A DNA stretch of 64,000 bases, taken from positions 62,001 to 126,000 of the forward strand of contig CAMBMO010000006.1 in NCBI GenBank assembly GCA_945868805.1, given 5' to 3'. The stretch is from Singulisphaera sp. GP187 (GTDB taxonomy: Bacteria > Planctomycetota > Phycisphaerae > Phycisphaerales > SM1A02). The position numbers and the translations under genes were made by a program. This document shows positions 1 to 64,000 of this stretch, piece by piece. Below the pieces are notes generated by a model. That model saw only the letters and a list, made by a program, of their open reading frames with translations. It was not told where the DNA came from and made no database searches. Position 1 is the stretch's first letter, and every line of letters begins with the position of its first letter.

Positions 1-878
1 ATCGCCGAATCGCCCAACCCGGCTTCCAAAACTGCGAGAGGCTGATGCTGCGATCCAAAGAGCGTCACTCGCGCACCTGATTCCGTTTGCGCGACTGCCG
101 TGATTCCATCTCCACCATCGGGTGCGAAGAGACTCATCGTTCCACCCGATTGCTCGGATGTCGATTCAAGGACTGCGGCGCGCGAGCCTGCTCGATTCGC
201 GCAACCGACCGAACCGCCCGTTGGCAACGCGATCACCTGCGCCGCGATCGTTCCGTCGTTCTGTGAAACTCGAACGATTCCGCCGCTGCCGTCGCTTGCA
301 CCCATGGCCACAAGCTCATGACTCTCCGCGCTTCGAACGCTGATACCAGTCGATGGCCCCGACATCGTCGCGACAATTCGCGGGCGATTCTGTCCGTCTG
401 CGACAACGAGAGCAGGACCACTTCCTTCCGCTCGGAGCACGGCGGATCCACTGCCATCGGGCATCACCGCTTCGACCCGACTGCCCTGAGCGGTGGCGTA
501 GAGGCTGGCAACGCCAACGCCCGCGGTATTCCAGATCGCAAGATCACCGCCGTCATTGTTCGATCCGAGACGCAGAACATTCGTTCCATTATTCGCCCAC
601 ACATCGATCTGGCCACCACTTTGCCCGATCCCCGCCAAGAGCACGACCTTGTCATTTTGGTCGACGACTTCGAATCGTCGCGCTCGGATCACATCCGGAG
701 TCCGCGCTGATTGAGTCGCGGCAATTCCGGTCAGAGCGACGACCGCAATGCCGGCGAGAATCGCCGTCGTCTTCCAACTCCGCGCGCGTTGATGCGCTGA
801 TTTCAATTCGGTCAGTCTTGACTCGAGTTCGTCAATGCGCTGCGAGATTGTTTCGTTGGTCGTGGTTGAGTCGGTCAT
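1..878 (-). CDS. Membrane-anchored repeat protein, C-terminus cut by window edge
   Basis: An open frame runs on the minus strand from an ATG at 876-878 off the left edge, so about 292 residues are visible and the C-terminus is missing. A GAAGGAG Shine-Dalgarno sequence (888-894) lies about 9 nt before the ATG. Residues 1-30 are polar and heptad-like (probable short coiled coil). Residues ~35-53 form one hydrophobic segment (TAILAGIAVVALTGIAA), a signal anchor or signal peptide. The rest is Gly/Ala/Val/Asp-rich with short strand-turn repeats such as 'VLRLGSNNDGG', 'VRVSQNDGT' and 'VLESTSEQSGG', which looks like a beta-solenoid. I recognise no family. It is divergent from the oxidoreductase gene at 914 with only 35 bp between them. 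Confidence 0.75.
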   Translation of the reverse strand, partial: MTDSTTTNETISQRIDELESRLTELKSAHQRARSWKTTAILAGIAVVALTGIAATQSARTPDVIRARRFEVVDQNDKVVLLAGIGQSGGQIDVWANNGTNVLRLGSNNDGGDLAIWNTAGVGVASLYATAQGSRVEAVMPDGSGSAVLRAEGSGPALVVADGQNRPRIVATMSGPSTGISVRSAESHELVAMGASDGSGGIVRVSQNDGTIAAQVIALPTGGSVGCANRAGSRAAVLESTSEQSGGTMSLFAPDGGDGITAVAQTESGARVTLFGSQHQPLAVLEAGLGDSA

Positions 879-901
879 CGGGGGAAACTCCTTCTAATGG
901 T

Positions 902-907
902 TAGGAT
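902..907 (+). promoter_or_regulatory. Possible -10 box (TAGGAT), leaderless arrangement
   Basis: TAGGAT ends exactly 6 nt before the ATG at 914, so transcription would start at or next to the A of the start codon. The AGGA inside it could instead be a weak Shine-Dalgarno sequence. No convincing -35 box is visible. Confidence 0.35.
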
Positions 908-913
908 ACGAAG

Positions 914-2170
914 ATGGCAAAAAATCGCACCGTGAAGGCTTCTTCGATGCGCGCAAAGGGTGATCCAATCGGTCGCTTGCGCGATTCGCTTGGAGTCGCG
1001 CTCTTGGGAACGAAGTTTATGGGGCGTGCGCACTCGATTGCTTGGGCAAATGCGCCGAAGTTCTTCGACTTGCCGTTGAAAGTGGAGATGGCGTGGGCTG
1101 CCGGTCGCGATCCATCCGACACCCATGAGTTCGGACGAAACTGGGGATGGCGCGGTTCCACCGTTGATTGGAAGGAGACTCTGAAGGATCCATCGGTCCA
1201 GCTGATCGACATTGCGACTCCAAATGATGTACATCGAGAGATGGCGATCGCGTCCCTCGAAGCCGGACGCCATGTCGCATGCGAGAAACCTTTGGCGGGA
1301 ACGTTAAAAGACGCTCGTGAAATGCGGGTCGCCGCAAAGAAAGCCGCCAAGCGAGGCGTGCAAACCTTTGTCTGGTTCAACTATCGACGCGCGCCTGCGG
1401 TCGCACTCGCTCAGAGGCTTGTGAGCGAAGGTCACATTGGCAGAATTTTTCATGTCCGCGCCGCGTACTTGCAGGATTGGGGTGGTCCTGCGACACCACT
1501 CGTGTGGAGATTTCAATCAGCGATCGCAGGATCGGGAGCGCATGGCGATCTCAACGCGCACATCATCGACATGGCACGGTTTATCACCGGACAGGAAGTC
1601 GATGAGGTCGTCGGGGCGATTGAAGAGACATTCATCAAGGAGCGCGCCATCGTCGCGGATGCGAAGGTCGCGCTCAGCGGTCGAGGGCGGCGCGCTCAGT
1701 CGACGCGGATGGGGAAGTCGACAGTCGATGACTGCGTGATGTTCTTGGCACGGATGTCGGGCGGAGCGGTTGCATCGTTTGAAGCGACACGGCTGGCTAC
1801 TGGAAACAAGAATCGCAACTGCATCGAAATCAATGGTGAAAGGGGTTCGATCCGATTCAATTTCGAGCGAATGAACGAACTGGAGTTCTGGGACGACACA
1901 CGGAGCGCCGCGGTCAAGGGGTGGACGAACATCCTCTGCACCGAAGCGGTTCATCCATACATGAAGCACTATTGGCCACCGGGGCACTTGATTGGTTACG
2001 AGCACGGATTCGTCAGTCAGGCGGCGGATATCACGCGCGTGCTTGGCGGTCACACGCCGGAGGTTCCACTGCCCGACTTCGAAGATGCGTGGAAGACACA
2101 GTGCGTGCTCGAGGCGGTGATTCAGAGCGCGCGTCGTCGCCGTCCGATCTCTGTGCGGGAGATCGACTGA
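914..2170 (+). CDS. Gfo/Idh/MocA-family oxidoreductase
   Basis: 418 residues, a normal length for this family of NAD(P)-dependent sugar, inositol or aldehyde oxidoreductases. An N-terminal Rossmann segment (residues ~26-40, 'GVALLGTKFMGRAH') has a degenerate dinucleotide-binding loop. The family EKP motif is at 124-126 ('CEKPLAG'). 'GDLNAHIIDMARFITG' (211-226) matches the conserved GDxxxHxxD region that holds the catalytic histidine in relatives. The C-terminal part fits the GFO_IDH_MocA alpha/beta substrate domain. The substrate cannot be predicted. The gene ends one base before the squalene-hopene cyclase start, so the two are probably cotranscribed and translationally coupled, which hints at a role in hopanoid or side-chain modification. 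That role is inference only. Confidence 0.88.
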   Translation: MAKNRTVKASSMRAKGDPIGRLRDSLGVALLGTKFMGRAHSIAWANAPKFFDLPLKVEMAWAAGRDPSDTHEFGRNWGWRGSTVDWKETLKDPSVQLIDIATPNDVHREMAIASLEAGRHVACEKPLAGTLKDAREMRVAAKKAAKRGVQTFVWFNYRRAPAVALAQRLVSEGHIGRIFHVRAAYLQDWGGPATPLVWRFQSAIAGSGAHGDLNAHIIDMARFITGQEVDEVVGAIEETFIKERAIVADAKVALSGRGRRAQSTRMGKSTVDDCVMFLARMSGGAVASFEATRLATGNKNRNCIEINGERGSIRFNFERMNELEFWDDTRSAAVKGWTNILCTEAVHPYMKHYWPPGHLIGYEHGFVSQAADITRVLGGHTPEVPLPDFEDAWKTQCVLEAVIQSARRRRPISVREID

Positions 2171-2171
2171 A

Positions 2172-4250
2172 GTGGAAGATCATTCGCGAGTCGATTCGAA
2201 TTTGCTGGTGAACAGACTTCGGACGGCTGAGCGCGGAGCACTCGCTGCACTTGTCTCGCTCCAGCGCAACGATGGACATTTCTGCGGAGAACTCGAAGGA
2301 GATTCCATCCTGCAATCGGAGTACCTGCTGATGAAGTGGGCGATCGGACAGGAGCGCGCACCGATGGTCGATGGTCGTGCAGCCGATGAAATCCTTGGCC
2401 AGATTTCTTCGTACTTACGAACCCAGCAACGACCAGACGGAGGATGGGGGCAGTACCCGGGTTCAGCGGCGGACTTGTCGTCGACGGTGAAGGGATATTT
2501 CGCGCTCAAGCTTGCAGGTGACCAAGCGAATTCGCCACACATGATGCGCGCGGCTGAGTGCGTTCGAGCGATGGGTGGCGCGGAACATTGCAATTCGTTC
2601 ACTAATTTCTATCTGGCGGCGCTCGGTCAAATTCCGTGGTCGGCCGTCCCGACTATTCCGCCAGAAGTGGTGTATCTCCCGCGATGGTTCGGCTTCCATC
2701 TGAGCAAGGTGAGTGCGTGGAGTCGCACGATGATCCTGCCACTCGCAATCGCCAGCGCGCTTCGTCCAACACGCGAGATTTCGCCTGGGCTTGGAATCGA
2801 TGAACTCTTCTTGGACCAACGCGAGCGAGCTCGGCTCTATCGACGCAGTGATGGGTCGCGCGTCTGGCGCGGTATGTTCGGTGCGATCGATCGTGCACTA
2901 AAGATTGCCGAGCGCTTGGGTGGAAGTCCATGGCGCAGTCGTGCGATTGCGGATGCATTCGATTGGATCATGCGTCGTGCGAGTCAGGATCACCCGGCGC
3001 CGACAAATGGCTTGGGGGCGATCTTCCCGCCGATGGTTTATGTGCAAATCGTGATGTACGCGCTGGGAATTGATCGTGACGATCCGCGCGTGGTGCGAGC
3101 TGAAACCGACCTTGATGCGTTCTTTATCGAGGAAGGAGGGATGATCCACATCCAACCGTGCTTCTCGCCAGTCTGGGACACAGGGATCGCGCTCTACGCG
3201 ATGAATGACTGCGGTCTCGATGCGCACAACCTTTCCGCCGCTCGTGCCGCATCGTGGTTGGTCAGAAAAGAATGCGTCTTCCGAGGCGATTGGGCTGACA
3301 ACTGTACGACGGAGACCCCAGGAGGCGGTTGGTTCTTCGAGTACGAGAACGGCTGGTATCCCGATTGCGACGACACAGCGATGGTGGCGATGGCACTGAT
3401 CCGGACGGGTGGAGTCGCAGCGCAGGCCGCTGCTCGGCGGGGTGTCGCTTGGATTCTCGCGATGCAAAATGACGACGGCGGTTGGGCTGCGTTCGATCGC
3501 ACGCGCGACCGGCCGATCCTCGAGTGCGTTCCATTTGCCGACCACAATGCAATGCAGGATCCATCCTGCCCTGATATCACCGGTCGCGTGCTGGAGTGCT
3601 TGGCTTGGCACGGCATGCGGGTTGGGGATACCGCTGTCGATCGTGCGATCGCGTACATCAAGTCAACGCAAGAATCCGAGGGTTGCTTTTTCGGAAGGTG
3701 GGGGGTGAATTACATCTACGGAACGTGGCAATCAGTCATCGGACCGATTCGGTGCGGTGTCTCACAGCGCGAACCATGGATCATGCAGGCTGGAGATTGG
3801 ATACGCTCAATTCAACAGTCGGACGGCGCATTTGGAGAGAGTGCAGATTCGTACATCGATCCGAGCCTGAAAGGGAAGGGTGTCGCGACTGCCTCTCAAA
3901 CGGCATGGGCTGCGATGATCTTGCAAGCGGTCTTCGGCGATCACGACGAGTCTCTCGAGCGCGCGCTCGACTGGTTAGCGCAGACACAACTGACCGCCAG
4001 CGACGCCGTCGATTCGACGCGCAATCCCGATGGTGATCCACCTGGATCTTGGTGCGAATTGGAATTCACGGGCACGGGGTTTCCACGCGTCTTCTATCTG
4101 CGATATCACCTCTATCGCCTCTACTTCCCGCTGATGGCGATTGGGAGATTCTTGCAAGCGCGCAAGATCGATGCGCAGAGAAGTCAGAACGGTGCGGTCG
4201 ATTCGAAAGCAACCGCCGCGCCACTCGCCGGATGCGTAAATGCGAGCTGA
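2172..4250 (+). CDS. shc: Squalene-hopene cyclase
   Basis: 692 residues, slightly longer than typical SHC (~630-680). It cyclises squalene to hopene/hopanol at the membrane. The catalytic acid motif DxDD is present as D398-C399-D400-D401 ('WYPDCDDTAMVAMAL'); the usual X is Val. QW-type repeats are visible, for example 'GGWAAFDR', 'DGGWGQYPG', 'DGAFGESADSYIDP' and the terminal 'GTGFPRVFYLRYHLYR'. The start is a GTG one base after the upstream stop (TGA-A-GTG), so expression is probably coupled to the oxidoreductase gene. The 3' end overlaps the convergent pseudouridine synthase gene by 67 bp. No other hopanoid (hpn) gene is adjacent; the GT2 at 22798 is only HpnB/CrtQ-like. Confidence 0.97.
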   Translation: MEDHSRVDSNLLVNRLRTAERGALAALVSLQRNDGHFCGELEGDSILQSEYLLMKWAIGQERAPMVDGRAADEILGQISSYLRTQQRPDGGWGQYPGSAADLSSTVKGYFALKLAGDQANSPHMMRAAECVRAMGGAEHCNSFTNFYLAALGQIPWSAVPTIPPEVVYLPRWFGFHLSKVSAWSRTMILPLAIASALRPTREISPGLGIDELFLDQRERARLYRRSDGSRVWRGMFGAIDRALKIAERLGGSPWRSRAIADAFDWIMRRASQDHPAPTNGLGAIFPPMVYVQIVMYALGIDRDDPRVVRAETDLDAFFIEEGGMIHIQPCFSPVWDTGIALYAMNDCGLDAHNLSAARAASWLVRKECVFRGDWADNCTTETPGGGWFFEYENGWYPDCDDTAMVAMALIRTGGVAAQAAARRGVAWILAMQNDDGGWAAFDRTRDRPILECVPFADHNAMQDPSCPDITGRVLECLAWHGMRVGDTAVDRAIAYIKSTQESEGCFFGRWGVNYIYGTWQSVIGPIRCGVSQREPWIMQAGDWIRSIQQSDGAFGESADSYIDPSLKGKGVATASQTAWAAMILQAVFGDHDESLERALDWLAQTQLTASDAVDSTRNPDGDPPGSWCELEFTGTGFPRVFYLRYHLYRLYFPLMAIGRFLQARKIDAQRSQNGAVDSKATAAPLAGCVNAS

Positions 4251-4858
4251 TCTGCGTGAAGGCAGAGTCGCTTCGAGAGGGAGCGGACTGGTTCAGGTGC
4301 GTAGAGGTCGTCGCCAAGAATCGGATGACCAATCGTCAAGAGATGCAAACGGAGTTGATGCGATCGCCCGGTCTTGGGGTGAAGATGCAATCGAGCGTGG
4401 GTCGGCGAATCGAGTCGCTCGACGACTTCATACCGGGTGATGCTTTGTCGTCCATTGACGTGGTCGATCTTCTGTCTCGGAGCTCGATCGAAATCCTTAG
4501 CGATCGGAAGGTCGATCGTTCCCTGATCTTCAGCCGGGTGTCCGCCGACGAGCGCCGAGTATCGCTTTTGAACGGTTCGCGCCTCGAACTGATATGAGAG
4601 GAGTCGATGGGTGTTGCTGTCACGTGCCATCACCATCAGGCCACTCGTATCACGGTCGAGTCGGTGCACGATGCGTGCTCCGGCGACTTCAGCAGCGACA
4701 CGCACCGCTATGCAATCCGCCTTTTCTGGGCCGATTCCTGGCACCGAGAGGATGCCGCATGACTTGTCAATGATGACCAGTGCGTCGTCGATATGTACGA
4801 TGCGAAATCCGCGTTCCAGGTGTGCTTCGGTTCCTACAATGTTCGGCTCTTCAGTCAC
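4184..4858 (-). CDS. RluA-family RNA pseudouridine synthase
   Basis: 224 residues, similar in length to E. coli RluA, with no S4 domain. The family active-site motif 'HRLDRDTSGL' is at 65-74, with D68 the predicted catalytic aspartate that isomerises uridine in rRNA or tRNA. Other family blocks are 'GILSVPG' (35-41), 'KRYSALVGG', 'GRSHQLRLHLLTIGHPILGDDLY' (shown in part: RSHQLR, GHPILGD). The start is a GTG; a GATAAT hexamer lies 7 nt upstream. It is divergent from the beta-propeller gene at 4875 and its 3' end overlaps the end of the cyclase gene. Which RNA site it modifies cannot be told from sequence. Confidence 0.93.
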   Translation of the reverse strand: MTEEPNIVGTEAHLERGFRIVHIDDALVIIDKSCGILSVPGIGPEKADCIAVRVAAEVAGARIVHRLDRDTSGLMVMARDSNTHRLLSYQFEARTVQKRYSALVGGHPAEDQGTIDLPIAKDFDRAPRQKIDHVNGRQSITRYEVVERLDSPTHARLHLHPKTGRSHQLRLHLLTIGHPILGDDLYAPEPVRSLSKRLCLHADQLAFTHPASGAAVAFESTAPF

Positions 4859-4874
4859 TCACCCCATTATCGCC

Positions 4875-6089
4875 ATGAACCCACTCGCTGTCATCGCATT
4901 CTCGTCACTCTTTCTGCAGTTCGTTCCATCAGTCGCCTGCGCGCAAGCTCCCGCGCCAGCTCCCGCCGAGGGGCCCGTAAAGGCCACTCCGACGACCGAA
5001 GATCCATCCGTTTGGTCGGAATCCGAGCGAGGACATCTGACCCGCCAGACTCAGCTCACATTTCCCGACCGTTTCATAAAGGCTGGTGAAGCATATTTTT
5101 CTCCGAGCGGAAAGGAGATCATCTTCCAGGCGGTCGAGCAGCCTGCCGAGGGAGCGACAGCGGATGACTTCTATGCGATGTTTGTTGCGGCGATCGGAAG
5201 TGACGCATCGGGTAAGTCAATCCTGTCGAATATCCGAAGGGTCAGCCCGCCGCACTCTGCCAACACATGCGGGTGGTTCGACGCATCGCGTACGAACACG
5301 GTTATCTTTGGATCGACACTCGTCGCGCCGCAATCGACCGACGCGCCTGGATACCAACGGGCGACTGGTCGGTACAAGTGGCAGTTTCCACCGGAGATGC
5401 GTGTCGTTGAAGTCGATCTCATTGAAGCGGGTTCGATCGCGTCGGGGACAATGACTCCCAAAGTTCTTGTCGGAGACGGGAGCGCATACACCGCAGAGTG
5501 CACGACGACCCGTGACGGACGAAATCTGCTGCACTGCACTCTCGTGAGTGGGCAGGGGGACATCATGGTCATGGACTTGAAGTCCGGATTGACCGCGCCC
5601 CTCGTGCAGATACCTGGTTACGACGGGGGGCCATTCTTCTCTCCCGACGAAAAACAGATTTGCTATCGGTCGGATCGGAATGGGGACAGCCTCTTGCAGG
5701 TTTATGTCAGCGACATCGTTCGAAATGATGCCGGGGCGATCGTCGGCACCAGCAACGAACGGCAGTTAACCGCAAACGAGTATGTGAACTGGGCTCCATA
5801 CTGGCACCCGAATGGGAAGAAGTTGGTGTATGCCTCGAGCGAGGTCGGACACTCGAACTACGAAATCTTTTCAGTTGTTCTGCCAACGACGGGAATGACC
5901 GAGGTTCCGCGTCGAGAACGAGTGACTCAAGCCGAAGGAGCAGATGTCCTTCCCGTCTTCGATACGACTGGACGACGAATGATGTGGACGAGTCAACGGG
6001 GCGCTGGTCGATCGAGTCAACTATGGATCGCAGACGTCGTGGCGCCGACCGGTCCTGTTGCGCCTGTGGCGCAATCGACAGTCAAATGA
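4875..6089 (+). CDS. Secreted PD40/TolB-like beta-propeller protein
   Basis: 404 residues from the ATG at 4875, which gives a clean signal peptide ('MNPLAVIAFSSLFLQF...ACAQA', cleavage near residue 25). Longer upstream frames only add sequence antisense to the pseudouridine synthase. At least three PD40-type blades are visible: 'GGPFFSPDEKQICYRSDRNG', 'APYWHPNGKKLVYASSE' and 'LPVFDTTGRRMMWTSQRG'. Such propellers are periplasmic or secreted binding scaffolds, as in TolB; a specific function is not predictable. Its stop overlaps the nadB start (ATGA at 6086-6089), so the two are probably one transcript, although a functional link to NAD synthesis is not obvious. Confidence 0.85.
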   Translation: MNPLAVIAFSSLFLQFVPSVACAQAPAPAPAEGPVKATPTTEDPSVWSESERGHLTRQTQLTFPDRFIKAGEAYFSPSGKEIIFQAVEQPAEGATADDFYAMFVAAIGSDASGKSILSNIRRVSPPHSANTCGWFDASRTNTVIFGSTLVAPQSTDAPGYQRATGRYKWQFPPEMRVVEVDLIEAGSIASGTMTPKVLVGDGSAYTAECTTTRDGRNLLHCTLVSGQGDIMVMDLKSGLTAPLVQIPGYDGGPFFSPDEKQICYRSDRNGDSLLQVYVSDIVRNDAGAIVGTSNERQLTANEYVNWAPYWHPNGKKLVYASSEVGHSNYEIFSVVLPTTGMTEVPRRERVTQAEGADVLPVFDTTGRRMMWTSQRGAGRSSQLWIADVVAPTGPVAPVAQSTVK

Positions 6090-7735
6090 GCATCTTCGAC
6101 GACCGCCGGTATCTCATCCCGTTTCGGAGTCAACTGCTCCCTCAACTTTTCACGGACACGCTGATCATTGGAGGCGGCGTCGCGGGGATGCGCGCTTCGA
6201 TCGAAGCAGCTCGGCATGGCAATGTGTTCGTCCTGACGAAGGGGCCGGTCGATCTTTCCAACTCGCAGGTCGCGCAAGGAGGAATCGCCGCCGCTCTCGA
6301 CGAGAGCGATTCGACCGAGGCTCACTACCGCGACACGATGAGCGCGGGAGTTGGCCTCTGCGAGTCGGATTCGGTCCGAACATTGGTCGAGGAAGGTCCG
6401 GGCGAGATCGAATGGCTGATGGAGTCAGGGATGCGCGTCGATCGTGAACAACACGGCAAGGTAGCGCTCGGTCTCGAGGGTGGACATGGGCATCCTCGCA
6501 TCGTGCATACCGACGGCGACATGACTGGTCGTGAACTCATGCGGTCGCTCTGCGCAATTGTTTCGCGAACCGCTGGAATTCGACTCTTCGATCGCTGTTT
6601 CGCAATCGATCTCTGTACGGACTCGAATGGTCGTGTCTGCGGTGCGATCACTTGGCACCCCAAGTATGGGTTGCAGGTGATCTGGGCACGCGCGACAATC
6701 CTTGCAGCCGGTGGCGCTGGACAGGTTTATCGAGAGACATCGAATCCGAGAGTTGCAACAGGCGATGCGATCGCCATGGCGTGGCGTGCGGGGGCAGTAA
6801 TGCGCGACATCGAATTCATGCAGTTCCATCCGACGACGCTTTACATCGCAGGTGCGCCTCGACATCTGATCAGCGAAGCAGTGCGTGGCGAAGGAGCGAT
6901 CTTGATCGATCGCATGGGAAATCGGGTCATGGAAGGGAGGCATCCGCAAGGGGATCTGGCGCCTCGCGATGTCGTGACACGTGGCATCGTCGAGCATCTT
7001 GCGCGCTCCGGCGATTCACACGCATTCATCGACGCGCGAAGCATGGGGAGCGCAGGATTCGCCAATCGATTTCCTGGACTCGCTGGAATGCTCGCTGGAT
7101 TCGGGATCGATGGCGGAACGTCACTGATTCCAATTCACCCTGCTGCGCATTACACGGTCGGTGGCGTGCAAACCGATCTTGATGGACGAACAAATCTTGC
7201 GGGGCTTTATGCATGTGGCGAGGCTGCATCCAACGGCGTCCATGGCGCGAATCGATTGGCGAGCAACAGCCTGCTCGAGGGGCTCGTCTTCGGGCGTCGC
7301 GCCGTTCTGGCAGCGGTCAAGGATTCGCTCCCCGATCCAGTTCCGATTCGATGGGAGAGCAGAGTGCGAACAGTTGTGGCGGGTGAGCTCGATCTTGGCG
7401 ATGTCCGGTCGAGCTTGCGGAGCGCAATGTGGCGGAATGTGGGAATTGTGCGCGAAGGTGCGAAACTTCGCGACTGCCTAGATATGTTTTCATTCTGGGG
7501 GCGATACGCGCTTGGATCAGTCTTCGAAGATCCAGAAGGGTGGGAGACACAGAATCTGCTCACGATCGGGCATCTCATGACACGAGCGGCGGGAGAGCGC
7601 CGAGAGACGCGCGGATCTCACGTCCGAACTGACTGGCCCGAAATGGATCCGGCGGGGGCGTTTCACTTGGCATGGAAGGTTGGAGAACCATCGGTCAGCA
7701 GAACGATTGTCCGTGCGGAGGTCGCGAGCACATGA
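6086..7735 (+). CDS. nadB: L-aspartate oxidase
   Basis: 549 residues from the ATG that overlaps the upstream stop as ATGA. NadB oxidises L-aspartate to iminoaspartate, the first step of de novo NAD synthesis, using FAD. The N-terminal dinucleotide fold is 'TLIIGGGVAGMRASIEA' (25-41). The succinate-dehydrogenase/NadB flavoprotein blocks follow: 'QFHPTTLYIAG' (~245), 'ISEAVRGEGAILI' (~262), 'APRDVVTRGI' (~292), then 'AAHYTVGGVQTDLDGRTNLAGLYACGE' (abridged: HYTVGGV, GLYACGE). The acidic 'DLAPRD' context and length favour NadB over SdhA/FrdA, and no iron-sulfur or cytochrome subunit is nearby. nadA and nadC are not in the window. The downstream lipoprotein gene starts in another ATGA overlap (7732-7735). 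Confidence 0.94.
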   Translation: MSIFDDRRYLIPFRSQLLPQLFTDTLIIGGGVAGMRASIEAARHGNVFVLTKGPVDLSNSQVAQGGIAAALDESDSTEAHYRDTMSAGVGLCESDSVRTLVEEGPGEIEWLMESGMRVDREQHGKVALGLEGGHGHPRIVHTDGDMTGRELMRSLCAIVSRTAGIRLFDRCFAIDLCTDSNGRVCGAITWHPKYGLQVIWARATILAAGGAGQVYRETSNPRVATGDAIAMAWRAGAVMRDIEFMQFHPTTLYIAGAPRHLISEAVRGEGAILIDRMGNRVMEGRHPQGDLAPRDVVTRGIVEHLARSGDSHAFIDARSMGSAGFANRFPGLAGMLAGFGIDGGTSLIPIHPAAHYTVGGVQTDLDGRTNLAGLYACGEAASNGVHGANRLASNSLLEGLVFGRRAVLAAVKDSLPDPVPIRWESRVRTVVAGELDLGDVRSSLRSAMWRNVGIVREGAKLRDCLDMFSFWGRYALGSVFEDPEGWETQNLLTIGHLMTRAAGERRETRGSHVRTDWPEMDPAGAFHLAWKVGEPSVSRTIVRAEVAST

Positions 7736-8472
7736 TGATCATCGACCGCCGAGCGATCGCTTGGTTCATCGGTGCGGTCGCCACGACAATCGTTGCTTGC
7801 GGACCGACGACGACAGTTCATGTGAAGCGGGGTGCGGGTTTGCTTGGTTTGGAAGGGGAGATCGGTCAAGAAACGATTCGCGACGATGGCACTCGAGTGA
7901 TCATCGTCGACGAATTGCCGAGTTCAACAGATAGCACGGGGAAGAATTCCGGCGCAGCGAGCTCGAAAAAGTCCGCGATGAATCGAAAGTCGTCCGACGA
8001 CATCCCGGTCTACACGGGTGCGCCGTACAGCACGGCTGGAGTGCCCGCGCCACCACCTCCCAAGAAAGAACCTGCAAAGGAACTGCAACTGCGCGAAGTC
8101 GAGCGCGACGGATCCATCACATTGCGGGCGGTGATGCCAGAGCATGTGATGGCACACTTCGTCGATGCAGTCAAGAGCCACGAGTACGGTCCGTTCTATC
8201 GGCAGATGCTTGCCGATGAAGCGCGCACGGCGTATGACCGCGCTGGTGGCGAGGAAGTTTTCGTGGCTTGGGCCGAGAAAAACCGCAAGGAGCTCCTCGC
8301 CTTTCTCAATCGGATGGGATCAAATTGGAGCAGTTCGGAAGTGATCACCGAGCGCGTAAACGCTCTTCGCATGCGCTATCGACTGGACCGCAGAAATCTC
8401 CCCGACATTCGATTCGAGGTCGTCGAGATCACCAATGAACATGGTGGCGTGCGTCTGGCGCTTATCCACTGA
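7732..8472 (+). CDS. Hypothetical lipoprotein
   Basis: 246 residues from the ATG overlapping the nadB stop (ATGA). The N-terminus is a lipoprotein signal: hydrophobic residues 9-22 followed by 'IVAC', with C23 as the predicted acylated cysteine. Residues ~60-120 are a low-complexity linker rich in Ser, Lys and Pro. The C-terminal ~120 residues look folded and contain 'VMAHFVDAVKSHEYGPFYRQMLADEAR' type helices (abridged: HFVDAVKSHEYGPFY). No known family is recognised. The double ATGA coupling (propeller-nadB-lipoprotein) suggests a single transcript with two envelope proteins around a cytosolic enzyme. Confidence 0.82.
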   Translation: MMIIDRRAIAWFIGAVATTIVACGPTTTVHVKRGAGLLGLEGEIGQETIRDDGTRVIIVDELPSSTDSTGKNSGAASSKKSAMNRKSSDDIPVYTGAPYSTAGVPAPPPPKKEPAKELQLREVERDGSITLRAVMPEHVMAHFVDAVKSHEYGPFYRQMLADEARTAYDRAGGEEVFVAWAEKNRKELLAFLNRMGSNWSSSEVITERVNALRMRYRLDRRNLPDIRFEVVEITNEHGGVRLALIH

Positions 8473-8508
8473 AGTTCATCGCTTGGTCATTCCTGCCGAT
8501 GGAGGTTG

Positions 8509-10050
8509 CTACTCGAACGAGCCACGATCGAGCAGATCGAATGCATAGAGCGATCGAACATCTTTGGGCGAGAGTTCGGCAAGTCGATTGAGGAACTTGA
8601 TCGCTCTCTTTGGTTTCTTGATTCCGAGCCTTCCGAGGAGCTGAAACTTCTCCTCAAGGATCGCGTCGAGATTCGCCGTGGTGTTTCGAGCGTGTCCGGA
8701 TGGGTACATGATCAGTCCGCTGTCGAACTTCTCTCCGCTCGTCAATTCGACCACGATCGACGTTGGAATGCCATCGGGATACCTCCGGTCATACTCCGCG
8801 CCGCCGTGCTCGAAGTGAACCTTCGCCATCAGCCCGCGGGTGCGTCCGTCATTCAGCGCCTCCGCCGAGTAATCGTGGGGGCCGAGCATGATTTCCTTCC
8901 ACCACTGGTCATTTGTCGTCGGCATCGCATCGCCAGTAGAGATCTCGTGTGTCTCGATCGCCTTGCGCAGGAGGGTCGAGACGATGTAGAGCATCGAGTG
9001 ATCGGCAGACTGCCGCGTGCGCGGGTCGCGCTTTGCAGGATCACCAATGATCGAGAATGCTGGTTCGTACGCGCTGATTCGGATCGCGGAGATGTCACCG
9101 CTTCGTGCGAGCAGTGTTGGATTCGCGACAATGAGATCGATCAGTCCTTGGAGTGCTCCTGCGGATTGGTGTTCGTACAGCCCAAGCTTGAAGTGCATCC
9201 CCATAACGGCGAAGTCCTCGCCCGAAAACCCAAGCACGAGGTCGAATGGACTATCTCCCTTGGTCTTCTCGAATTGTCGGAACATGCTCTCGGGATTGCG
9301 GAAAATGTCACGAGGTCCCAGAAACCCGCGCATGGAGCGTTGCATCGAAAGCACCGCGACCTCTGCGCTGATGGCGGCCGATGCGCCTTTCGAATCTGAC
9401 AACTGCTTTCCCGCACGGATCGCCCGCCATGGAATGTAGTGAGCGACCACCATGCCGATAGCACTCTCGATCTCCTCGGCAGTCGCGCCGAGCATCGCGC
9501 CGTAAACGGCTGCGCTTGCGATCGCACCGTGGACGACATGGTCGATCTTGTAGGTCTTGAGACTGAAGACCTCCGCAAGGCGACCGCGAATCTCGTCGAT
9601 GGCGATCATGCCACGAAGAGTCGCCGCACCGTCAAGTCCAGCGATCGATGCCGCAGCAACCGCAACGGGATAAAAGTCGTTGTGTCCGAATTCGCCCGCG
9701 GTGTGACCGAGGGCGGGGTTGAATCCAAAGTTCGTGCCGTTGGAATCCCACTCGCGAACTGCGGAGCAATTCGCGACGACCGCTTTTTCGGGCGCGACCG
9801 TCGCGCGAGCACCAAAGACGCGCGCACCGGATTTCTTGCGGGGATAGTCGAGCGCCTCTTCGCGGAGCAATCGGGGTGCGTTAGTTCCGAGCGCCAATGC
9901 AGACGCGCCACACAGAACACTGTCAGTGTGGAAGAGCACGGTGCGTGCCTGGACGCTTTGGGCGGGATCGCCACCTTGCATGAAGTCGATCGCGTAGTGG
10001 CCGATACCGAGTGCTTGGTTCGTGTTCCGTGGAAGTGTGGTCGCGATCAT
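8509..10050 (-). CDS. MmgE/PrpD-family protein (2-methylcitrate dehydratase-like)
   Basis: 513 residues, the usual length for MmgE/PrpD proteins. Characteristic blocks are 'AIDFMQGG', 'VLFHTDSVLCGASALALGT', 'EFGHNDFYPVAVAAA' and 'LAEVFSLKTYKIDHVVHGAIASA' (abridged: YKIDHVVHG). Characterised relatives are 2-methylcitrate dehydratase (PrpD, propionate catabolism) and cis-aconitate decarboxylase; the sequence alone does not separate them, and no prpB/prpC is in the window. A good Shine-Dalgarno sequence (AGGA, 6 nt before the ATG) supports the start. It lies 79 bp downstream of the B12-binding/GTPase gene on the same strand. Together they suggest short-chain acyl-CoA metabolism (propionate/methylmalonate), which is inference. 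Confidence 0.88.
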   Translation of the reverse strand: MIATTLPRNTNQALGIGHYAIDFMQGGDPAQSVQARTVLFHTDSVLCGASALALGTNAPRLLREEALDYPRKKSGARVFGARATVAPEKAVVANCSAVREWDSNGTNFGFNPALGHTAGEFGHNDFYPVAVAAASIAGLDGAATLRGMIAIDEIRGRLAEVFSLKTYKIDHVVHGAIASAAVYGAMLGATAEEIESAIGMVVAHYIPWRAIRAGKQLSDSKGASAAISAEVAVLSMQRSMRGFLGPRDIFRNPESMFRQFEKTKGDSPFDLVLGFSGEDFAVMGMHFKLGLYEHQSAGALQGLIDLIVANPTLLARSGDISAIRISAYEPAFSIIGDPAKRDPRTRQSADHSMLYIVSTLLRKAIETHEISTGDAMPTTNDQWWKEIMLGPHDYSAEALNDGRTRGLMAKVHFEHGGAEYDRRYPDGIPTSIVVELTSGEKFDSGLIMYPSGHARNTTANLDAILEEKFQLLGRLGIKKPKRAIKFLNRLAELSPKDVRSLYAFDLLDRGSFE

Positions 10051-10076
10051 GGTGTCCTGCCGTTTGTCGTTGGTTC

Positions 10077-10091
10077 GAGCCCCGAAGTCTA
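10077..10091 (-). promoter_or_regulatory. Possible internal promoter element before the PrpD-like gene
   Basis: Read on the minus strand this is TAGACTTCGGGGCTC, identical over 15 bases to the -10 region of fusA (62835-62849). A matching -35 box is poor here. It lies 27 nt before the PrpD-like start and may give that gene its own promoter. Confidence 0.35.
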
Positions 10092-10129
10092 CAGAGATGA
10101 TTGAAGTCGATCAGACTCGTTCGATCAAT

Positions 10130-11251
10130 CTAGTCGAGCAATGCTTCGTAAAGCTCGATGATGCCCTTGCCCTGCGTCGCGACCGTCTCGTAAATCTTTC
10201 GTCCACCAGCGACATCAAGCAGTTCCCGAACCAGCTTGGCTTCGCCCGCATGGTCTGCTTTGTTTGCGACAAACAAGTCAGCGATCTCCAGGATTCCTGC
10301 CTTGTCCATTTGGACGCTGTCGCCCATTCCCGGAACCGTGACAACCGCGGTGCGATCCACATGATGGCGAATCGCAACGTCGTTCTGGCCCGCGCCGACT
10401 GTCTCGATGATGAGCATTTCGTATCCCGCCGCGCCGACGAGTCCGACGAGTTGGTCGAGCGATCGATAGTCCTCTCCGACAATCGCGAGGCTGCGATAGA
10501 AAACGCTCTCGTCGACAGCATTGAAATCCACTCGAAGTCGATCTCCGAGGAGTGCTCCGCCGGTGATCGGGCTCATAGGGTCGAATGCGATCACTGCGAT
10601 GCGCTTGCCTCGGCGCACTGCCTCTGCGGCCATCGCTGCGACGAGCGTGCTCTTGCCAGCGCCTGGGGCACCCGTGATTCCAACCACACATCTCGGGCGT
10701 TTCAGTTGCGTGGTTGCGGGAAGTGTTCCCTCGCACGCCATCGACATCAATCTCGAAAGCCGCGCGGTCGCATTTGCCCCGCTTGGGAGTGCCTCATACG
10801 GCTTCACGCACCCGCGCACACTCTCAACGATTTGATCCATACTCGTTCCCGTGTGGTAAATCTTCGCCACTCCGCGCTCTAAGAGAGTCGAGACATCCTC
10901 CTGCGGAATGATGCCCCCGACATTGACCGGGATGTCTTTGCGCCCCAGATTGCTCAGTTCTTCGAGCAATTTGGGGACGAGAACCAAGTGCGAGTTGCTC
11001 ATCATCGATGCCGCAACGCAATCGACATCTTCGTCCCGCGCACCGATCGCGAGCCCGCGCGGTGTCTGCCAGAGGCCGGAATAGATCACATGGATTCCAC
11101 TATCGCGCATGATGCGTGCGATGAGCTTGACTCCGCGGTCGTGACCATCGAGCCCCATCTTTCCAAGCAGAACTCGCGGGCGGTGAGGAAGGTCAGCGCA
11201 GCGGTCGCGCTTTTCGATCGCTGTCGTCGGATCGGTGAGCCCTCGCGGCAT
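10130..11251 (-). CDS. Fusion of cobalamin-binding domain and MeaB-type GTPase
   Basis: 373 residues in two domains. Residues ~26-150 are a methylmalonyl-CoA-mutase-type B12-binding domain: 'KMGLDGHDRGVK' holds the D35-x-H37-x-x-G40 lower-ligand motif, followed by 'SMMSNSHL' (82-89) and 'VGGIIPQED' (111-119). Residues ~187-373 are a MeaB/ArgK-type P-loop GTPase: Walker A 'GAPGAGKS' (194-201), 'FDPMSPITGGALLGDRLR' (223-240), 'ETVGAGQND' (283-291) and base-specificity NKAD (330-333). MeaB-like GTPases guard B12 loading of acyl-CoA mutases. In IcmF the same order (B12 domain, GTPase) continues into a mutase barrel, which is absent here; the C-terminal dimerisation arm of MeaB is missing too. The ATG overlaps the upstream stop as TGATG. 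The partner mutase barrel is not in this window. Confidence 0.9.
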   Translation of the reverse strand: MPRGLTDPTTAIEKRDRCADLPHRPRVLLGKMGLDGHDRGVKLIARIMRDSGIHVIYSGLWQTPRGLAIGARDEDVDCVAASMMSNSHLVLVPKLLEELSNLGRKDIPVNVGGIIPQEDVSTLLERGVAKIYHTGTSMDQIVESVRGCVKPYEALPSGANATARLSRLMSMACEGTLPATTQLKRPRCVVGITGAPGAGKSTLVAAMAAEAVRRGKRIAVIAFDPMSPITGGALLGDRLRVDFNAVDESVFYRSLAIVGEDYRSLDQLVGLVGAAGYEMLIIETVGAGQNDVAIRHHVDRTAVVTVPGMGDSVQMDKAGILEIADLFVANKADHAGEAKLVRELLDVAGGRKIYETVATQGKGIIELYEALLD

Positions 11252-11982
11252 CAGGCATTGTCCAGCGGAGGGTTCTGTCTGTGTTCGTCGGATGATGCAG
11301 AGGTTTGCTCACCATTGGCGATCGATGGTGGATCCTCCTCCGCTTCGGGTGGCTTCACTCTGGTTCCGTCCGTATTCCACTGATCCGGCAAAAATCGGTT
11401 TGCAATCCGCCCAACGATGAGGTGAGCGTTTTCCATCATGTAGTCGTCGACTTTGATGGTCTCCCCACCGGTGCCGTGAACGATTGCGATCGACTTGCTC
11501 ATCCATCTCGACATGTCGATGGATTGAATCCGATCGTGTGGCAGTCGAGATTCGTTGAAGAAGAGCTCGCCGTTGCCATCAAGCTCGAGTCGTTGGCGAC
11601 GCAACTTGACGGTCGACCAGATGCACCATGGGGCACCGAGTAACCCGCACCCGACGACATAGACCCACAATTGAAGCGGACGGTCGTAGACCGCAACCAT
11701 TTCAGGCGCACCCCCGTCTTTGACACTGTTGATGATGAACTTCGCCTGGTCGTACTCGGCGAGTTCGGTCGGGGTTAATGCAGCGGTGGTGGCGGTGTCG
11801 GAATTTTTCTGGAATCGTTCGACAATTGCCAGGCTTTCGGCATAAACGGAATAGTCCTGCTCTGCCTGGGGAATACGAACCCAATAGTCGTACGCTCCCC
11901 AAACCCCAAGAACTGCCGAGAGAACTGCATATCCCACCAGCCAGAGTATTCGCTTTGGTCTTGCCTTCGCAACAACAGCCAT
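11251..11982 (-). CDS. Two-helix membrane protein with possible PH-like domain
   Basis: 243 residues. Hydrophobic segments lie at ~11-30 ('ILWLVGYAVLSAVLGVWGAY') and ~103-122 ('LQLWVYVVGCGLLGAPWCIW'), with a ~70-residue loop between them. After the second helix, residues ~128-190 read as a small beta-rich unit ('LELDGNGELFFNESRLPHDRIQSIDMSRW', abridged: LELDGNGELFF, RIQSIDMSRW) that resembles bacterial PH-like membrane domains. The tail is polar and Pro/Glu-rich. The stop overlaps the GTPase start by one base (TGATG), so the two are translationally coupled. I do not recognise a family. TAGAAT lies 6 nt before the ATG. Confidence 0.75.
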   Translation of the reverse strand: MAVVAKARPKRILWLVGYAVLSAVLGVWGAYDYWVRIPQAEQDYSVYAESLAIVERFQKNSDTATTAALTPTELAEYDQAKFIINSVKDGGAPEMVAVYDRPLQLWVYVVGCGLLGAPWCIWSTVKLRRQRLELDGNGELFFNESRLPHDRIQSIDMSRWMSKSIAIVHGTGGETIKVDDYMMENAHLIVGRIANRFLPDQWNTDGTRVKPPEAEEDPPSIANGEQTSASSDEHRQNPPLDNA

Positions 11983-11988
11983 CTCTGG

Positions 11989-11994
11989 ATTCTA
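11989..11994 (-). promoter_or_regulatory. -10-like box TAGAAT, leaderless arrangement
   Basis: TAGAAT on the minus strand ends exactly 6 nt before the ATG at 11982. It has no Shine-Dalgarno character. A -35 box is not clear. Confidence 0.4.
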
Positions 11995-12010
11995 GCGATT
12001 CCTCTTTGTC

Positions 12011-14215
12011 ATGCGTAGATCCCTGAGTATCGTTGTCGCGATGCGAAACCGAATCGCCTTCTTCGCCGTTGCGGCAATCGGTGCGATGATCCTGAGCAAC
12101 GCGAATGGCGCTCGAGCGTCGTGCCCCGGGGACACGAATGGTGACCTCGTCATTAATGCGACGGACCTCGCGATGGTCTTGTCGAGTTGGGGTGGTGTGG
12201 GCGGTGGCGATGTCAACGGGGATGGTTTCACTGACGGAGCAGACATCGCGTTCTTGTTTTCGCACTGGGGAGAAGTCTGCGAGATTTCAAGCCCGGAAGT
12301 GAGGCTTGCGTGCATTCAATTGCCCGCCGCCCCGTACGCATCATTTGTTGGAACATTCATCGTTGGAACAGACATTTCAGTCGCGATCGATCCTGCACTG
12401 ACATTTGTGGTTGCAGGAGAAACGGCGGACTTGTTTGTGGTTGCCGCAAGAACCCAGATTCAGTGGGACAACGACGATCTGCTGATCGATGTTCGTGGCG
12501 CCCCTCAATCGATCGTATTCGGATCGGGTGGAGTTTCGGCGAACCGATTCGTCGTAAGCGGGTCTGCATCCATCTCGGCCGACGGCGGTCTTGCAGTCGG
12601 CCGTGGGTACGACCTCGTGGTGGACATCGATCGCGATGGTCATCTTTCGGCCGGCGACCTGATCGATGGGAGAGGCGACCGGGCTGGAATCTGGGTAACA
12701 CGCGATCCGGGCGCGGCGGGTCCGCTCGCAGTAACGACACTCGCAAGCTATACGGCGACGGGTGTCACAGCGGGCTTCACGCTCTCGAGACTCTGGTACC
12801 CGACATCTATCGCGTCGATGACGCCTCGTCCCCTCGTCGTGATCTCTCATGGCAATGGCCATCAATACAGTTGGTACGACTATCTCGGCACGCACCTTGC
12901 AAGTTGGGGATACATCGTGATCAGCCATCAAAACAACACGGTTCCAGGTATCGAAACCGCGTCGACCACCACGCTGCAGCACACGAGCGCGATCATTTCC
13001 CAGCAGGCGACTGTTGCCGGAGGCGCCATCAATGGAAAGCTCGACGCATCCAAGATCGTCTGGATCGGGCACAGTCGTGGTGGCGAAGGAATCGTTCGGG
13101 CGTTCGATCGAATCTTTGATGCGACATACACACCGACCGGGTACGGATTGAGCAATCTCAAATTCCTTTGCGCGATCGCGCCAACGGATTTTCTCGGAGT
13201 GGGATCGGCGAATCCACATGCGGCAAACTTCATGTTGTTGTGGGGGGCTGCAGATGGAGATGTGAGCGGAATTCCAACGAGCTCGGTCGCGTGGTCGTTT
13301 GATCTCGCGGAGCGGAGCGCGGGCTTCCGGAACACCGTCTATGTCCATGGGGCGGATCACAACGATTTCAATTGCTGTGGAGTCAATGACTTCATGGGTC
13401 CAGCTGGAACTGCAATCTTGAATGCGGGCGCGCAGGCGGTGGCGAAAGCGTTCATCCTGGCTGGGGTCAAGTACCACATCGACGAGGAATTGCCGATGAA
13501 GGAATTCTTGTGGCGCCCGAGTTCGACATTGCGACCTCCTGTGGTTGTGGCGACGACGACGATTGTGAAGGAACTCGTTCATCCTGCGAGCGCGGGCGGC
13601 GTGATGATCGACAGTTTTCAATCTCAGACCTCGACGACGATCTCGAGTTGTGGCGGAACTGTTGTTTCGAGCGTCGGGAGCATCTCCGAGGCGCTCGCAC
13701 GCGATTCCGACGGGAGCTACACCTGGAGCACATCGAGTCCGCACAATGGGTCGATCCGAGCGACGGCGAGCGATACTCAGCGGATGATCGCGTGGGATTG
13801 GAATTCCGCACAGAACATGGAGTGGTCGATTCCAGTTGCGATTCAAGATGTCAGCCTCTTGGAGTTCATCGAAGTCCGTGTCGGCCAAGGGTCGAGGCAC
13901 CCCAACACTGTCACGCTTAATGGTGGCGCGACTTTCACCGTCACACTCCGAGACGCTGCGCTGATTGAGGCTCGTGTTTCGTCTACGGCTCAAGGCGAAG
14001 CGGTCAATCGTCCCTATCAGCGAACGGGCAGTGGCACCGGAGCAGGATGGCAGAACGAGTTACGGACGATTCGACTTCGATTGCGGGATTTTCAATCAGG
14101 CGGGACGGGGATCAATCTTGCGCAGATTGTGGCGGTGCGAATTGAGGTCGGGGGTAGCGCAGGTTCTGCGACGGGGCGCTTCATTCTCGACGATCTCCAA
14201 TTCACAAAGGAGTGA
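12011..14215 (+). CDS. Secreted alpha/beta hydrolase with N-terminal dockerin-like repeats
   Basis: 734 residues. A signal peptide (hydrophobic core ~14-30, cleavage near 'GARASC') is followed at once by two calcium-loop repeats like a type I dockerin: 'GDTNGDLVINATDLAMVLSSW' region (40-60, D41-N43-D45 and D52) and 'GDVNGDGFTDGADIAFLFSHW' region (67-87). Residues ~250-480 are an alpha/beta-hydrolase fold: 'LVVISHGNGHQYSWYDYLGT' (oxyanion 'SHGNG') and the nucleophile elbow 'GHSRGG' (353-358, Ser355); 'HGADHNDF' (~446) may supply the histidine. This resembles PAF-acetylhydrolase/dienelactone-hydrolase-like esterases. The C-terminal ~200 residues are beta-rich, perhaps a carbohydrate-binding-like domain. 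An alternative ATG at 12041 also gives a signal peptide. Confidence 0.85.
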   Translation: MRRSLSIVVAMRNRIAFFAVAAIGAMILSNANGARASCPGDTNGDLVINATDLAMVLSSWGGVGGGDVNGDGFTDGADIAFLFSHWGEVCEISSPEVRLACIQLPAAPYASFVGTFIVGTDISVAIDPALTFVVAGETADLFVVAARTQIQWDNDDLLIDVRGAPQSIVFGSGGVSANRFVVSGSASISADGGLAVGRGYDLVVDIDRDGHLSAGDLIDGRGDRAGIWVTRDPGAAGPLAVTTLASYTATGVTAGFTLSRLWYPTSIASMTPRPLVVISHGNGHQYSWYDYLGTHLASWGYIVISHQNNTVPGIETASTTTLQHTSAIISQQATVAGGAINGKLDASKIVWIGHSRGGEGIVRAFDRIFDATYTPTGYGLSNLKFLCAIAPTDFLGVGSANPHAANFMLLWGAADGDVSGIPTSSVAWSFDLAERSAGFRNTVYVHGADHNDFNCCGVNDFMGPAGTAILNAGAQAVAKAFILAGVKYHIDEELPMKEFLWRPSSTLRPPVVVATTTIVKELVHPASAGGVMIDSFQSQTSTTISSCGGTVVSSVGSISEALARDSDGSYTWSTSSPHNGSIRATASDTQRMIAWDWNSAQNMEWSIPVAIQDVSLLEFIEVRVGQGSRHPNTVTLNGGATFTVTLRDAALIEARVSSTAQGEAVNRPYQRTGSGTGAGWQNELRTIRLRLRDFQSGGTGINLAQIVAVRIEVGGSAGSATGRFILDDLQFTKE

Positions 14216-14229
14216 GGCACGATCCTGCT

Positions 14230-15423
14230 TTAGAGCTGGATCGGCGTATAGCTCGAAGCTGTGTTTTCGACAGCGAGTCCGCACTCCGGGCAAGGGTTTC
14301 CTGATGGCAGATGGCGCACATCGTGCTTGCATCGTGCGCACCGCTCGTCGCGAAAGGCGATGAGCACATGGAATCCGCACTGCGGACAGGGATGCTCGCC
14401 GGTGGCGAATGTCGATCGCTTTCCGCAGCGGGGGCATGCCAGATCTGCGCCGGAGATGCTCCAGAGTCGCCCCGCGGACTTCCGTCCGATTCTGTAAAGA
14501 ATAACGATTGCTAAACCGACGCAGAAATCCAGGATCACCGTGGCTGAGAGGAGTTGTCTTGTCCACGGATCGACGGCACCATTTTTCGCGAAGTCTGCTG
14601 CGATCAGACCAACGATTGCGGTGAGCGCTGCAAGAACAGGAGCGAGTCGTCTTTCAGCGCGCCCGAGGGGGAGAACGCCTCCGATTGTGATGACTCCGAG
14701 CGCGACTGCGAAACCACTCGCGACGAAGGCGTAGGAAATGATGTGTGGGATTGGTGCCACGTTTGAGTAAATCGCCGCGATCCAGTAACCCACGGCAACG
14801 ACTGTGAACAACAATCCAGCGATCGCGGCGCATCGTCGCCAAAGCCGGAGAGTGCCAAACAGTCCAGCTGCGCACGCCGATCCAACAATGCCCCCACCCA
14901 TGAGAATCATCCAGACCAACATGATCTCGCCGAGATCTTGGAACGAACCGGTGACGAATCCATTGGCGAGCAGAGCGGCTTCGATGACGACGGTGATGAG
15001 TCCGAGGATCGAGACGGCGACGACCGATGCGCGATGGTGCGATCCTTTCGATCGCTCGATCTGCTTCAGGGGAATGAGAATCGTCGCGAATGAAAATGGC
15101 AACACGCCGATCGCGAAGCCGAGCGCTTCTTCGCACACGATGGACGACGGGAAGAGTTCCGCCCAGATCAAGATCATCCCGATCGTCGTCTGGTATCCAA
15201 CGATTCCGATCCAGACAAGTCCACTCAGCGTGAACCGATAGGTTTCGTCGCGTGGTAGGACCGGCAGGACGATCGCACATGCAACGGCGATCAGAGAGGT
15301 CGTTCCGGTGAATCTCGCCGGAAGATCGCTACCAACCCACGAGAAAATGGAAACCATCGCCGAGGCGCAAGCGACGAGAAGCGCACCGAGCATCGCACGC
15401 AGGAGAGCCGCTCGCAATGACAT
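14230..15423 (-). CDS. Polytopic membrane protein with C-terminal zinc ribbons
   Basis: 397 residues from the ATG at 15423, preferred over a TTG at 15450 because of the TACCAT box 7 nt upstream. About nine or ten hydrophobic segments fill residues 5-320. The C-terminal ~65 residues contain four CxxC knuckles: 'CPRCGK', 'CPQCG', 'CARCK' and 'CPECG', which would form two zinc ribbons. The tail would be a small cytosolic zinc-binding module attached to a transporter-like or sensor-like membrane domain. I recognise no characterised family. The gene converges with the hydrolase gene with a 14-bp gap. Confidence 0.8.
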   Translation of the reverse strand: MSLRAALLRAMLGALLVACASAMVSIFSWVGSDLPARFTGTTSLIAVACAIVLPVLPRDETYRFTLSGLVWIGIVGYQTTIGMILIWAELFPSSIVCEEALGFAIGVLPFSFATILIPLKQIERSKGSHHRASVVAVSILGLITVVIEAALLANGFVTGSFQDLGEIMLVWMILMGGGIVGSACAAGLFGTLRLWRRCAAIAGLLFTVVAVGYWIAAIYSNVAPIPHIISYAFVASGFAVALGVITIGGVLPLGRAERRLAPVLAALTAIVGLIAADFAKNGAVDPWTRQLLSATVILDFCVGLAIVILYRIGRKSAGRLWSISGADLACPRCGKRSTFATGEHPCPQCGFHVLIAFRDERCARCKHDVRHLPSGNPCPECGLAVENTASSYTPIQL

Positions 15424-15430
15424 CGTGCGG

Positions 15431-15436
15431 ATGGTA
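15431..15436 (-). promoter_or_regulatory. -10-like box TACCAT, leaderless arrangement
   Basis: TACCAT on the minus strand ends 7 nt before the chosen ATG at 15423. No -35 box is clear. Confidence 0.3.
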
Positions 15437-15530
15437 CGCAGAGCGCGCAATCACAACGCCGAAGCGAGCGATGATCGCCCGATCTCGAGATCGGGGACAA
15501 GTCATCGACGCGCAAACCTGTCGCCGAGCT

Positions 15531-18080
<2,550 letters not shown>

Positions 18081-18367
18081 GGGGGAACCTCCTATGGTGG
18101 ACTCTGAATCCTACGAAGCCGGCAAGGATGCCGCTCTCAACCCTGAGCATTCAGCGTGCCACTAGTAGAAGGATCGGATATGAATTGGCGTTACTCAAGT
18201 GAAGTGGCCAATTTTGGATTCCGGAGAGGGATCGGTTGGTTGGCAGGGGGAGCGGCCGGATTTTGAATTCATGGAGTTTGATGTAAGGTCCTATAACAGC
18301 TTGTTTCGGCCTGAAACCGCAGTTTTCTTCCCGCCAGATTGGGAATGTGCTCAAAACGGGCACAATT
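18081..18367. other. Intergenic region upstream of clpC (287 bp)
   Basis: This region lies between clpC and the secreted-protein gene, both on the minus strand. It holds the clpC Shine-Dalgarno sequence, a TAGGAT hexamer on the minus strand (18108-18113), and a 5-bp stem (CGGCA/TGCCG, 18120-18133). A TGTGC/GCACA stem (18346-18364) sits just after the stop of the upstream gene, possibly a weak terminator without a U-tract. A 90-codon frame crossing it (18199-18471) has no supporting features. I see no RNA gene. Confidence 0.5.
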
Positions 18368-19675
18368 TCAATCGAGCAACGGCGAATCGGTGCTGGGAGC
18401 ACCTTCGGTTGATCGCAGCAGCGTCTCAAGCATGGCAGAGGCTTCCTTGTCAATTTCGTGACGCCTTCTGAGCGGGTCGGCGAGGGCTGGCGCGAGCCCG
18501 TTGGACTCGAACCCCACTTCGAGTGCCGCCTCCTCGTCCGTCCACGCAAGAAGCACTTGCTCGAGTTCGGCATTCGCGATCGACCAGCGGTCGAGCCAAA
18601 GATCATGCGCCTTCCGAAGGCTCGCCAGTCGCGTCGCGTCCGTGGCGAATCGTTCCATCGAGGACTTGAATGGGGCAGCCGGCGATGCAGGATCGGGATA
18701 GATCTCTGGAAAGACCGTATGCAACACTTTGTCAGAGAAGCGTGCGCGATTCTCAACATCCAGCGCCAGTCGGATCTGATCAACAACGACCACCGCGCAG
18801 GCACGGATCGCCCTGCCAAGGAGCATCGGCGTCGCTCGCGTACGCCGCGTGGTCGCGGAGATCGATTCCGCGGCAAGTTCGCCACGATGGACTCGAGCGA
18901 ATGTTGCAGAAACTGTCGGAGACAACTGCCAGTAAGCGCGTGCGCGGGCGGGCTGCTGTGCCGCGACCACTCGCTCATGCTGGAGCACCAGCGTTTCGAT
19001 TGCCGTGCGCTGCGCGATCGGCATGTCGAGCGAGTCGAGAATGCCACGGAGGTCAACGCCATCGGCCCAACGCACCTTCGGAAGTTGTTCACTGCAATGA
19101 CGCCAATGACTCCTCAAGATCAAATGTTCGATGAGTGCATTCCCATCCACACGCTCGCCGATGCACGCCACAATGTGGGAGAGAAAGAGCGCCTCAGCGT
19201 CCTGCAATCGATGGCGAATCGAATCGATCTGCCGACTCACATCGCGGAGGGATTGCGTATACGAATCGGTGCCAAACTCGAGCGAGTTACGCTGCGCGAG
19301 ATCAGAGCAGCGTGACAGGTAGCCCTCCGTAGCGGCGGACCGAATCGCGTCGTACTGCACCACGAACCCCGGATACAACTCGACTGCGCAGGACACGATC
19401 AGATCACGGCTCCTTGGATCGATCGGGAGTGCATCGATCGCGGACGCGAGTTCGCTGCGATCAAGAACATCGCGGAACTGCAGGAGATTTACAAACCCTC
19501 GGCCGTTCGTTTCGGCTACGGGAAAAGTAGAGGCTGGATCACTCAGCCCAAAGCGCTCGGGCTGGGTCGAATCTGCGCGCTGGGTCGAATCTGCGCGCTG
19601 GGTCGAATCAACTGAATTCGCGTTGGTCGCGGGGGCCGCGCAACAGAACAAGATGATGGCGATGAATCGGAGCAT
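18368..19675 (-). CDS. Secreted hypothetical protein of the lol operon
   Basis: 435 residues. The signal peptide is residues 1-19 ('[19 protein letters not shown]'). The mature N-terminus carries a short tandem repeat 'DSTQRA' encoded by an 18-bp DNA repeat. The rest is largely helical, with Arg, Glu and Ala rich segments and hydrophobic heptads, and no recognisable domain. The ATG overlaps the lolD stop (TAATG at 19673-19677), so it is the last gene of nnr-lolC-lolD. Position suggests a periplasmic or lipoprotein-trafficking partner, but the protein has no lipobox: the CC pair at 11-12 is inside the hydrophobic core. Function is unknown. Confidence 0.8.
   Translation of the reverse strand: MLRFIAIILFCCAAPATNANSVDSTQRADSTQRADSTQPERFGLSDPASTFPVAETNGRGFVNLLQFRDVLDRSELASAIDALPIDPRSRDLIVSCAVELYPGFVVQYDAIRSAATEGYLSRCSDLAQRNSLEFGTDSYTQSLRDVSRQIDSIRHRLQDAEALFLSHIVACIGERVDGNALIEHLILRSHWRHCSEQLPKVRWADGVDLRGILDSLDMPIAQRTAIETLVLQHERVVAAQQPARARAYWQLSPTVSATFARVHRGELAAESISATTRRTRATPMLLGRAIRACAVVVVDQIRLALDVENRARFSDKVLHTVFPEIYPDPASPAAPFKSSMERFATDATRLASLRKAHDLWLDRWSIANAELEQVLLAWTDEEAALEVGFESNGLAPALADPLRRRHEIDKEASAMLETLLRSTEGAPSTDSPLLD
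19562..19607 (-). repeat. 18-bp tandem repeat, about 2.5 copies
   Basis: The unit CTGGGTCGAATCTGCGCG repeats in frame inside the secreted-protein gene and encodes DSTQRA copies just after the signal peptide. Copies are identical, so copy number may vary between strains. Confidence 0.9.
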
Positions 19676-20412
19676 TACCAGGTCAGTGCTTGGTCTGTCA
19701 CCCGGCCGTTGACGAGCTTGACGATCCGATCCGCGCGCGCGGCAACTTCTGCATCGTGCGTGACCATGATCACGGTCAGTCCAGCCGCATGACGCTCTGC
19801 AAGCAGATCGAGGATCCCTGCGCCAGTCGAAGTGTCGAGGTTTCCGGTTGGCTCGTCGGCGAGCAGTACACGTGGAGAATTGACCAGCGCGCGTGCAATA
19901 GCGACGCGCTGTCTCTCTCCACCCGAGAGTTGTGATGGCTTGTGAGCGAGCCGGTGCGAGAGTCCAAACGAATCGAGCAATCGTCGCGCCGATTCTCTTG
20001 CCACCGCACGTGCACTTCCGTGCCCCGTCATCCAGTTCCCGACCATCCCGGGGAGCATCGCATTCTCGAAGACATTGAGTTCCTGGAGCAAGTGATAAAA
20101 CTGAAAGACGAATCCGATGTCTCGGTTGCGATACGAATCCAAGCGCTTTCCGTGGGTAACGGAGATCGGCCGATCGTCGAAACGTATTTCGCCACCATTG
20201 TCATCGGGACGATCGAGTCCGCCCATCAGATGCATCAATGTGCTCTTTCCCGATCCAGATGAACCGAGAACCGCGACCCACTCCCCAGATTGCACGGTCA
20301 GGTCTGCACCCTTGAGGACTTCGACGGGAAGGGATCCAATGTCGTAAGTCTTTCGAACTCCGCGTGCTTCGATAATCGGGGGAACATGCGTTGCAATGAT
20401 GTGATTAACCAT
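19675..20412 (-). CDS. lolD: ABC transporter ATP-binding protein, LolD-like
   Basis: 245 residues from the ATG at 20412, whose first eight bases overlap the end of lolC (ATGGTTAA). Walker A 'GSSGSGKST' is at 50-58, the signature '[15 protein letters not shown]' at ~156 and Walker B '[12 protein letters not shown]' at ~175. The sequence belongs to the MacB/LolD/FtsE type of nucleotide-binding subunits ('[17 protein letters not shown]', '[16 protein letters not shown]'). With the LolC-like permease it would release lipoproteins from the inner membrane towards the outer membrane. A MacB-like export role is possible too, but no MacA is adjacent. Confidence 0.9.
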
Positions 20413-22045
20413 AGCGAAGTGCCTCGACAGGATCGATATCGGCTGCCTTCGATGCGGGTATCGCCGCGCCGATGACGCTGAAGACCACGCCAAACAAAAA
20501 TGTCCATCGAGCCGTTCCCCAATCAACTTGGTCCGGAACAATCGTGAAGTAGTAGACGCTCGGATCCCAGATCAATGTTCCGTGGTGAAGCGCGAGACCC
20601 GTCGCGATTAATCCCAGGACTGTCGTGCCAAGTAGCCAAAGCAGGATCGCAAGGAGTCGTCCTCGCCAGATCGCGTAGATCATGCCGAGGGCGCAAATCC
20701 CGGTGAGAACGAAGGCCCCGATCCAGATCACCGGTGGAGCATCGCTCCCGATCGCTTCATGGATTGCATTGACATTGCGCACGATGAGCCACGCGAGAAG
20801 GACTCCGAGTCCGCTTCCTAAGATTCCGATGATGAGCCCGTAGCGGAGGAAGATCCACATGACTCCGAAGCGGGATGCTCCAACGCTGCGGAGAATGCCG
20901 ATATCGCGAGTCTTCTCGACGACGATCGACCAAAAGATGGAAAGGATCAGTCCCGCGCAGACGAGGTAGATCAGCGAGAAGAGCACGCGCATCATCTCGC
21001 GTTCTTTTTCGACTGGTGCGATCAAGTCGGCGAGTTGCTGTTCCCAGGTGAGGATATTGACGAAATCGGGCATCGAAGCCACGCGAGAGTTGTCCGCGTT
21101 GATGCGCTTGGCGAATGCCGCATAGCAAAGTTCGACTTCGGCGCGAAGTTGATTCGCAGAGACATCGGGCTTTGCCCGCACCAAGATCTTCGTGACGCGA
21201 GCTGGAGTGGTCCCGATCTGTGGATACCGGCCGTCCGGACCTGGTTCCGCATTGAGATCGTAAAGCGGCGCCTCGTCGAGGCGAAGCAGTCGCTGTCCTT
21301 CAGGGAGCGGGATGTAAACACGATTGCGATCGACCTCGTAAATACCGGTCTGAACCTCGTTGAGTACGGGAAATATCTGTTCGCGTGGTTCAGCGATCTT
21401 GCCCTGTCCCGAAACGGGCACGACCGTCAGAGTCACATCGTTTCCAGGCATAAACCACCCATACCGTGGGAGGTACGAGCCATCCTTCTGGCGCGCGTTT
21501 CCAATCGAGACATGCATTCCAAGTGTGATCCCAGGAGCGCCCGTCCGCGACTGAACCAGAGTCTTGCCATCATTGAGCACGTCAATATCAAGATGCTTGC
21601 GTGGATCCTCGTCGGACATCGCTGCACTCGCGGCGGCGTCAGCTGGTGGTCTCCAGTAGAGGTCATTCGCATAGTCCGTCACGGTTGCGAGCGAAATCGG
21701 ATCGACCGCCCAGACTTGCACATGAGAAACTTCCTTCTGGTCTCCTCTTGGATACGGCATGCGGAGGAGTCCAATCGTGTCGATGAGAGGAGTCGCGCCT
21801 TGGACATCTTTGAGCCCCTTCAGGTCGACGAGGAATTCGTCGGTGTATGGCATCCCGCCGATCCCCGATGAAATGATGACATCGCCGACAATCAATCGCC
21901 CCGAACTCTTGAGCATGTCCAGGAATCCACTCATGACCGAGACCACGGTCACGACCAGCGCGACGCAAAGCGCCACCGCCGCGATCGCGATGAACGGGAT
22001 GAGGCGCGAGGTCAGATAGCGATTAGAAAGAAGTGAGGCGTACAA
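20405..22045 (-). CDS. LolC/LolE-like ABC transporter permease
   Basis: 546 residues, clearly longer than E. coli LolC/LolE (~400-414). Residues ~15-38 are the first membrane helix ('IPFIAIAAVALCVALVV'), followed by a large periplasmic region. The FtsX-type permease core starts at ~360 ('LIYLVCAGLILSIFWSIVVEKTRDIGILRSVGAS') (abridged: VVEKTRDIGILRSVGAS). The protein ends in the family motif '[18 protein letters not shown]'. Between the core helices lies an insert with two further hydrophobic stretches ('IWIGAFVLTGICALGMIYAI' and 'ILLWLLGTTVLGLIATGLAL'). The start is a TTG with GGAG 5 nt upstream. It is alone with lolD, so it probably works as a homodimer. Confidence 0.87.
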   Translation of the reverse strand: MYASLLSNRYLTSRLIPFIAIAAVALCVALVVTVVSVMSGFLDMLKSSGRLIVGDVIISSGIGGMPYTDEFLVDLKGLKDVQGATPLIDTIGLLRMPYPRGDQKEVSHVQVWAVDPISLATVTDYANDLYWRPPADAAASAAMSDEDPRKHLDIDVLNDGKTLVQSRTGAPGITLGMHVSIGNARQKDGSYLPRYGWFMPGNDVTLTVVPVSGQGKIAEPREQIFPVLNEVQTGIYEVDRNRVYIPLPEGQRLLRLDEAPLYDLNAEPGPDGRYPQIGTTPARVTKILVRAKPDVSANQLRAEVELCYAAFAKRINADNSRVASMPDFVNILTWEQQLADLIAPVEKEREMMRVLFSLIYLVCAGLILSIFWSIVVEKTRDIGILRSVGASRFGVMWIFLRYGLIIGILGSGLGVLLAWLIVRNVNAIHEAIGSDAPPVIWIGAFVLTGICALGMIYAIWRGRLLAILLWLLGTTVLGLIATGLALHHGTLIWDPSVYYFTIVPDQVDWGTARWTFLFGVVFSVIGAAIPASKAADIDPVEALRYG

Positions 22046-22054
22046 AGAGCTCCA

Positions 22055-22762
22055 TTATTCCACGAATTGTCCGTCCTGTGTCAGCGGGGGACCACCGATG
22101 GAAATCTCAGTCACTTCGCCGACGTACTTCCGCCCCGAATCCGTGGCGAATCCAGCTTTCGCACGAACAATCGTCAGAGTTCGCGTCGCGAAGACTGCAT
22201 CGTTGGTTGCGCCGAGGGGTTTGCCCGAGTCGCAGTCCAGGCCGCTCGGAAGATCGATCGAGAAGACGGTGCATCTGGTCCGTGCTTGGGTGTTGATCCA
22301 ATGAATTGCTTCGAGCAGAGCGCCAGTCGGTGCGCGATCGAGCCCAGTGCCAACAAGTGCGTCGACGATGACAATCTCATCGGACTTGAAATTGGTCGGT
22401 CGGTCGCTCCATGTGCCGACGAGTCCCATGCGACTCGCAGCATCGCGCATCGTGTGCGCGTCGGATCCTGAGTGACACGGCGCGACATCAAGCGCCAGCG
22501 ATCGGATTCCGTTGCTGTGAAGCGCGCGAACGATTGCGTAGCCATCGCCACCATTGTTGCCACTTCCGCAAAGAACCACGACTTGCGCCGAGGGTCCGCG
22601 CATTTCGCTTCGAATGATCGACGCGCACTCGACCGCGGCATGGGTCATCAAGACGATGCTCGGGAGGGCGAATTCCAACGAACAGCGTTGGTCGTATCGG
22701 ATCGCATCTGCTTTGGTGAAGCGTGCGTTCACGGCGAGAGCGTAGCGGTGAACCGTGTTCAT
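22055..22762 (-). CDS. nnrE: NAD(P)H-hydrate epimerase
   Basis: 235 residues from the ATG at 22762. It epimerises damaged NAD(P)HX so that a dehydratase can repair it. Motifs are 'GSGNNGGDGYAIVRAL' (~75), 'VDALVGTGL' and 'SIDLPSGLDCD', all typical of the YjeF N-terminal domain. The ADP/ATP-dependent dehydratase domain (NnrD), often fused C-terminally, is absent, so it must be encoded elsewhere. Nine bases separate its stop from lolC, so it leads the lol operon. It is divergent from the GT2 gene at 22798. Confidence 0.92.
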   Translation of the reverse strand: MNTVHRYALAVNARFTKADAIRYDQRCSLEFALPSIVLMTHAAVECASIIRSEMRGPSAQVVVLCGSGNNGGDGYAIVRALHSNGIRSLALDVAPCHSGSDAHTMRDAASRMGLVGTWSDRPTNFKSDEIVIVDALVGTGLDRAPTGALLEAIHWINTQARTRCTVFSIDLPSGLDCDSGKPLGATNDAVFATRTLTIVRAKAGFATDSGRKYVGEVTEISIGGPPLTQDGQFVE

Positions 22763-22785
22763 CCCACGCGTGGACGCGATGGGGA

Positions 22786-22791
22786 TACCCT
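22786..22791 (+). promoter_or_regulatory. -10-like box TACCCT, leaderless arrangement
   Basis: TACCCT ends 6 nt before the ATG at 22798. The match to TATAAT is modest (TA...T). Confidence 0.25.
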
Positions 22792-22797
22792 CTGTCG

Positions 22798-24096
22798 ATG
22801 GCAGTTTTTGTCGTCGCAGTTTGGATCCTGAGCGGGTTGTCTCTCGGAGGCGCCGCATACTGGTCGCTTTTCGCGTGGCGCGTTCACAGAGACGGGCGAA
22901 ATCGACCGAGTCTGCGGGAGGGACTCGAAGGAACACTCGCACATTGGCCAAGCGTTTCGGTCATTATTCCAGCGCATAACGAGGAATCGCACGCTCCCGA
23001 TCTCTTGCGGAGTCTGCTCGCGCAGTCCTATGGAGGGTCATTCGAGATCATCTTCGTACTCGATCGATGCACCGATGGAACTCGCGCCGCTCTCGAGCGC
23101 GAGCTTGCGCAATTCCGGGGCGACCCCGCTCGGACTCCGACCGTCCGCTTGATCGACAACGCAGAGTGCCCCGATGACTGGGCGGGAAAGTGCAATGCCG
23201 CCCACCGTGGAAGCGCGCTCGCGACATCGACGCTGCTCCTCTTCACGGATGCAGATACGACCTTTGATCCCTCACTCATCCGCGCATCGGTGACGCTCCT
23301 GTGCCAACGAGAATTGTCATTGCTCTCCGTGCTTCCAGCGGTCAGCATCCGTCACAACTTCGAGGCGGTTGTGCAGCCTGTCGCGGCAATGCAATTGATG
23401 AAACTCTTTCCGATTTCTCGCGCGAACGATTTGGAACGACCTCGCCCATTTGCAAACGGACAGTTCATGCTTTTCACGCGTGAGGCATACGATGCCGTGG
23501 GAGGGCACTCCGCGGTCAAGGACGATTTGCTTGAGGATCTCGCGTTCGCGAAGGCGATCGTGCATGGTCAAGGGCGAAGAGCTGGCGTCTTCATTGCGGA
23601 CGAACTTCTCCGAGTGAGGATGTACGAGACATACTCTCAGTTTCGCGAAGGATGGCGACGGATCTTCATCGAGGCGTGCCACCGCGATCCGCCCAAATTG
23701 GTTCGATATGGCATCGAATGCGCGACTGTTGGCGCCGGAGTGGCGATGATCGCATTGGCGACAATTGCGATGGGGATTCTCGCAATGATTCTGAGGGACT
23801 TCCCGCTGGGAATCGCGGGAGTCGCGTGTGGCATAGTCGCCCTCGCCTGCCAGCAAGTCACGCTCCGCCATGCCTTCGGATTGATTGGAGCCCCAAAGAT
23901 CGCGGCACTCGCCTATGCGTATGGATCGATCGCCGTCGCGCGCATCCAGTGGCGGGCTGCCCGTGACTTGCGAATGAACAAGTCGGTTCGGTGGGGCGGT
24001 CGTCAGTATGTTCTAAAGCCCTATTCGCGGATGAAGGCGATCAAACGGTCCCGTAACAATCGGAGGTCTGGCATTGAAAATTCTGCTCACGAATGA
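22798..24096 (+). CDS. Membrane-anchored GT2 glycosyltransferase (HpnB/CrtQ-like)
   Basis: 432 residues. One N-terminal membrane helix (1-24), then a GT-A fold: 'SVIIPAHNEE' (~57-66), 'DRCTDGT', 'DDWAGKCNAAHRG', the DxD-type 'FTDADTTFDP', and 'DDLLEDLAFAKAI' for the acceptor/ED region. C-terminal hydrophobic helices lie at ~320-380. The 'WAGKCNA' and 'DADTTF' blocks are those of hopene-associated HpnB and carotenoid CrtQ-type transferases, so a polyprenoid or lipid acceptor is plausible. This gives a loose link to the squalene-hopene cyclase 20 kb away. Longer upstream frames are antisense to nnrE. The 3' end overlaps surE by 23 bp. Confidence 0.87.
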   Translation: MAVFVVAVWILSGLSLGGAAYWSLFAWRVHRDGRNRPSLREGLEGTLAHWPSVSVIIPAHNEESHAPDLLRSLLAQSYGGSFEIIFVLDRCTDGTRAALERELAQFRGDPARTPTVRLIDNAECPDDWAGKCNAAHRGSALATSTLLLFTDADTTFDPSLIRASVTLLCQRELSLLSVLPAVSIRHNFEAVVQPVAAMQLMKLFPISRANDLERPRPFANGQFMLFTREAYDAVGGHSAVKDDLLEDLAFAKAIVHGQGRRAGVFIADELLRVRMYETYSQFREGWRRIFIEACHRDPPKLVRYGIECATVGAGVAMIALATIAMGILAMILRDFPLGIAGVACGIVALACQQVTLRHAFGLIGAPKIAALAYAYGSIAVARIQWRAARDLRMNKSVRWGGRQYVLKPYSRMKAIKRSRNNRRSGIENSAHE

Positions 24097-24859
24097 TGAT
24101 GGAATCACCGCGCCCGGAATCGCTGCGCTCTACGGCGCGATCCGCACACTTGGAGAAATCGTGGTGATCGCGCCGGCAGGGGTGCAATCCGCGATGAGCC
24201 ACGGAATCACCTTTCACCGACCGCTGATGACTCGAGAGTTGCAAGTCAATTCGCAGATGCAGGGATTGTCGGTCGAGGGAACTCCCGCGGACTGCGTGAA
24301 GCTGGGGCTCCGGACAATCTGGGCGGAGCGCTTTGGCGCAGGTTCGAAGCCGGATCTCGTGATTAGTGGCATGAACTGTGGCGCGAATGTCGGGATCAAT
24401 GTGATTTATTCGGGAACAGTTGCAGCGGCGATTGAAGCGGCGTTTCTCGGAGTTCCGGCGATCGCCGTCAGTCTTCATATCGGCGACTCAACCCGCATCG
24501 CGTGGGATCGTGCAGCCGAGATCGCGCGCGTTGCCATCGATCGAGTGATCGCCCATCCGCTCGATGCGCATCGAGTGATGTCGATCAATGTCCCGCGGAC
24601 GGAGTCCAGTGATGCGCCGATGCCCAGTCTTCGCGTTGTCCGGATGAACACTTCCGCTGGTATCGACCGCCACGAAAGACGCGAGTCGCCGGAAGGGCGG
24701 GCGTACTACTGGCCAACCGGAAATGGAATGGAGTTTTTTCATACCGCCGAAGGGAGTGATGTTGAGGCGTTGATCGAACGCCATGTCACTATCACACCGC
24801 TCTGGTACGACCTGACTGATGACGCGTCGCTCGCGGCGTGGCAGAAGCGCTTGCATTGA
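24074..24859 (+). CDS. surE: 5'/3'-nucleotidase SurE
   Basis: 261 residues. SurE hydrolyses nucleoside monophosphates and is a survival protein. The metal-binding motif is 'TNDDG' (6-10) at the very N-terminus, followed by 'VVIAPAGVQSAMSHGIT', 'VEGTPADCVKLGL', 'SGMNCGANVGINVIYSGTVAAAIE' (abridged: GMNCGANVG, YSGTVAAA). The start is a TTG at 24074, inside the end of the glycosyltransferase gene, with a GGAGG Shine-Dalgarno sequence 8 nt upstream. Translation from the TTG places the TNDDG motif at the position conserved in the family. Confidence 0.96.
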   Translation: MKILLTNDDGITAPGIAALYGAIRTLGEIVVIAPAGVQSAMSHGITFHRPLMTRELQVNSQMQGLSVEGTPADCVKLGLRTIWAERFGAGSKPDLVISGMNCGANVGINVIYSGTVAAAIEAAFLGVPAIAVSLHIGDSTRIAWDRAAEIARVAIDRVIAHPLDAHRVMSINVPRTESSDAPMPSLRVVRMNTSAGIDRHERRESPEGRAYYWPTGNGMEFFHTAEGSDVEALIERHVTITPLWYDLTDDASLAAWQKRLH

Positions 24860-24865
24860 TGGGAT

Positions 24866-24882
24866 GGGTGAGAGTGCCACCC
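24866..24882. terminator. Small stem-loop between convergent genes
   Basis: GGGTG and CACCC flank a 7-nt loop between the surE stop and the tonB-like stop. There is no good U-tract on either side, so terminator function is uncertain. Confidence 0.25.
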
Positions 24883-24897
24883 GCTTACTCGTTTGCT

Positions 24898-26175
24898 TTA
24901 ATTCAAAATGAATCGGATTCGAAACTTGAGCGTCTTGCCCGGTGCGAGTTGTTCCAATTGGGATCCTTTGGCACGCCATCGATAGAGCGCGTCCGTGACG
25001 GGTCCGTCGATGTCCGGATATCCGCTTGACTGCAGGACGGTGCAGGTCACCGGCACGCCATCGCGACCGAAGAGGATCTCGCAAATTGGATTGGATGGCG
25101 AAGTCGTGATCTTGGTCAAGATTGGAAGTTCTGGTTTTTTGGTCTTGATCTCCAATCCCTTTCGGGCGAGTGGTTTTCCATTTCGCCAAAGCGACGGCGG
25201 CACATCTGCAATGCTGGTCGCATCGGATTCGCGATCGGATTTCTCCCCAGAGGCTTTGCTCGCACCGACCGACCCTGGCGGTCCTGTCACTGGCGATACG
25301 ACGGGCGATGTCGCACCGCCTGCACCACTGTTGGGACTGGGAGGAACCGCATTCTGTGGAGATTGGGCGGGAGGCGATGGCGGAACTGGATCAGGACTCG
25401 GAGAAACTTTGCTCTGCGGGGTCGGATCTGTCGGCGAGGTCGGATCTGTCGGCGGCGGCTCTGGTCGCGGATCTGGTTTCACTTCTGCAGTCGGCGGAGG
25501 GTCCTTCGCGGGATCTGGTTTCACTTCGGGGCGATCAATTGCAGGGGGGAGAAGGGCATCCGGACCTGCTGGTGCTGTTGGCAGTTCACTCTCGGCGGGT
25601 GCAATTTTGACGGGAGCGGGTGCGAGTCCACGCTCATCACTCGGAAGTGGAGTTTCAGTTGGGCTCGCTGTTCGAACAGCTTCAGCTAGCGCAACTGCGG
25701 GCGGAGTTGGCGCAGGGGAGGGAGGCACTGCTTGTTCAGGTGGTACCGGAGCTTGCGCTTTTTCTCCCGGGGGGACGGCGGGAAGTGGTTTGAAATCACC
25801 TTGTGCCAGAGCGCCTCCGCCCCCAGCATCTGTCTCAGTGAAGGCGGCTTGGTCAACCTCGGAATGCTGTGCGAGATGTTCCTGATACTCCGCATAGCCG
25901 ATCCAAGTCATCCCTTCGTCTGCACCATCTTCTAATCCGGGAACAACTTCATCGTCTTTGAGCGCCAGTTCTTTCGCCTTCCTGAGTGCATCTTCCATTC
26001 GTTCGCGCTGGCGTCGTTCACTTTCGCTCTTCCCGTCGAGTGCAGAGTTGAGCGGACTCGTCCCGTGAACTCCCCACGATGCGCTCAATATGGGCCCGCC
26101 GATCATCAGGTGCAAGAACACCGCGATGACAGCGCCAACATAGAGGGGTGCGTTCTGTTGTCGCGACTCGGTCAC
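24898..26175 (-). CDS. TonB-family energy transducer
   Basis: 425 residues from a GTG that overlaps the exbD stop as GTGA. Residues ~11-30 are the inner-membrane anchor ('LYVGAVIAVFLHLMIGGPIL', with a histidine at 22 inside the helix). Residues ~130-330 are an extended Pro-rich linker with repeats such as 'VKPDPAKDPPP', 'VKPDPRPEPPP' and 'PTDPTSPTDP', long enough to cross the periplasm. The C-terminal ~90 residues fit the TonB C-terminal domain ('FGRDGVPVTCTVLQSSGYPDID', abridged: VTCTVLQSSG). It would couple the proton gradient to outer-membrane transport together with ExbD. No exbB or TonB-dependent receptor is in the window. Confidence 0.85.
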   Translation of the reverse strand: MTESRQQNAPLYVGAVIAVFLHLMIGGPILSASWGVHGTSPLNSALDGKSESERRQRERMEDALRKAKELALKDDEVVPGLEDGADEGMTWIGYAEYQEHLAQHSEVDQAAFTETDAGGGGALAQGDFKPLPAVPPGEKAQAPVPPEQAVPPSPAPTPPAVALAEAVRTASPTETPLPSDERGLAPAPVKIAPAESELPTAPAGPDALLPPAIDRPEVKPDPAKDPPPTAEVKPDPRPEPPPTDPTSPTDPTPQSKVSPSPDPVPPSPPAQSPQNAVPPSPNSGAGGATSPVVSPVTGPPGSVGASKASGEKSDRESDATSIADVPPSLWRNGKPLARKGLEIKTKKPELPILTKITTSPSNPICEILFGRDGVPVTCTVLQSSGYPDIDGPVTDALYRWRAKGSQLEQLAPGKTLKFRIRFILN

Positions 26176-26624
26176 GGTGCGATCGTAGTCGCGGGCGGCG
26201 CCTTCTCGTCCGTTTCGATCGGTTTCCCGACGAAATTGACCTGAAGTCCGCATCCCCGCAGTTTGTCCCAAATGCTCTGCATGACTGGTGCTCGATCGAT
26301 CGTGCCCTGACCATCAGCGACGGCGATGTAAACGATGGTCTTGGGGTCTTCGAGTTTCGATTCTGCGACACGTCCTGAGATCTCGACAAGGTCGCAGGGA
26401 ATGCGGTTGTAGTAGAGCTTCCCATCAAGCGCGATCGAAATCGTCGCGGCAGTCGCTGGTTTGGCGTTCTGAGCGCTTTGAAACTTGCGGAGTTCCATCG
26501 GCACGACACTGATTCGGACGGCAAGCGCTTGTGAATAGATGAAGAACGAAAGCAAGAACATCATCACATCGATGAGCGGTATCAGCTCGATGCGGGGTTC
26601 GTGCGATGTTCGACGGATTCGCAT
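26172..26624 (-). CDS. ExbD/TolR-family protein
   Basis: 150 residues, normal for ExbD/TolR. The single helix follows a short basic N-terminus: 'IELIPLIDVMMFLLSFFIY' (12-30), with D19 at the conserved proton-carrying aspartate. The periplasmic part (~35-140) contains 'ISIALDGKLYYNRIPCD' and 'IYIAVADGQGTIDRAPVMQS', matching the ExbD periplasmic domain. It overlaps the tonB-like gene by 4 bp and follows the STAS gene by 17 bp. ExbD normally works inside an ExbB pentamer, which is not encoded nearby. Confidence 0.88.
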   Translation of the reverse strand: MRIRRTSHEPRIELIPLIDVMMFLLSFFIYSQALAVRISVVPMELRKFQSAQNAKPATAATISIALDGKLYYNRIPCDLVEISGRVAESKLEDPKTIVYIAVADGQGTIDRAPVMQSIWDKLRGCGLQVNFVGKPIETDEKAPPATTIAP

Positions 26625-26642
26625 GGAGCGCGCCGGAGTAGG

Positions 26643-26981
26643 TCAAAGCCCGAGTTGCGCTGCCGCGAGCGCGGTCGGTACATCGTCGGTGAACTTGAAG
26701 AGTCGGTCGAGGCCGGTCATCAAGAGGATGCTCCAGACGGCATCTCCCACGCCGCAAAGATGCAACGAACCATCCGCAGACACAAGCAACTTCCGAAGCT
26801 GGAGGAGCGCCGCGAGGTTGGATGAGTTGAGATAGGTCACGTTTCGCATGTCGAGAACCACATGGAGTCCCGAGACTTTTTTCTCGGCGCGTGTGACCAA
26901 GGTCTTGAGATCCTCGCCTAACGCGGGTTCATCGAGTAGCTCGCCAATCACGATGCTTTCCGACCATTCGTTCAGTGACAT
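26643..26981 (-). CDS. STAS-domain protein (anti-sigma factor antagonist-like)
   Basis: 112 residues from the ATG at 26981, covering one STAS domain. 'HVVLDMRNVTYLNSSNLAALLQ' (40-61, abridged: DMRNVTYLNSSN) is the region holding the regulatory serine; S53/S54 are kept, although the usual DSSG is NSSN here. In SpoIIAA/RsbV-type proteins this serine is phosphorylated by a partner kinase. No kinase or sigma factor is nearby. It starts 13 bp after gyrA and is probably cotranscribed with gyrA, exbD and tonB. Confidence 0.85.
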   Translation of the reverse strand: MSLNEWSESIVIGELLDEPALGEDLKTLVTRAEKKVSGLHVVLDMRNVTYLNSSNLAALLQLRKLLVSADGSLHLCGVGDAVWSILLMTGLDRLFKFTDDVPTALAAAQLGL

Positions 26982-26994
26982 GCGGTCGATCCTA

Positions 26995-29619
26995 TCAATC
27001 GGTCGTAGGAGGCACCGGCTCGGAACTCGGCCGTGATCCTGAATCCGCGGGCTCACTCGCTTCGAAGCATGCGGCGCCGACAAGAGTGTCGTCTTCCTGC
27101 AGCTTGACGACGCGAACTCCGAGCGTGTTGCGTCCGACAAGTCGGACCTCACTCGCACGGATTCGCACAATCATGCCCCCGCGTGAGATGAACATGAGGT
27201 CGTCGCTCTCGAGCGTCGAGTGGACGGCGACCACGCGACCATTCCGTTCGTCGGCTTTGATATCGATGCGCCCCTTGCCGCCACGAGACTGCGCGCGCGT
27301 CTGTCCGTCTTCTTGATGGACGAGGTATTCGGCTAAGGACGTGCGTTTTCCGAAGCCGCGTTCGGTGCAAGTGAAGAGCGCAGCCTGATCGTCGCAGCGG
27401 ACGAGCCCCACAACAGCGTCACTTTCGGCGAGATCGATACCCGTTACTCCTGCAGCGTCTCGTCCCATGACGCGCGCGTCGTTTTCGTCGAAGCGAATCG
27501 ACATTCCCTCGACGGTGGCGAGCAGGACGTGGTCATTGCCTCTCGTTTGGACGACATTGACCAGCCGATCTCCCTCGTTGAGACGCACGGAGATAATTCC
27601 GCTTCGATTGACATTCTTGAAGTCCTTGAGCGACGATCGTTTGACACGTCCGCTCGCACAGGCGAAGAACAGATAGTCCTCGCTCCGCTCGAAGTCCTTG
27701 ATCGGGAGATACGCGACCATTCGTTCCCCAGCTTTGAGTTCGACCACATTGTTGATCGCGCGCCCCTTGGCCGTTCGGGACATTTCGGGAATCTGCCAGA
27801 CCTTGATTCGGTAGACACGCCCCGTGTTTGTGAAGCACAGGAGATCGTCATGTGTGCTCGCAATGAAGACTCGTTCGATGTAGTCGCCGTCTTTCGCGTC
27901 AGAACCACGCACGCCAACTCCGCCACGACCTTGAATTCGGAAGGTGTCGACCGGAAGTCGCTTCACGAATCCTTCGTGGCTGACGGTCACAGCCACATCG
28001 TGCTCTTGGATGAGTTCAGCGAGATCAAAATCACCCGCCTCGTCCGCTTCGATTGTGGTTCGCCGGGCATCTCCGAATTTCTCTCCGATATCGATCACAT
28101 CCTGCCGGACGATTTTCAGAACGAGAGCATGGTCACCAAGAAGTTGCTCGAATCCGTCGATTTCACGAAGCAACGAGGCAAACTCATTGGCGAGTTTCTC
28201 AATCTCGAGTCCGACAAGCTGGATCAAACGAAGTGCGCCGATGGCGTCCGCCTGCACGCGAGTCAGACCAATCCCTGCTCCAACGCGACTTGCTTCGGCG
28301 ATTCGCGTTGGGACCAGATGAGCGCTCGGGTGATCCTCAGCGATTCGGAACGCACGCTCCATCAGTCGCTGGATCGCCTCCTCCCGTGTCTGTGATGCTC
28401 GAATGATCGCAATGACTGCATCGATGTCGCAAACTGCGTAAACGAGTCCTTCGAGTCGATGAGCCTGTTGGCGTGCCTGGCGGAGTTGGAATTCCGTTCG
28501 CCGGCGGATGACTGAGCATCGATGATCGATGTAGCTCGAAATCAGATTACGCAATGGCAGCGTGCGGGGCTGGCCATTGACCAGCGCAATATTCATGATG
28601 CTGTACGTCGTCTGGAGCGGAGTAAATTCGTAGAGCTGGCGCTCGACGACCGCTGGATCTGCACCCTTGCGCAGAACGACCAGAATGCGTGTCTGCGCAT
28701 CGCGTCCCGAGTGGTTTCGCACATCGACGATGTCGGGGATACGGTCATCCTTCTTCGCATCGACAATGCGCTCGATCAACATGCTCTGAACCACCTGATA
28801 GGGAATCTCTTCGATGATGATCATGTTGCGCCCATCGCGCGTCTCATGCCGCACCTTGCCGCGAACCGTCAGACGGCCGCGTCCCGTTGCGTACGCCTCG
28901 GCGATTCCACGACCACCAATGATCGATCCACCCGTAGGGAAGTCTGGTCCAGGTACAAGTGCTAAGAGACCGTCGAGTCCGATTTGAGGATTGTCAATTG
29001 TTGCAACGATTGCACGTGTGATCTCTCCCAGATTGTGGGGAGGCATCGCACTCGCCATCCCGACCGCGATTCCCGATGATCCGTTGACCAAGAGATTGGG
29101 GAACTTGCCAGGCAGCACCATCGGCTCCATCAACCGATCGTCATAATTCGGCTTGAAATCGACCGTTTCCTTGTCCAAATCTTCAAGCATCGCGACCGCG
29201 ACGCCAGTCATTCGGGCTTCGGTGTATCGCATCGCAGCAGGGGGATCGCCCTCGATCGACCCGAAGTTCCCTTGCTTGTCGATGAGCAGGGCGCGCGTTT
29301 TCCACGACTGGCCGAGATTTACGAGCGTCGGGTAGATCACAGATTCGCCGTGCGGGTGGTAGTTGCCACTCGTATCGCCGCAAATCTTCGCGCACTTAAT
29401 CTGCTTTCGACCGGGTGAGAGATTCAAATCGTGCATCGCGACGAGGATGCGCCGCTGTGAAGGTTTGAGTCCATCTCGAACATCGGGAAGCGCGCGATCC
29501 ATGATCGTGCTCATCGCATAAACGAGGTACGACTCGTGGAGTTCACGATCGATGGTCTTGTCAGTGACCTGTCCGAGCGTCGAAATCGGATCTGAAGGAG
29601 CGGGTGGATTTGTCGTCAC
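26995..29619 (-). CDS. gyrA: DNA gyrase subunit A
   Basis: 874 residues. The breakage-reunion domain contains the catalytic tyrosine Y132 ('AAMRYTEARM'). The quinolone-determining region reads 'HPHGESVIYP' (88-97): the Ser83 equivalent is S93, whereas the Asp87 equivalent is a proline (P97). The C-terminal pinwheel domain holds a GyrA-box-like 'QSRGGKG' (~775), differing from the Q(R/K)RGG(R/K)G consensus at the second position. Presence of the box favours gyrase over topoisomerase IV. The start is a GTG; a TAGGAT hexamer lies 12 nt upstream, with no clear Shine-Dalgarno sequence. gyrB is not adjacent; STAS, exbD and tonB follow on the same strand. Confidence 0.95.
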   Translation of the reverse strand: MTTNPPAPSDPISTLGQVTDKTIDRELHESYLVYAMSTIMDRALPDVRDGLKPSQRRILVAMHDLNLSPGRKQIKCAKICGDTSGNYHPHGESVIYPTLVNLGQSWKTRALLIDKQGNFGSIEGDPPAAMRYTEARMTGVAVAMLEDLDKETVDFKPNYDDRLMEPMVLPGKFPNLLVNGSSGIAVGMASAMPPHNLGEITRAIVATIDNPQIGLDGLLALVPGPDFPTGGSIIGGRGIAEAYATGRGRLTVRGKVRHETRDGRNMIIIEEIPYQVVQSMLIERIVDAKKDDRIPDIVDVRNHSGRDAQTRILVVLRKGADPAVVERQLYEFTPLQTTYSIMNIALVNGQPRTLPLRNLISSYIDHRCSVIRRRTEFQLRQARQQAHRLEGLVYAVCDIDAVIAIIRASQTREEAIQRLMERAFRIAEDHPSAHLVPTRIAEASRVGAGIGLTRVQADAIGALRLIQLVGLEIEKLANEFASLLREIDGFEQLLGDHALVLKIVRQDVIDIGEKFGDARRTTIEADEAGDFDLAELIQEHDVAVTVSHEGFVKRLPVDTFRIQGRGGVGVRGSDAKDGDYIERVFIASTHDDLLCFTNTGRVYRIKVWQIPEMSRTAKGRAINNVVELKAGERMVAYLPIKDFERSEDYLFFACASGRVKRSSLKDFKNVNRSGIISVRLNEGDRLVNVVQTRGNDHVLLATVEGMSIRFDENDARVMGRDAAGVTGIDLAESDAVVGLVRCDDQAALFTCTERGFGKRTSLAEYLVHQEDGQTRAQSRGGKGRIDIKADERNGRVVAVHSTLESDDLMFISRGGMIVRIRASEVRLVGRNTLGVRVVKLQEDDTLVGAACFEASEPADSGSRPSSEPVPPTTD

Positions 29620-29713
29620 GGGGAATCTGAAATCCTACCATTTTCGACGGTTGTTTGCTCGACTCGACGCGAGAAGTCGGCGCACTCATTCGGCTTGTTT
29701 CGCGTTGGTTTTG

Positions 29714-30292
29714 TTACGACGCGGTGCGCGGACCCGTCGGTCGCATATGCGCAAGATGTTCGCAATTCCCGCCACTTCCTTCCAGGGGACTCGGACAGTG
29801 TGCGATGAGTTCGATTCCGAGAGCCTTCGATTCGCCGAGGACGCGGTCGACGACCAACTCGGCGATCGCGGGTGGCAAGATCCCCTTGACGAGTGCCTTG
29901 CGTTCCTCGCCCTCTGACTCGTAGTGGGGCTTGACAAGTGACACAATTTGACCATTCGGACGCAACCATCGAAGCGCAGCGGGTATTGAATGTCGTTGCC
30001 GAGTCCACGCCATATCGATGACGACGAGTTCGACTTTGTCGGGGGGCGCTTGTGCATAGAGTGCGTTTGTCCGTTCGCGCACCTCGACGCGCGGGTCGTT
30101 ACGAAGTCGCCAATCCAGCATTCCGTATCCCGTGTCGACTGCGATCACCTTGAGTGCGCCGTTTTTTAGGAGGCAATCGGTGAAACCTCCAGCATTGCAG
30201 CCGAAATCGGCGCACACCAGTCCCGTGACATCGATCTGAAATGTCGCAAGTGCGTGGGCAAGTTTGGTGCCGGCTCGTGAGACGAATTCCAT
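29714..30292 (-). CDS. TlyA/FtsJ-like rRNA 2'-O-methyltransferase without S4 domain
   Basis: 192 residues. It begins 'EFVSRAGTKLAHAL', which corresponds to the start of the methyltransferase domain of TlyA ('VSRGG.KL.HAL'). The SAM-binding motif I is 'CADFGCNAGGFTDCLL' (28-43). Then 'VIAVDTGYGMLDWRLRNDPRV' (abridged: VDTGYGMLDWRL) and 'VVIDMAW' follow, as in TlyA. TlyA proteins usually carry an N-terminal S4 RNA-binding domain of ~60 residues; it is absent here and no alternative upstream start supplies it. The expected reaction is 2'-O-methylation of rRNA using S-adenosylmethionine. It lies 95 bp upstream of gyrA and 36 bp downstream of lpxI. Confidence 0.83.
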   Translation of the reverse strand: MEFVSRAGTKLAHALATFQIDVTGLVCADFGCNAGGFTDCLLKNGALKVIAVDTGYGMLDWRLRNDPRVEVRERTNALYAQAPPDKVELVVIDMAWTRQRHSIPAALRWLRPNGQIVSLVKPHYESEGEERKALVKGILPPAIAELVVDRVLGESKALGIELIAHCPSPLEGSGGNCEHLAHMRPTGPRTAS

Positions 30293-30328
30293 GGTGCTCT
30301 CTGAGTATTCTGGAGGCGCGGTTCTGGG

Positions 30329-31177
30329 TCAGCGCCCGAGCAGGGCGATTCCGAGTCGATTGGCGACTTCGATCATGCGGGGCTTTTCGAGCATGATCAC
30401 TCTCCCAGCTCCGAGAACCATCAGTCGACATCCCGCGCCAGCGAGTCGTTCGAGCGTCGGGACTCCAACGGTCGGAACATCTGCGCGCATGTCGTGCGAA
30501 TCGTGTGCGGTCTTGAGCATCGTCCATCCACCCGTTCGGCAGAGTTGCCCCGAACGATCGATCATCGCATCAGTGCCCTCCATTGCTTCGATGGCGATGA
30601 CATCGCACTCACGCACAGCAATCGCCTGCCCAACCCCCAAGTTCGCGATCGACCTCAACATGGGCCAGGCGAAATCCACGTCGCGTTGTTGCGCGGTCGT
30701 CAGTTGAACGCGACCCATCACTCCGATGGTCGCAAGATGGTCGCAAATGTATGTCGTCGAGTCGATGAGGCGTACTCCACTCGTTGCGAGTTCGTCGGCG
30801 ACCGCGCTGAGGAGCACGTGACTTCGTCGATCGAACCGCAGGCGACGATAGTAAAGGAGTGCAGCCCGAAGGTCAGGTAGTTGCCGGAGGGCGCGGAAGG
30901 GTTCGTACATCCGTGCCTTGGCGACCCTCCCTACCATGACAGCTTCGTCGATTTTCGCACGGCGAAGCAAGCGGATCCACCTCCCAATCTGGAGAACTCC
31001 TGCGTGCGAAAATGCGTCACAGTGGTCGGGTAGTTGGGGGTCAAATTGATCTCGCAACCCGATGCACACCACTTGGCGTCCCGTTGCGCGGATCCCGTCA
31101 GCGACCAGAATCGGCAGCAGTCCGCTCCCCGCGATCATTCCGACTCGTTGTGCTTGTGGCGTGAGCTCGGTCATCAT
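30329..31177 (-). CDS. lpxI: UDP-2,3-diacylglucosamine diphosphatase LpxI
   Basis: About 282 residues. LpxI hydrolyses UDP-2,3-diacylglucosamine to lipid X in lipid A synthesis and replaces LpxH in many bacteria. Motifs are 'GMIAGSGLLPILVADG' near the N-terminus, 'VMVGRVAKARMYEP', and the signature 'AIEAMEGTDAMIDR' in the C-terminal half, followed by 'DMRADVPTVGVPTLERLAGAG' (abridged: VPTVGVPTLE). The ATG at 31177 (or the next one at 31174) overlaps the stop of the LOG-family gene, so the two are coupled. Its presence supports an LPS-type outer membrane in the host. Confidence 0.93.
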   Translation of the reverse strand: MMTELTPQAQRVGMIAGSGLLPILVADGIRATGRQVVCIGLRDQFDPQLPDHCDAFSHAGVLQIGRWIRLLRRAKIDEAVMVGRVAKARMYEPFRALRQLPDLRAALLYYRRLRFDRRSHVLLSAVADELATSGVRLIDSTTYICDHLATIGVMGRVQLTTAQQRDVDFAWPMLRSIANLGVGQAIAVRECDVIAIEAMEGTDAMIDRSGQLCRTGGWTMLKTAHDSHDMRADVPTVGVPTLERLAGAGCRLMVLGAGRVIMLEKPRMIEVANRLGIALLGR

Positions 31178-31836
31178 TTCTCGACTGCTTTCTCGACCGT
31201 TCTCTCGACCTCGGGCCGAGGGTTGCCGTGCATCGGCAGCAGTGCCTGCGGGTCGTGCGCCTCGATGGTGGCAGTTGTGATCGCGGTGTGCAGGCGACGT
31301 GCGAGCAGATTTGGATCGGACTCCATCCACATCAAGTCCCGCGCCGCTGGACGAACGAATCCGTGGTCGACACCGTGAGTGACAAGCTGCCAAAGTGGGT
31401 CGGCAAACCCGCTTGTGTTGAGTAGCCCGATCGGCTTGGAATGTCGACCGATGACGCGACCCACAAGTGTCTCGAAGAATTCTTCCCATGTGCCGAGTCC
31501 ACCGGCGAGGATCGCGAAACCGCCACCACGTTCTTCAAGCTGGCGCTTGCGCTCGCGCATCGAATCGACCACGATCATCTCATCGCAGCCACTCCAACCT
31601 TGTTCGAGGTTGAGAAATTGCTCAGTGATGATCCCGGTGACTCTCGCCCCAGATTTCTGCGCGCTTCTCGCGACTTCTCCCATGAGGCCGATCCCTCCGC
31701 CACCATAGACCAAGTCCATCCCGCGCTCGCCAATGGCTTGGCCGAAGTGGCGGGCTGCCACAAGGAACTCGGGATTGGCACCACGCGCACTTGCGCAGTA
31801 GACGGTGAGGGTTGGTCGCGATGCGCAAGTTGCCAT
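31174..31836 (-). CDS. LOG-family protein (nucleoside 5'-monophosphate phosphoribohydrolase-like)
   Basis: 220 residues. Relatives remove the base from (cytokinin or purine) nucleoside 5'-monophosphates. 'LVYGGGGIGLMG' (~42-53) is the first phosphate-binding loop. The family PGGxGTxxE motif appears as 'AGGLGTWEE' (~110-118), with Ala replacing the first Pro; the glutamate predicted to be catalytic is kept. 'SMRERK' supplies the conserved arginine. A TATCGT box lies 8 nt before the ATG, on a site shared with the divergent membrane-protein gene. lpxI follows in overlap. Confidence 0.9.
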   Translation of the reverse strand: MATCASRPTLTVYCASARGANPEFLVAARHFGQAIGERGMDLVYGGGGIGLMGEVARSAQKSGARVTGIITEQFLNLEQGWSGCDEMIVVDSMRERKRQLEERGGGFAILAGGLGTWEEFFETLVGRVIGRHSKPIGLLNTSGFADPLWQLVTHGVDHGFVRPAARDLMWMESDPNLLARRLHTAITTATIEAHDPQALLPMHGNPRPEVERTVEKAVEK

Positions 31837-31843
31837 GCGCTTC

Positions 31844-31850
31844 TACGATA
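31844..31850. promoter_or_regulatory. Shared bidirectional -10-like site TACGATA
   Basis: TACGAT on the plus strand ends 9 nt before the ATG at 31859, and TATCGT on the minus strand ends 8 nt before the ATG at 31836. Two divergent start codons share one hexamer region only 22 bp wide. Confidence 0.3.
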
Positions 31851-31858
31851 GTCGCACG

Positions 31859-34120
31859 ATGCACCGTGAAGCGGTACCGCTTGTGGATCGACTCGCGATG
31901 GGAGCGATCATTGTGGCCGCAGGAGCGCGGGTGATGATTTCGTTCTCACCCATTGCAGTCTTCGACATGGATCCTGCAATCGATGCCTCGCCATTCATTG
32001 GAGCGACGCCAGCTGAGAGCGTCTTGCTCGATGCGCTCGCTCTGGCGGGGGCATCTTGGTTGCTCGTGAAGCGACTGCTTTCCCGTGCGAGAGTCGATTT
32101 GTCCTCGATTCTGATTGGATTGGCGTGCATCCCTGCCATTGCCCTGGCGATCTTTCATGGCATGGGAGATGCGGAACAACTCTGGCGCGGATCGACCTGG
32201 GTCGCCGGGATTGCAATTGCGTGGATGATGGTCGTTCAGGGGGGTGGATCCGAGTCCACCTTGCTCCGGCGCACGATTGTCGCCTCGCTCGCGGGAATCG
32301 CCGTGGTCATGGCAGTTCGTGGCATCGCGCAATTGACCAGCGAACACATTTCGACAGTCGCGTACTACACCGAAAACCGCGACACCTTTCTCAGGGGGCA
32401 GGGATGGCTCGCCGACTCGCCGCAAGCACTCTCCTACGAACGAAGGCTGTTTCAGAACGAGGCGACTGGTTGGTTCGGATTCGCCAATGTCTTCGCGACT
32501 GTGGCGGCGGGATCGGCGGTGTTGATGGCGAATGTGGCGATTGGTCGGGGCGTCATCATTGCGCGCGCATGGATCTGGTTCTGCACTTGCCTGTGCGCTG
32601 GTCTCGTCATTGCAAGTGGCTCGAAGGGAGGAGTCGCAGCACTCGCGATTGGATTGATCGTGACAGTTCTTCTTCGAAAGGGCGCGGGGAGGGAGCGCCT
32701 GCTTTTCGTCGCGCTCCCGATTGTGGTCCTCTGCGCGATCGTCTTCCGCGGACTCATCGGTTTGCAGTGGGGAGAGCAAAGCCTGCTTTTTCGATGGCAG
32801 TATTTGATGGGAGCCACGGGAACCGTTCTCGATTCACCTTGGACTGGTGTCGGTCCCGCTGGTTTTCAAGCGGCGTTTATGCAATTCCGGCCTTCGGAGA
32901 GCGTCGAAGAAGTTGTTAGTGCGCACGGAGCATTCGCAGATTGGATGGTCGCGTTCGGTTGCGCTGGCGCGGGGCTCGTCGCGTTTCAATTGTTGATGGC
33001 GTGGCGATCGGCGCACGATTTGCGATCGGAAGAACTCCCTCGTGACGTGGAACCGATCGCTGGAGTCGTCGAGATGTCCATCGCCGCAGTTGTATTCGCG
33101 GCGGTCGTTTCGATTGCGTTCGAAGCACCCTCGCTCGATCTCGTCGGCTATGGATGGAGATTCATCGGGCTCGGTGCGGGCGCGGTGACCGCGTGGGCGA
33201 TGGTTCGAATCATGGAGTTCATGGATTCCAAACAGAGACTGTTGTCGAAACACGCTCCCGCGGATTGCACAAAATCATCCGCTTCTCGCGCGGTTGGAAT
33301 TGGACTCTCCGGTTTCGCTGCAGTCGTACTGACACACGGACAAATCGATATGGTTTTCTGGCTCCCTGGCAGTGCGATCTGGGGTTGGCTCGTGTTGGGG
33401 ACGGCCGCCTGGTGGAATTGGCACTCGAGGAGTGAAGAATCACTTCGCCCAGTGCCGACACTTGGATTCACTCGTGTGGTGATGGCGGGCTTTGCATGCA
33501 TTTTCGCGGGCATCGCCTTCGCGTTGGCATCGGTTGTATCGCCGGCTCTGATTGAGCAAGACGAGGTCGCATTGAAGGCGGCGGAATCCTTGCAGCAGGA
33601 GGCTCGCGTAGATTCGAGCGAGCGTTTGGCGATGGGACGAGCCCGCGCTGGCGCGTCGCTGGTCAGTGCAGCTCAAATTTGGCCACCTCGTCCTGCGTAC
33701 GCGCTTCGAGCGGCGGAGCAGTGGAAGGCGGCAGCGTCCTGCGATCCGCTCCCAGTCGATTCGCCCGAATGGCTTCGATCGGGCATGGCTTGCGCACAAT
33801 CGGTCGCCGGCATGAACTCATCTTCGTTCTCCGCGTTGCTCTTGATGTCGACGATCGCGCTTCGCGAAGCAGAGATCTCGAGCGGGTCGTGGCGTTCAGC
33901 CGAATTGGCATTGCGCGAGGTGCTCGCAGTCAATCCTCGGCACTCTGAGAGTTGGATTCGACTCTCATTGGCGCTTGCGAAGCAGGGTGACACGCTCGGG
34001 GCACGCGCGGCGCTCAATTCAGCGTTGGAATCGAACGAGACATACGCATTGGATCCACTGCGACAATTTTCGGCGGATCGAAGAGCGTCAATCGAACGGC
34101 AAATGTCCGAGTTGAAGTGA
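31859..34120 (+). CDS. O-antigen ligase/Wzy-like membrane protein with C-terminal TPR
   Basis: 753 residues from the ATG at 31859; an in-frame ATG at 31835 would overlap the divergent start. About twelve to fourteen hydrophobic segments span residues 10-560. A large loop and 'LLFRWQYLMGATGTVLDSPWTGVGPAGF' (~310-340, abridged: DSPWTGVGPAGF) match the Wzy_C/O-antigen-ligase signature (R..W...D.P..GvG...F), followed by 'AHGAFADWMVAFG'. The last ~90 residues are a TPR-like pair ('AELALREVLAVNPRHSESWIRLSLALAKQGDTLGARAALN', abridged: LAKQGDTLGARAALN). It would polymerise or ligate polysaccharide to lipid carriers or proteins. It is not in a polysaccharide gene cluster. Confidence 0.85.
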   Translation: MHREAVPLVDRLAMGAIIVAAGARVMISFSPIAVFDMDPAIDASPFIGATPAESVLLDALALAGASWLLVKRLLSRARVDLSSILIGLACIPAIALAIFHGMGDAEQLWRGSTWVAGIAIAWMMVVQGGGSESTLLRRTIVASLAGIAVVMAVRGIAQLTSEHISTVAYYTENRDTFLRGQGWLADSPQALSYERRLFQNEATGWFGFANVFATVAAGSAVLMANVAIGRGVIIARAWIWFCTCLCAGLVIASGSKGGVAALAIGLIVTVLLRKGAGRERLLFVALPIVVLCAIVFRGLIGLQWGEQSLLFRWQYLMGATGTVLDSPWTGVGPAGFQAAFMQFRPSESVEEVVSAHGAFADWMVAFGCAGAGLVAFQLLMAWRSAHDLRSEELPRDVEPIAGVVEMSIAAVVFAAVVSIAFEAPSLDLVGYGWRFIGLGAGAVTAWAMVRIMEFMDSKQRLLSKHAPADCTKSSASRAVGIGLSGFAAVVLTHGQIDMVFWLPGSAIWGWLVLGTAAWWNWHSRSEESLRPVPTLGFTRVVMAGFACIFAGIAFALASVVSPALIEQDEVALKAAESLQQEARVDSSERLAMGRARAGASLVSAAQIWPPRPAYALRAAEQWKAAASCDPLPVDSPEWLRSGMACAQSVAGMNSSSFSALLLMSTIALREAEISSGSWRSAELALREVLAVNPRHSESWIRLSLALAKQGDTLGARAALNSALESNETYALDPLRQFSADRRASIERQMSELK

Positions 34121-34135
34121 AACGGCCAGATGAGT

Positions 34136-34154
34136 CTTGCGCGGGCCCTGCAAG
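34136..34154. terminator. Stem-loop at the end of dsbD
   Basis: CTTGC/GCAAG with a 9-nt G+C-rich loop lies between the convergent stops of the O-antigen-ligase-like gene and dsbD. There is no U-tract. Confidence 0.25.
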
Positions 34155-36116
34155 TCAGTTGGGTCGATGCGGTGGGGCGACACTCTGAGCGTCGGTCGAG
34201 CTCGTTGCCTCTTTGATCGCATGGATCACTTGCGAGGGCGTGTATGCGTCGCTCTTGAATACTTCGTGACCGTCGGGGGCGAGGATGACGAGCAGTGGAA
34301 TCGTCACTCGATCAAATTTCTTGAGGAGAGTCCTTCCATGTTCGTTGTTTCCGGTGAGGTCGACCTTGACTGCCTTGATTGCGCCGGCTGCGAGCAGTTC
34401 GGTGACCCCCGAGCTCTCAAGCACCGTCTTCTCGAGTGTCTTGCAATTGAGGCACCACTCGGCAGTGAAGTCGATCAGCACGGCGTCGCCACTCTTGAGC
34501 GCTTCATCGAGTCGCGCAGGCGTGTAGTAGACCCAGTCGATCACGCCATCGTCCGTCAATCGAATGCCGATGCCCGCGCTGATGATCGCTATTGCGGCGC
34601 CCAGTCCACAAAAAACAGCTCGCAACTTGAAGCGCCGAGTCAATCGAAGCGTGCGCCAGATCAGCCAAAGTCCGGCGGAAGTCCCGAATGCAGACACGAC
34701 CCACCAATAGTCATTTGTGGGGGGAATTGGTGGCGCAGCGAGGAAACCGGCGAGCCCCGCACCGGCGAAATATGCGGCGGCGGCCAAGAGAAGCAATCCC
34801 ATCGTCTGCTTCACGAGGTCGCTCGCAGGTCCACTCTTTGGAACGTGGCTCACCAATTGTGGAAACGCGCTGAGGATGAAGTAGGGGAGCGCCATACCCG
34901 AACCGATGACGCCGAATACGACGAGCACGATCCAAGGAGTCTGAGTCGCCGCCCATGCAGCCGCGGCTCCCATCAACGGTGCGGTGCACGGGGTCGAGAG
35001 AACCGCCGTCATCACGCCGAATCCAATGGAACCGGCGATCGTCCCATGACGAAATTCAACACCGGCGATCGACTGGGGGAGCGGGATCGAGAAGAATCCG
35101 CACATCCCCACCGCCATGATCGCGATGATGATTCCGACCGTGAGAGTGAAAATTGGATAGTGAAAGAGTTGGCTCGAACTCGTGAAACCACTGACCAGTG
35201 CCACTGCCAAACCGAGGACGACCCAGAATGCGATGACACCGAACGAAAGGGCGCAACCGAGCGCAAAGCACCTCCCTCGATTTCCTGCAGAGCGTGATAG
35301 TCCCATGATTTTCAGCGGAATCACCGGGAGCACGCAGGGAGTTAAATTCAGCAAGAGTCCACCGAGACCCGCAATGGCGAGGAGCAAGAAAAATCCGCCT
35401 CCGTTGGGATCGATCGAAAACCGGAGGTCGAAAAAATCGAATTGGACGAGCATCGTCGGTGCAACTCCACCGTGAATCATTGAAAAGATGGATGAGTCGA
35501 ATTGCGCGAAACCGGGCGGCGCGGCGCCGGTTGTAGCACCTGCCTTCACCTGCAATGTGAGTGGGATTTCAACAGTCACCGGTGCAACGCAATTCGTTGC
35601 CGTGCATGCTTGAAACTCGATCGTGAAAGTGACGGTGAGCGTTCCGGCGCTGGCACTCGAAGCGACGGACAACGGAACGAAGATCGAGGTCATTCCCTCA
35701 AAGACTGGGTACTTCTGTGGGCCGTCACCGACATCCGCTCGGACTTCGTGATAATCGGGCCACTGGGCAAGAACTTCCTCGGACGATCCCATCGGAGCCT
35801 CATCGATCCATTTTGAATCAGCGCGACCCGCTGCGCGAAGAATGGACCAATCGCTTGCGAGGCGTATTGAGGTGAACACCGCTCCATCGAACTTGGCGAT
35901 GCCGTCCGGGACGGGGCGATCATCTGTCCAGATGTGCCATCCTGGCTTGATCTCAAGCACAATCGCGACGGGGAAGTCTGACCCTGGTGCGACCTCAGTC
36001 GCGAGCGCAATGACCTGAACTGACACAACATCGGCGGAATCTCGGACGCCAGCTTGGGCGAACGCCGACGCGCCGAGGAGGATCGACAGGATGAAACTCA
36101 ATGAACCAAGGCGCAT
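34155..36116 (-). CDS. dsbD: Thiol:disulfide interchange protein DsbD
   Basis: 653 residues from the ATG at 36116. It carries electrons from cytosolic thioredoxin across the membrane to periplasmic proteins. Domain order: signal peptide (1-21, 'FILSILLGASAFAQA'); an N-terminal immunoglobulin-like domain with 'EFQACTATNCVAPV' as the redox cysteine pair; eight hydrophobic segments with the conserved 'LTPCVLPVIPLK' and 'STPCTAPLMG'; and a C-terminal thioredoxin domain with 'AEWCLNCK' (C~554, C~557). Length and order match full DsbD rather than CcdA. TAGGAT lies 7 nt before the ATG and could be a -10 box or a weak Shine-Dalgarno sequence. Longer upstream frames run into the nusA leader. Confidence 0.95.
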   Translation of the reverse strand: MRLGSLSFILSILLGASAFAQAGVRDSADVVSVQVIALATEVAPGSDFPVAIVLEIKPGWHIWTDDRPVPDGIAKFDGAVFTSIRLASDWSILRAAGRADSKWIDEAPMGSSEEVLAQWPDYHEVRADVGDGPQKYPVFEGMTSIFVPLSVASSASAGTLTVTFTIEFQACTATNCVAPVTVEIPLTLQVKAGATTGAAPPGFAQFDSSIFSMIHGGVAPTMLVQFDFFDLRFSIDPNGGGFFLLLAIAGLGGLLLNLTPCVLPVIPLKIMGLSRSAGNRGRCFALGCALSFGVIAFWVVLGLAVALVSGFTSSSQLFHYPIFTLTVGIIIAIMAVGMCGFFSIPLPQSIAGVEFRHGTIAGSIGFGVMTAVLSTPCTAPLMGAAAAWAATQTPWIVLVVFGVIGSGMALPYFILSAFPQLVSHVPKSGPASDLVKQTMGLLLLAAAAYFAGAGLAGFLAAPPIPPTNDYWWVVSAFGTSAGLWLIWRTLRLTRRFKLRAVFCGLGAAIAIISAGIGIRLTDDGVIDWVYYTPARLDEALKSGDAVLIDFTAEWCLNCKTLEKTVLESSGVTELLAAGAIKAVKVDLTGNNEHGRTLLKKFDRVTIPLLVILAPDGHEVFKSDAYTPSQVIHAIKEATSSTDAQSVAPPHRPN

Positions 36117-36123
36117 TTCAAGC

Positions 36124-36129
36124 ATCCTA
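36124..36129 (-). promoter_or_regulatory. -10-like box TAGGAT before dsbD
   Basis: TAGGAT on the minus strand ends 7 nt before the dsbD ATG. It may instead act as a weak ribosome-binding site (AGGA). Confidence 0.3.
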
Positions 36130-36161
36130 CGAGCGATGTGTCGACCAATCGGAGTTGGAAC

Positions 36162-36190
36162 TTGAAAAAACCGCATTGGGACGCTACAAT
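36162..36190 (+). promoter_or_regulatory. Sigma70-type promoter of the nusA operon
   Basis: TTGAAA (36162-36167), a 17-bp spacer and TACAAT (36185-36190) form a near-consensus promoter. Transcription would start near 36197, giving a leader of about 335 nt before nusA. It is the best promoter match in the window. Confidence 0.8.
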
Positions 36191-36196
36191 CGCGGA

Positions 36197-36531
36197 TCCT
36201 GTGGGGATGGCCTCCACGGGGACCTGTCTGTCCTTTGCCAATTGCCTGTTTTGATTTGATCTCTGTTTTGAAGTAATGAGAATGACCATGTTTACGAATC
36301 TCATGCCTTGTATCTGTATCAATCAAGCTGAATCGGCAATCCGAAACCGCGTATGACGCACTTGGGCGTCCATCCGCGCTTTGCTTTCGCAAAGAAATCG
36401 GCAAGGGCGATCGTCTCGTTGGAGACCCGCATGGGTTGATCGACGAACCGATCGCAGTCGGACGGGTCATGTGCGCCACCGCGGCGACCATGACCTTTTT
36501 TATTCGCGGTGACAATTCGAAAGGACCTCTT
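36197..36531 (+). promoter_or_regulatory. Long structured 5' leader of nusA
   Basis: This fills the gap between dsbD and nusA. Right after the predicted start is a stem CCTGTGG/CCACGGG (36198-36220). A 26-codon frame with ATG at 36276 and stop at 36354-36356 could be a leader peptide, but its Shine-Dalgarno sequence is weak. CTTTGC-TTTC-GCAAAG (36379-36394) is a perfect 6-bp hairpin. The leader ends in the terminator-like hairpin at 36465-36501, and the nusA ribosome-binding site follows. No rimP remnant is seen, although rimP often precedes nusA. The layout suggests transcription attenuation. Confidence 0.6.
36465..36501 (+). terminator. Intrinsic-terminator-like hairpin inside the nusA leader
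   Basis: GGTCATG (36465-36471) pairs with CATGACC (36489-36495). CGCC/GGCG (36474-36477 and 36483-36486) extends the stem beyond a 2x2 internal loop. Six T follow directly (36496-36501). It ends only 30 nt before the nusA ATG, so read-through must be allowed for nusA to be expressed. No plus-strand gene lies upstream that would need it as an ordinary terminator. Confidence 0.7.
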
Positions 36532-37866
36532 ATGAATGAAATTATCCGACTGCTCGACTCCGTTGCCCGCGATCGCAATATCGACCGCGAACTTTTGGTT
36601 CAAGATCTCGAACTTGCGATGGTGAGCGCAGCGCGGAAGCATTTCAATTCTGAGGACCCAGACGAATTTGGTTGTGAAATCGATCGACTCGGCGGTACGA
36701 TTTCGCTCTGGCGCAACACGGAGGAGCAGACTCGGGAAATCATCCCACTCGCAAGCCTCGGTCGCATTCCAGCCCAGACCGCAAAGCAAGTGATGATCCA
36801 GCGGTTCCGCGAGAACGAGCGGGTCTCGTTGCTCGACGAGTACTCCAAGCGTCAGGGTGAACTTGTGACCGGCGTCGCGCAGCGCTACGAGGGGAATGCC
36901 CTCATCGTTCAGCTCGAGCGCACGGAAGGATTTATGCCCAAGAGCGAGCAGATTCCAGGCGAGCAATTCCAGGCGGGCGATCGAGTCCGTTGCATCCTCC
37001 TTGATGTACGCGACGCGGGTAGTCAGGTGAAGATCGTCATGAGTCGCGCGCACCCAGATTTCATTCGCAGACTCTTTGAGTCCGAAGTGCCTGAAGTCGC
37101 AGAGCGCACGATCGAGATCAAAGCCATGTCGCGCGAACCGGGCTTTCGGACGAAACTGGCGGTCTCGTCAGTTGATTCAAAGGTCGACGCAGTCGGCGCA
37201 TGTGTCGGGGTTCGCGGATCGCGAATCCGCAACATCGTCGACGAACTTGGGGGCGAAAAGATTGACATCGTTCGCTGGAACGAATCCAGTCAGGTTCTCA
37301 TTTCCAATGCCCTCAAGCCCGCAGAAGTCGAAGAAGTCAGTCTCTGTTTCGAACTCGGGCGTGCGACAATCATCGTGCGGGATGATCAGCTTTCGCTCGC
37401 GATCGGTCGAAGAGGGCAGAATGTTCGACTGGCCGCTCGATTGACTGGGTGGGATGTTGACATCCTGACACCGCCTGAGTTTGAAAAGGGTCTGCAGACT
37501 CTGCAAGCGGCGGTCAAAGCGGTCGAAGGCGCGACAGACGAGATGCTCGATCGCATGGGAGCTCTCGGAATGATCAGTGTCTTCGATGTCGAGGAGATTG
37601 GAGAGACGAGCCTCGTGGAAGAATGCGGAATGACGCAAGAGCTAGCGACTCAGGTCGTGGATGCTTGTTCGGATCGAGCCAAGGTCGTCGCAGAAGAAAT
37701 GCAACGAGATCGAGCCGCCGCAGAACTTCAGCAGGCAGAAGATGGAGCGGTCGCCGATGCGCTGCTGGGTACAGGTCAGGCACCAGTCCCTTCGACTGAC
37801 GCTCGCAGCGAGGCTGCCGCGGACAACATCCTCGGATTCGGCGCACCGGAAACACCCACGAAATGA
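36532..37866 (+). CDS. nusA: Transcription termination/antitermination protein NusA
   Basis: 444 residues from the ATG at 36532, preceded by AAAGGA. NusA binds RNA polymerase and modulates pausing, termination and antitermination. Domains: N-terminal RNAP-binding domain (1-~125), S1 ('QGELVTGVAQRYEGNALIVQL', abridged: GELVTGVAQRY, ~105-175), KH1 and KH2 ('VGVRGSRIRNIVDELGGEKIDIV', abridged: VRGSRIRNIVDELGGEKID; 'LAIGRRGQNVRLAARLTGWDVDI', abridged: IGRRGQNVRLAARL). Residues ~345-400 form a helix-hairpin-helix-like repeat ('MISVFDVEEIGETSLVEE', abridged). E. coli-type second AR repeat is not obvious. Its leader carries a terminator-like hairpin, which fits known autoregulation of nusA operons. 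infB follows after 85 bp. Confidence 0.96.
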   Translation: MNEIIRLLDSVARDRNIDRELLVQDLELAMVSAARKHFNSEDPDEFGCEIDRLGGTISLWRNTEEQTREIIPLASLGRIPAQTAKQVMIQRFRENERVSLLDEYSKRQGELVTGVAQRYEGNALIVQLERTEGFMPKSEQIPGEQFQAGDRVRCILLDVRDAGSQVKIVMSRAHPDFIRRLFESEVPEVAERTIEIKAMSREPGFRTKLAVSSVDSKVDAVGACVGVRGSRIRNIVDELGGEKIDIVRWNESSQVLISNALKPAEVEEVSLCFELGRATIIVRDDQLSLAIGRRGQNVRLAARLTGWDVDILTPPEFEKGLQTLQAAVKAVEGATDEMLDRMGALGMISVFDVEEIGETSLVEECGMTQELATQVVDACSDRAKVVAEEMQRDRAAAELQQAEDGAVADALLGTGQAPVPSTDARSEAAADNILGFGAPETPTK

Positions 37867-37951
37867 CGATGCCCCTCGATCGCGATCAGTTGACTTGTTC
37901 ACCCAGCGAATTTCAATCGTGTTCGTTCCTTCATTCTTTGCGGAGTAAGTT

Positions 37952-40735
37952 GTGGCCACGATAAAGAAAATTCGAATCACGCAAGTCGCCAAGGATTTGG
38001 GAATCCCGACGAAAGACATCCTCGCGAAGTGCATCAGCGAGGGCATCGAGGGAGTGACGACTCCGCAGGCGTCTATTTCGATGGGACTTGCCGAATCGAT
38101 CAAGCAATGGTTTGGAGGATCTGGGACATCGACCGGAACCGAGTCGTCTGCGGCCGTTGATGTCGAAGTCATCCGCGAGCGAGTCAAGAAAGCCGCTCCT
38201 AAAAGGAAGAAAGGCGACCAGGCGATTGACAATTCAGCGCCGCTAGCAGAGCTGATCGCGTCAGCGTCCGCGCCAGCTGTCGCGCCTCCTGCGCCGGGAA
38301 CAATCCCATCGAAGGAGCCATCGACCGACGATCTCATCCGGACCGCCACAGCCTCGCGTCCGCCAACAGTCATCGCGAACGACCCGCCGACCGTGAGGGG
38401 CGCGCATGTCCTTGAGAACACACTACTTTCGACGCCAATTCCAGTTGCCAAGGTCGCACCAGTCGCACCGCCGAAAGTTGTCGTGCCACCTCCTGTCGCA
38501 AAGATCATCGTCCCGGCACCGATGAATGTTCCGACAAGGCCAGCTCGCCCTCGTCCATCTTCCGAAGTCTTGCAGCAACCGACGAAGACCAGCCTTTCCG
38601 GTCCGAAGGTGATTCGAGTCGAGGCAGCTGACAATATCGTGGCGCCTCGCCCTCGACTGGTTGGTCCATTTGGAACTAGCAGTCGACCGCCGATGGGGCG
38701 TGGTCCAACGACTGGAACAGGAGCCGGTGACGCAGCTCGGCGAGGCGTCACGCCTCCCGCCAAACGGCGTCCAGCGGACGCAGGTCGGACCGGTCGTGCT
38801 GATACCACGCGAGAGGGATTCCGTCCCAAGGATCTTGAAGAACGAAACAATCGAATCGCAGAATCGGGCGGATTCTTCCGCAAGCATCGGACTTCGACTC
38901 GACCGTCTCACTCTCCACAAGGTCGAATGCTCGCCGCCAAGCCACAGGGACCAGTCCGTGTGCCAAATCCAGTTTCGGTGAAGGAACTCTCGGAACTCAC
39001 GGGAGTCAAGGTCTCGGAGATCCAGAAGAAGTTCCTGCTTGCGGGAACGCCGATCACGATCAACACTGCGCTCGACTCGGACCAATCGACAGAAGTGATG
39101 ATGGCATTCAATATCGAGATCGAAATCGTCGAAGCGAAGACCGCATCGGACGAAATCGAAGAGCGATTCGCTGCGCGAACACGAACTGATGAACGCACGC
39201 GTCCACCGGTTGTCACGATTCTTGGTCATGTTGATCACGGCAAGACGACGCTTCTCGATCGGATTCGGAGCACGAAAGTCGCTGCTGGAGAAGCGGGTGG
39301 TATCACGCAGTCCACGAGCGCTTTTCAGGTCGAGGTGAAGGCGGGCGACCATTCGCGCATGATCACTTTTATCGACACCCCTGGCCACGAAGCATTCACT
39401 GCCATGCGATCGCGCGGGGCAAAGGTGACGGACATCGTTGTGCTTGTCGTCGACGCAGTCGATGGACTTATGCCGCAGACGATTGAGAGCATCAATCACA
39501 TCAAGGCGGCGAAAGTTTCAGTGATCGTTGCGCTCAACAAGATCGACCGTCCCGAGTACGACGAGCGGAATCTCCAGCGCATCTACGGCGAGCTCGCAGC
39601 GCACGACATGAGTCCCGTCCCTTGGGGCGGTTCAGTCGAAGTCGCCCTCGTCAGCGGATTAAAGGGAACCGGCGTTGCAGAACTGCTCGAGACCGTCGCG
39701 TTGCAGGCTGACGTGCTTGAATTGAAGGCTGATTGGGGTGGGAATGCGCAGGGGACTGTGCTCGAAGCGCGCATGGAGCCAGGTCGTGGATCCGTCGCCC
39801 AATTGATCGTGCAGGAAGGCTGTCTGAAGCAAGGAGACTTCGTCGTGGTCGGGCGAGCCTTCGGTCGAGTTCGAGACATCGTGAACGACCGTGGCGCACG
39901 TATCAAGAGCGCCGACCCGACTGCACCAGTGGCAATTTCTGGCATCGACATGCTCCCCGACGCAGGGGATAAGTTTTATGTGGTCGAGAGTCTCGCAGCG
40001 GCGGAAAAGGCGGCGATTGAACGACGGGCGTTCGAGCGCGACCGAGAGTTGTCCGCTCCAAAGGTCACCCTCGACAATATTTTCGAGACGATGGCGAACT
40101 CGAAGAAGAAAGAGTTGCCACTCATCGTCAAGGGCGATGTGCAAGGATCGGTCGAGACGCTCAAAGTTGTGCTGGGTCGCATCAAAGCAGAAGATGTCTC
40201 GATTTCGATCAAGCACGCGGCAGTTGGAGGAGTCAATGAGAGTGATGTCGAACTCGCTGCGACGACGGGAGCTGTCATCGTCGGATTCAATGTCACAAGC
40301 AGTTCGAAGGCACGGCAATTGGCCGAAGTACGAAAGATCGATATTCGACTCTACGAAGTGATCTATCAACTGACCGACGACATGGATAAGGCTGTTCGCG
40401 GATTGCTCGAGCCTGAGGTTCGCTTGCAGGTGCTCGGCCACGCCGATGTCCGCGCCGTGTTCAAGATCACTAAGGTGGGGGCGATCGCGGGTTGTTATGT
40501 CACAGATGGCGTGATCGAACGCAACGCCCAGATTCGCGTCACGCGCGACGGCATTGTGGTCGAGAAGGACCGTCGACTCGAGCAACTTAAGAGATTCAAG
40601 GAAGACGCAAAAGAAGTGCGCGCTGGAAACGAGTGCGGCATGAAGATCAATGGATACGACGACATTCGCGAAGGCGATGTGCTTGAGTGTTATCGAACGA
40701 TTACTGTGCGGCCACTAGGTGGCGGAAATGCGTGA
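37952..40735 (+). CDS. infB: Translation initiation factor IF-2
   Basis: 927 residues, full length. IF-2 is the GTPase that brings initiator tRNA to the 30S subunit. The N-terminus has the IF2_N helix ('[22 protein letters not shown]', abridged: [15 protein letters not shown]), then a long Pro/Ala/Arg-rich linker (~65-330) and a second IF2_N-like unit (~335-390). G domain: 'GHVDHGKTT' (~425), 'DTPGHEAF', 'NKID'. Domains II-IV end with '[20 protein letters not shown]' typical of the C-terminus. The start is a GTG with GGAG ~6 nt upstream. The last bases overlap the rbfA start. Confidence 0.98.
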
Positions 40736-41126
40736 GCGACGAGGAAAGGGACCACGACTGCCGGACGGTGTATCGTTCGGATCGGATGGTTCGGTCCGCA
40801 ACGAAGCTCCGAGTTCTCGTCCGGCGCAAGTGGCGAGCGTGTTGCAACGCGCGCTTCAGGATCGAATCGTTCGAGGGTTGTCCGATCCCCGCTTACAGGG
40901 AATGGTCTCGATTCAGGAAGTGCGCTTGAGTCCAGACTTGCTCTGCGCAAGGGTCAGAGTCTCGGTCTTCCCAGCTGATCGCGGGCCTCTCTCGTTGGCG
41001 GCACTCAAGAGTGCAGTTGGGTTTTTTCGATCGGCGCTACGCGAGTCGACGAGTCTTCGACGCGTTCCGCAACTGACATTTGAATTGCTTCAGGCCCCTG
41101 AATCCCCAGAGGAAAAAACCACATGA
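40728..41126 (+). CDS. rbfA: 30S ribosome-binding factor RbfA
   Basis: 132 residues from the ATG at 40728, which overlaps the infB stop by 8 bp (ATGCGTGA) and has AGGTGG upstream. RbfA assists 16S rRNA maturation. The N-terminal ~30 residues are a polar extension; the KH-like fold follows: 'QVASVLQRALQDRIVRGLSDPRLQGMVSIQEVRLSPDLLCARVRVSV' (abridged: GLSDPRLQGMVSIQEVRLSP). 'SDPRL.G.VSI..V.LSPDL..A.V.VSV' is the family signature. The C-terminal region is short. The stop overlaps the next ATG (ATGA). Confidence 0.93.
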   Translation: MRERRGKGPRLPDGVSFGSDGSVRNEAPSSRPAQVASVLQRALQDRIVRGLSDPRLQGMVSIQEVRLSPDLLCARVRVSVFPADRGPLSLAALKSAVGFFRSALRESTSLRRVPQLTFELLQAPESPEEKTT

Positions 41127-41908
41127 CCGAAAAGAAGCCACCGTTCAACATTAACAATCTCAACTCCCTGGTGAAGAAGTACGGCGCGCGCGCACGTACG
41201 GAAGAACCAAACGCAGCGGAGTTGACCGCACTGCTCATCCACTCTTCGCTGTTGTTTGACGCGACGACGGAGATGGCGGATACCGCGATGCAACGCATCC
41301 GCAGTCGCAATGTCGACTTCAACGAATTCCGCGTGAACTTGGTGGAGGAAATGGTGACGACCATTGGGGCGAAGTACCCCGATGCGTTCGGTCGCATGCG
41401 TCGACTGCGAATGACGCTCTTCGATCTTTTTCGCCGACATCACCGTGTTGGACTCGAGCAGTTGATCGGAAAGCCAAAGCGGGACGTGCGAATTTATCTC
41501 GAGAATCTTGAGGGAATGAAGTCCTATGTCGTCTCGCGGGTCATGCTCATCGGGTTCGAAGTGTCCATGGTCCCCATCGACCAGACGACAGTCGACCTGC
41601 TCGTGCACTACGAAGTACTGCCCGAAGACATGAAGCCGGTCGCGCTTTCGGAATTGTTTAGCAAGAAATTCAGCGCGGATCGCGCGCGGCAAATTCACTT
41701 CGCGCTCGTTGCGGCAACGGATGCTTTTCACTCCTCTGGAAAAGCGGATACGGCACGCATCGCTCGCGAGAGCGTGAAGCAGCTCCGTGGTGCGGCGGCG
41801 ACCGCGGTTGAAAAGGCGAAGGCGAAGGCCGAGGTCAAGAGTAAATCCAAGAGCAAGCCGAAGCCAAAGGCGAAGGCCAAGGCGAAGACAACCGCCCGTA
41901 GTCACTGA
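41123..41908 (+). CDS. EndoIII-like helix-hairpin-helix protein lacking the catalytic lysine
   Basis: 261 residues. Residues ~30-205 look like the HhH-GPD/endonuclease III fold: 'NLEGMKSYVVSRVMLIGFEVSMVPIDQTTVDLL' (128-160, abridged: GMKSYVVSRVMLIG) aligns with 'LPGVGRKTAN..V......VDTH..R'. The aspartate is kept (D153), but the EndoIII catalytic lysine falls at Y135 and the second hairpin glycine at K133. The C-terminal iron-sulfur cysteines are absent. From ~228 the tail is a Lys/Ala repeat ('KAKAKAEVKSKSKSKPKPKAKAK', abridged: KSKSKSKPKPKAKAKAK), a likely nucleic-acid-binding tail. Start and rbfA stop overlap as ATGA. A binding rather than a glycosylase role is likely; the fold assignment is my reading, not a search result. 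Confidence 0.7.
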   Translation: MTEKKPPFNINNLNSLVKKYGARARTEEPNAAELTALLIHSSLLFDATTEMADTAMQRIRSRNVDFNEFRVNLVEEMVTTIGAKYPDAFGRMRRLRMTLFDLFRRHHRVGLEQLIGKPKRDVRIYLENLEGMKSYVVSRVMLIGFEVSMVPIDQTTVDLLVHYEVLPEDMKPVALSELFSKKFSADRARQIHFALVAATDAFHSSGKADTARIARESVKQLRGAAATAVEKAKAKAEVKSKSKSKPKPKAKAKAKTTARSH

Positions 41909-41949
41909 ATTGCGAGAGATCGAACGGACGATTTGACGAGACTCCACTG

Positions 41950-42675
41950 ATGGCAGGTCACAGCGCTTGGAAAAACATCAAGCACCGCAAGGCCGCGGTT
42001 GATTCCAAGCGCGGCAAGATCTGGTCGAAGGCATCGCGAGCAATCATCGTGGCGGCGCGCACTGGCGGAGCAGATGTTCGATTCAATTCGTCCTTGAGAC
42101 TTGCCATTGACGACGCCAAGAGCGTCAATATGCCGCGCGACACGATTGAAAAGGCGGTCAAGAAGGGGGCTGGCGCGATTGACGGAGACGATTTTCAAGC
42201 GATTCGATACGAGGGGTACGCCAACGGAGGTGTCGCCATCATTGTCGAATGCTTGACAAGCAATCTCAATCGAACAGCTGGCGATATTCGAGTGATCTTC
42301 GACAAGAATGGCGGGAATTTGGGAGTGCCTGGATCGGTCTTGTACAACCTGGTTCATGCCGGGGTACTCCTGATTGGACGCGGCAACATTGGCGAAGAAC
42401 AGTTGATGGACATCGTGCTCCCCGCAGGCGCGGACGATGTCTCCAGCGACGATGAAGTATGGCAAGTCACGTGTCCACCGTCTGCCCTTGCGAGCGTGCG
42501 CGATGCGCTTGAGGCCGCTGGCACACCGGCGACCGAGGCGCAGATCATGTGGATACCCTCCACGACGGTCGAAGTTGAAGGTGAACGTGCGATGCAGGTG
42601 AATCGCCTCATCGATGCGCTTGAGGAGCATGACGATGTGCAGAAAGTCTTTTCCAATGCGAATATTGTCGAGTGA
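41950..42675 (+). CDS. yebC: YebC/PmpR-family (TACO1) protein
   Basis: 241 residues, normal length. The N-terminus 'MAGHSAWKNIKHRKAAVDSKRGKIW' (abridged: MAGHSAWKNIKHRK) and 'MPRDTIEKAVKKGAG' (~58-72) are invariant in this family. Members act as transcription regulators or as translation factors at proline stretches. The infB/rbfA neighbourhood fits a translation-related role. The lipoprotein gene starts inside its 3' end. Confidence 0.96.
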   Translation: MAGHSAWKNIKHRKAAVDSKRGKIWSKASRAIIVAARTGGADVRFNSSLRLAIDDAKSVNMPRDTIEKAVKKGAGAIDGDDFQAIRYEGYANGGVAIIVECLTSNLNRTAGDIRVIFDKNGGNLGVPGSVLYNLVHAGVLLIGRGNIGEEQLMDIVLPAGADDVSSDDEVWQVTCPPSALASVRDALEAAGTPATEAQIMWIPSTTVEVEGERAMQVNRLIDALEEHDDVQKVFSNANIVE

Positions 42676-43267
42676 TCGATGGCGTGTGGTTGGCTTGGTC
42701 TGGCCACTCTTGACTCTGGCACTCTTGGCGTGGTGCATCGGATGTTCAAGCGCTTCACGCGATTATCCAGGAGTCAGCCCAGACGCGCTCTGGCAAGCGA
42801 CGGTCGGTGCCGCCCGAAATCCGAAGTACTCCGATTGGTTTGTCGCAGAAAATGGCGTCTTTCTTGATGAAGCCGAAGGGCGGGTCGAGGTCTATCGAGA
42901 ATTGAAGCGCGACTATGGACCGCCTGGCGGGGCACTGCGTCGCGAGAACCAGACTTGGACATTTTCGATTCGGGTCGAGGCGGACGATCGAATACCCAGA
43001 GTCCTTCTCGATACCCGAACAAAGATTCGCACACAGGACTTCTGGAAGCAAGCAGATCACTTCTTCAGCGAGATTGATGCGCGCTTGTCCCAATTGCCCA
43101 GCGATGAACTCACTGTTCCTGGAGTGCATCCAGCGGTTGGCGTGGCGGATCCAAACGGATTGCAGGCGCCAGCTGCGCTCGAAAGTTCAGACCACTTTGA
43201 TCCGAGCAAACCAGTTCCAATCGCCCCGAATCGGAGTGATCCTCAAGCGCCGATGAACACGCCGTAA
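42656..43267 (+). CDS. Hypothetical lipoprotein-like protein
   Basis: 203 residues from the ATG at 42656, which overlaps yebC by 20 bp. The N-terminus has a basic stretch, a hydrophobic core ('VVGLVWPLLTLALLAWC', ~11-27), and 'CIGCSS', a weak lipobox with C30 the likely acylated residue. The mature part contains an 'ALWQATVGAARNPKYSDWFVAENGVF'-type segment (abridged: NPKYSDWFVAENGVF) and a Pro-rich C-terminus. No family is recognised. It is the last gene of the nusA transcript by position. Confidence 0.75.
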   Translation: MRILSSDRWRVVGLVWPLLTLALLAWCIGCSSASRDYPGVSPDALWQATVGAARNPKYSDWFVAENGVFLDEAEGRVEVYRELKRDYGPPGGALRRENQTWTFSIRVEADDRIPRVLLDTRTKIRTQDFWKQADHFFSEIDARLSQLPSDELTVPGVHPAVGVADPNGLQAPAALESSDHFDPSKPVPIAPNRSDPQAPMNTP

Positions 43268-43277
43268 CTCGGGAAGT

Positions 43278-44033
43278 TTAGGTCGAGGAACCGAGCAACC
43301 CGGCGCGCGCGAGTGCTCTGCGCGAGACCGCTGTGATGACGCCAAGCGCGAGCAGGAGCCCGCCGAATCCGATCGTAAGCTCGAGCCAGCCTTGCTGCGC
43401 GAAGAGCGCTTGGAAATCTTTCGCCCCGGTGGCCGCTGCGGCGGACGCTGCCATACAGAGCGCCATCGTGCGTGGAAGCATTCCGAGCATGGTTCCAGCA
43501 AGAAACGGAAGCGCACGGACTCCGGATGCGCCCATCGCTAGATTGGCGATCGCGAAGGGGGAGTTTGGTGGAAGTCGTAGCAACAGGATCAACACAAATG
43601 TCTTGGGTTGATTCGTCTCGACGAGTGCGGCGCGAATCACTTTCGCACGCGGATTTCGATCGATGAGCCCGATGATGGCGTGACCGCTGATGAGTCTTGC
43701 GAAAGCGAATCCGATCGTTGCTCCCGCAAGAAGTCCGCACATCACCGCTGTCGTTGCGAGCGTCGTACCGAAGACCCATCCACCGACTATCGCCTGTGCG
43801 TAGGGCGGAAGCAGTCCGAATCCGGTGCTGCACGCGAAAATCGCAATGAAGATGACGATGCCGACCTCGCCACGAGTCGCGAGCCAGTCACCGACTGGTC
43901 CCAATTCTGCGAGGAGGAGCATTCCCATGATCGCAGGCGCAGACACCCAGAGAAAACCGAGCGCGATCACGAGATTGCGACGGATTTTGCTCGTGGGGTG
44001 ATCCGGGGGCGTCGGCGCGAGTGTGGTCATCAT
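43278..44033 (-). CDS. VTT/TVP38-family membrane protein
   Basis: 251 residues with about six hydrophobic segments. The VTT (SNARE-associated/DedA-like) core is visible: 'FACSTGFGLLPPYAQAIVGGWVFG' (abridged: GLLPPYAQAIVGGWVFG), 'LLRLPPNSPFAIANLAMGASGV' (abridged: LLRLPPNSPFAIANLAMG) and 'LPFLAGTMLGMLPRT'. The 'R.PP.SPFA..NL..G' block is the TVP38/TMEM64 signature. Relatives are half-transporters or lipid scramblases; the substrate is unknown. It converges with the nusA operon and is followed upstream by the TauE-like gene on the same strand. Confidence 0.87.
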   Translation of the reverse strand: MMTTLAPTPPDHPTSKIRRNLVIALGFLWVSAPAIMGMLLLAELGPVGDWLATRGEVGIVIFIAIFACSTGFGLLPPYAQAIVGGWVFGTTLATTAVMCGLLAGATIGFAFARLISGHAIIGLIDRNPRAKVIRAALVETNQPKTFVLILLLRLPPNSPFAIANLAMGASGVRALPFLAGTMLGMLPRTMALCMAASAAAATGAKDFQALFAQQGWLELTIGFGGLLLALGVITAVSRRALARAGLLGSST

Positions 44034-44054
44034 TGCTCGAGCGAAGGGAGATTC

Positions 44055-44840
44055 CTACGATCCGAATCCCGCCATTCGAATGGCGAGAAGTGCGCAAAGT
44101 ACGGCAAATCCGATCGAGAGGTGCTTCATCGGGACCTTGTGCACGAGCATGGATCCCAGATTTGCGCCGATGAACGCTCCTGGGGCGAGTGCGAGAGCGA
44201 GCCAGATTGCGGATGCGAATGGAATCGCCGCGCCTTCGGGTGTCGTGGCATATTCGAGTGTTGCGTACTTCACAATCGCGCCGACGATCACAGTCGGAAG
44301 TACGAGGAATGCACTCGTCGCTATCGCGGCGCGAATGTTGAACCGATTGACGGCATGCATCAGTGGCACGGCGATCATCCCACCCCCGATGCCGAGCAAT
44401 CCGGAAAGCGTTCCCATCGCAGTTCCGATGATTCCCGCGCAAGGCCAGCTGGTGCGTGGATTCTGTGGAGATCGATTGCCAGGAGATCGGTGACGGCGGA
44501 GTCGACGAATGACTTCAGCACCCGCGACATACGCCAGAAAGACGGCAAAGATTCGTTCGAGCCACACAGGATTTGGCAACGCGAGTCCGAGCGCGATGCC
44601 TCCGCCCACCGTCGCGAGGGAAAAGGGAAGCGAACGAAACGCGAAGGTCCATTGGATCGCATGTGCACGGATGTGCCGCGGGATGCTGCCCATGCTCACG
44701 ACCGCGCTGATGACGAAGCTCGCCGCTTCATAAAGGTGGGGATTGCTTCCCTGCGCCATTGTGAGGAGCGGGATGATGACCGTACCGCCACCAATGCCGA
44801 AGAGCCCTCCTAGGAATCCGCCTGCGGCGCCAATGAGCAT
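44055..44840 (-). CDS. TauE/SafE-family sulfite/sulfonate exporter-like permease
   Basis: About 261 residues from the ATG at 44840; a TTG at 44867 would add nine residues, and no Shine-Dalgarno sequence decides between them. The two internally duplicated family motifs are present: 'GGFLGGLFGIGGGTVIIPLL' (abridged: GGLFGIGGGTVIIPLL, near the N-terminus) and 'GTLSGLLGIGGGMIAVPLM' (~residue 145). About eight hydrophobic segments are seen, with an Arg-rich loop ('RRLRRHRSPGNRSPQNPR') between the halves. The family exports sulfite, sulfonates or organic anions; the substrate cannot be predicted. Longer frames run antisense into comM. Confidence 0.88.
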   Translation of the reverse strand: MLIGAAGGFLGGLFGIGGGTVIIPLLTMAQGSNPHLYEAASFVISAVVSMGSIPRHIRAHAIQWTFAFRSLPFSLATVGGGIALGLALPNPVWLERIFAVFLAYVAGAEVIRRLRRHRSPGNRSPQNPRTSWPCAGIIGTAMGTLSGLLGIGGGMIAVPLMHAVNRFNIRAAIATSAFLVLPTVIVGAIVKYATLEYATTPEGAAIPFASAIWLALALAPGAFIGANLGSMLVHKVPMKHLSIGFAVLCALLAIRMAGFGS

Positions 44841-44933
44841 CGTGATGACAAGTGTGGAGGAGTCCAATGTGTGCTCGCGCGTTCGACGATAGAGAAAAAG
44901 GGGGAGGTTTGTCGGAATCCACGCGCGAATCGA

Positions 44934-44939
44934 TACGTT
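44934..44939 (+). promoter_or_regulatory. -10-like box TACGTT, leaderless arrangement
   Basis: TACGTT ends exactly 6 nt before the comM ATG at 44946. There is no Shine-Dalgarno sequence. Confidence 0.3.
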
Positions 44940-44945
44940 GCCCAG

Positions 44946-46592
44946 ATGCAAGCACTGGTCCATGCGTTCATGTTGCGCGGAATCGACGCTCTTCCCTGCG
45001 AGGTCGAAGTGCATCTCTCACCACATGGACTTCCCCAAATCTGCGTGGTGGGCCTGCCCGATGCAGCCATCCGAGAGTCGGTCGAGCGCATTCGTCGCGC
45101 GATCGAAGCGTCGGGATTTGAACTCCCTCGGCACCATGTCGTTGTCAATTTGGCCCCCGCGGGAACGCGCAAAGAAGGAGCCGTCTATGACCTGCCGATT
45201 GCGATGGGGGTGCTTGCCGCTGGAGGCACTGCCGAACCGAAGCGAGCGAACGCTCCTCAAATTGAACGATGGCTGATTGCAGGGGAGCTTGCCCTCGACG
45301 GGAGATTGCGTCCGATCCGTGGCGCGGTCAGTGCGGCACTCCTCGCACGCGACTCGGGCCGAGGGATCATCGTTCCATTCGAAAACGCGATGGAGGCTGA
45401 GCTCGTACCTGGTGTGCAAGTGATCGGAGCAGCCACACTTCGCGAAGTCGTGGAATTTTTTCGCGGCGAGGGTCCACCCGTCGCGTCAGATGGCGCGTCA
45501 GATGGCGCGTCAGCTTTCACGACCGAAGGGATCGCAATCGACGATGCGAAGAGGAGCGAGCGAGATGAACGCGGTTTGTCGGGCATCGCCATTGCGGACT
45601 CGGTCGTTGCAGGTATCGCCCTGCCGGAGTTCGCTGCGGGGCTCGCTCCAGTCGACTTTCGCGACATCAAGGGACAGGCAATCGCGAAGCGCGCGATGTT
45701 GATCGCAGCCGCCGGTGGTCACAATGCCCTCTTGCTCGGTCCAGCAGGTTGCGGCAAGACGATGCTGGCGCGTGCATTGGCAGGAATCCTCCCACCGCTT
45801 CAACCCGAAGAAGCTCTCGAAGTGATGCGCATCGCATCGTCCGTCGGAATCGAAGTTGTCGCAGGATCGCGCAAGAGCAAACTCCACATCGTGCGACCGG
45901 TTCGCGCGCCTCATCATGGAGCGAGCGCTGTGGCGATCGTCGGAGGCGGTCCGAGCGGACGACCCGGCGAGATCACACTCGCTCATCACGGCGTGCTCTT
46001 CCTAGACGAACTGCCCGAATTTCGGCGCGATGTTCTCGAAGCGCTTCGTGAACCCTTAGAAGGTGGGGAAGTCTTGATCGCGCGCGCAAGCGGTTCAGTG
46101 CGCTGGCCCGCGATGACGATGCTCGTCGCAGCGATGAATCCGACCGCGCGCGGCGATCGGAGTCCAGGAGCAAGTGGCAGCCGGATGATGGCCGACTATC
46201 TCGGGCGTGTCTCTGGCCCGATTCTCGACAGAATCGATCTGCATGTCGAAGTGAGACGAGTCGGAGCGCGTGACCTCGCGAGGGCGAAGCCCGGATCGTC
46301 CAGCGATGCGCTCCGTGAGCAGGTGATCGCCGCACGGGCGCGATCCCTCCGGCGACAGGGTGGCGCGCCGAACGCGAGACTCGCGGTCGATGTGCTTGAT
46401 CGTCACTGCAGACTCGATGGTGCTGCGGCGGAGCTCCTCGTACGAGGCCTTGAAGAACTCTCGTTGAGCGCGCGCGCCTACGACAAGATTCGACGCGTCG
46501 CAAGGACCATCGCCGATCTCGCGGGAGAGTCCGAGGTGAATTCAGTCTGCGTTGCGGAGGCGTTGCAATTCCGCGCGCTCGGGAATAGATAG
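44946..46592 (+). CDS. comM: ComM/YifB-type Mg-chelatase-like AAA ATPase
   Basis: 548 residues from the ATG at 44946, which matches the usual N-terminus of the family ('RGIDALPCEVEVHLSPHGLPQICVVGLPDAAIRES', abridged: GLPQICVVGLPDAAIRES). ComM is a helicase that promotes branch migration during natural transformation. An N-terminal ChlI-like domain (1-~170) is followed by an AAA domain with Walker A 'GPAGCGKTMLARAL' (~263) and Walker B 'VLFLDELPEF' (~350), then the C-terminal lid ('RLDGAAAELLVRGLEELSLSARAYDKI' region). A 12-bp tandem repeat inserts 'ASDGASDGAS' in the linker (~180). Other competence genes are not in the window. Confidence 0.95.
   Translation: MQALVHAFMLRGIDALPCEVEVHLSPHGLPQICVVGLPDAAIRESVERIRRAIEASGFELPRHHVVVNLAPAGTRKEGAVYDLPIAMGVLAAGGTAEPKRANAPQIERWLIAGELALDGRLRPIRGAVSAALLARDSGRGIIVPFENAMEAELVPGVQVIGAATLREVVEFFRGEGPPVASDGASDGASAFTTEGIAIDDAKRSERDERGLSGIAIADSVVAGIALPEFAAGLAPVDFRDIKGQAIAKRAMLIAAAGGHNALLLGPAGCGKTMLARALAGILPPLQPEEALEVMRIASSVGIEVVAGSRKSKLHIVRPVRAPHHGASAVAIVGGGPSGRPGEITLAHHGVLFLDELPEFRRDVLEALREPLEGGEVLIARASGSVRWPAMTMLVAAMNPTARGDRSPGASGSRMMADYLGRVSGPILDRIDLHVEVRRVGARDLARAKPGSSSDALREQVIAARARSLRRQGGAPNARLAVDVLDRHCRLDGAAAELLVRGLEELSLSARAYDKIRRVARTIADLAGESEVNSVCVAEALQFRALGNR
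45483..45512 (+). repeat. 12-bp tandem repeat inside comM, 2.5 copies
   Basis: GCGTCAGATGGC is repeated in frame, encoding Ala-Ser-Asp-Gly copies in the linker between the ChlI and AAA domains. Confidence 0.9.
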
Positions 46593-46624
46593 ATCTGGGG
46601 CGTTCCCCACTGTGCCGAATCTCG

Positions 46625-49600
46625 TCAAATCAATCCCGGCGCGAATCCTCTCCGCATCGTGTTTTCGCAGACAGTTCGGGGCTCGACAAACTGCAGGAGA
46701 TACTGAGCTCCGCCTGCCTTGCTTCCGACTCCGCTCATGCCAAATCCTCCGAATGGCTGCCGACCGACGAGTGCGCCAGTGATCGCGCGATTGAGATAGA
46801 GGTTGCCGACCCTGAATTCCTCGCGCGCCCGCATTAAGTGGGATGGCCGTCGGCTGTAGACACCACCGGTCAACTTGTACCGCGTCGCGTTGGCGACGCG
46901 GAGTGCCTCGTCGAAAGTCGCCACGCGCATCACTGCGAGGACTGGCCCGAAAATCTCCTCGTTGGCAAGTCGATGTTCCATGCGGATCCCGGAAATGATC
47001 GTGGGAGCGACAAACGGCCTGCCGACCCGCTGCTCAAGACCATCGGGAATCTTGAGCTGAATCTCGATTTTGCCTTCGGTCGATCCGAGTGCGACAAACT
47101 CGCGAATCTTTTTCGCGGCATCCTGATCAATGACCGGTCCAATGTCGGTTCCGGGAAGAAGTGGATCACCAATCGTGAGTGTTCGGGTCGCTTCGACGAG
47201 TCGGTGAAGGAAGGCGTCGTGTGCACTTCCCACGACGATGACGCGACTGCATGCCGAGCACTTCTGTCCCGAAAATCCGAAGGCTGATTGTCTGACTCCG
47301 AGCACGGCCTCGTCTAAGTCTGCGCTCTCATCGATGATGATTGCGTTCTTTCCTCCCATTTCGCAAACGACTTTTTTGACGCACTCCTGCTCGGCGTGAG
47401 TTCGTCCTGCCGCGGCCACAATGTCCAATCCGACTCCCTGCGAGCCAGTGAATGCGATCAGTGCGACGCGCGGATCGCGAACGAGCGCCGCCCCAATGGT
47501 CTCGCCGATCCCAGGCAGAAATGCAAGCGCATCCTTCGGGGCTCCAGCGCTCCAGAGCAATTCGCACATGACTTTCGCGATGCCCGGCGTTTGCTCGGCT
47601 GGCTTGACGATCACAGTGTTTCCGGTCACGAGTGCCGCGACCGTCATTCCGCAACAGATCGCCAACGGAAAATTCCAAGGACTGATGACGACCGCAACCC
47701 CCCGCGGTTGGAACCACTCTTCATTCCCCTCACCTACGAACTGCCCCAATCTTCGTGGCTCGAACAATTGGGCGGATTCGCGTGCGTAGTACTCGCAGAA
47801 GTCAATTGCTTCGCAGACGTCGCCATCCGCCTCGCGCCATGTCTTTCCCGCCTCGCGAATCATGATGCCGGCGAGCTCATCGCGACGAGAGCGCATCGCT
47901 TGCGCGGCGCGCACGAGCACCGAAGCTCGGTCGAGATATGGCGTGTCGCGCCATTTCGGGAATCCCTTGTGCAGTCGATCGATCGTCGCGGCTGCAGTTT
48001 CGACCGTGCAATCGTTTGCGACAATGGGGACCGACGCGCTTCCAATCGCTCGCGCGAATCCATCTCGCTGAGCACTCTCGGAAAAATCTCGCAGGCTCTC
48101 GCTGAAGAACGGTCGTCCATCGCCAATTTCTGGATGCGCGCGACTCAACGCATGGCGCTCCTGCGCGGGATCGATCCGGACGCGGCCATCGTCGCTCCCT
48201 GAGCCCGCGCCCGATGCCGCGTGTGGGCTCGCCACAAGCAGTGCGGAGTCCGTGCCATCGGAAAACCCTGATCGCAACCAGCTCTCATTACTCGTGTTCT
48301 CGAGCAACCTTCGAACGAGGTATGCCATCCCAGGAATCATCTCGCCGATGGGCAAGTACTCACGCACCCTTAGTCCGCGTGCGATCGACGCCGACTTCAG
48401 AGCGTCACCCATGCCATGAAGCATCTGCAATTCGACAGCGGATGGAGGAAGTCCAGATTGCTCGACCAGTGCGAGCGCGGCGCCGATCGACCGCGCGTTA
48501 TGTGATCCAAGTGCGAGCTTGACTCCACCAACGCCGATCCGATGCGGTGTCGATGCGATCAACCGACTGGCCATGCGCTCGAACGATGCATCCGTGTCAC
48601 GCTTCTGACTCCACACGGGAGAGGGCCAGCCAAACTGTTCTGCCTGAATCGTCTGCGAATCCCAGTAAGCACCTTTGACGAGTCGCACGGTGACCACCCG
48701 ACCCGTTCGCTTTGACCAATCGATGATGCGCTGCGCATCCGATTCGCCACTGCGGAGGTACGCCTGCATCGCGAGACCCGCTTCAAATGGAACAAGCTCG
48801 CAGCAGCGCATGAAGAGGTCGAGTGTCAGGTCCTTCAGCGCATGTTGTTCCATGTCGAAATTCACGAAGACGCCTTGCTTGTGCGCCGCCTTGAGGATCG
48901 GTGTGAGCGCGTCGATCAGTCCCTCGAGCGAGCCCTTCGTATCAATCGGGTCGGTTCGTGCGAAGAGTGATGAGATCTTGATCGAGACATTTGTTCGAGG
49001 GATCGGCCCAAGGTGATCGCTCTCGAGGCGTGGGTTCGCAGTCCATGTTGCGACATCCAATGGGAGGTTGGCGATGAGGTCTGTGTACTTCGCACGGTAG
49101 TGGATCGCCTCTTCGTCGCTCAAGCAGGCTTCGCCAAGAAGGTCGACACTAAACGCCAACCCATCATTCCAAAGTTTCTTCAGCGTGGGAAGCGCGCTCT
49201 TGGCATCGGTCCCGGCGATGAACTTTGACGCCATGGATTCGATCTGCCCAGCCATCGTCTTTGCGACGAGCCCCTTCGCAAGCCCACCTGCGCGCAAGCC
49301 GAGATCGAGTCCGGGTGGCAAGCTGAGACCTGGCTTCGACATGAAGTCGACAAGGTGGTCGTAAATCGCGTCCGAGGTTCGAAGCGCAGGAAAGCAGTCG
49401 ACAAAGTGGAAGAGTTGAACTTTAAAATCTGGGTCCTTCATCGACCATGCCATCAACTTGTCCGACCAGAACGCCGCGCTCATGACTCCAGCGCGGTCCT
49501 TGCGAGCCGAATCGAGTATCTCGAGCGCGAGCTCGGTCGCACGCTTTTCAATTCGTGCGTCTGCGCAGAGTGGCGTCGGAGGTCCTCCCGCGATCACTGC

Positions 49601-49669
49601 GACACTCGGCTTGGAGTGGTCGGATTTCGCCTTGGACTTTGTCGACTTCGAACGTGTAAACAAACCCAT
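46625..49669 (-). CDS. putA: Bifunctional proline dehydrogenase / L-glutamate-5-semialdehyde dehydrogenase
   Basis: 1014 residues. The N-terminal ~30 residues are Lys/Ser-rich. Residues ~150-470 are the FAD-dependent proline dehydrogenase barrel ('VNFDMEQHALKDLTLDLFM', 'LRVREYLPIGEMIPGMAYLVRRLLEN', abridged: REYLPIGEMIPGMAYLVRR). Residues ~540-1000 are the NAD-dependent aldehyde dehydrogenase: 'PWNFPLAI', 'FTGSQGVG', 'EMGGKNAI', catalytic Cys in 'GQKCSACSR' (~805), and 'GRQPFGGFGMSG'. It oxidises proline to glutamate with substrate channelling. No N-terminal ribbon-helix-helix DNA-binding domain is present, so it is not an autorepressor. A TATACT box and a 12-bp palindrome lie just upstream. 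Confidence 0.95.
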   Translation of the reverse strand: MGLFTRSKSTKSKAKSDHSKPSVAVIAGGPPTPLCADARIEKRATELALEILDSARKDRAGVMSAAFWSDKLMAWSMKDPDFKVQLFHFVDCFPALRTSDAIYDHLVDFMSKPGLSLPPGLDLGLRAGGLAKGLVAKTMAGQIESMASKFIAGTDAKSALPTLKKLWNDGLAFSVDLLGEACLSDEEAIHYRAKYTDLIANLPLDVATWTANPRLESDHLGPIPRTNVSIKISSLFARTDPIDTKGSLEGLIDALTPILKAAHKQGVFVNFDMEQHALKDLTLDLFMRCCELVPFEAGLAMQAYLRSGESDAQRIIDWSKRTGRVVTVRLVKGAYWDSQTIQAEQFGWPSPVWSQKRDTDASFERMASRLIASTPHRIGVGGVKLALGSHNARSIGAALALVEQSGLPPSAVELQMLHGMGDALKSASIARGLRVREYLPIGEMIPGMAYLVRRLLENTSNESWLRSGFSDGTDSALLVASPHAASGAGSGSDDGRVRIDPAQERHALSRAHPEIGDGRPFFSESLRDFSESAQRDGFARAIGSASVPIVANDCTVETAAATIDRLHKGFPKWRDTPYLDRASVLVRAAQAMRSRRDELAGIMIREAGKTWREADGDVCEAIDFCEYYARESAQLFEPRRLGQFVGEGNEEWFQPRGVAVVISPWNFPLAICCGMTVAALVTGNTVIVKPAEQTPGIAKVMCELLWSAGAPKDALAFLPGIGETIGAALVRDPRVALIAFTGSQGVGLDIVAAAGRTHAEQECVKKVVCEMGGKNAIIIDESADLDEAVLGVRQSAFGFSGQKCSACSRVIVVGSAHDAFLHRLVEATRTLTIGDPLLPGTDIGPVIDQDAAKKIREFVALGSTEGKIEIQLKIPDGLEQRVGRPFVAPTIISGIRMEHRLANEEIFGPVLAVMRVATFDEALRVANATRYKLTGGVYSRRPSHLMRAREEFRVGNLYLNRAITGALVGRQPFGGFGMSGVGSKAGGAQYLLQFVEPRTVCENTMRRGFAPGLI

Positions 49670-49680
49670 AGAGATCGTCG

Positions 49681-49708
49681 AGTATAGGAATGAGAACGCG
49701 AATTCGCG
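49681..49708 (-). promoter_or_regulatory. Putative putA promoter with palindromic operator
   Basis: Read on the minus strand, TATACT (49681-49686) lies 11 nt before the putA ATG. The perfect palindrome CGCGAATTCGCG (49697-49708) would cover about -23 to -34, a usual place for a repressor site. No good -35 box is seen. Confidence 0.4.
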
Positions 49709-49744
49709 CGCGACGGAAGGCGCGACTGGCCGATCGCTCGTTCG

Positions 49745-51304
49745 CTAGCGTGTCACGCCTCGGATGGCAGGGCGACCGATCACAGCCAGTGCCTTGCGGT
49801 AGCTCTCAAGACAGCGTTTCGCTGCGCCATCCCAGGTGATGCCACGCACTTCAAAGAGCCCTCGGTCGCGGAGCTCGGCGCGAAGTGGAGGATGCCTGAG
49901 GACTGCGACGATCTTGTTCGCCATGTCGTCAACATTCCAAAAGTCGACCTTGAGAGCGTGCGTGAGCACCTCCGAGACGCCGGAATTGCGACTGATGATC
50001 ACTGGAACGCGATGGCCCATCGCTTCAAGTGGTGCGATCCCGAACGGTTCCGAGACGCTTGGCATGACATACAGATCCGCGAGAGAAAACACTCGCTGGA
50101 TGTCTTTCCCGCGCAGAAACCCCGTGAAGGTCATGCGGTTTCCGATTCCCATTGATGCCGCCATTTCGATCATCGCCGTCGCCTGATCGCCAGATCCCGC
50201 GACGACGAATCGCACATTTTTCTCGACTTCGAGTACACGCTTCGCTGCTCGGACGAAGTACTCAGGACCCTTTTGCATCGTGATCCGACCGAAGTACAGG
50301 ACGATTCGTTCCGATTTCTCGATGCGCTTAATTCCATACGTGGAAGGTTCGAGGTCGACGCCGTTGTAGACGACATCGATCTTCTCGGCCGGGACTCCGT
50401 ATCGGTTGACGAGGAGATTGCGTGTCAGCATGCTGACTGCCATGACGCGGATCGCTGCGTGCATCCCGCGTCGCTCGATGTTGTAGACCGCTTGATTCAC
50501 GTGATCGCCCGAGCGATCGAACTCGGTGGCGTGGACATGCACAATCAAGGGTCGACCTGTTAATCGTGCCAGCGCGATACCCGCGGGATAGGTCAGCCAA
50601 TCGTGTGCATGAATGACATCGAACGGAATCCGCGCCGCCGCGCGAACGCAGAAGTGCGCATATCGCTCCGCTGCGAGGATGAGATCTCCGTCGTATCCGC
50701 CGATCACGTCGGGCATCGGTCCGCGTTCAGAAGAGCCGAACCCTTCGGCCTCCGGGAGCGCTCGCCGAATCAGCAAACTTGTCAGAGTCTCGCGGCCGGG
50801 GCTCGTGTGTGAGAGCGATTCCACGATCTCATCGAATTGCTCGTCCGAGATGTTGTCCAGATGGTCGTTTGAGCGGGCGAGTACCTCGCGCGCAGTGGTC
50901 GTGATTCCGCTTCGCGCACGGCTCGATCCATACGATCCTTGAGCCATTGTCGCGATGTCGAGAATCTTGATCCGCTCTGGAGTTCCGCGACGGAGCGATT
51001 CGGCACGCTTGCGCTGGAGATTCGCTGAGTGATCGATCTTGATCTCTCGATCATGAATCGTGGTCTCTGTGATCGTTGCGTCCGGGGGAGCGATCCACGA
51101 CGAACGCCAATTGACATCGCTTGTCGGCGACAAGAGTCTGACATGCGATGAATGGGATCGGTCAATCGAGCGCGGCAACGCAAAGGTGATCTCGCAACCC
51201 GCGGCGGTCAATCCTCGGGTGAGACCATGGCATGCGGTCCCCAATCCTCCAGTGATGAATGGCGGAAACTCCCACCCGAGCATCAGGATGCGAGGCTGAG
51301 TCAC
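49745..51304 (-). CDS. GT4-family glycosyltransferase, glycogen-synthase-like
   Basis: 519 residues from a GTG overlapping the upstream stop (GTGA). The N-terminus 'RILMLGWEFPPFITGGLGTACHGLTRGL' (abridged: GWEFPPFITGGLGTACHGL) is that of starch/glycogen-synthase-like GT-B enzymes with the G-G-L nucleotide-sugar loop. 'VIHAHDWLTYPAG' (~225) and the C-terminal 'SVSEPFGIAPLEAMGHRVPVI' (E-x7-E region, ~425, abridged: SEPFGIAPLEAMGHRVPVI) are GT4 donor-binding blocks. About 110 residues between them (~90-200) form a less conserved insert. Likely a glucan or polysaccharide synthase; the exact product is unknown. Confidence 0.86.
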   Translation of the reverse strand: MTQPRILMLGWEFPPFITGGLGTACHGLTRGLTAAGCEITFALPRSIDRSHSSHVRLLSPTSDVNWRSSWIAPPDATITETTIHDREIKIDHSANLQRKRAESLRRGTPERIKILDIATMAQGSYGSSRARSGITTTAREVLARSNDHLDNISDEQFDEIVESLSHTSPGRETLTSLLIRRALPEAEGFGSSERGPMPDVIGGYDGDLILAAERYAHFCVRAAARIPFDVIHAHDWLTYPAGIALARLTGRPLIVHVHATEFDRSGDHVNQAVYNIERRGMHAAIRVMAVSMLTRNLLVNRYGVPAEKIDVVYNGVDLEPSTYGIKRIEKSERIVLYFGRITMQKGPEYFVRAAKRVLEVEKNVRFVVAGSGDQATAMIEMAASMGIGNRMTFTGFLRGKDIQRVFSLADLYVMPSVSEPFGIAPLEAMGHRVPVIISRNSGVSEVLTHALKVDFWNVDDMANKIVAVLRHPPLRAELRDRGLFEVRGITWDGAAKRCLESYRKALAVIGRPAIRGVTR

Positions 51305-51765
51305 TCCTCGCTCCCAGCACCTGACATGTCTCCGAGCTGACGAAACATCGATTCAAACGCCAAAAGGTGGCATTTTGTTCGGCGCAGATCATCTGCGGCA
51401 TCATTTCCGAACGGAATTGTGCACTCGAAGACGTATCGGCGTGATTCATCGCGAAAATGTCGGATCTTGGGTGGAGCGACGACCCAGTCAAGATCGACCA
51501 ACTCCTCGCGGAGCAAATCTTCCATGGAGTCGTGCGACTCGACGAGCGCGGATTCGATCGACTCGCTCAGCCAGCGGTCTTGCGTGCCGAGGGAAAGACG
51601 CCAGCCATCGGGCGCGATCTCAACTCGGTACTCGGCACTCGCAACCGAGCTCTTCGCAGGGCACTCCAATTTCGCACCGTCGAGCGTCACCGTGCCGAAG
51701 ACGGCTGCGGATTCCGCGGCCGATCGGAGCGATCGAAGGGTTTCGGGTGCGTGGTTGGGATGCAT
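51301..51765 (-). CDS. Small hypothetical protein coupled to GT4 gene
   Basis: 154 residues from the ATG at 51765. No signal peptide or membrane segment. The sequence is mixed alpha/beta with acidic helices ('ESHDSMEDLLREELVDLDWV') and no recognised domain. Its stop overlaps the glycosyltransferase GTG start as GTGA, so the two are translationally coupled, which suggests a related role such as a regulator or partner. A longer frame upstream overlaps prmC in antisense and is not supported. Confidence 0.65.
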   Translation of the reverse strand: MHPNHAPETLRSLRSAAESAAVFGTVTLDGAKLECPAKSSVASAEYRVEIAPDGWRLSLGTQDRWLSESIESALVESHDSMEDLLREELVDLDWVVAPPKIRHFRDESRRYVFECTIPFGNDAADDLRRTKCHLLAFESMFRQLGDMSGAGSEE

Positions 51766-51801
51766 GGTGAAACGGGATCGGTGATGGTATCGAACAACCG
51801 T

Positions 51802-51807
51802 TAGAAT
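51802..51807 (+). promoter_or_regulatory. -10-like box TAGAAT, leaderless arrangement
   Basis: TAGAAT ends 7 nt before the prmC ATG at 51815. There is no Shine-Dalgarno sequence and no clear -35 box. Confidence 0.4.
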
Positions 51808-51814
51808 TGTGTAT

Positions 51815-52810
51815 ATGGCGCAAACATGGACGGTTCGGCGCCTTCGATTGTGGATCGTCCCGTATTTGACTGAGCGATCGATCGACTCGCCTGCGATCTG
51901 CGCGGATTTGCTCCTCGCGCACGTGCTCGATTGCGATCGGATGCGGTTGTACATGGATCTCGATCGCCCGGCGAACACCCAGGAACTTGCGCGACTTCGA
52001 GACCTCGTCCAACGAGCTGGACGGCACGAACCCGTGCAGTACCTCGTCGGGTCCTGGAGTTTTTTCGGTTGCGAGATCGAAGTCGGACCATCGACACTGA
52101 TTCCTCGACCTGCCACCGAATCGCTCGTCGAAGAAGCGATTCGTCGACTTCGCGCTCTCGAAGGGGCTCGGAGCGAAAAGTCCGAGCTTCGCATCGCGGA
52201 TCTTTGCACTGGCTCGGGATGCATCGCAGTGGCGATCGCTCGTTCGATCGTCGCGTCCCGCGGAGGCCGAAAGCAACTGGCCTGGCAGAAAGTAGGAGAT
52301 GGAGCTGCTAAGGATTCGGCTGGATGCGATCGCGGATCGAATGCCGATGCAATGGTGCGCGTCTACGCCGTGGATGTCGTTCCGGCAGCGGTCGAGCTCG
52401 CGCGACGCAATGTGCGGAAGCTCGGACTGGATTCGATCGTCGAGGTGCTCGAAGGAGATTTGGACATGCCATTGGTCGGGCGCGCATTGGAGGGAAGCCT
52501 CGACGTGGTCTGCGCGAATCCTCCGTACATCAGTGATGCGGAGTGGGCGAAAGTCCCCCCAAATGTGCGCGACTATGAACCAGCGTCAGCGCTTCGTGGT
52601 GGGATCGATGGACTGGACTTCGTAAGGCGGATCGTCGAGTGCGCGCCACGCTGGTTGAAGGGGGGTGGATCGCTCCTCCTGGAAATCAGTTCGAGTCAAG
52701 GAGATCAAGCTCGCGCTATCGCGGGAGCAAGTCGATTCGCCAAGATCGAGATCCTTCCGGATCTCGAAGGACACCCGCGAATTCTTGCAGCGACTTGGCC
52801 GGGTCAGTGA
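51815..52810 (+). CDS. prmC: Release factor glutamine methyltransferase PrmC
   Basis: 331 residues from the ATG at 51815 (a GTG two codons upstream is possible). PrmC methylates the GGQ glutamine of peptide-chain release factors. The N-terminal helical domain ends in 'HEPVQYLVGSWSFFG'. SAM motif I is 'IADLCTGSGCIAVAIA' and the substrate-binding NPPY is at 235-238 ('CANPPYISDAEW'). 'YEPASALRGGIDGLDFVRRI' (abridged: YEPASALRGGIDGL) is typical. A ~30-residue polar insert ('RKQLAWQKVGDGAAKDSAGC' region) separates motif I from motif II and makes the protein longer than usual (~280). prfA is not adjacent. Confidence 0.93.
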   Translation: MAQTWTVRRLRLWIVPYLTERSIDSPAICADLLLAHVLDCDRMRLYMDLDRPANTQELARLRDLVQRAGRHEPVQYLVGSWSFFGCEIEVGPSTLIPRPATESLVEEAIRRLRALEGARSEKSELRIADLCTGSGCIAVAIARSIVASRGGRKQLAWQKVGDGAAKDSAGCDRGSNADAMVRVYAVDVVPAAVELARRNVRKLGLDSIVEVLEGDLDMPLVGRALEGSLDVVCANPPYISDAEWAKVPPNVRDYEPASALRGGIDGLDFVRRIVECAPRWLKGGGSLLLEISSSQGDQARAIAGASRFAKIEILPDLEGHPRILAATWPGQ

Positions 52811-52854
52811 TTTCGAAACAGTGCGTTGCCGCTTGGTGCAAACACCCGCTGTTC

Positions 52855-54318
52855 CTATTCGGGTGCGCCAAATGCCTTGCGGACTTCTTCGAGGAGCACG
52901 CTTGCTTGGAATGGCTTGAAAAGAAAATGGTTCAGTCCATCTTGCGTTGAACGGACGATTGAATGATTCGGGTCGTATCCGAATCCAGTCATCATCAAGA
53001 ATGCGCACTTGGGTGAACAATCGCGAGTGCCACGGTAGACCTCGTAGCCGTTTCGGTCCGGCATTCGAACATCGGAAATGACGAGGTCGAACGGATTGCC
53101 CTCGTCCTGCGCGCGGCGAATAAGTTCGAGGGTCGCGCTCCCGTCTGATCTGTTCTCGACGATTCCGCCCGCTTCTTGGAGGAGTGCTTGGATCGTCTCG
53201 CGGACATTCGCATCATCGTCCGCAACCAGAATGCGCTTTCCAGTGATAAATGGATCCACTGTCCGATCGCGCGGAAGTCGGTCGATTCCAAGCACCGACT
53301 TCGGTCCGGCGGTTGCCCCGCGGATCCGTGCGCCGAGCGTCTCGAGCGCAAGTTCGAGTCGTTCGTACGCGCCGAGTTTTCCCGCCGCAAGATCCCGCGT
53401 CGCGTCCCGCAGTCGTTGCTGTGGCACTGTCAGTTCATCGCGCAAGATGGCAGAAACCCTTTCGCTCGTCGTGGATCGTTCGACGATCAACATGTCAAGG
53501 ATGTTGAGAGCCATCGCCTGGTAGCGCCCATAGGTTTCGAGCGCCAGCCGATCTTCATCCGAGAACGCGTCCGCTTGCATGGATTCGACATTGACGACTC
53601 CGATGACGCGGTCGCGCAGAAGGAGTGGCACAGTCAGGCTCGAGCGCGCCCCTGGAAGCCCCGCGATATAGAGCGGGTCGGAGTCGAGGCTGCGCCCGAT
53701 GTAGCTCTCGCCAGTTGACGCAACCCGACCCGAAATTCCGTTGCCACTTGCGCGCGCGTAAATGGACTCGCCGATCCGCAACGGATCGATTCCGTGGCCG
53801 ATCACGAGTTCGAGCTGCTCGGTCCTTCGATTTCGAAGTCGCACCTCGAAGGGTTGATCCGCGAATTGAGTCTTCATCGTCGCGGCGATCTTGCCTTCGA
53901 GCAGTGCCAGGCGTTCGGCGACATTGAGTGGGTTGACGATTTGCGCGTCGAGGTCCAATAGATCCGCACCGGCGAGGTCGATCGCCTCGAGCCGTTCATT
54001 CAGTCGTGTGCGACTGGTGACGTCGAACAAGACACCCGTCGATCGTGCGTCTGATGTGGGCGAAATCATCAATTCGAAAAATCGCGTCCCCGACGCGAAC
54101 CGCTTTCGCAAATGGAGCGTCGGGGAGGTTTCGAATTGCTTGATCGCGGTCGCGCACAACTCTGTGAAGAGGCGGAGCGTTTCGGGATTGTGCTCGGCGA
54201 GTCGACTGCTCATCCAGACCACTTCACCGTTGGCATCCACGATTCCCACTCCAGAACCAACATTGTCGAAGAAGTCGCTGAAGTCGTTGCGAGGTTTGTG
54301 CGACGCTGAATCGGTCAT
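52855..54318 (-). CDS. PAS-GAF-receiver signalling protein without kinase domain
   Basis: 487 residues from the ATG at 54318; an ATG at 54345 is possible. Residues ~10-110 look like a PAS domain ('FFDNVGSGVGIVDANGEVVWMSS', abridged: SGVGIVDANGEVVWMS). Residues ~150-300 are a GAF domain ('GNGISGRVASTGESYIG', 'SLTVPLLLRDRVIGVVNVES', abridged: VPLLLRDRVIGVVNVES). A helical linker follows (~300-360). Residues ~370-487 are a receiver: 'ILVADDDANVRE', phospho-acceptor D ~414 ('VISDVRMPDRNGYE') and K in 'FKPF'. There is no HATPase or output domain, so it probably relays signals to another protein. It is divergent from the Gld-type ABC genes. Confidence 0.85.
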   Translation of the reverse strand: MTDSASHKPRNDFSDFFDNVGSGVGIVDANGEVVWMSSRLAEHNPETLRLFTELCATAIKQFETSPTLHLRKRFASGTRFFELMISPTSDARSTGVLFDVTSRTRLNERLEAIDLAGADLLDLDAQIVNPLNVAERLALLEGKIAATMKTQFADQPFEVRLRNRRTEQLELVIGHGIDPLRIGESIYARASGNGISGRVASTGESYIGRSLDSDPLYIAGLPGARSSLTVPLLLRDRVIGVVNVESMQADAFSDEDRLALETYGRYQAMALNILDMLIVERSTTSERVSAILRDELTVPQQRLRDATRDLAAGKLGAYERLELALETLGARIRGATAGPKSVLGIDRLPRDRTVDPFITGKRILVADDDANVRETIQALLQEAGGIVENRSDGSATLELIRRAQDEGNPFDLVISDVRMPDRNGYEVYRGTRDCSPKCAFLMMTGFGYDPNHSIVRSTQDGLNHFLFKPFQASVLLEEVRKAFGAPE

Positions 54319-54364
54319 CGGGGAGGCGAGTGTACGGTTCCCCATACACTCTTCATCCCTCGCC

Positions 54365-55345
54365 ATGATCGTCGTCGACCATGTTCATAAGTCATACGGA
54401 TCGTTCAAGGCAGTCTCCGATCTTTCGTTCTCGGTGCCCGCTGGATCGGTCTGTGGATTTCTCGGTCCAAACGGGGCGGGTAAGACCACGACCATTCGGA
54501 TGCTGACGGGAGCGATCGAACCGAGTTCAGGTCGTTTGGAATTGGCTGGAATCGATGTGCGGCGAAATCCACGAGCCTCCAAGAAAATGGTCGGATACTT
54601 GCCGGAGGGGAACCCGCTTCCCTTGGAGTTAACGGTTCAAGAGTATCTGAGGTTTCGGTGCGGACTCTGGGGCGTCGATCACGGCAAGCGAAAGGCGTCG
54701 ATCGAGAGTGTTGTCGAGCGATGCGAGCTTGGTGAAGTTCGTGCAAAGCTTCTCGCCTCGTTGAGTCGTGGTTTCCGACAGCGCGTTGGACTCGCGGCCG
54801 CACTGGTCGCATCACCGTCGGTCGTGATTCTCGATGAACCAGGGACTGGGCTCGACCCAGCGACTGCGATCGCGTTTCGCAAGTTGGTGCGTTCGCTTCG
54901 CGGCGATCACACGGTTCTCTTTTCGAGCCACAACCTGTCCGAGGTCGAAGCGACATGTGACCACCTCGTCCTGATTTCACGCGGAAAACTCGTCGCTCAC
55001 GGAACCGGGGCAGAGCTTCGGCGCATTGGAGCGGTCGGGGTGCGATTCGAAATCGAGTCGACTCGCTGCGATCCATCCTCCCTTCGCGAGGTGGTTGGAG
55101 TGACAGGTGTTCAAACGAGTTCGATGCATGACGGGTGGATTCGCACGCTGGTCGAAGTCGAAAGCGAACCGAGTGGGGAATCTGGGAGGGGCAGTACGGG
55201 CGCACTTCCGAGCGCATTGGGGGAAGCACTGCATGCCTCAGGAGCAGTGGTTCGCCGATTGGAGCGGGTGACTCCCGCGCTCGAAGAGATTTTTCAGCGT
55301 CTGACGCGCGAAGGATCAACGGTTGGTAGCGGAGATGCTCGTTGA
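54365..55345 (+). CDS. ABC transporter ATP-binding protein, GldA-like
   Basis: 326 residues from the ATG at 54365; longer frames are antisense to the PAS-GAF gene. Walker A 'GPNGAGKTT' (34-42), 'ELTVQEYL', signature 'LSRGFRQRVGLAAAL' (the GldA/Nod-type variant of LSGGQ), Walker B 'VVILDEPGTGLDP', and the switch histidine in 'LFSSHNLSEVE'. A C-terminal ~100-residue domain follows, as in GldA and related ABC-2 systems. With the next two genes it forms an ABC-2 system like the GldA-GldF-GldG gliding/secretion-associated transporter. TACACT lies 14 nt before the ATG. The stop overlaps the next ATG (TGATG). Confidence 0.9.
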   Translation: MIVVDHVHKSYGSFKAVSDLSFSVPAGSVCGFLGPNGAGKTTTIRMLTGAIEPSSGRLELAGIDVRRNPRASKKMVGYLPEGNPLPLELTVQEYLRFRCGLWGVDHGKRKASIESVVERCELGEVRAKLLASLSRGFRQRVGLAAALVASPSVVILDEPGTGLDPATAIAFRKLVRSLRGDHTVLFSSHNLSEVEATCDHLVLISRGKLVAHGTGAELRRIGAVGVRFEIESTRCDPSSLREVVGVTGVQTSSMHDGWIRTLVEVESEPSGESGRGSTGALPSALGEALHASGAVVRRLERVTPALEEIFQRLTREGSTVGSGDAR

Positions 55346-58101
55346 TGCGCGATGTCCTGACGATCGCCGGTCGCGAGTGCGTCGCGCTCTTTCTGACTCC
55401 GACGGTTTGGGGGGCACTCGCGGTCTTTGCGTTCGCAACTGGAATCATCACGGGGATCGCGGTTCTCGTGCCCGGTTCGCCCGCGGAACTTCGCACAGTG
55501 GCCGCGGCTGCAGGGTGGGCGATGCTCCTCGCCGCTCCCGCGCTTTCGCTTCGCCCGACGACAGAGGAGCGACGCACCGGTTTTTGGGAGGTCCTCGCGA
55601 CAAGTCCAGCGAGCGTCGGATCGATCGTCGTTGGGAGATACCTCGCGGGATTGCTCGCCCTCGCACTGCTCTGCCTCGTCGGACTGGGTGGTCCGTTTGC
55701 AGTCCTCGAAACTCTGACGCGACCTGATCTCGGTGCCGCGCTCTGCGCCACACTTGGCGTCTTGCTGGTCGGGTCGGTCTATCTCGCGTCCGGTGCATTC
55801 TTTGGATCGATCTCGACGAGTGCGTCAGTTGGATACCTCTCCACTTTTTTCTCTTGGGTGGTGTTGCTGATCGCGATTCGATCGATCGCTCCGGTTCTTT
55901 CGAGCGCTCAGGCGGACATCCTTTTCGCGGCCGATCCCGTGCGTCGCCTCGAAGGATTTCTCGATGGCGAACTTGATTCCTCGAACATTCTTTACTTCAT
56001 CTTCGTGACGGCGGGATTCTTGATTGCCGCAGGCGCGGTCCAGGCGACGGAGGCCGAGCGAGGAAGTCATCGAGGCGCTCTCGGAGTTCGGTTGCGAACG
56101 GTTCTCGGAGTGATGGTCGCGTTCGCGCTCGTCATTGGTCTTGCCGCGATTGCGCATGCTTCGCCACTTCGGTTCTCGAGAGACGCAACGAAGAGCCGAG
56201 CGTGGGTTCTGGATGATCATGCGCTTCACATGGCGGGCGCATTGCCCCAAGGGTGGCGAATCACATGGATCGCGCCGATCGGTGGGCTGGACTCGGCGGT
56301 GGCCGATCAGCTCGCGGAGGTTTTGAGCGCGTTCGATCATGCGCGTTCCGACGCGCGATCACCTCATAGGCGGATCGATCCCACGACTCCAACTGGTGCG
56401 GCGGAATATGCCCTGTGGCTCGACGAACTCGTTGGCCGCAGGCGCGGATCTCCACGGGAGTTGCATGACGCAGTCGAGTCAGGAATCAAGGAGCTAGAAA
56501 TCCTCGGGGAGTACGCATCGAAGGAGTGCGCTCAGATCGAGCTGGTGCTCGGACAACTCCCGGCCGAATCGCAGGATCGAATGCAACTCGAACAGACCGT
56601 GGGTGCGATGAAGGCGGTTGCCAGTGGAGCGCCAGTCCTCGTCCAGACGATTCGTGCAATGCAAGTCGGTCGACCAGATCGCGCACTCTCTGATCATTCG
56701 GAGTCGGCGGAAGTCGTCGCGGGAAACAATCGAGATTGGGCGATGCAGCTCGGGTCGTTCTCGAATTGGCTCGCCGGGCGTGGAGCGGATGCGCAGGCGG
56801 CTCTTCCGCTGCAGGAATACGCTCACAATGCGCGTCCCGAGCTTGGGGTTCGCGCACGGGCACTGTTGCGGACAGTGGATGCACTCGATGCAATTCCGAC
56901 TGATCCGCTTCAAGAGATCTCGGTCGGACTCGCGCGCGGTGGTGGTGTTGCGATTGAATCGCCGAGCGGAGTCGCATTTCTGGAAGACTCTGCGCTTGCC
57001 GTAAGTTCGGCGGATCAAGCGTCAACGGTTCGCTTCGATCGACGATTTCGCATGGAGCAATTGATCACAGGCGCGATTGGGAGCATCCGGGACGACCAGA
57101 TTCCCGAGGTGATTGTCGTTCATGCAGAGGATCGGACCATGCTCGTTCCTGCGACGGACGGATTCGACAGTTGCGCGATCGCGGACGCACTTCGTGCATC
57201 GCGTATCGGAGTGCGCGAATGGCGGGTCGCAGCGGAACCTCGTCCCATCACGGGTGATCGAAGTGTCTGGTTGATCATTCCACCACGAACTGTCGCGGTC
57301 GAGCGCGATGCGCGCGAACGGGTACTCCTCGAGGCGGTCGGTGAGCTTGTCGCCGATGGACAGCCTCTGTTTTTCTCACTCGGTCCAAGTCTTCGACCTC
57401 TCGCAGGTCGATCCGATCCATGGAGTGAAATCGCGATGACCCTCGGCGCTCGCGCACTCTCCGATGCAGTCATCGTCGATGACATTCCGATCGCGCAGGG
57501 GCGAACGCAGAGGCGCACGAAAATGGAGGTCGAAGTGATTCCCTCAGATCGTGCGCTTGCGCGGGCACTCGTCGATCAGAAAATTGGTTTTTCAGTGGCG
57601 ATTCCGATCGATCGCGTCACGGGCGTTTCAGGGATGAGCAGCGACGCGATCCTCGCCACGCGCGAAGGACCGAGTCGTGCGATCGAACGAGATTGGCGAC
57701 GCCGAAGTCCGGATGCTCGATCAACAAAGGTCGTCACCGAATCGACTTCGGTGGCGGTGGCGACGACACGACGTGCGCCGAGCGGGCAGACGATTCGCAC
57801 GATCATCGTTGGTTCTCCATCGTGGATGGTGACATCCGTCGTCGACGCGGCACGGTCGTATGGAGGAGGTCGCGAGGCATTGCAGCATCCAGGAAACCGC
57901 GAGTTCGCCGTGAACGGAGTTCTCTGGCTCGCCGGACTCGATCAACGGATGGGCAGCGGCGGGAGCGGGAGGGAGACCCCTCGCATCGGCGCGCTCACGC
58001 TTCGCAGACGAATGGAATACACGGCTGGTTTGGGATTGGGAGTCCCGGCAATCGCACTCTTGATCGGAGTCGTGATTCGATTCTGGAGGTCTCGCGGATG
58101 A
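55345..58101 (+). CDS. Fused ABC-2 permease / GldG-like protein
   Basis: 918 residues from the ATG at 55345 (TGATG overlap). The N-terminal ~240 residues are a GldF-type ABC-2 permease with about six helices ('REC...TPTVWGALAVFAFATGIITG', 'TTEERRTGFWEVLATSPASV'). A seventh helix ('VLGVMVAFALVIGLAAIAHA') starts a long GldG-like extracytoplasmic part (~255-880) typical of 'ABC-type uncharacterised transport system' proteins, closed by a C-terminal helix ('GLGVPAIALLIGVVIRF'). GldF and GldG are usually separate, so this is a natural fusion. The 3' end overlaps the DUF4340 gene (ATGA). The transported substrate is unknown. Confidence 0.85.
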   Translation: MRDVLTIAGRECVALFLTPTVWGALAVFAFATGIITGIAVLVPGSPAELRTVAAAAGWAMLLAAPALSLRPTTEERRTGFWEVLATSPASVGSIVVGRYLAGLLALALLCLVGLGGPFAVLETLTRPDLGAALCATLGVLLVGSVYLASGAFFGSISTSASVGYLSTFFSWVVLLIAIRSIAPVLSSAQADILFAADPVRRLEGFLDGELDSSNILYFIFVTAGFLIAAGAVQATEAERGSHRGALGVRLRTVLGVMVAFALVIGLAAIAHASPLRFSRDATKSRAWVLDDHALHMAGALPQGWRITWIAPIGGLDSAVADQLAEVLSAFDHARSDARSPHRRIDPTTPTGAAEYALWLDELVGRRRGSPRELHDAVESGIKELEILGEYASKECAQIELVLGQLPAESQDRMQLEQTVGAMKAVASGAPVLVQTIRAMQVGRPDRALSDHSESAEVVAGNNRDWAMQLGSFSNWLAGRGADAQAALPLQEYAHNARPELGVRARALLRTVDALDAIPTDPLQEISVGLARGGGVAIESPSGVAFLEDSALAVSSADQASTVRFDRRFRMEQLITGAIGSIRDDQIPEVIVVHAEDRTMLVPATDGFDSCAIADALRASRIGVREWRVAAEPRPITGDRSVWLIIPPRTVAVERDARERVLLEAVGELVADGQPLFFSLGPSLRPLAGRSDPWSEIAMTLGARALSDAVIVDDIPIAQGRTQRRTKMEVEVIPSDRALARALVDQKIGFSVAIPIDRVTGVSGMSSDAILATREGPSRAIERDWRRRSPDARSTKVVTESTSVAVATTRRAPSGQTIRTIIVGSPSWMVTSVVDAARSYGGGREALQHPGNREFAVNGVLWLAGLDQRMGSGGSGRETPRIGALTLRRRMEYTAGLGLGVPAIALLIGVVIRFWRSRG

Positions 58102-59513
58102 GCTGGCGAGCACTTACCTTCATGTGGATCGCGAGTGCCATCGCGTGTCTTTGCGCATGGTCGCTCTGGACCACTCAGACGACCGCAGGCGGGATTCGAC
58201 TGGAAGCGGGTTTCACTCAAGTCCTCCCCGAAAACGCCGTGCCGTGGTCCCGCGTCGATCGAATCGTGATCACACGGAGCCCGGAGAATCGATTCGAATT
58301 CGTCCGTCGTGATGGGCGCTGGTTTCAGACTCACCCTTTCGACTTCCCAGTGGAATCAGCACAGGTGATGGAAGTCGTCGATCGGGCGACTGCGCTTGTG
58401 GCGCGCGAACCGATCGCTGGCGAAGAAGCTGCGGCCGAGACACTCCGAAAATCTGCCGGACTCGACGCGTCGTCTCCCTCGATCGTCTTTGGATGGGGCG
58501 ATGATCAAGCGACCATTCGCCTCGGTCGTCGCCTGCCAGCTGGATTCGCTTGGGTCGATCTGGGCCAGGATCGATCGCAACCACGCGCTGCGAGGTCGTC
58601 GCTTCACGATGCGACGCTGATGAGCGATTTACGCCAGTGGCGACAGCCCATGCTCTTCGCTCGTGCAGATGTCGAATGCGATCGACTGGTCTGCGAGAGC
58701 GTCGCGCGTGACGGATCGTCGCAGCGACTCGAGGTCGTGCGAGACGGACCTGACTGGAAGGTCGTGTCGCCCATCGCAACGCGAGCGGATCGCGTTGCGG
58801 TCGAACGGTGGCTCGATGCGCTCGCACGCGCGCAGGCGACGGGATTCGTGGTCGACCGTCCGACGGATCTCGCGCCGTTTGGATTGGCGAAGCCGAGCGG
58901 AATCGTGGAGATTCACTCCACCGTGCGTGCGTCCGACGGCTCGGGGCGCCTCGTTGCCGAGCAGCTGACCGAACGTTTGGAAATTGGTTCACCTATTCGC
59001 GCGGGCGCTCAGGAGCGATTCGCTCGCTTGGCAAATCACCCGGATGCGATCATGGAGATTGACGCAACCGCAGTTGCCGCCGCGATTCCTCCGACATTGC
59101 TCATGATCGACCCGACCGCAACCGGCGTACGGCCAGAGGACATTCGCGCAGTTCGATTGGAGCCGTTGGCGGGAGATGCGCTACGAATCGAACGACTCGG
59201 TGCGGATTGGCAAATCTCGAATTCGTCGGGAACGCGTCCAGCTGTGAGTGAGAATGTCGGATGGCTCCTCGGCAAACTCTGCCAACACAGAGCAGCAGAA
59301 ATCATGCTCCGCTCTGCGCCTGCGGACTTGGTGGTGGGACGCATCATCGTCGAATCATTCGACGGGCGAGAGATTTCATCGCTCTCGGTATCGCGAGAAC
59401 GAAACGAAGGACGGTATGGATTTGATGATGGATCTGGAGTCTTGCGGATCTTTTCGCCGAGTCTGGGATTGAGCTTCGATTCTCGTACCTACGAATCGCC
59501 CCCTCAACAGTGA
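58098..59513 (+). CDS. DUF4340-family membrane-anchored protein
   Basis: 471 residues from the ATG in the ATGA overlap. One N-terminal helix (4-24, 'ALTFMWIASAIACLCAWSLW') anchors a periplasmic beta-rich part. The segments 'VDRIVITRSPENRFEFVRRDGRWFQTHPFDFPVESAQVMEVV' (abridged: RFEFVRRDGRWFQTHP) and 'LEVVRDGPDWKVVSPIATRADRVAVERWLDAL' (abridged: DGPDWKVVSPIATRAD) show the repeat pattern of DUF4340 proteins, which regularly follow GldA/GldFG-type ABC genes. It probably forms part of the same transporter complex. Its end overlaps the convergent ribD by 10 bp. Confidence 0.82.
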   Translation: MSWRALTFMWIASAIACLCAWSLWTTQTTAGGIRLEAGFTQVLPENAVPWSRVDRIVITRSPENRFEFVRRDGRWFQTHPFDFPVESAQVMEVVDRATALVAREPIAGEEAAAETLRKSAGLDASSPSIVFGWGDDQATIRLGRRLPAGFAWVDLGQDRSQPRAARSSLHDATLMSDLRQWRQPMLFARADVECDRLVCESVARDGSSQRLEVVRDGPDWKVVSPIATRADRVAVERWLDALARAQATGFVVDRPTDLAPFGLAKPSGIVEIHSTVRASDGSGRLVAEQLTERLEIGSPIRAGAQERFARLANHPDAIMEIDATAVAAAIPPTLLMIDPTATGVRPEDIRAVRLEPLAGDALRIERLGADWQISNSSGTRPAVSENVGWLLGKLCQHRAAEIMLRSAPADLVVGRIIVESFDGREISSLSVSRERNEGRYGFDDGSGVLRIFSPSLGLSFDSRTYESPPQQ

Positions 59514-60676
59514 GTCGTGCGACGCCAGAGTGTCATCGTGTCTTCGCCGCGTAATCGACGGTCGAGGAGGCGGAAGCGGAGCGGGTCCATCGGCTGAATT
59601 TGGTCTTTTTCCCTCGAAATCTGGGTACTCGAGTCGTCGCCGCTCGCAAGCGGGCCAGTGAAGCACCATGCATCGTCGATGAGGTCTTCTTCGAACAGTG
59701 CTCCCAGTAATCCAGCGCCCCCTTCGACGAGAACCGTTGAGACTTGACGACTATGCAATACCCGCAAGAACCCAGCGAGCGATCCGCGGAGGAGTCCCCG
59801 AAAGCACTGGTGCACATTAGCACTCGCGGGTGTCGGCAGTGGGAGCAGAGTCACGCCTGCATTCGCGAATTCCGATCGTCGCTCATCGGAGAGTTCTTGG
59901 ATCGCGGTCGGTAGGGCGGCGATCGAGACCGGTCCGTCGCGGGCTGTTCGAATGATCTGTGCATCGATCGGGGTCGCGAGTTGAGGATCGACAATGATTC
60001 TGCATGGAATGCGACGCGCTCGCGAGATCCGAGGGAGCAAATGCGGATCATCTGCGAGAAGGGTGCCGATTCCAATCATGACCGCATCGACTCTTGCGCG
60101 TTCGCGGTGAACCATCGCGCGGCTTCGAGGTCCACTGATCCAGCGATTCTCTTGATCCCGAGTCGCTGTCCGTCCATCGCTCGTCTGCGCCCACTTCGCA
60201 ATCACCCACGGGCGCGCGCTTCGAATCCGAGCGAGGAACGGCGCGCTCACATTCGTGCATGCAGTGTTTTCGATTTGCTCGACAACAATTCCTGCGGCGC
60301 GCAATCGATCTGCGCCACCGGCGGCGAGGGGATTGGGATCAGCGACCGCATATACGAGACGCGAAATTCCATAAGCAATGATCGCATCGCAGCAGGGCGG
60401 TGTTCGGCCGTGATGAGAGCAGGGTTCGAGAGTTACGAATGCAGTCGCTCCTTGAGCCGATTTTCCCGCGACCTTCAGTGCGATTGGTTCTGCGTGGAGT
60501 TGCCCATCGCGCGCGTGATAGCCCCGCCCGACAACCTCACCATCCTTTCGGACAATGATGCATCCGACCATGGGATTGGGTTCCGCTCCACCATGACCGC
60601 GCAGTGCCAAGAACGCAGCGCGGTCGAGCCACTGAGTGGCAGTCGTCAACCGGCGTGCATCGGTGGACGCGCTCAT
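59504..60676 (-). CDS. ribD: Riboflavin biosynthesis deaminase/reductase RibD
   Basis: 390 residues, slightly longer than usual. The N-terminal deaminase domain has zinc motifs 'HAEPIAL' (~61) and 'PCSHHGRTPPCCDAI' (~86), with the proton-shuttling glutamate in HAE. The C-terminal reductase starts at ~155 ('PWVIAKWAQTSDGRTAT', 'WISGPRSRAMVHRERARVDAVMIGIGTLLADDP', abridged: VDAVMIGIGTLLADDP) and ends with 'LVEGGAGLLGALFEEDLIDD'. It catalyses the second and third steps of riboflavin synthesis. No other rib gene or FMN riboswitch is nearby; it follows fusA by 22 bp and may be cotranscribed with it. Confidence 0.95.
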   Translation of the reverse strand: MSASTDARRLTTATQWLDRAAFLALRGHGGAEPNPMVGCIIVRKDGEVVGRGYHARDGQLHAEPIALKVAGKSAQGATAFVTLEPCSHHGRTPPCCDAIIAYGISRLVYAVADPNPLAAGGADRLRAAGIVVEQIENTACTNVSAPFLARIRSARPWVIAKWAQTSDGRTATRDQENRWISGPRSRAMVHRERARVDAVMIGIGTLLADDPHLLPRISRARRIPCRIIVDPQLATPIDAQIIRTARDGPVSIAALPTAIQELSDERRSEFANAGVTLLPLPTPASANVHQCFRGLLRGSLAGFLRVLHSRQVSTVLVEGGAGLLGALFEEDLIDDAWCFTGPLASGDDSSTQISREKDQIQPMDPLRFRLLDRRLRGEDTMTLWRRTTHC

Positions 60677-60698
60677 GCAGCCTTCGTGCGAGTCGCAC

Positions 60699-62813
60699 TC
60701 ACTGCTTGGCGAGCACTTCGTCCTTCAGGCGATCCGGCATGATTCGATAGGTGAGGGGTTCCATCGAGCTCGATGCTCGACCCTGGCTCATCGATCTCAA
60801 GCTGGTCGTGTAGCCGAAGAGTTCCGACAGTGGAACCTCCGCGGTCACAAGACGCAACACGCCACGCACTTCGCTATCGGTGATTTGGCCTCTTCGGCTT
60901 GCGATGTCGCCCGAGACACTTCCGAAGAACTCGTCGGGAGTTGTAACGACCAACTTCATGATCGGCTCCAAGAGTGCGAGCCCCGCTTCAGTGCACGCTT
61001 CGCGGAAGGCGAGAGCGCCCGCTTGTTCGAAGGCGATCTGGCTCGAATCGACATCGTGGTATGAACCATAGACAAGTTCAATCTTGACGTTGATGACCGG
61101 ATAGCCACCGAGAATTCCACTCGCGGCTGCCTGACGCGCGCCATACTCGATGCTCGGGATAAATTCGCGGGGAACAACGCCACCTGCGATCTTGTCTTCG
61201 AAAACGACGCCGTTCTTCATCACCAACTCCTCGGCTTCGGCTTCTTCCTTGGTCATCGGTCGCACATTGACGACCGCGTCGCCGTACTGACCACGACCAC
61301 CCGACTGCTTCTTGAAGAGTCCGCGGACGCGTTCGGCAGATCCGGTGATTGTCTCTCGGTATGCGACACGTGGCTTGCCGACGCTGACCCCGATCTTCAT
61401 ATCTCGAACGAGCTTGTTCTTGATGATTTCAAGATGCAACTCGCCCATGCCCGAGATGATCGTCTCGCCCGTTTCATCGTTGTAATTGGAACGGAATGAG
61501 GGGTCCTCGCGACGAATCGTCGTAAGTGCTTCTCCGAGTTTCTTCTTGTCGTCAGCAGTATTCGGTTCGATCGACATCGAAATAACCGGTTCTGGGAAAA
61601 CCATGCGCTCGAGCACAATCGGGTGATCGGGATCGCAGAGTGTGTCTCCAGTGAACGAGTCTTTCAGTCCAACGACCGCGACAATCTGACCAGGTCCGGT
61701 CTCGTCGAGGGCGTTGCGATGCTGTGAATGCATTTCGTAGAGACGAGAGACATTTTCTTTGCGGTCATTGCCCGGATTCAGCACACGCGAACCCTTTGTC
61801 AACTTTCCCGAATAAATGCGCAGGTAGGTGAGCGTTCCGGCGACATCAGAGACCACCTTGAACACCAACGCTGAGAATGGAGCGTTTTCGGAGTGCGGTC
61901 TGCTCAGCTTAATGTTTGGATCGCGGGCGTCGGTTCCTTCGACGTCAGGGCATTCGGTGGGGCAGGGTAGATAGTCGATGACGGCGTCGAGCATCGACTG
62001 AACGCCGACATACTTCAGCGCCGATCCGCAGATCACTGGAAATGCGCGAAGTTGAGTACAGGCCTTTCGAAGCACTGCCTTCATCTCGGGAACGGTGATT
62101 GAACTCGGATCAATGAGATACTTTTCAGTGAGTGCATCGTCGAGTTCAGCTATTTTTTCAACCATCTTGTGGCGCCACTCTTGCGCCTTTTCTGCCCATT
62201 CCTCTGGAATGTCAGTCTCCGTGATGCTTTCGCCGTTATCCGCCTGCGACCAGTAGAGCGCACGCATCGTCATTAAGTCGACGATTCCTTTGAAGTCATT
62301 TCCCCATCCGAGCGGGTACTGAATCGGGATTCCGTTTGCGCCAAGGCGAGTCAGAATCGAACCGTAGGAATAATCGAAATCCGCACCGAGTTTGTCCATC
62401 TTGTTGATGAGGCAGAGTCGGGGAACGCCGTATCGATCGGCTTGTCGCCAGACCGTCTCACTCTGGGCTTCGACGCCTTCCTTGCCATCGAAGACTGCGA
62501 CCGCGCCGTCAAGAACGCGAAGAGATCGCTCGACTTCGATTGTGAAGTCGACGTGACCAGGCGTGTCGATCAGGTTGATCTTGTATTCGACGCCCTTGTG
62601 ATCCCAAGGGCAGGTGGTTGCCGCGGATTGAATCGTAATCCCGCGCTCTTGTTCTTCAACGAGCGAGTCCATCGTCGCGGTCCCTTGATGTACTTCACCC
62701 ATGCGGTGAATCTTTCCGGTGTAGTAAAGCACGCGCTCTGTGACGGTGGTCTTTCCTGCATCGATGTGAGCGCAGATTCCAATGTTTCGGACGCGATTGA
62801 GGTCAGTAGCCAT
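60699..62813 (-). CDS. fusA: Elongation factor G
   Basis: 704 residues. The GTPase drives ribosomal translocation. G1 is 'AHIDAGKTT' (15-23), switch II region 'DTPGHVDF' and '[10 protein letters not shown]' (G4). '[11 protein letters not shown]' is the canonical switch I. Domains II-V follow to the C-terminal '[19 protein letters not shown]' block. It resembles housekeeping EF-G1 rather than tetracycline-type or EF-G2 paralogues, yet it is not next to rpsL, rpsG or tuf. It has its own promoter and a GGAG Shine-Dalgarno sequence. Confidence 0.97.
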
Positions 62814-62843
62814 GTGCGATTCTCCAGTGTTAAAGAGCCCCGA

Positions 62844-62871
62844 AGTCTAGCAAAGAAGCGCACTTGGTCAA
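62844..62871 (-). promoter_or_regulatory. Sigma70-type promoter of fusA
   Basis: On the minus strand TTGACC (62866-62871), a 16-bp spacer and TAGACT (62844-62849) form a good promoter. Transcription would start near 62837, 24 nt before the ATG. The -10 box and the following bases (TAGACTTCGGGGCTC) recur upstream of the PrpD-like gene. Confidence 0.7.
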
Positions 62872-62936
62872 CACACAGGGGAGCGAATTCAGAGTCGTTC
62901 GATCTCCCGAAATCAAGCTCCAATGGCATGGATTGT

Positions 62937-63929
62937 TCAGATCGCGCGCACGAGGCTGGCTTCGTTCAGTCCGCTTGCGACAAGCGCGGGGCGAACCGAG
63001 GCAACAAATCGGCGTCCGTCCTTCACATAGCCCGCCGTCGGAGCCAAGTCGGTGACCCGCTGTGCAAACCAGCGATTCAGTCGTGCCATCCAAAGCTCCC
63101 GGACATACTTCGCGGTCATTGACGCGAGCGCGATCGGCAGGTGATTCGCCTCCCCCTTGACAGTGAACGAGATCACCAATGGCATGCTCCTCCCGTCTAA
63201 TTGATAAATGCTCTCTCTCTCGTCCTCCGCCAGAATCGTAATGCGATCATCCGGGAATGCGCGGAGCAGATCGTCCAGATAGCGCATGCGCCCGCTCTGA
63301 CGGTCGGCCGCGATGCGAATCGCCACGCCATCCCGGCGAGATCGAAGCAATCGAACGTGATCGATCAAGATCGTCCAGGGCACGCTTGTCTTCACCATGC
63401 CTCGCCGTGCCGCCTCGTTGATCTCTTCGGCATCGATTGATTCGCATGTCACTCCGTGTCCGACGATGGACGCGTTTGTCGCCGCTCGTCGGAGCATTGC
63501 TCGGGCAATGCCAATCTGCGCTTCATCGCACGCCCACGGAAGGTCAATCGTGCCCGCGTACCAAGGAGCGAATGTCGACGGATCGGAAGTGCGTGAGCGA
63601 CAAACCCGCGCAAAGAGCTCTCGGTCGGTAGAGAGAGGGCTTGCATCTTGCTCCAATGCGAGAGCAGCGAGGACTCCACGTTCGATCGTCGCCATCGGAT
63701 GCGCTCGCGTGCTCGCACCCGATCCCTTTAATTTCTTGCTGTCATTGATCGCAATTCGCCCACGTCGATCAGTGCCACTTCGGCAGACAGCGGCCGAGAG
63801 TGCCTTCCAGAGATTGGGTGGTGCGAGTGGATCATTCGCGCCTTCGATCGACCACTCCGAGCATGCGACGCAGAGCGGGCCGATGAGCGGTCCATATCCA
63901 GCTTCATCAATGCCCGCGTAGATCAGCAT
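62937..63929 (-). CDS. Divergent RNase HII-like protein
   Basis: 330 residues from the ATG at 63929, compared with about 200 for typical RNase HII. The N-terminus 'YAGIDEAGYGPLIGPLCVAC' (4-23) is the RNase HII active-site strand with D8 and E9, but the GRG motif is GYG (Y12). 'INDSKKL' (61-67) is conserved. A third acidic residue lies in 'IAADRQSG' (D209). The 'ASMTAKYVREL' block (269-279) matches 'ASIxAKVxRD' with Glu278 replacing the usual Asp. The remainder holds inserts relative to the short bacterial enzymes. It is expected to cut RNA in RNA-DNA hybrids, but the motif changes make the substrate preference uncertain. The start is not fixed; ATG 63995 is an alternative. Confidence 0.8.
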   Translation of the reverse strand: MLIYAGIDEAGYGPLIGPLCVACSEWSIEGANDPLAPPNLWKALSAAVCRSGTDRRGRIAINDSKKLKGSGASTRAHPMATIERGVLAALALEQDASPLSTDRELFARVCRSRTSDPSTFAPWYAGTIDLPWACDEAQIGIARAMLRRAATNASIVGHGVTCESIDAEEINEAARRGMVKTSVPWTILIDHVRLLRSRRDGVAIRIAADRQSGRMRYLDDLLRAFPDDRITILAEDERESIYQLDGRSMPLVISFTVKGEANHLPIALASMTAKYVRELWMARLNRWFAQRVTDLAPTAGYVKDGRRFVASVRPALVASGLNEASLVRAI

Positions 63930-64000
63930 TCGATGCGTATTGTGACGATGTGTCGCTATCCTTGCACGATCACCCACCCGAGGAGCCTCTGACATGACAC

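Follow-up and report, generated by a model that had tools for sequence, protein, structure and literature searches.

The window, by which we mean the whole stretch of 64,000 nucleotides analysed here, carries at positions 62937-63929 of its minus strand an open reading frame of 330 codons plus stop, whose product (P0001) begins MLIYAGIDEAGYGP and has tyrosine at residue 12 and glutamate at residue 278. An alternative in-frame ATG lies upstream of this start, at 63995; the homologues begin at the equivalent of MLIYAGIDEAG, and residue 1 is Met in 43 of 59. The features to which the text refers, all on the minus strand, are the following:

62937..63929, minus strand: predicted divergent RNase HII of what we call the GYG family (P0001), 330 aa
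63891..63908, minus strand: DEAGYG, residues 8-13, putative first two catalytic acids and 2'-OH-sensing GxG loop, conservation counted in 159 homologues
63735..63743, minus strand: DSK, residues 63-65, equivalent to T. maritima DSK 45-47; conserved in 159/159 and aligned to the A. fulgidus DSK
63306..63734, minus strand: stretch from DSK to the third Asp, with the largest insert; 146 residues vs 63 in E. coli, block pLDDT 85-98
63303..63305, minus strand: D209, predicted third catalytic acid; 157/159, Gly in two
63150..63152, minus strand: E260, predicted fourth catalytic acid; Glu in 98 and Asp in 61 of 159, aligned to the KAD Asp of A. fulgidus RNase HII
63096..63101, minus strand: R277-E278, conserved Arg and Glu; R277 in 159/159, residue 278 Glu in 156 and Asp in three; Arg-Glu in A. 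fulgidus
63027..63029, minus strand: Y301, putative equivalent of the junction-sensing tyrosine Y163 of T. maritima; 159/159, its TAGY aligned to SGY of archaeal-type RNase HII
60699..62813, minus strand: presumably fusA (elongation factor G, named from its sequence), next gene downstream; co-directional in 58/73 loci
59504..60676, minus strand: presumably a ribD-like gene (likewise named from its sequence), downstream of fusA; within 3 kb downstream in 28/73 loci

P0001 exceeds E. coli RNase HII (198 aa) by 132 residues, in agreement with the first-pass annotation, which had put the protein about 130 residues above the usual length and had pointed to Tyr12 in a GYG that replaces GRG, a reading that the 330-codon minus-strand frame bears out. 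Relative to the E. coli enzyme, the additional residues form three inserts, one of 26 residues between the first acid and DSK, one of 83 before the third Asp is reached and one of 33 between that Asp and the fourth acid; beyond the fourth acid the spacing is near-ordinary (41 and 29 residues vs 39 and 33). Matched lengths across the GYG family have a median of 323 and range from 263 to 356, and the extra length is kept phylum-wide.

The gene is separated from fusA by 123 bases on the same strand. Neighbourhoods were compared at 81 loci (the best 80 and the window's own), of which the 73 with at least 400 bases downstream were counted; the named records among the best 80 point to Phycisphaerales and other Planctomycetota. 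The arrangement is not fixed, since 15 of the 73 loci have no fusA, and the adjacency is synteny and no evidence for a common function. At two loci from one genome family (G146:C121 and G098:C42) a gene for RNase HI lies nearby, at 69 bases and about 1.8 kb, respectively.

Catalytic acids and the GxG loop

Conservation was counted in 159 non-redundant homologues (70% identity) drawn from 208 sequences, which remained from 212 profile matches once three ordinary RNase HII proteins (L073, L074, L231) and one fragment (L230) had been removed. In T. maritima RNase H2, as described in PMC3025331, the catalytic carboxylates are D18, E19, D107 and D124, R141 stabilises the GRG loop, and the 2'-OH is sensed by the backbone amides of that loop together with Tyr163. 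All four RNase HII acids are present in the GYG family, as D8, E9, D209 and E260: D8, E9 and G11 are each found in 159/159 homologues, G13 in 157/159, and residue 260 is Glu or Asp in every one. By sequence and profile alignment, residues 209 and 301 are the predicted equivalents of the third acid and the junction tyrosine. The counterpart of R141 should be R277, and that of R182 may, at a guess, be R307, which is likewise found in 159/159.

The fourth acid was placed by a HMMER alignment of a profile of 41 relatives with the solved A. fulgidus enzyme, in which the Asp of KAD falls on residue 260 and the Arg-Glu of AKVERE on residues 277-278; in a profile comparison with the archaeal-type RNase HII L074, residue 260 is likewise opposite Asp. 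Hence, residue 260 would be the fourth acid, and Glu278 would be the residue that follows the conserved arginine. The first-pass annotation had taken Glu278 for the fourth catalytic residue, an assignment we reject: that place belongs to E260, also a glutamate, and the ordinary A. fulgidus RNase HII itself has Glu at the position of 278. In two family members (L269 of G069 and L227 of G150), Gly stands in for the third catalytic Asp (IGKQGGR and VGKHGGR), their other printed motifs being intact; since this residue is replaced in 2/159, some members of the family may be inactive or may use another residue.

Residue 12 is Tyr in 138 of the 159 homologues, Leu in 18, Phe in two and Val in one; it is Arg in none, and GRG is not found in the family. 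Since A. fulgidus RNase HII has GKG, GRG does not strictly define RNase HII. According to the first-pass annotation, occurrence of the same oddities in ordinary enzymes would speak against a distinct branch, and two of the three oddities are indeed present in solved relatives: a GxG loop with a middle residue other than Arg is found in A. fulgidus (GKG) and in RNase HIII of B. stearothermophilus (GTG), and the glutamate at 278 in A. fulgidus. Nor is GYG a mark exclusive to the family, as we had considered, because a 198-kb IMG/VR contig (L301:1881-2648) encodes an RNase HII-like protein of ordinary length, assigned by eye from its motifs, which also has DEAGYG. We likewise asked whether genomes with RNase HIII tend to have lost Tyr12. 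Among the 104 of 105 genomes with a readable motif, residue 12 is other than Tyr in 11/27 genomes with RNase HIII vs 10/77 of the others (Fisher p 0.004 on raw counts); only two independent pairs lie on supported branches (sign test p 1), and the link is unsupported.

Family assignment from profiles, fold and tree

The Pfam model RNase_HII (PF01351) matches the whole of P0001 at 43.2 bits, above its cut-off of 25.8, while in a six-frame search of the window's own genome the match appears as two stretches of 21.5 and 19.5 bits, each below the cut-off. Every member of a 125-member set of the family matches the same model at E<=0.001. The curated NCBI models for RNase HII give P0001 at best 39.3 bits against a cut-off of 167; E. 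coli RNase HII, used as a control, passes them (348.6 vs 251 for its best model). Judged by E-values (E<=0.001) and not by bit cut-offs, all 125 members of the set match NF000595 and 124 match TIGR00729. The rnhC model reaches 11.4 bits against 161.2 and covers only the catalytic start.

The AlphaFold model of P0001 has a mean pLDDT of 96.5 and a pTM of 0.94, and its comparison with solved structures indicates a type-2 RNase H fold spanning the whole chain. Among the 50 VIA-align matches listed, every one of the first 25 is an RNase HII, H2A or HIII, with Z between 17.8 and 10.6, before a drop to Z 5.7 at the 26th; the best, 1eke, superimposes at Z 17.8 with an rmsd of 2.9 over 205 residues. 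In a tree built from 72 rows, of which 71 differ, and 206 alignment columns, the 41 GYG-family rows (40 different) lie on one side of a branch with support 96/96 and the 25 RNase HIII rows on their own branch (100/98), while the six RNase HII rows are split, two of them with very long branches; L073 and L074 group with two archaeal enzymes (99/79). With so short and diverged an alignment, the tree can speak for a separate branch and not for where it arose. The suggestion of a distinct branch made in the first-pass annotation is thus upheld, by the separation from both the RNase HIII and the RNase HII rows and by the presence of the family in 191/195 genomes of the phylum. On the strength of the modelled fold and the profile matches, we regard the GYG family as a divergent branch of RNase HII. 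P0001 gave no tblastn match to plasmids or to phages, its model gave no Foldseek match to viral models at E<=0.001, and a literature search by title and abstract opening returned no paper describing the family.

The RNase H repertoire of Planctomycetota

Ribonucleotides that remain in DNA are removed by a repair pathway in which RNase HII takes the first step. The window's genome (2.5 Mb, 95.8% complete) holds no second match to PF01351 in a search that matched 14/14 control genomes; another canonical rnhB, the existence of which the first-pass annotation had left to be checked, was therefore looked for there and not found. Among 61 relatives, the GYG family is present in 59, including 51/51 of those of good quality; the two exceptions, both from the window's genus, have a completeness of 70% and 80%. 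Compared by eye, the PF01351 matches in these relatives (47 of the 61 matched) share contig and place with the GYG-family gene. The wider sample comprised 195 genomes, mostly drafts, drawn evenly from a larger group of Planctomycetota genomes with completeness of at least 90%. The 191 carriers among them mostly have one match per genome, some having two (paralogues or split matches).

RNase HI (PF00075) was found in 150/195 of these genomes and RNase HIII (TIGR00716 at 135 bits or more) in 49/195, 41 of which lie above the curated cut-off; nine of the 58 genomes matched by TIGR00716 fall below 135 bits and were excluded from the count. The GYG family occurs with RNase HI in 131 genomes, with RNase HIII in 34, with both in 15 and with neither in 11, and four genomes lack it. 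Another clear RNase HII is absent from nearly all genomes with the family. Two of the four lacking it, G063 and G085, carry an archaeal-type RNase HII (L074 matches TIGR00729 at 182.1 bits), which may stem from transfer or from contamination; in the remaining two, G073 and G160, this search of mostly draft genomes found neither the family nor any other RNase HII. The count of genomes with another RNase HII is limited to G063 and G085. Excluded were a 208-aa RNase HII-like protein of G213 (155.9 bits vs 167), the divergent HIII-like proteins of G092, G108 and G132, and, in G199, a partially matching frame of 263 aa. The protein of G213 (L231, on contig C21) has GLG in place of GRG, and its genome also has RNase HI, RNase HIII and the GYG family. 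The HIII-like proteins (L233, L234 and L235, of G108, G092 and G132, respectively, from one genome family) are long, with DETGTGE and an extended C-terminus; they lie beside the GYG family in genomes in which no PF00075 RNase HI was found. These three genomes are among the 11 with neither RNase HI nor RNase HIII, which leaves eight, and two of the eight, G086 and G101, belong to genome families (f35 and f13) whose other sampled members have RNase HIII.

RNase HI and RNase HIII avoid each other, RNase HI being present in 15/49 genomes with RNase HIII vs 135/146 of the others (Fisher p 5e-17, with kinship ignored). Known combinations are HI with HII and HII with HIII (Kochiwa 2007, PMC1950709, as given there), and those of the phylum mirror them if the GYG family stands in for RNase HII. 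In the window's genus, RNase HI was not found in 18/19 genomes, the window's own included, the sole one to yield it being G006 (PF00075, PF13456). RNase HIII was found in none of the 19, to judge from the lack of any other PF01351 gene and from the rnhC model run on the window's own genome. Given both absences, the GYG-family enzyme may be the sole RNase H in the genus, which is thereby flagged as possibly living on one RNase H.

In the 2007 survey, the single planctomycete is placed in group E and, by elimination, would have RNase HI only (PMC1950709), and according to a survey of 2025, rnhB is a gene that Planctomycetota "largely lack" (PMC11929135). We infer that this lack was reported because the gene is present and was missed by curated models: a planctomycete RNase HII gene appears to exist, one whose divergence puts it out of reach of the curated models tested. 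What looked like a gap among the repair genes of an entire phylum would thus be closed, and the GYG family would offer a natural experiment on the arginine of GRG.

Proposed function and comparison with known enzymes

Our preferred reading, of which we are fairly confident, is that P0001 would be a working RNase HII from a strongly diverged branch, and that throughout Planctomycetota this branch takes the RNase HII role; the family most likely performs the ordinary RNase HII reaction. D8, E9, D209 and E260 would bind two metal ions, and the backbone amides of the GYG loop would sense the last ribonucleotide by its 2'-OH, with Tyr12 probably lying in the minor groove at the usual place of the arginine and Y301 stacking on the next deoxyribose. 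The enzyme would thereby nick DNA on the 5' side of an embedded ribonucleotide, at which point ribonucleotide excision repair would begin. In the window's genus the same enzyme probably degrades longer RNA-DNA hybrids as well. Possibly the three inserts bind a partner or widen the substrate surface, which are guesses. Counting against this explanation are the low scores with the curated models, the two sub-threshold Pfam stretches of the six-frame search, the replacement of the third Asp by Gly in two homologues, the 15 genomes in which the family is resident together with both RNase HI and RNase HIII, and G073 and G160, in which no RNase HII of either sort was found.

An unlikely alternative is that the family is a type-2 RNase H that has turned hybrid-specific in the manner of RNase HIII and no longer reads single ribonucleotides. 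It would account for the non-Arg middle of the GxG loop, which RNase HIII also has (GKG in 25 planctomycete proteins from 28 loci, GTG in B. stearothermophilus), and for the glutamate at the fourth acid, found within KAE in two solved RNase HIII enzymes, those of T. ammonificans and of B. stearothermophilus (the latter species as named in PMC3025331 and the structure entry list). However, the junction tyrosine, which is missing from RNase HIII according to PMC3025331, is invariant in the family (159/159), the N-terminal domain is absent, with the reading frame of P0001 beginning at the catalytic domain, and the tree places the family apart from RNase HIII. Moreover, the two occur together in 49 genomes, and therefore they are probably not redundant. 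We give slightly less credit to a substrate choice of the family's own, such as a preference for base or flank or for another junction, which Tyr12 and the inserts would determine; this is the strong form of the altered substrate choice suggested in the first-pass annotation. The lack of Arg at residue 12 in all 159 sequences would fit such a choice, as would the extra length, which members across the phylum retain and which AlphaFold models confidently; on the other hand, the corresponding change had little effect in T. maritima RNase H2, where, as stated in PMC3025331, R22A left activity unchanged on most substrates, although one hybrid was cut less at the DNA-RNA junction and activity on a single ribonucleotide fell slightly. 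Residue 12 is, besides, Leu, Phe or Val in 21/159 homologues, so that a specific contact by Tyr would be unnecessary in some members, and the ordinary-length RNase HII-like protein on the viral contig has GYG too.

That P0001 is a fold relative with a role other than that of an RNase H, for example a structural or translation-linked one, is highly improbable. The co-directional fusA downstream in 58/73 loci could be read in its favour, but the neighbourhood is variable (15/73 without fusA, and an RNase HI gene nearby in two genomes), the catalytic and substrate-contacting motifs are conserved, and in genome after genome of the phylum the family makes up for the missing rnhB. Beyond the divergent RNase HII that we prefer, a bolder proposal, which we put forward tentatively and consider rather doubtful, is that a third type-2 RNase H architecture, neither HII nor HIII, replaced rnhB phylum-wide and became the sole RNase H in the window's genus; with a tyrosine in place of the arginine as a rebuilt reader of the minor groove and three ordered inserts, it would combine excision with hybrid removal and have a cleavage preference of its own.

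The GYG family resembles RNase HII and H2 (PF01351; T. maritima, A. fulgidus, M. jannaschii and human RNASEH2A) in its modelled fold (Z up to 17.8), in having all four acids, DSK, the GxG loop and the junction tyrosine, in lacking an N-terminal substrate-binding domain and in its nearly equal C-terminal spacing. It differs from them in having GYG or GLG for GRG, Glu at the fourth acid in 98/159, and three inserts that add about 130 residues, in scoring far below the cut-offs of the curated RNase HII models, and in forming a clade of its own. With RNase HIII (TIGR00716; B. stearothermophilus) it shares the type-2 fold (Z 16.4), a non-Arg middle of the GxG loop and Glu at the fourth acid, whereas RNase HIII has an N-terminal domain and no junction tyrosine, and the GYG family the reverse. 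Among solved enzymes, A. fulgidus RNase HII (3p83, 1i39) is alike in having GKG and not GRG, and Arg-Glu at the equivalents of 277-278, but its chain of 217 residues (3p83) is far shorter and its fourth acid is Asp.
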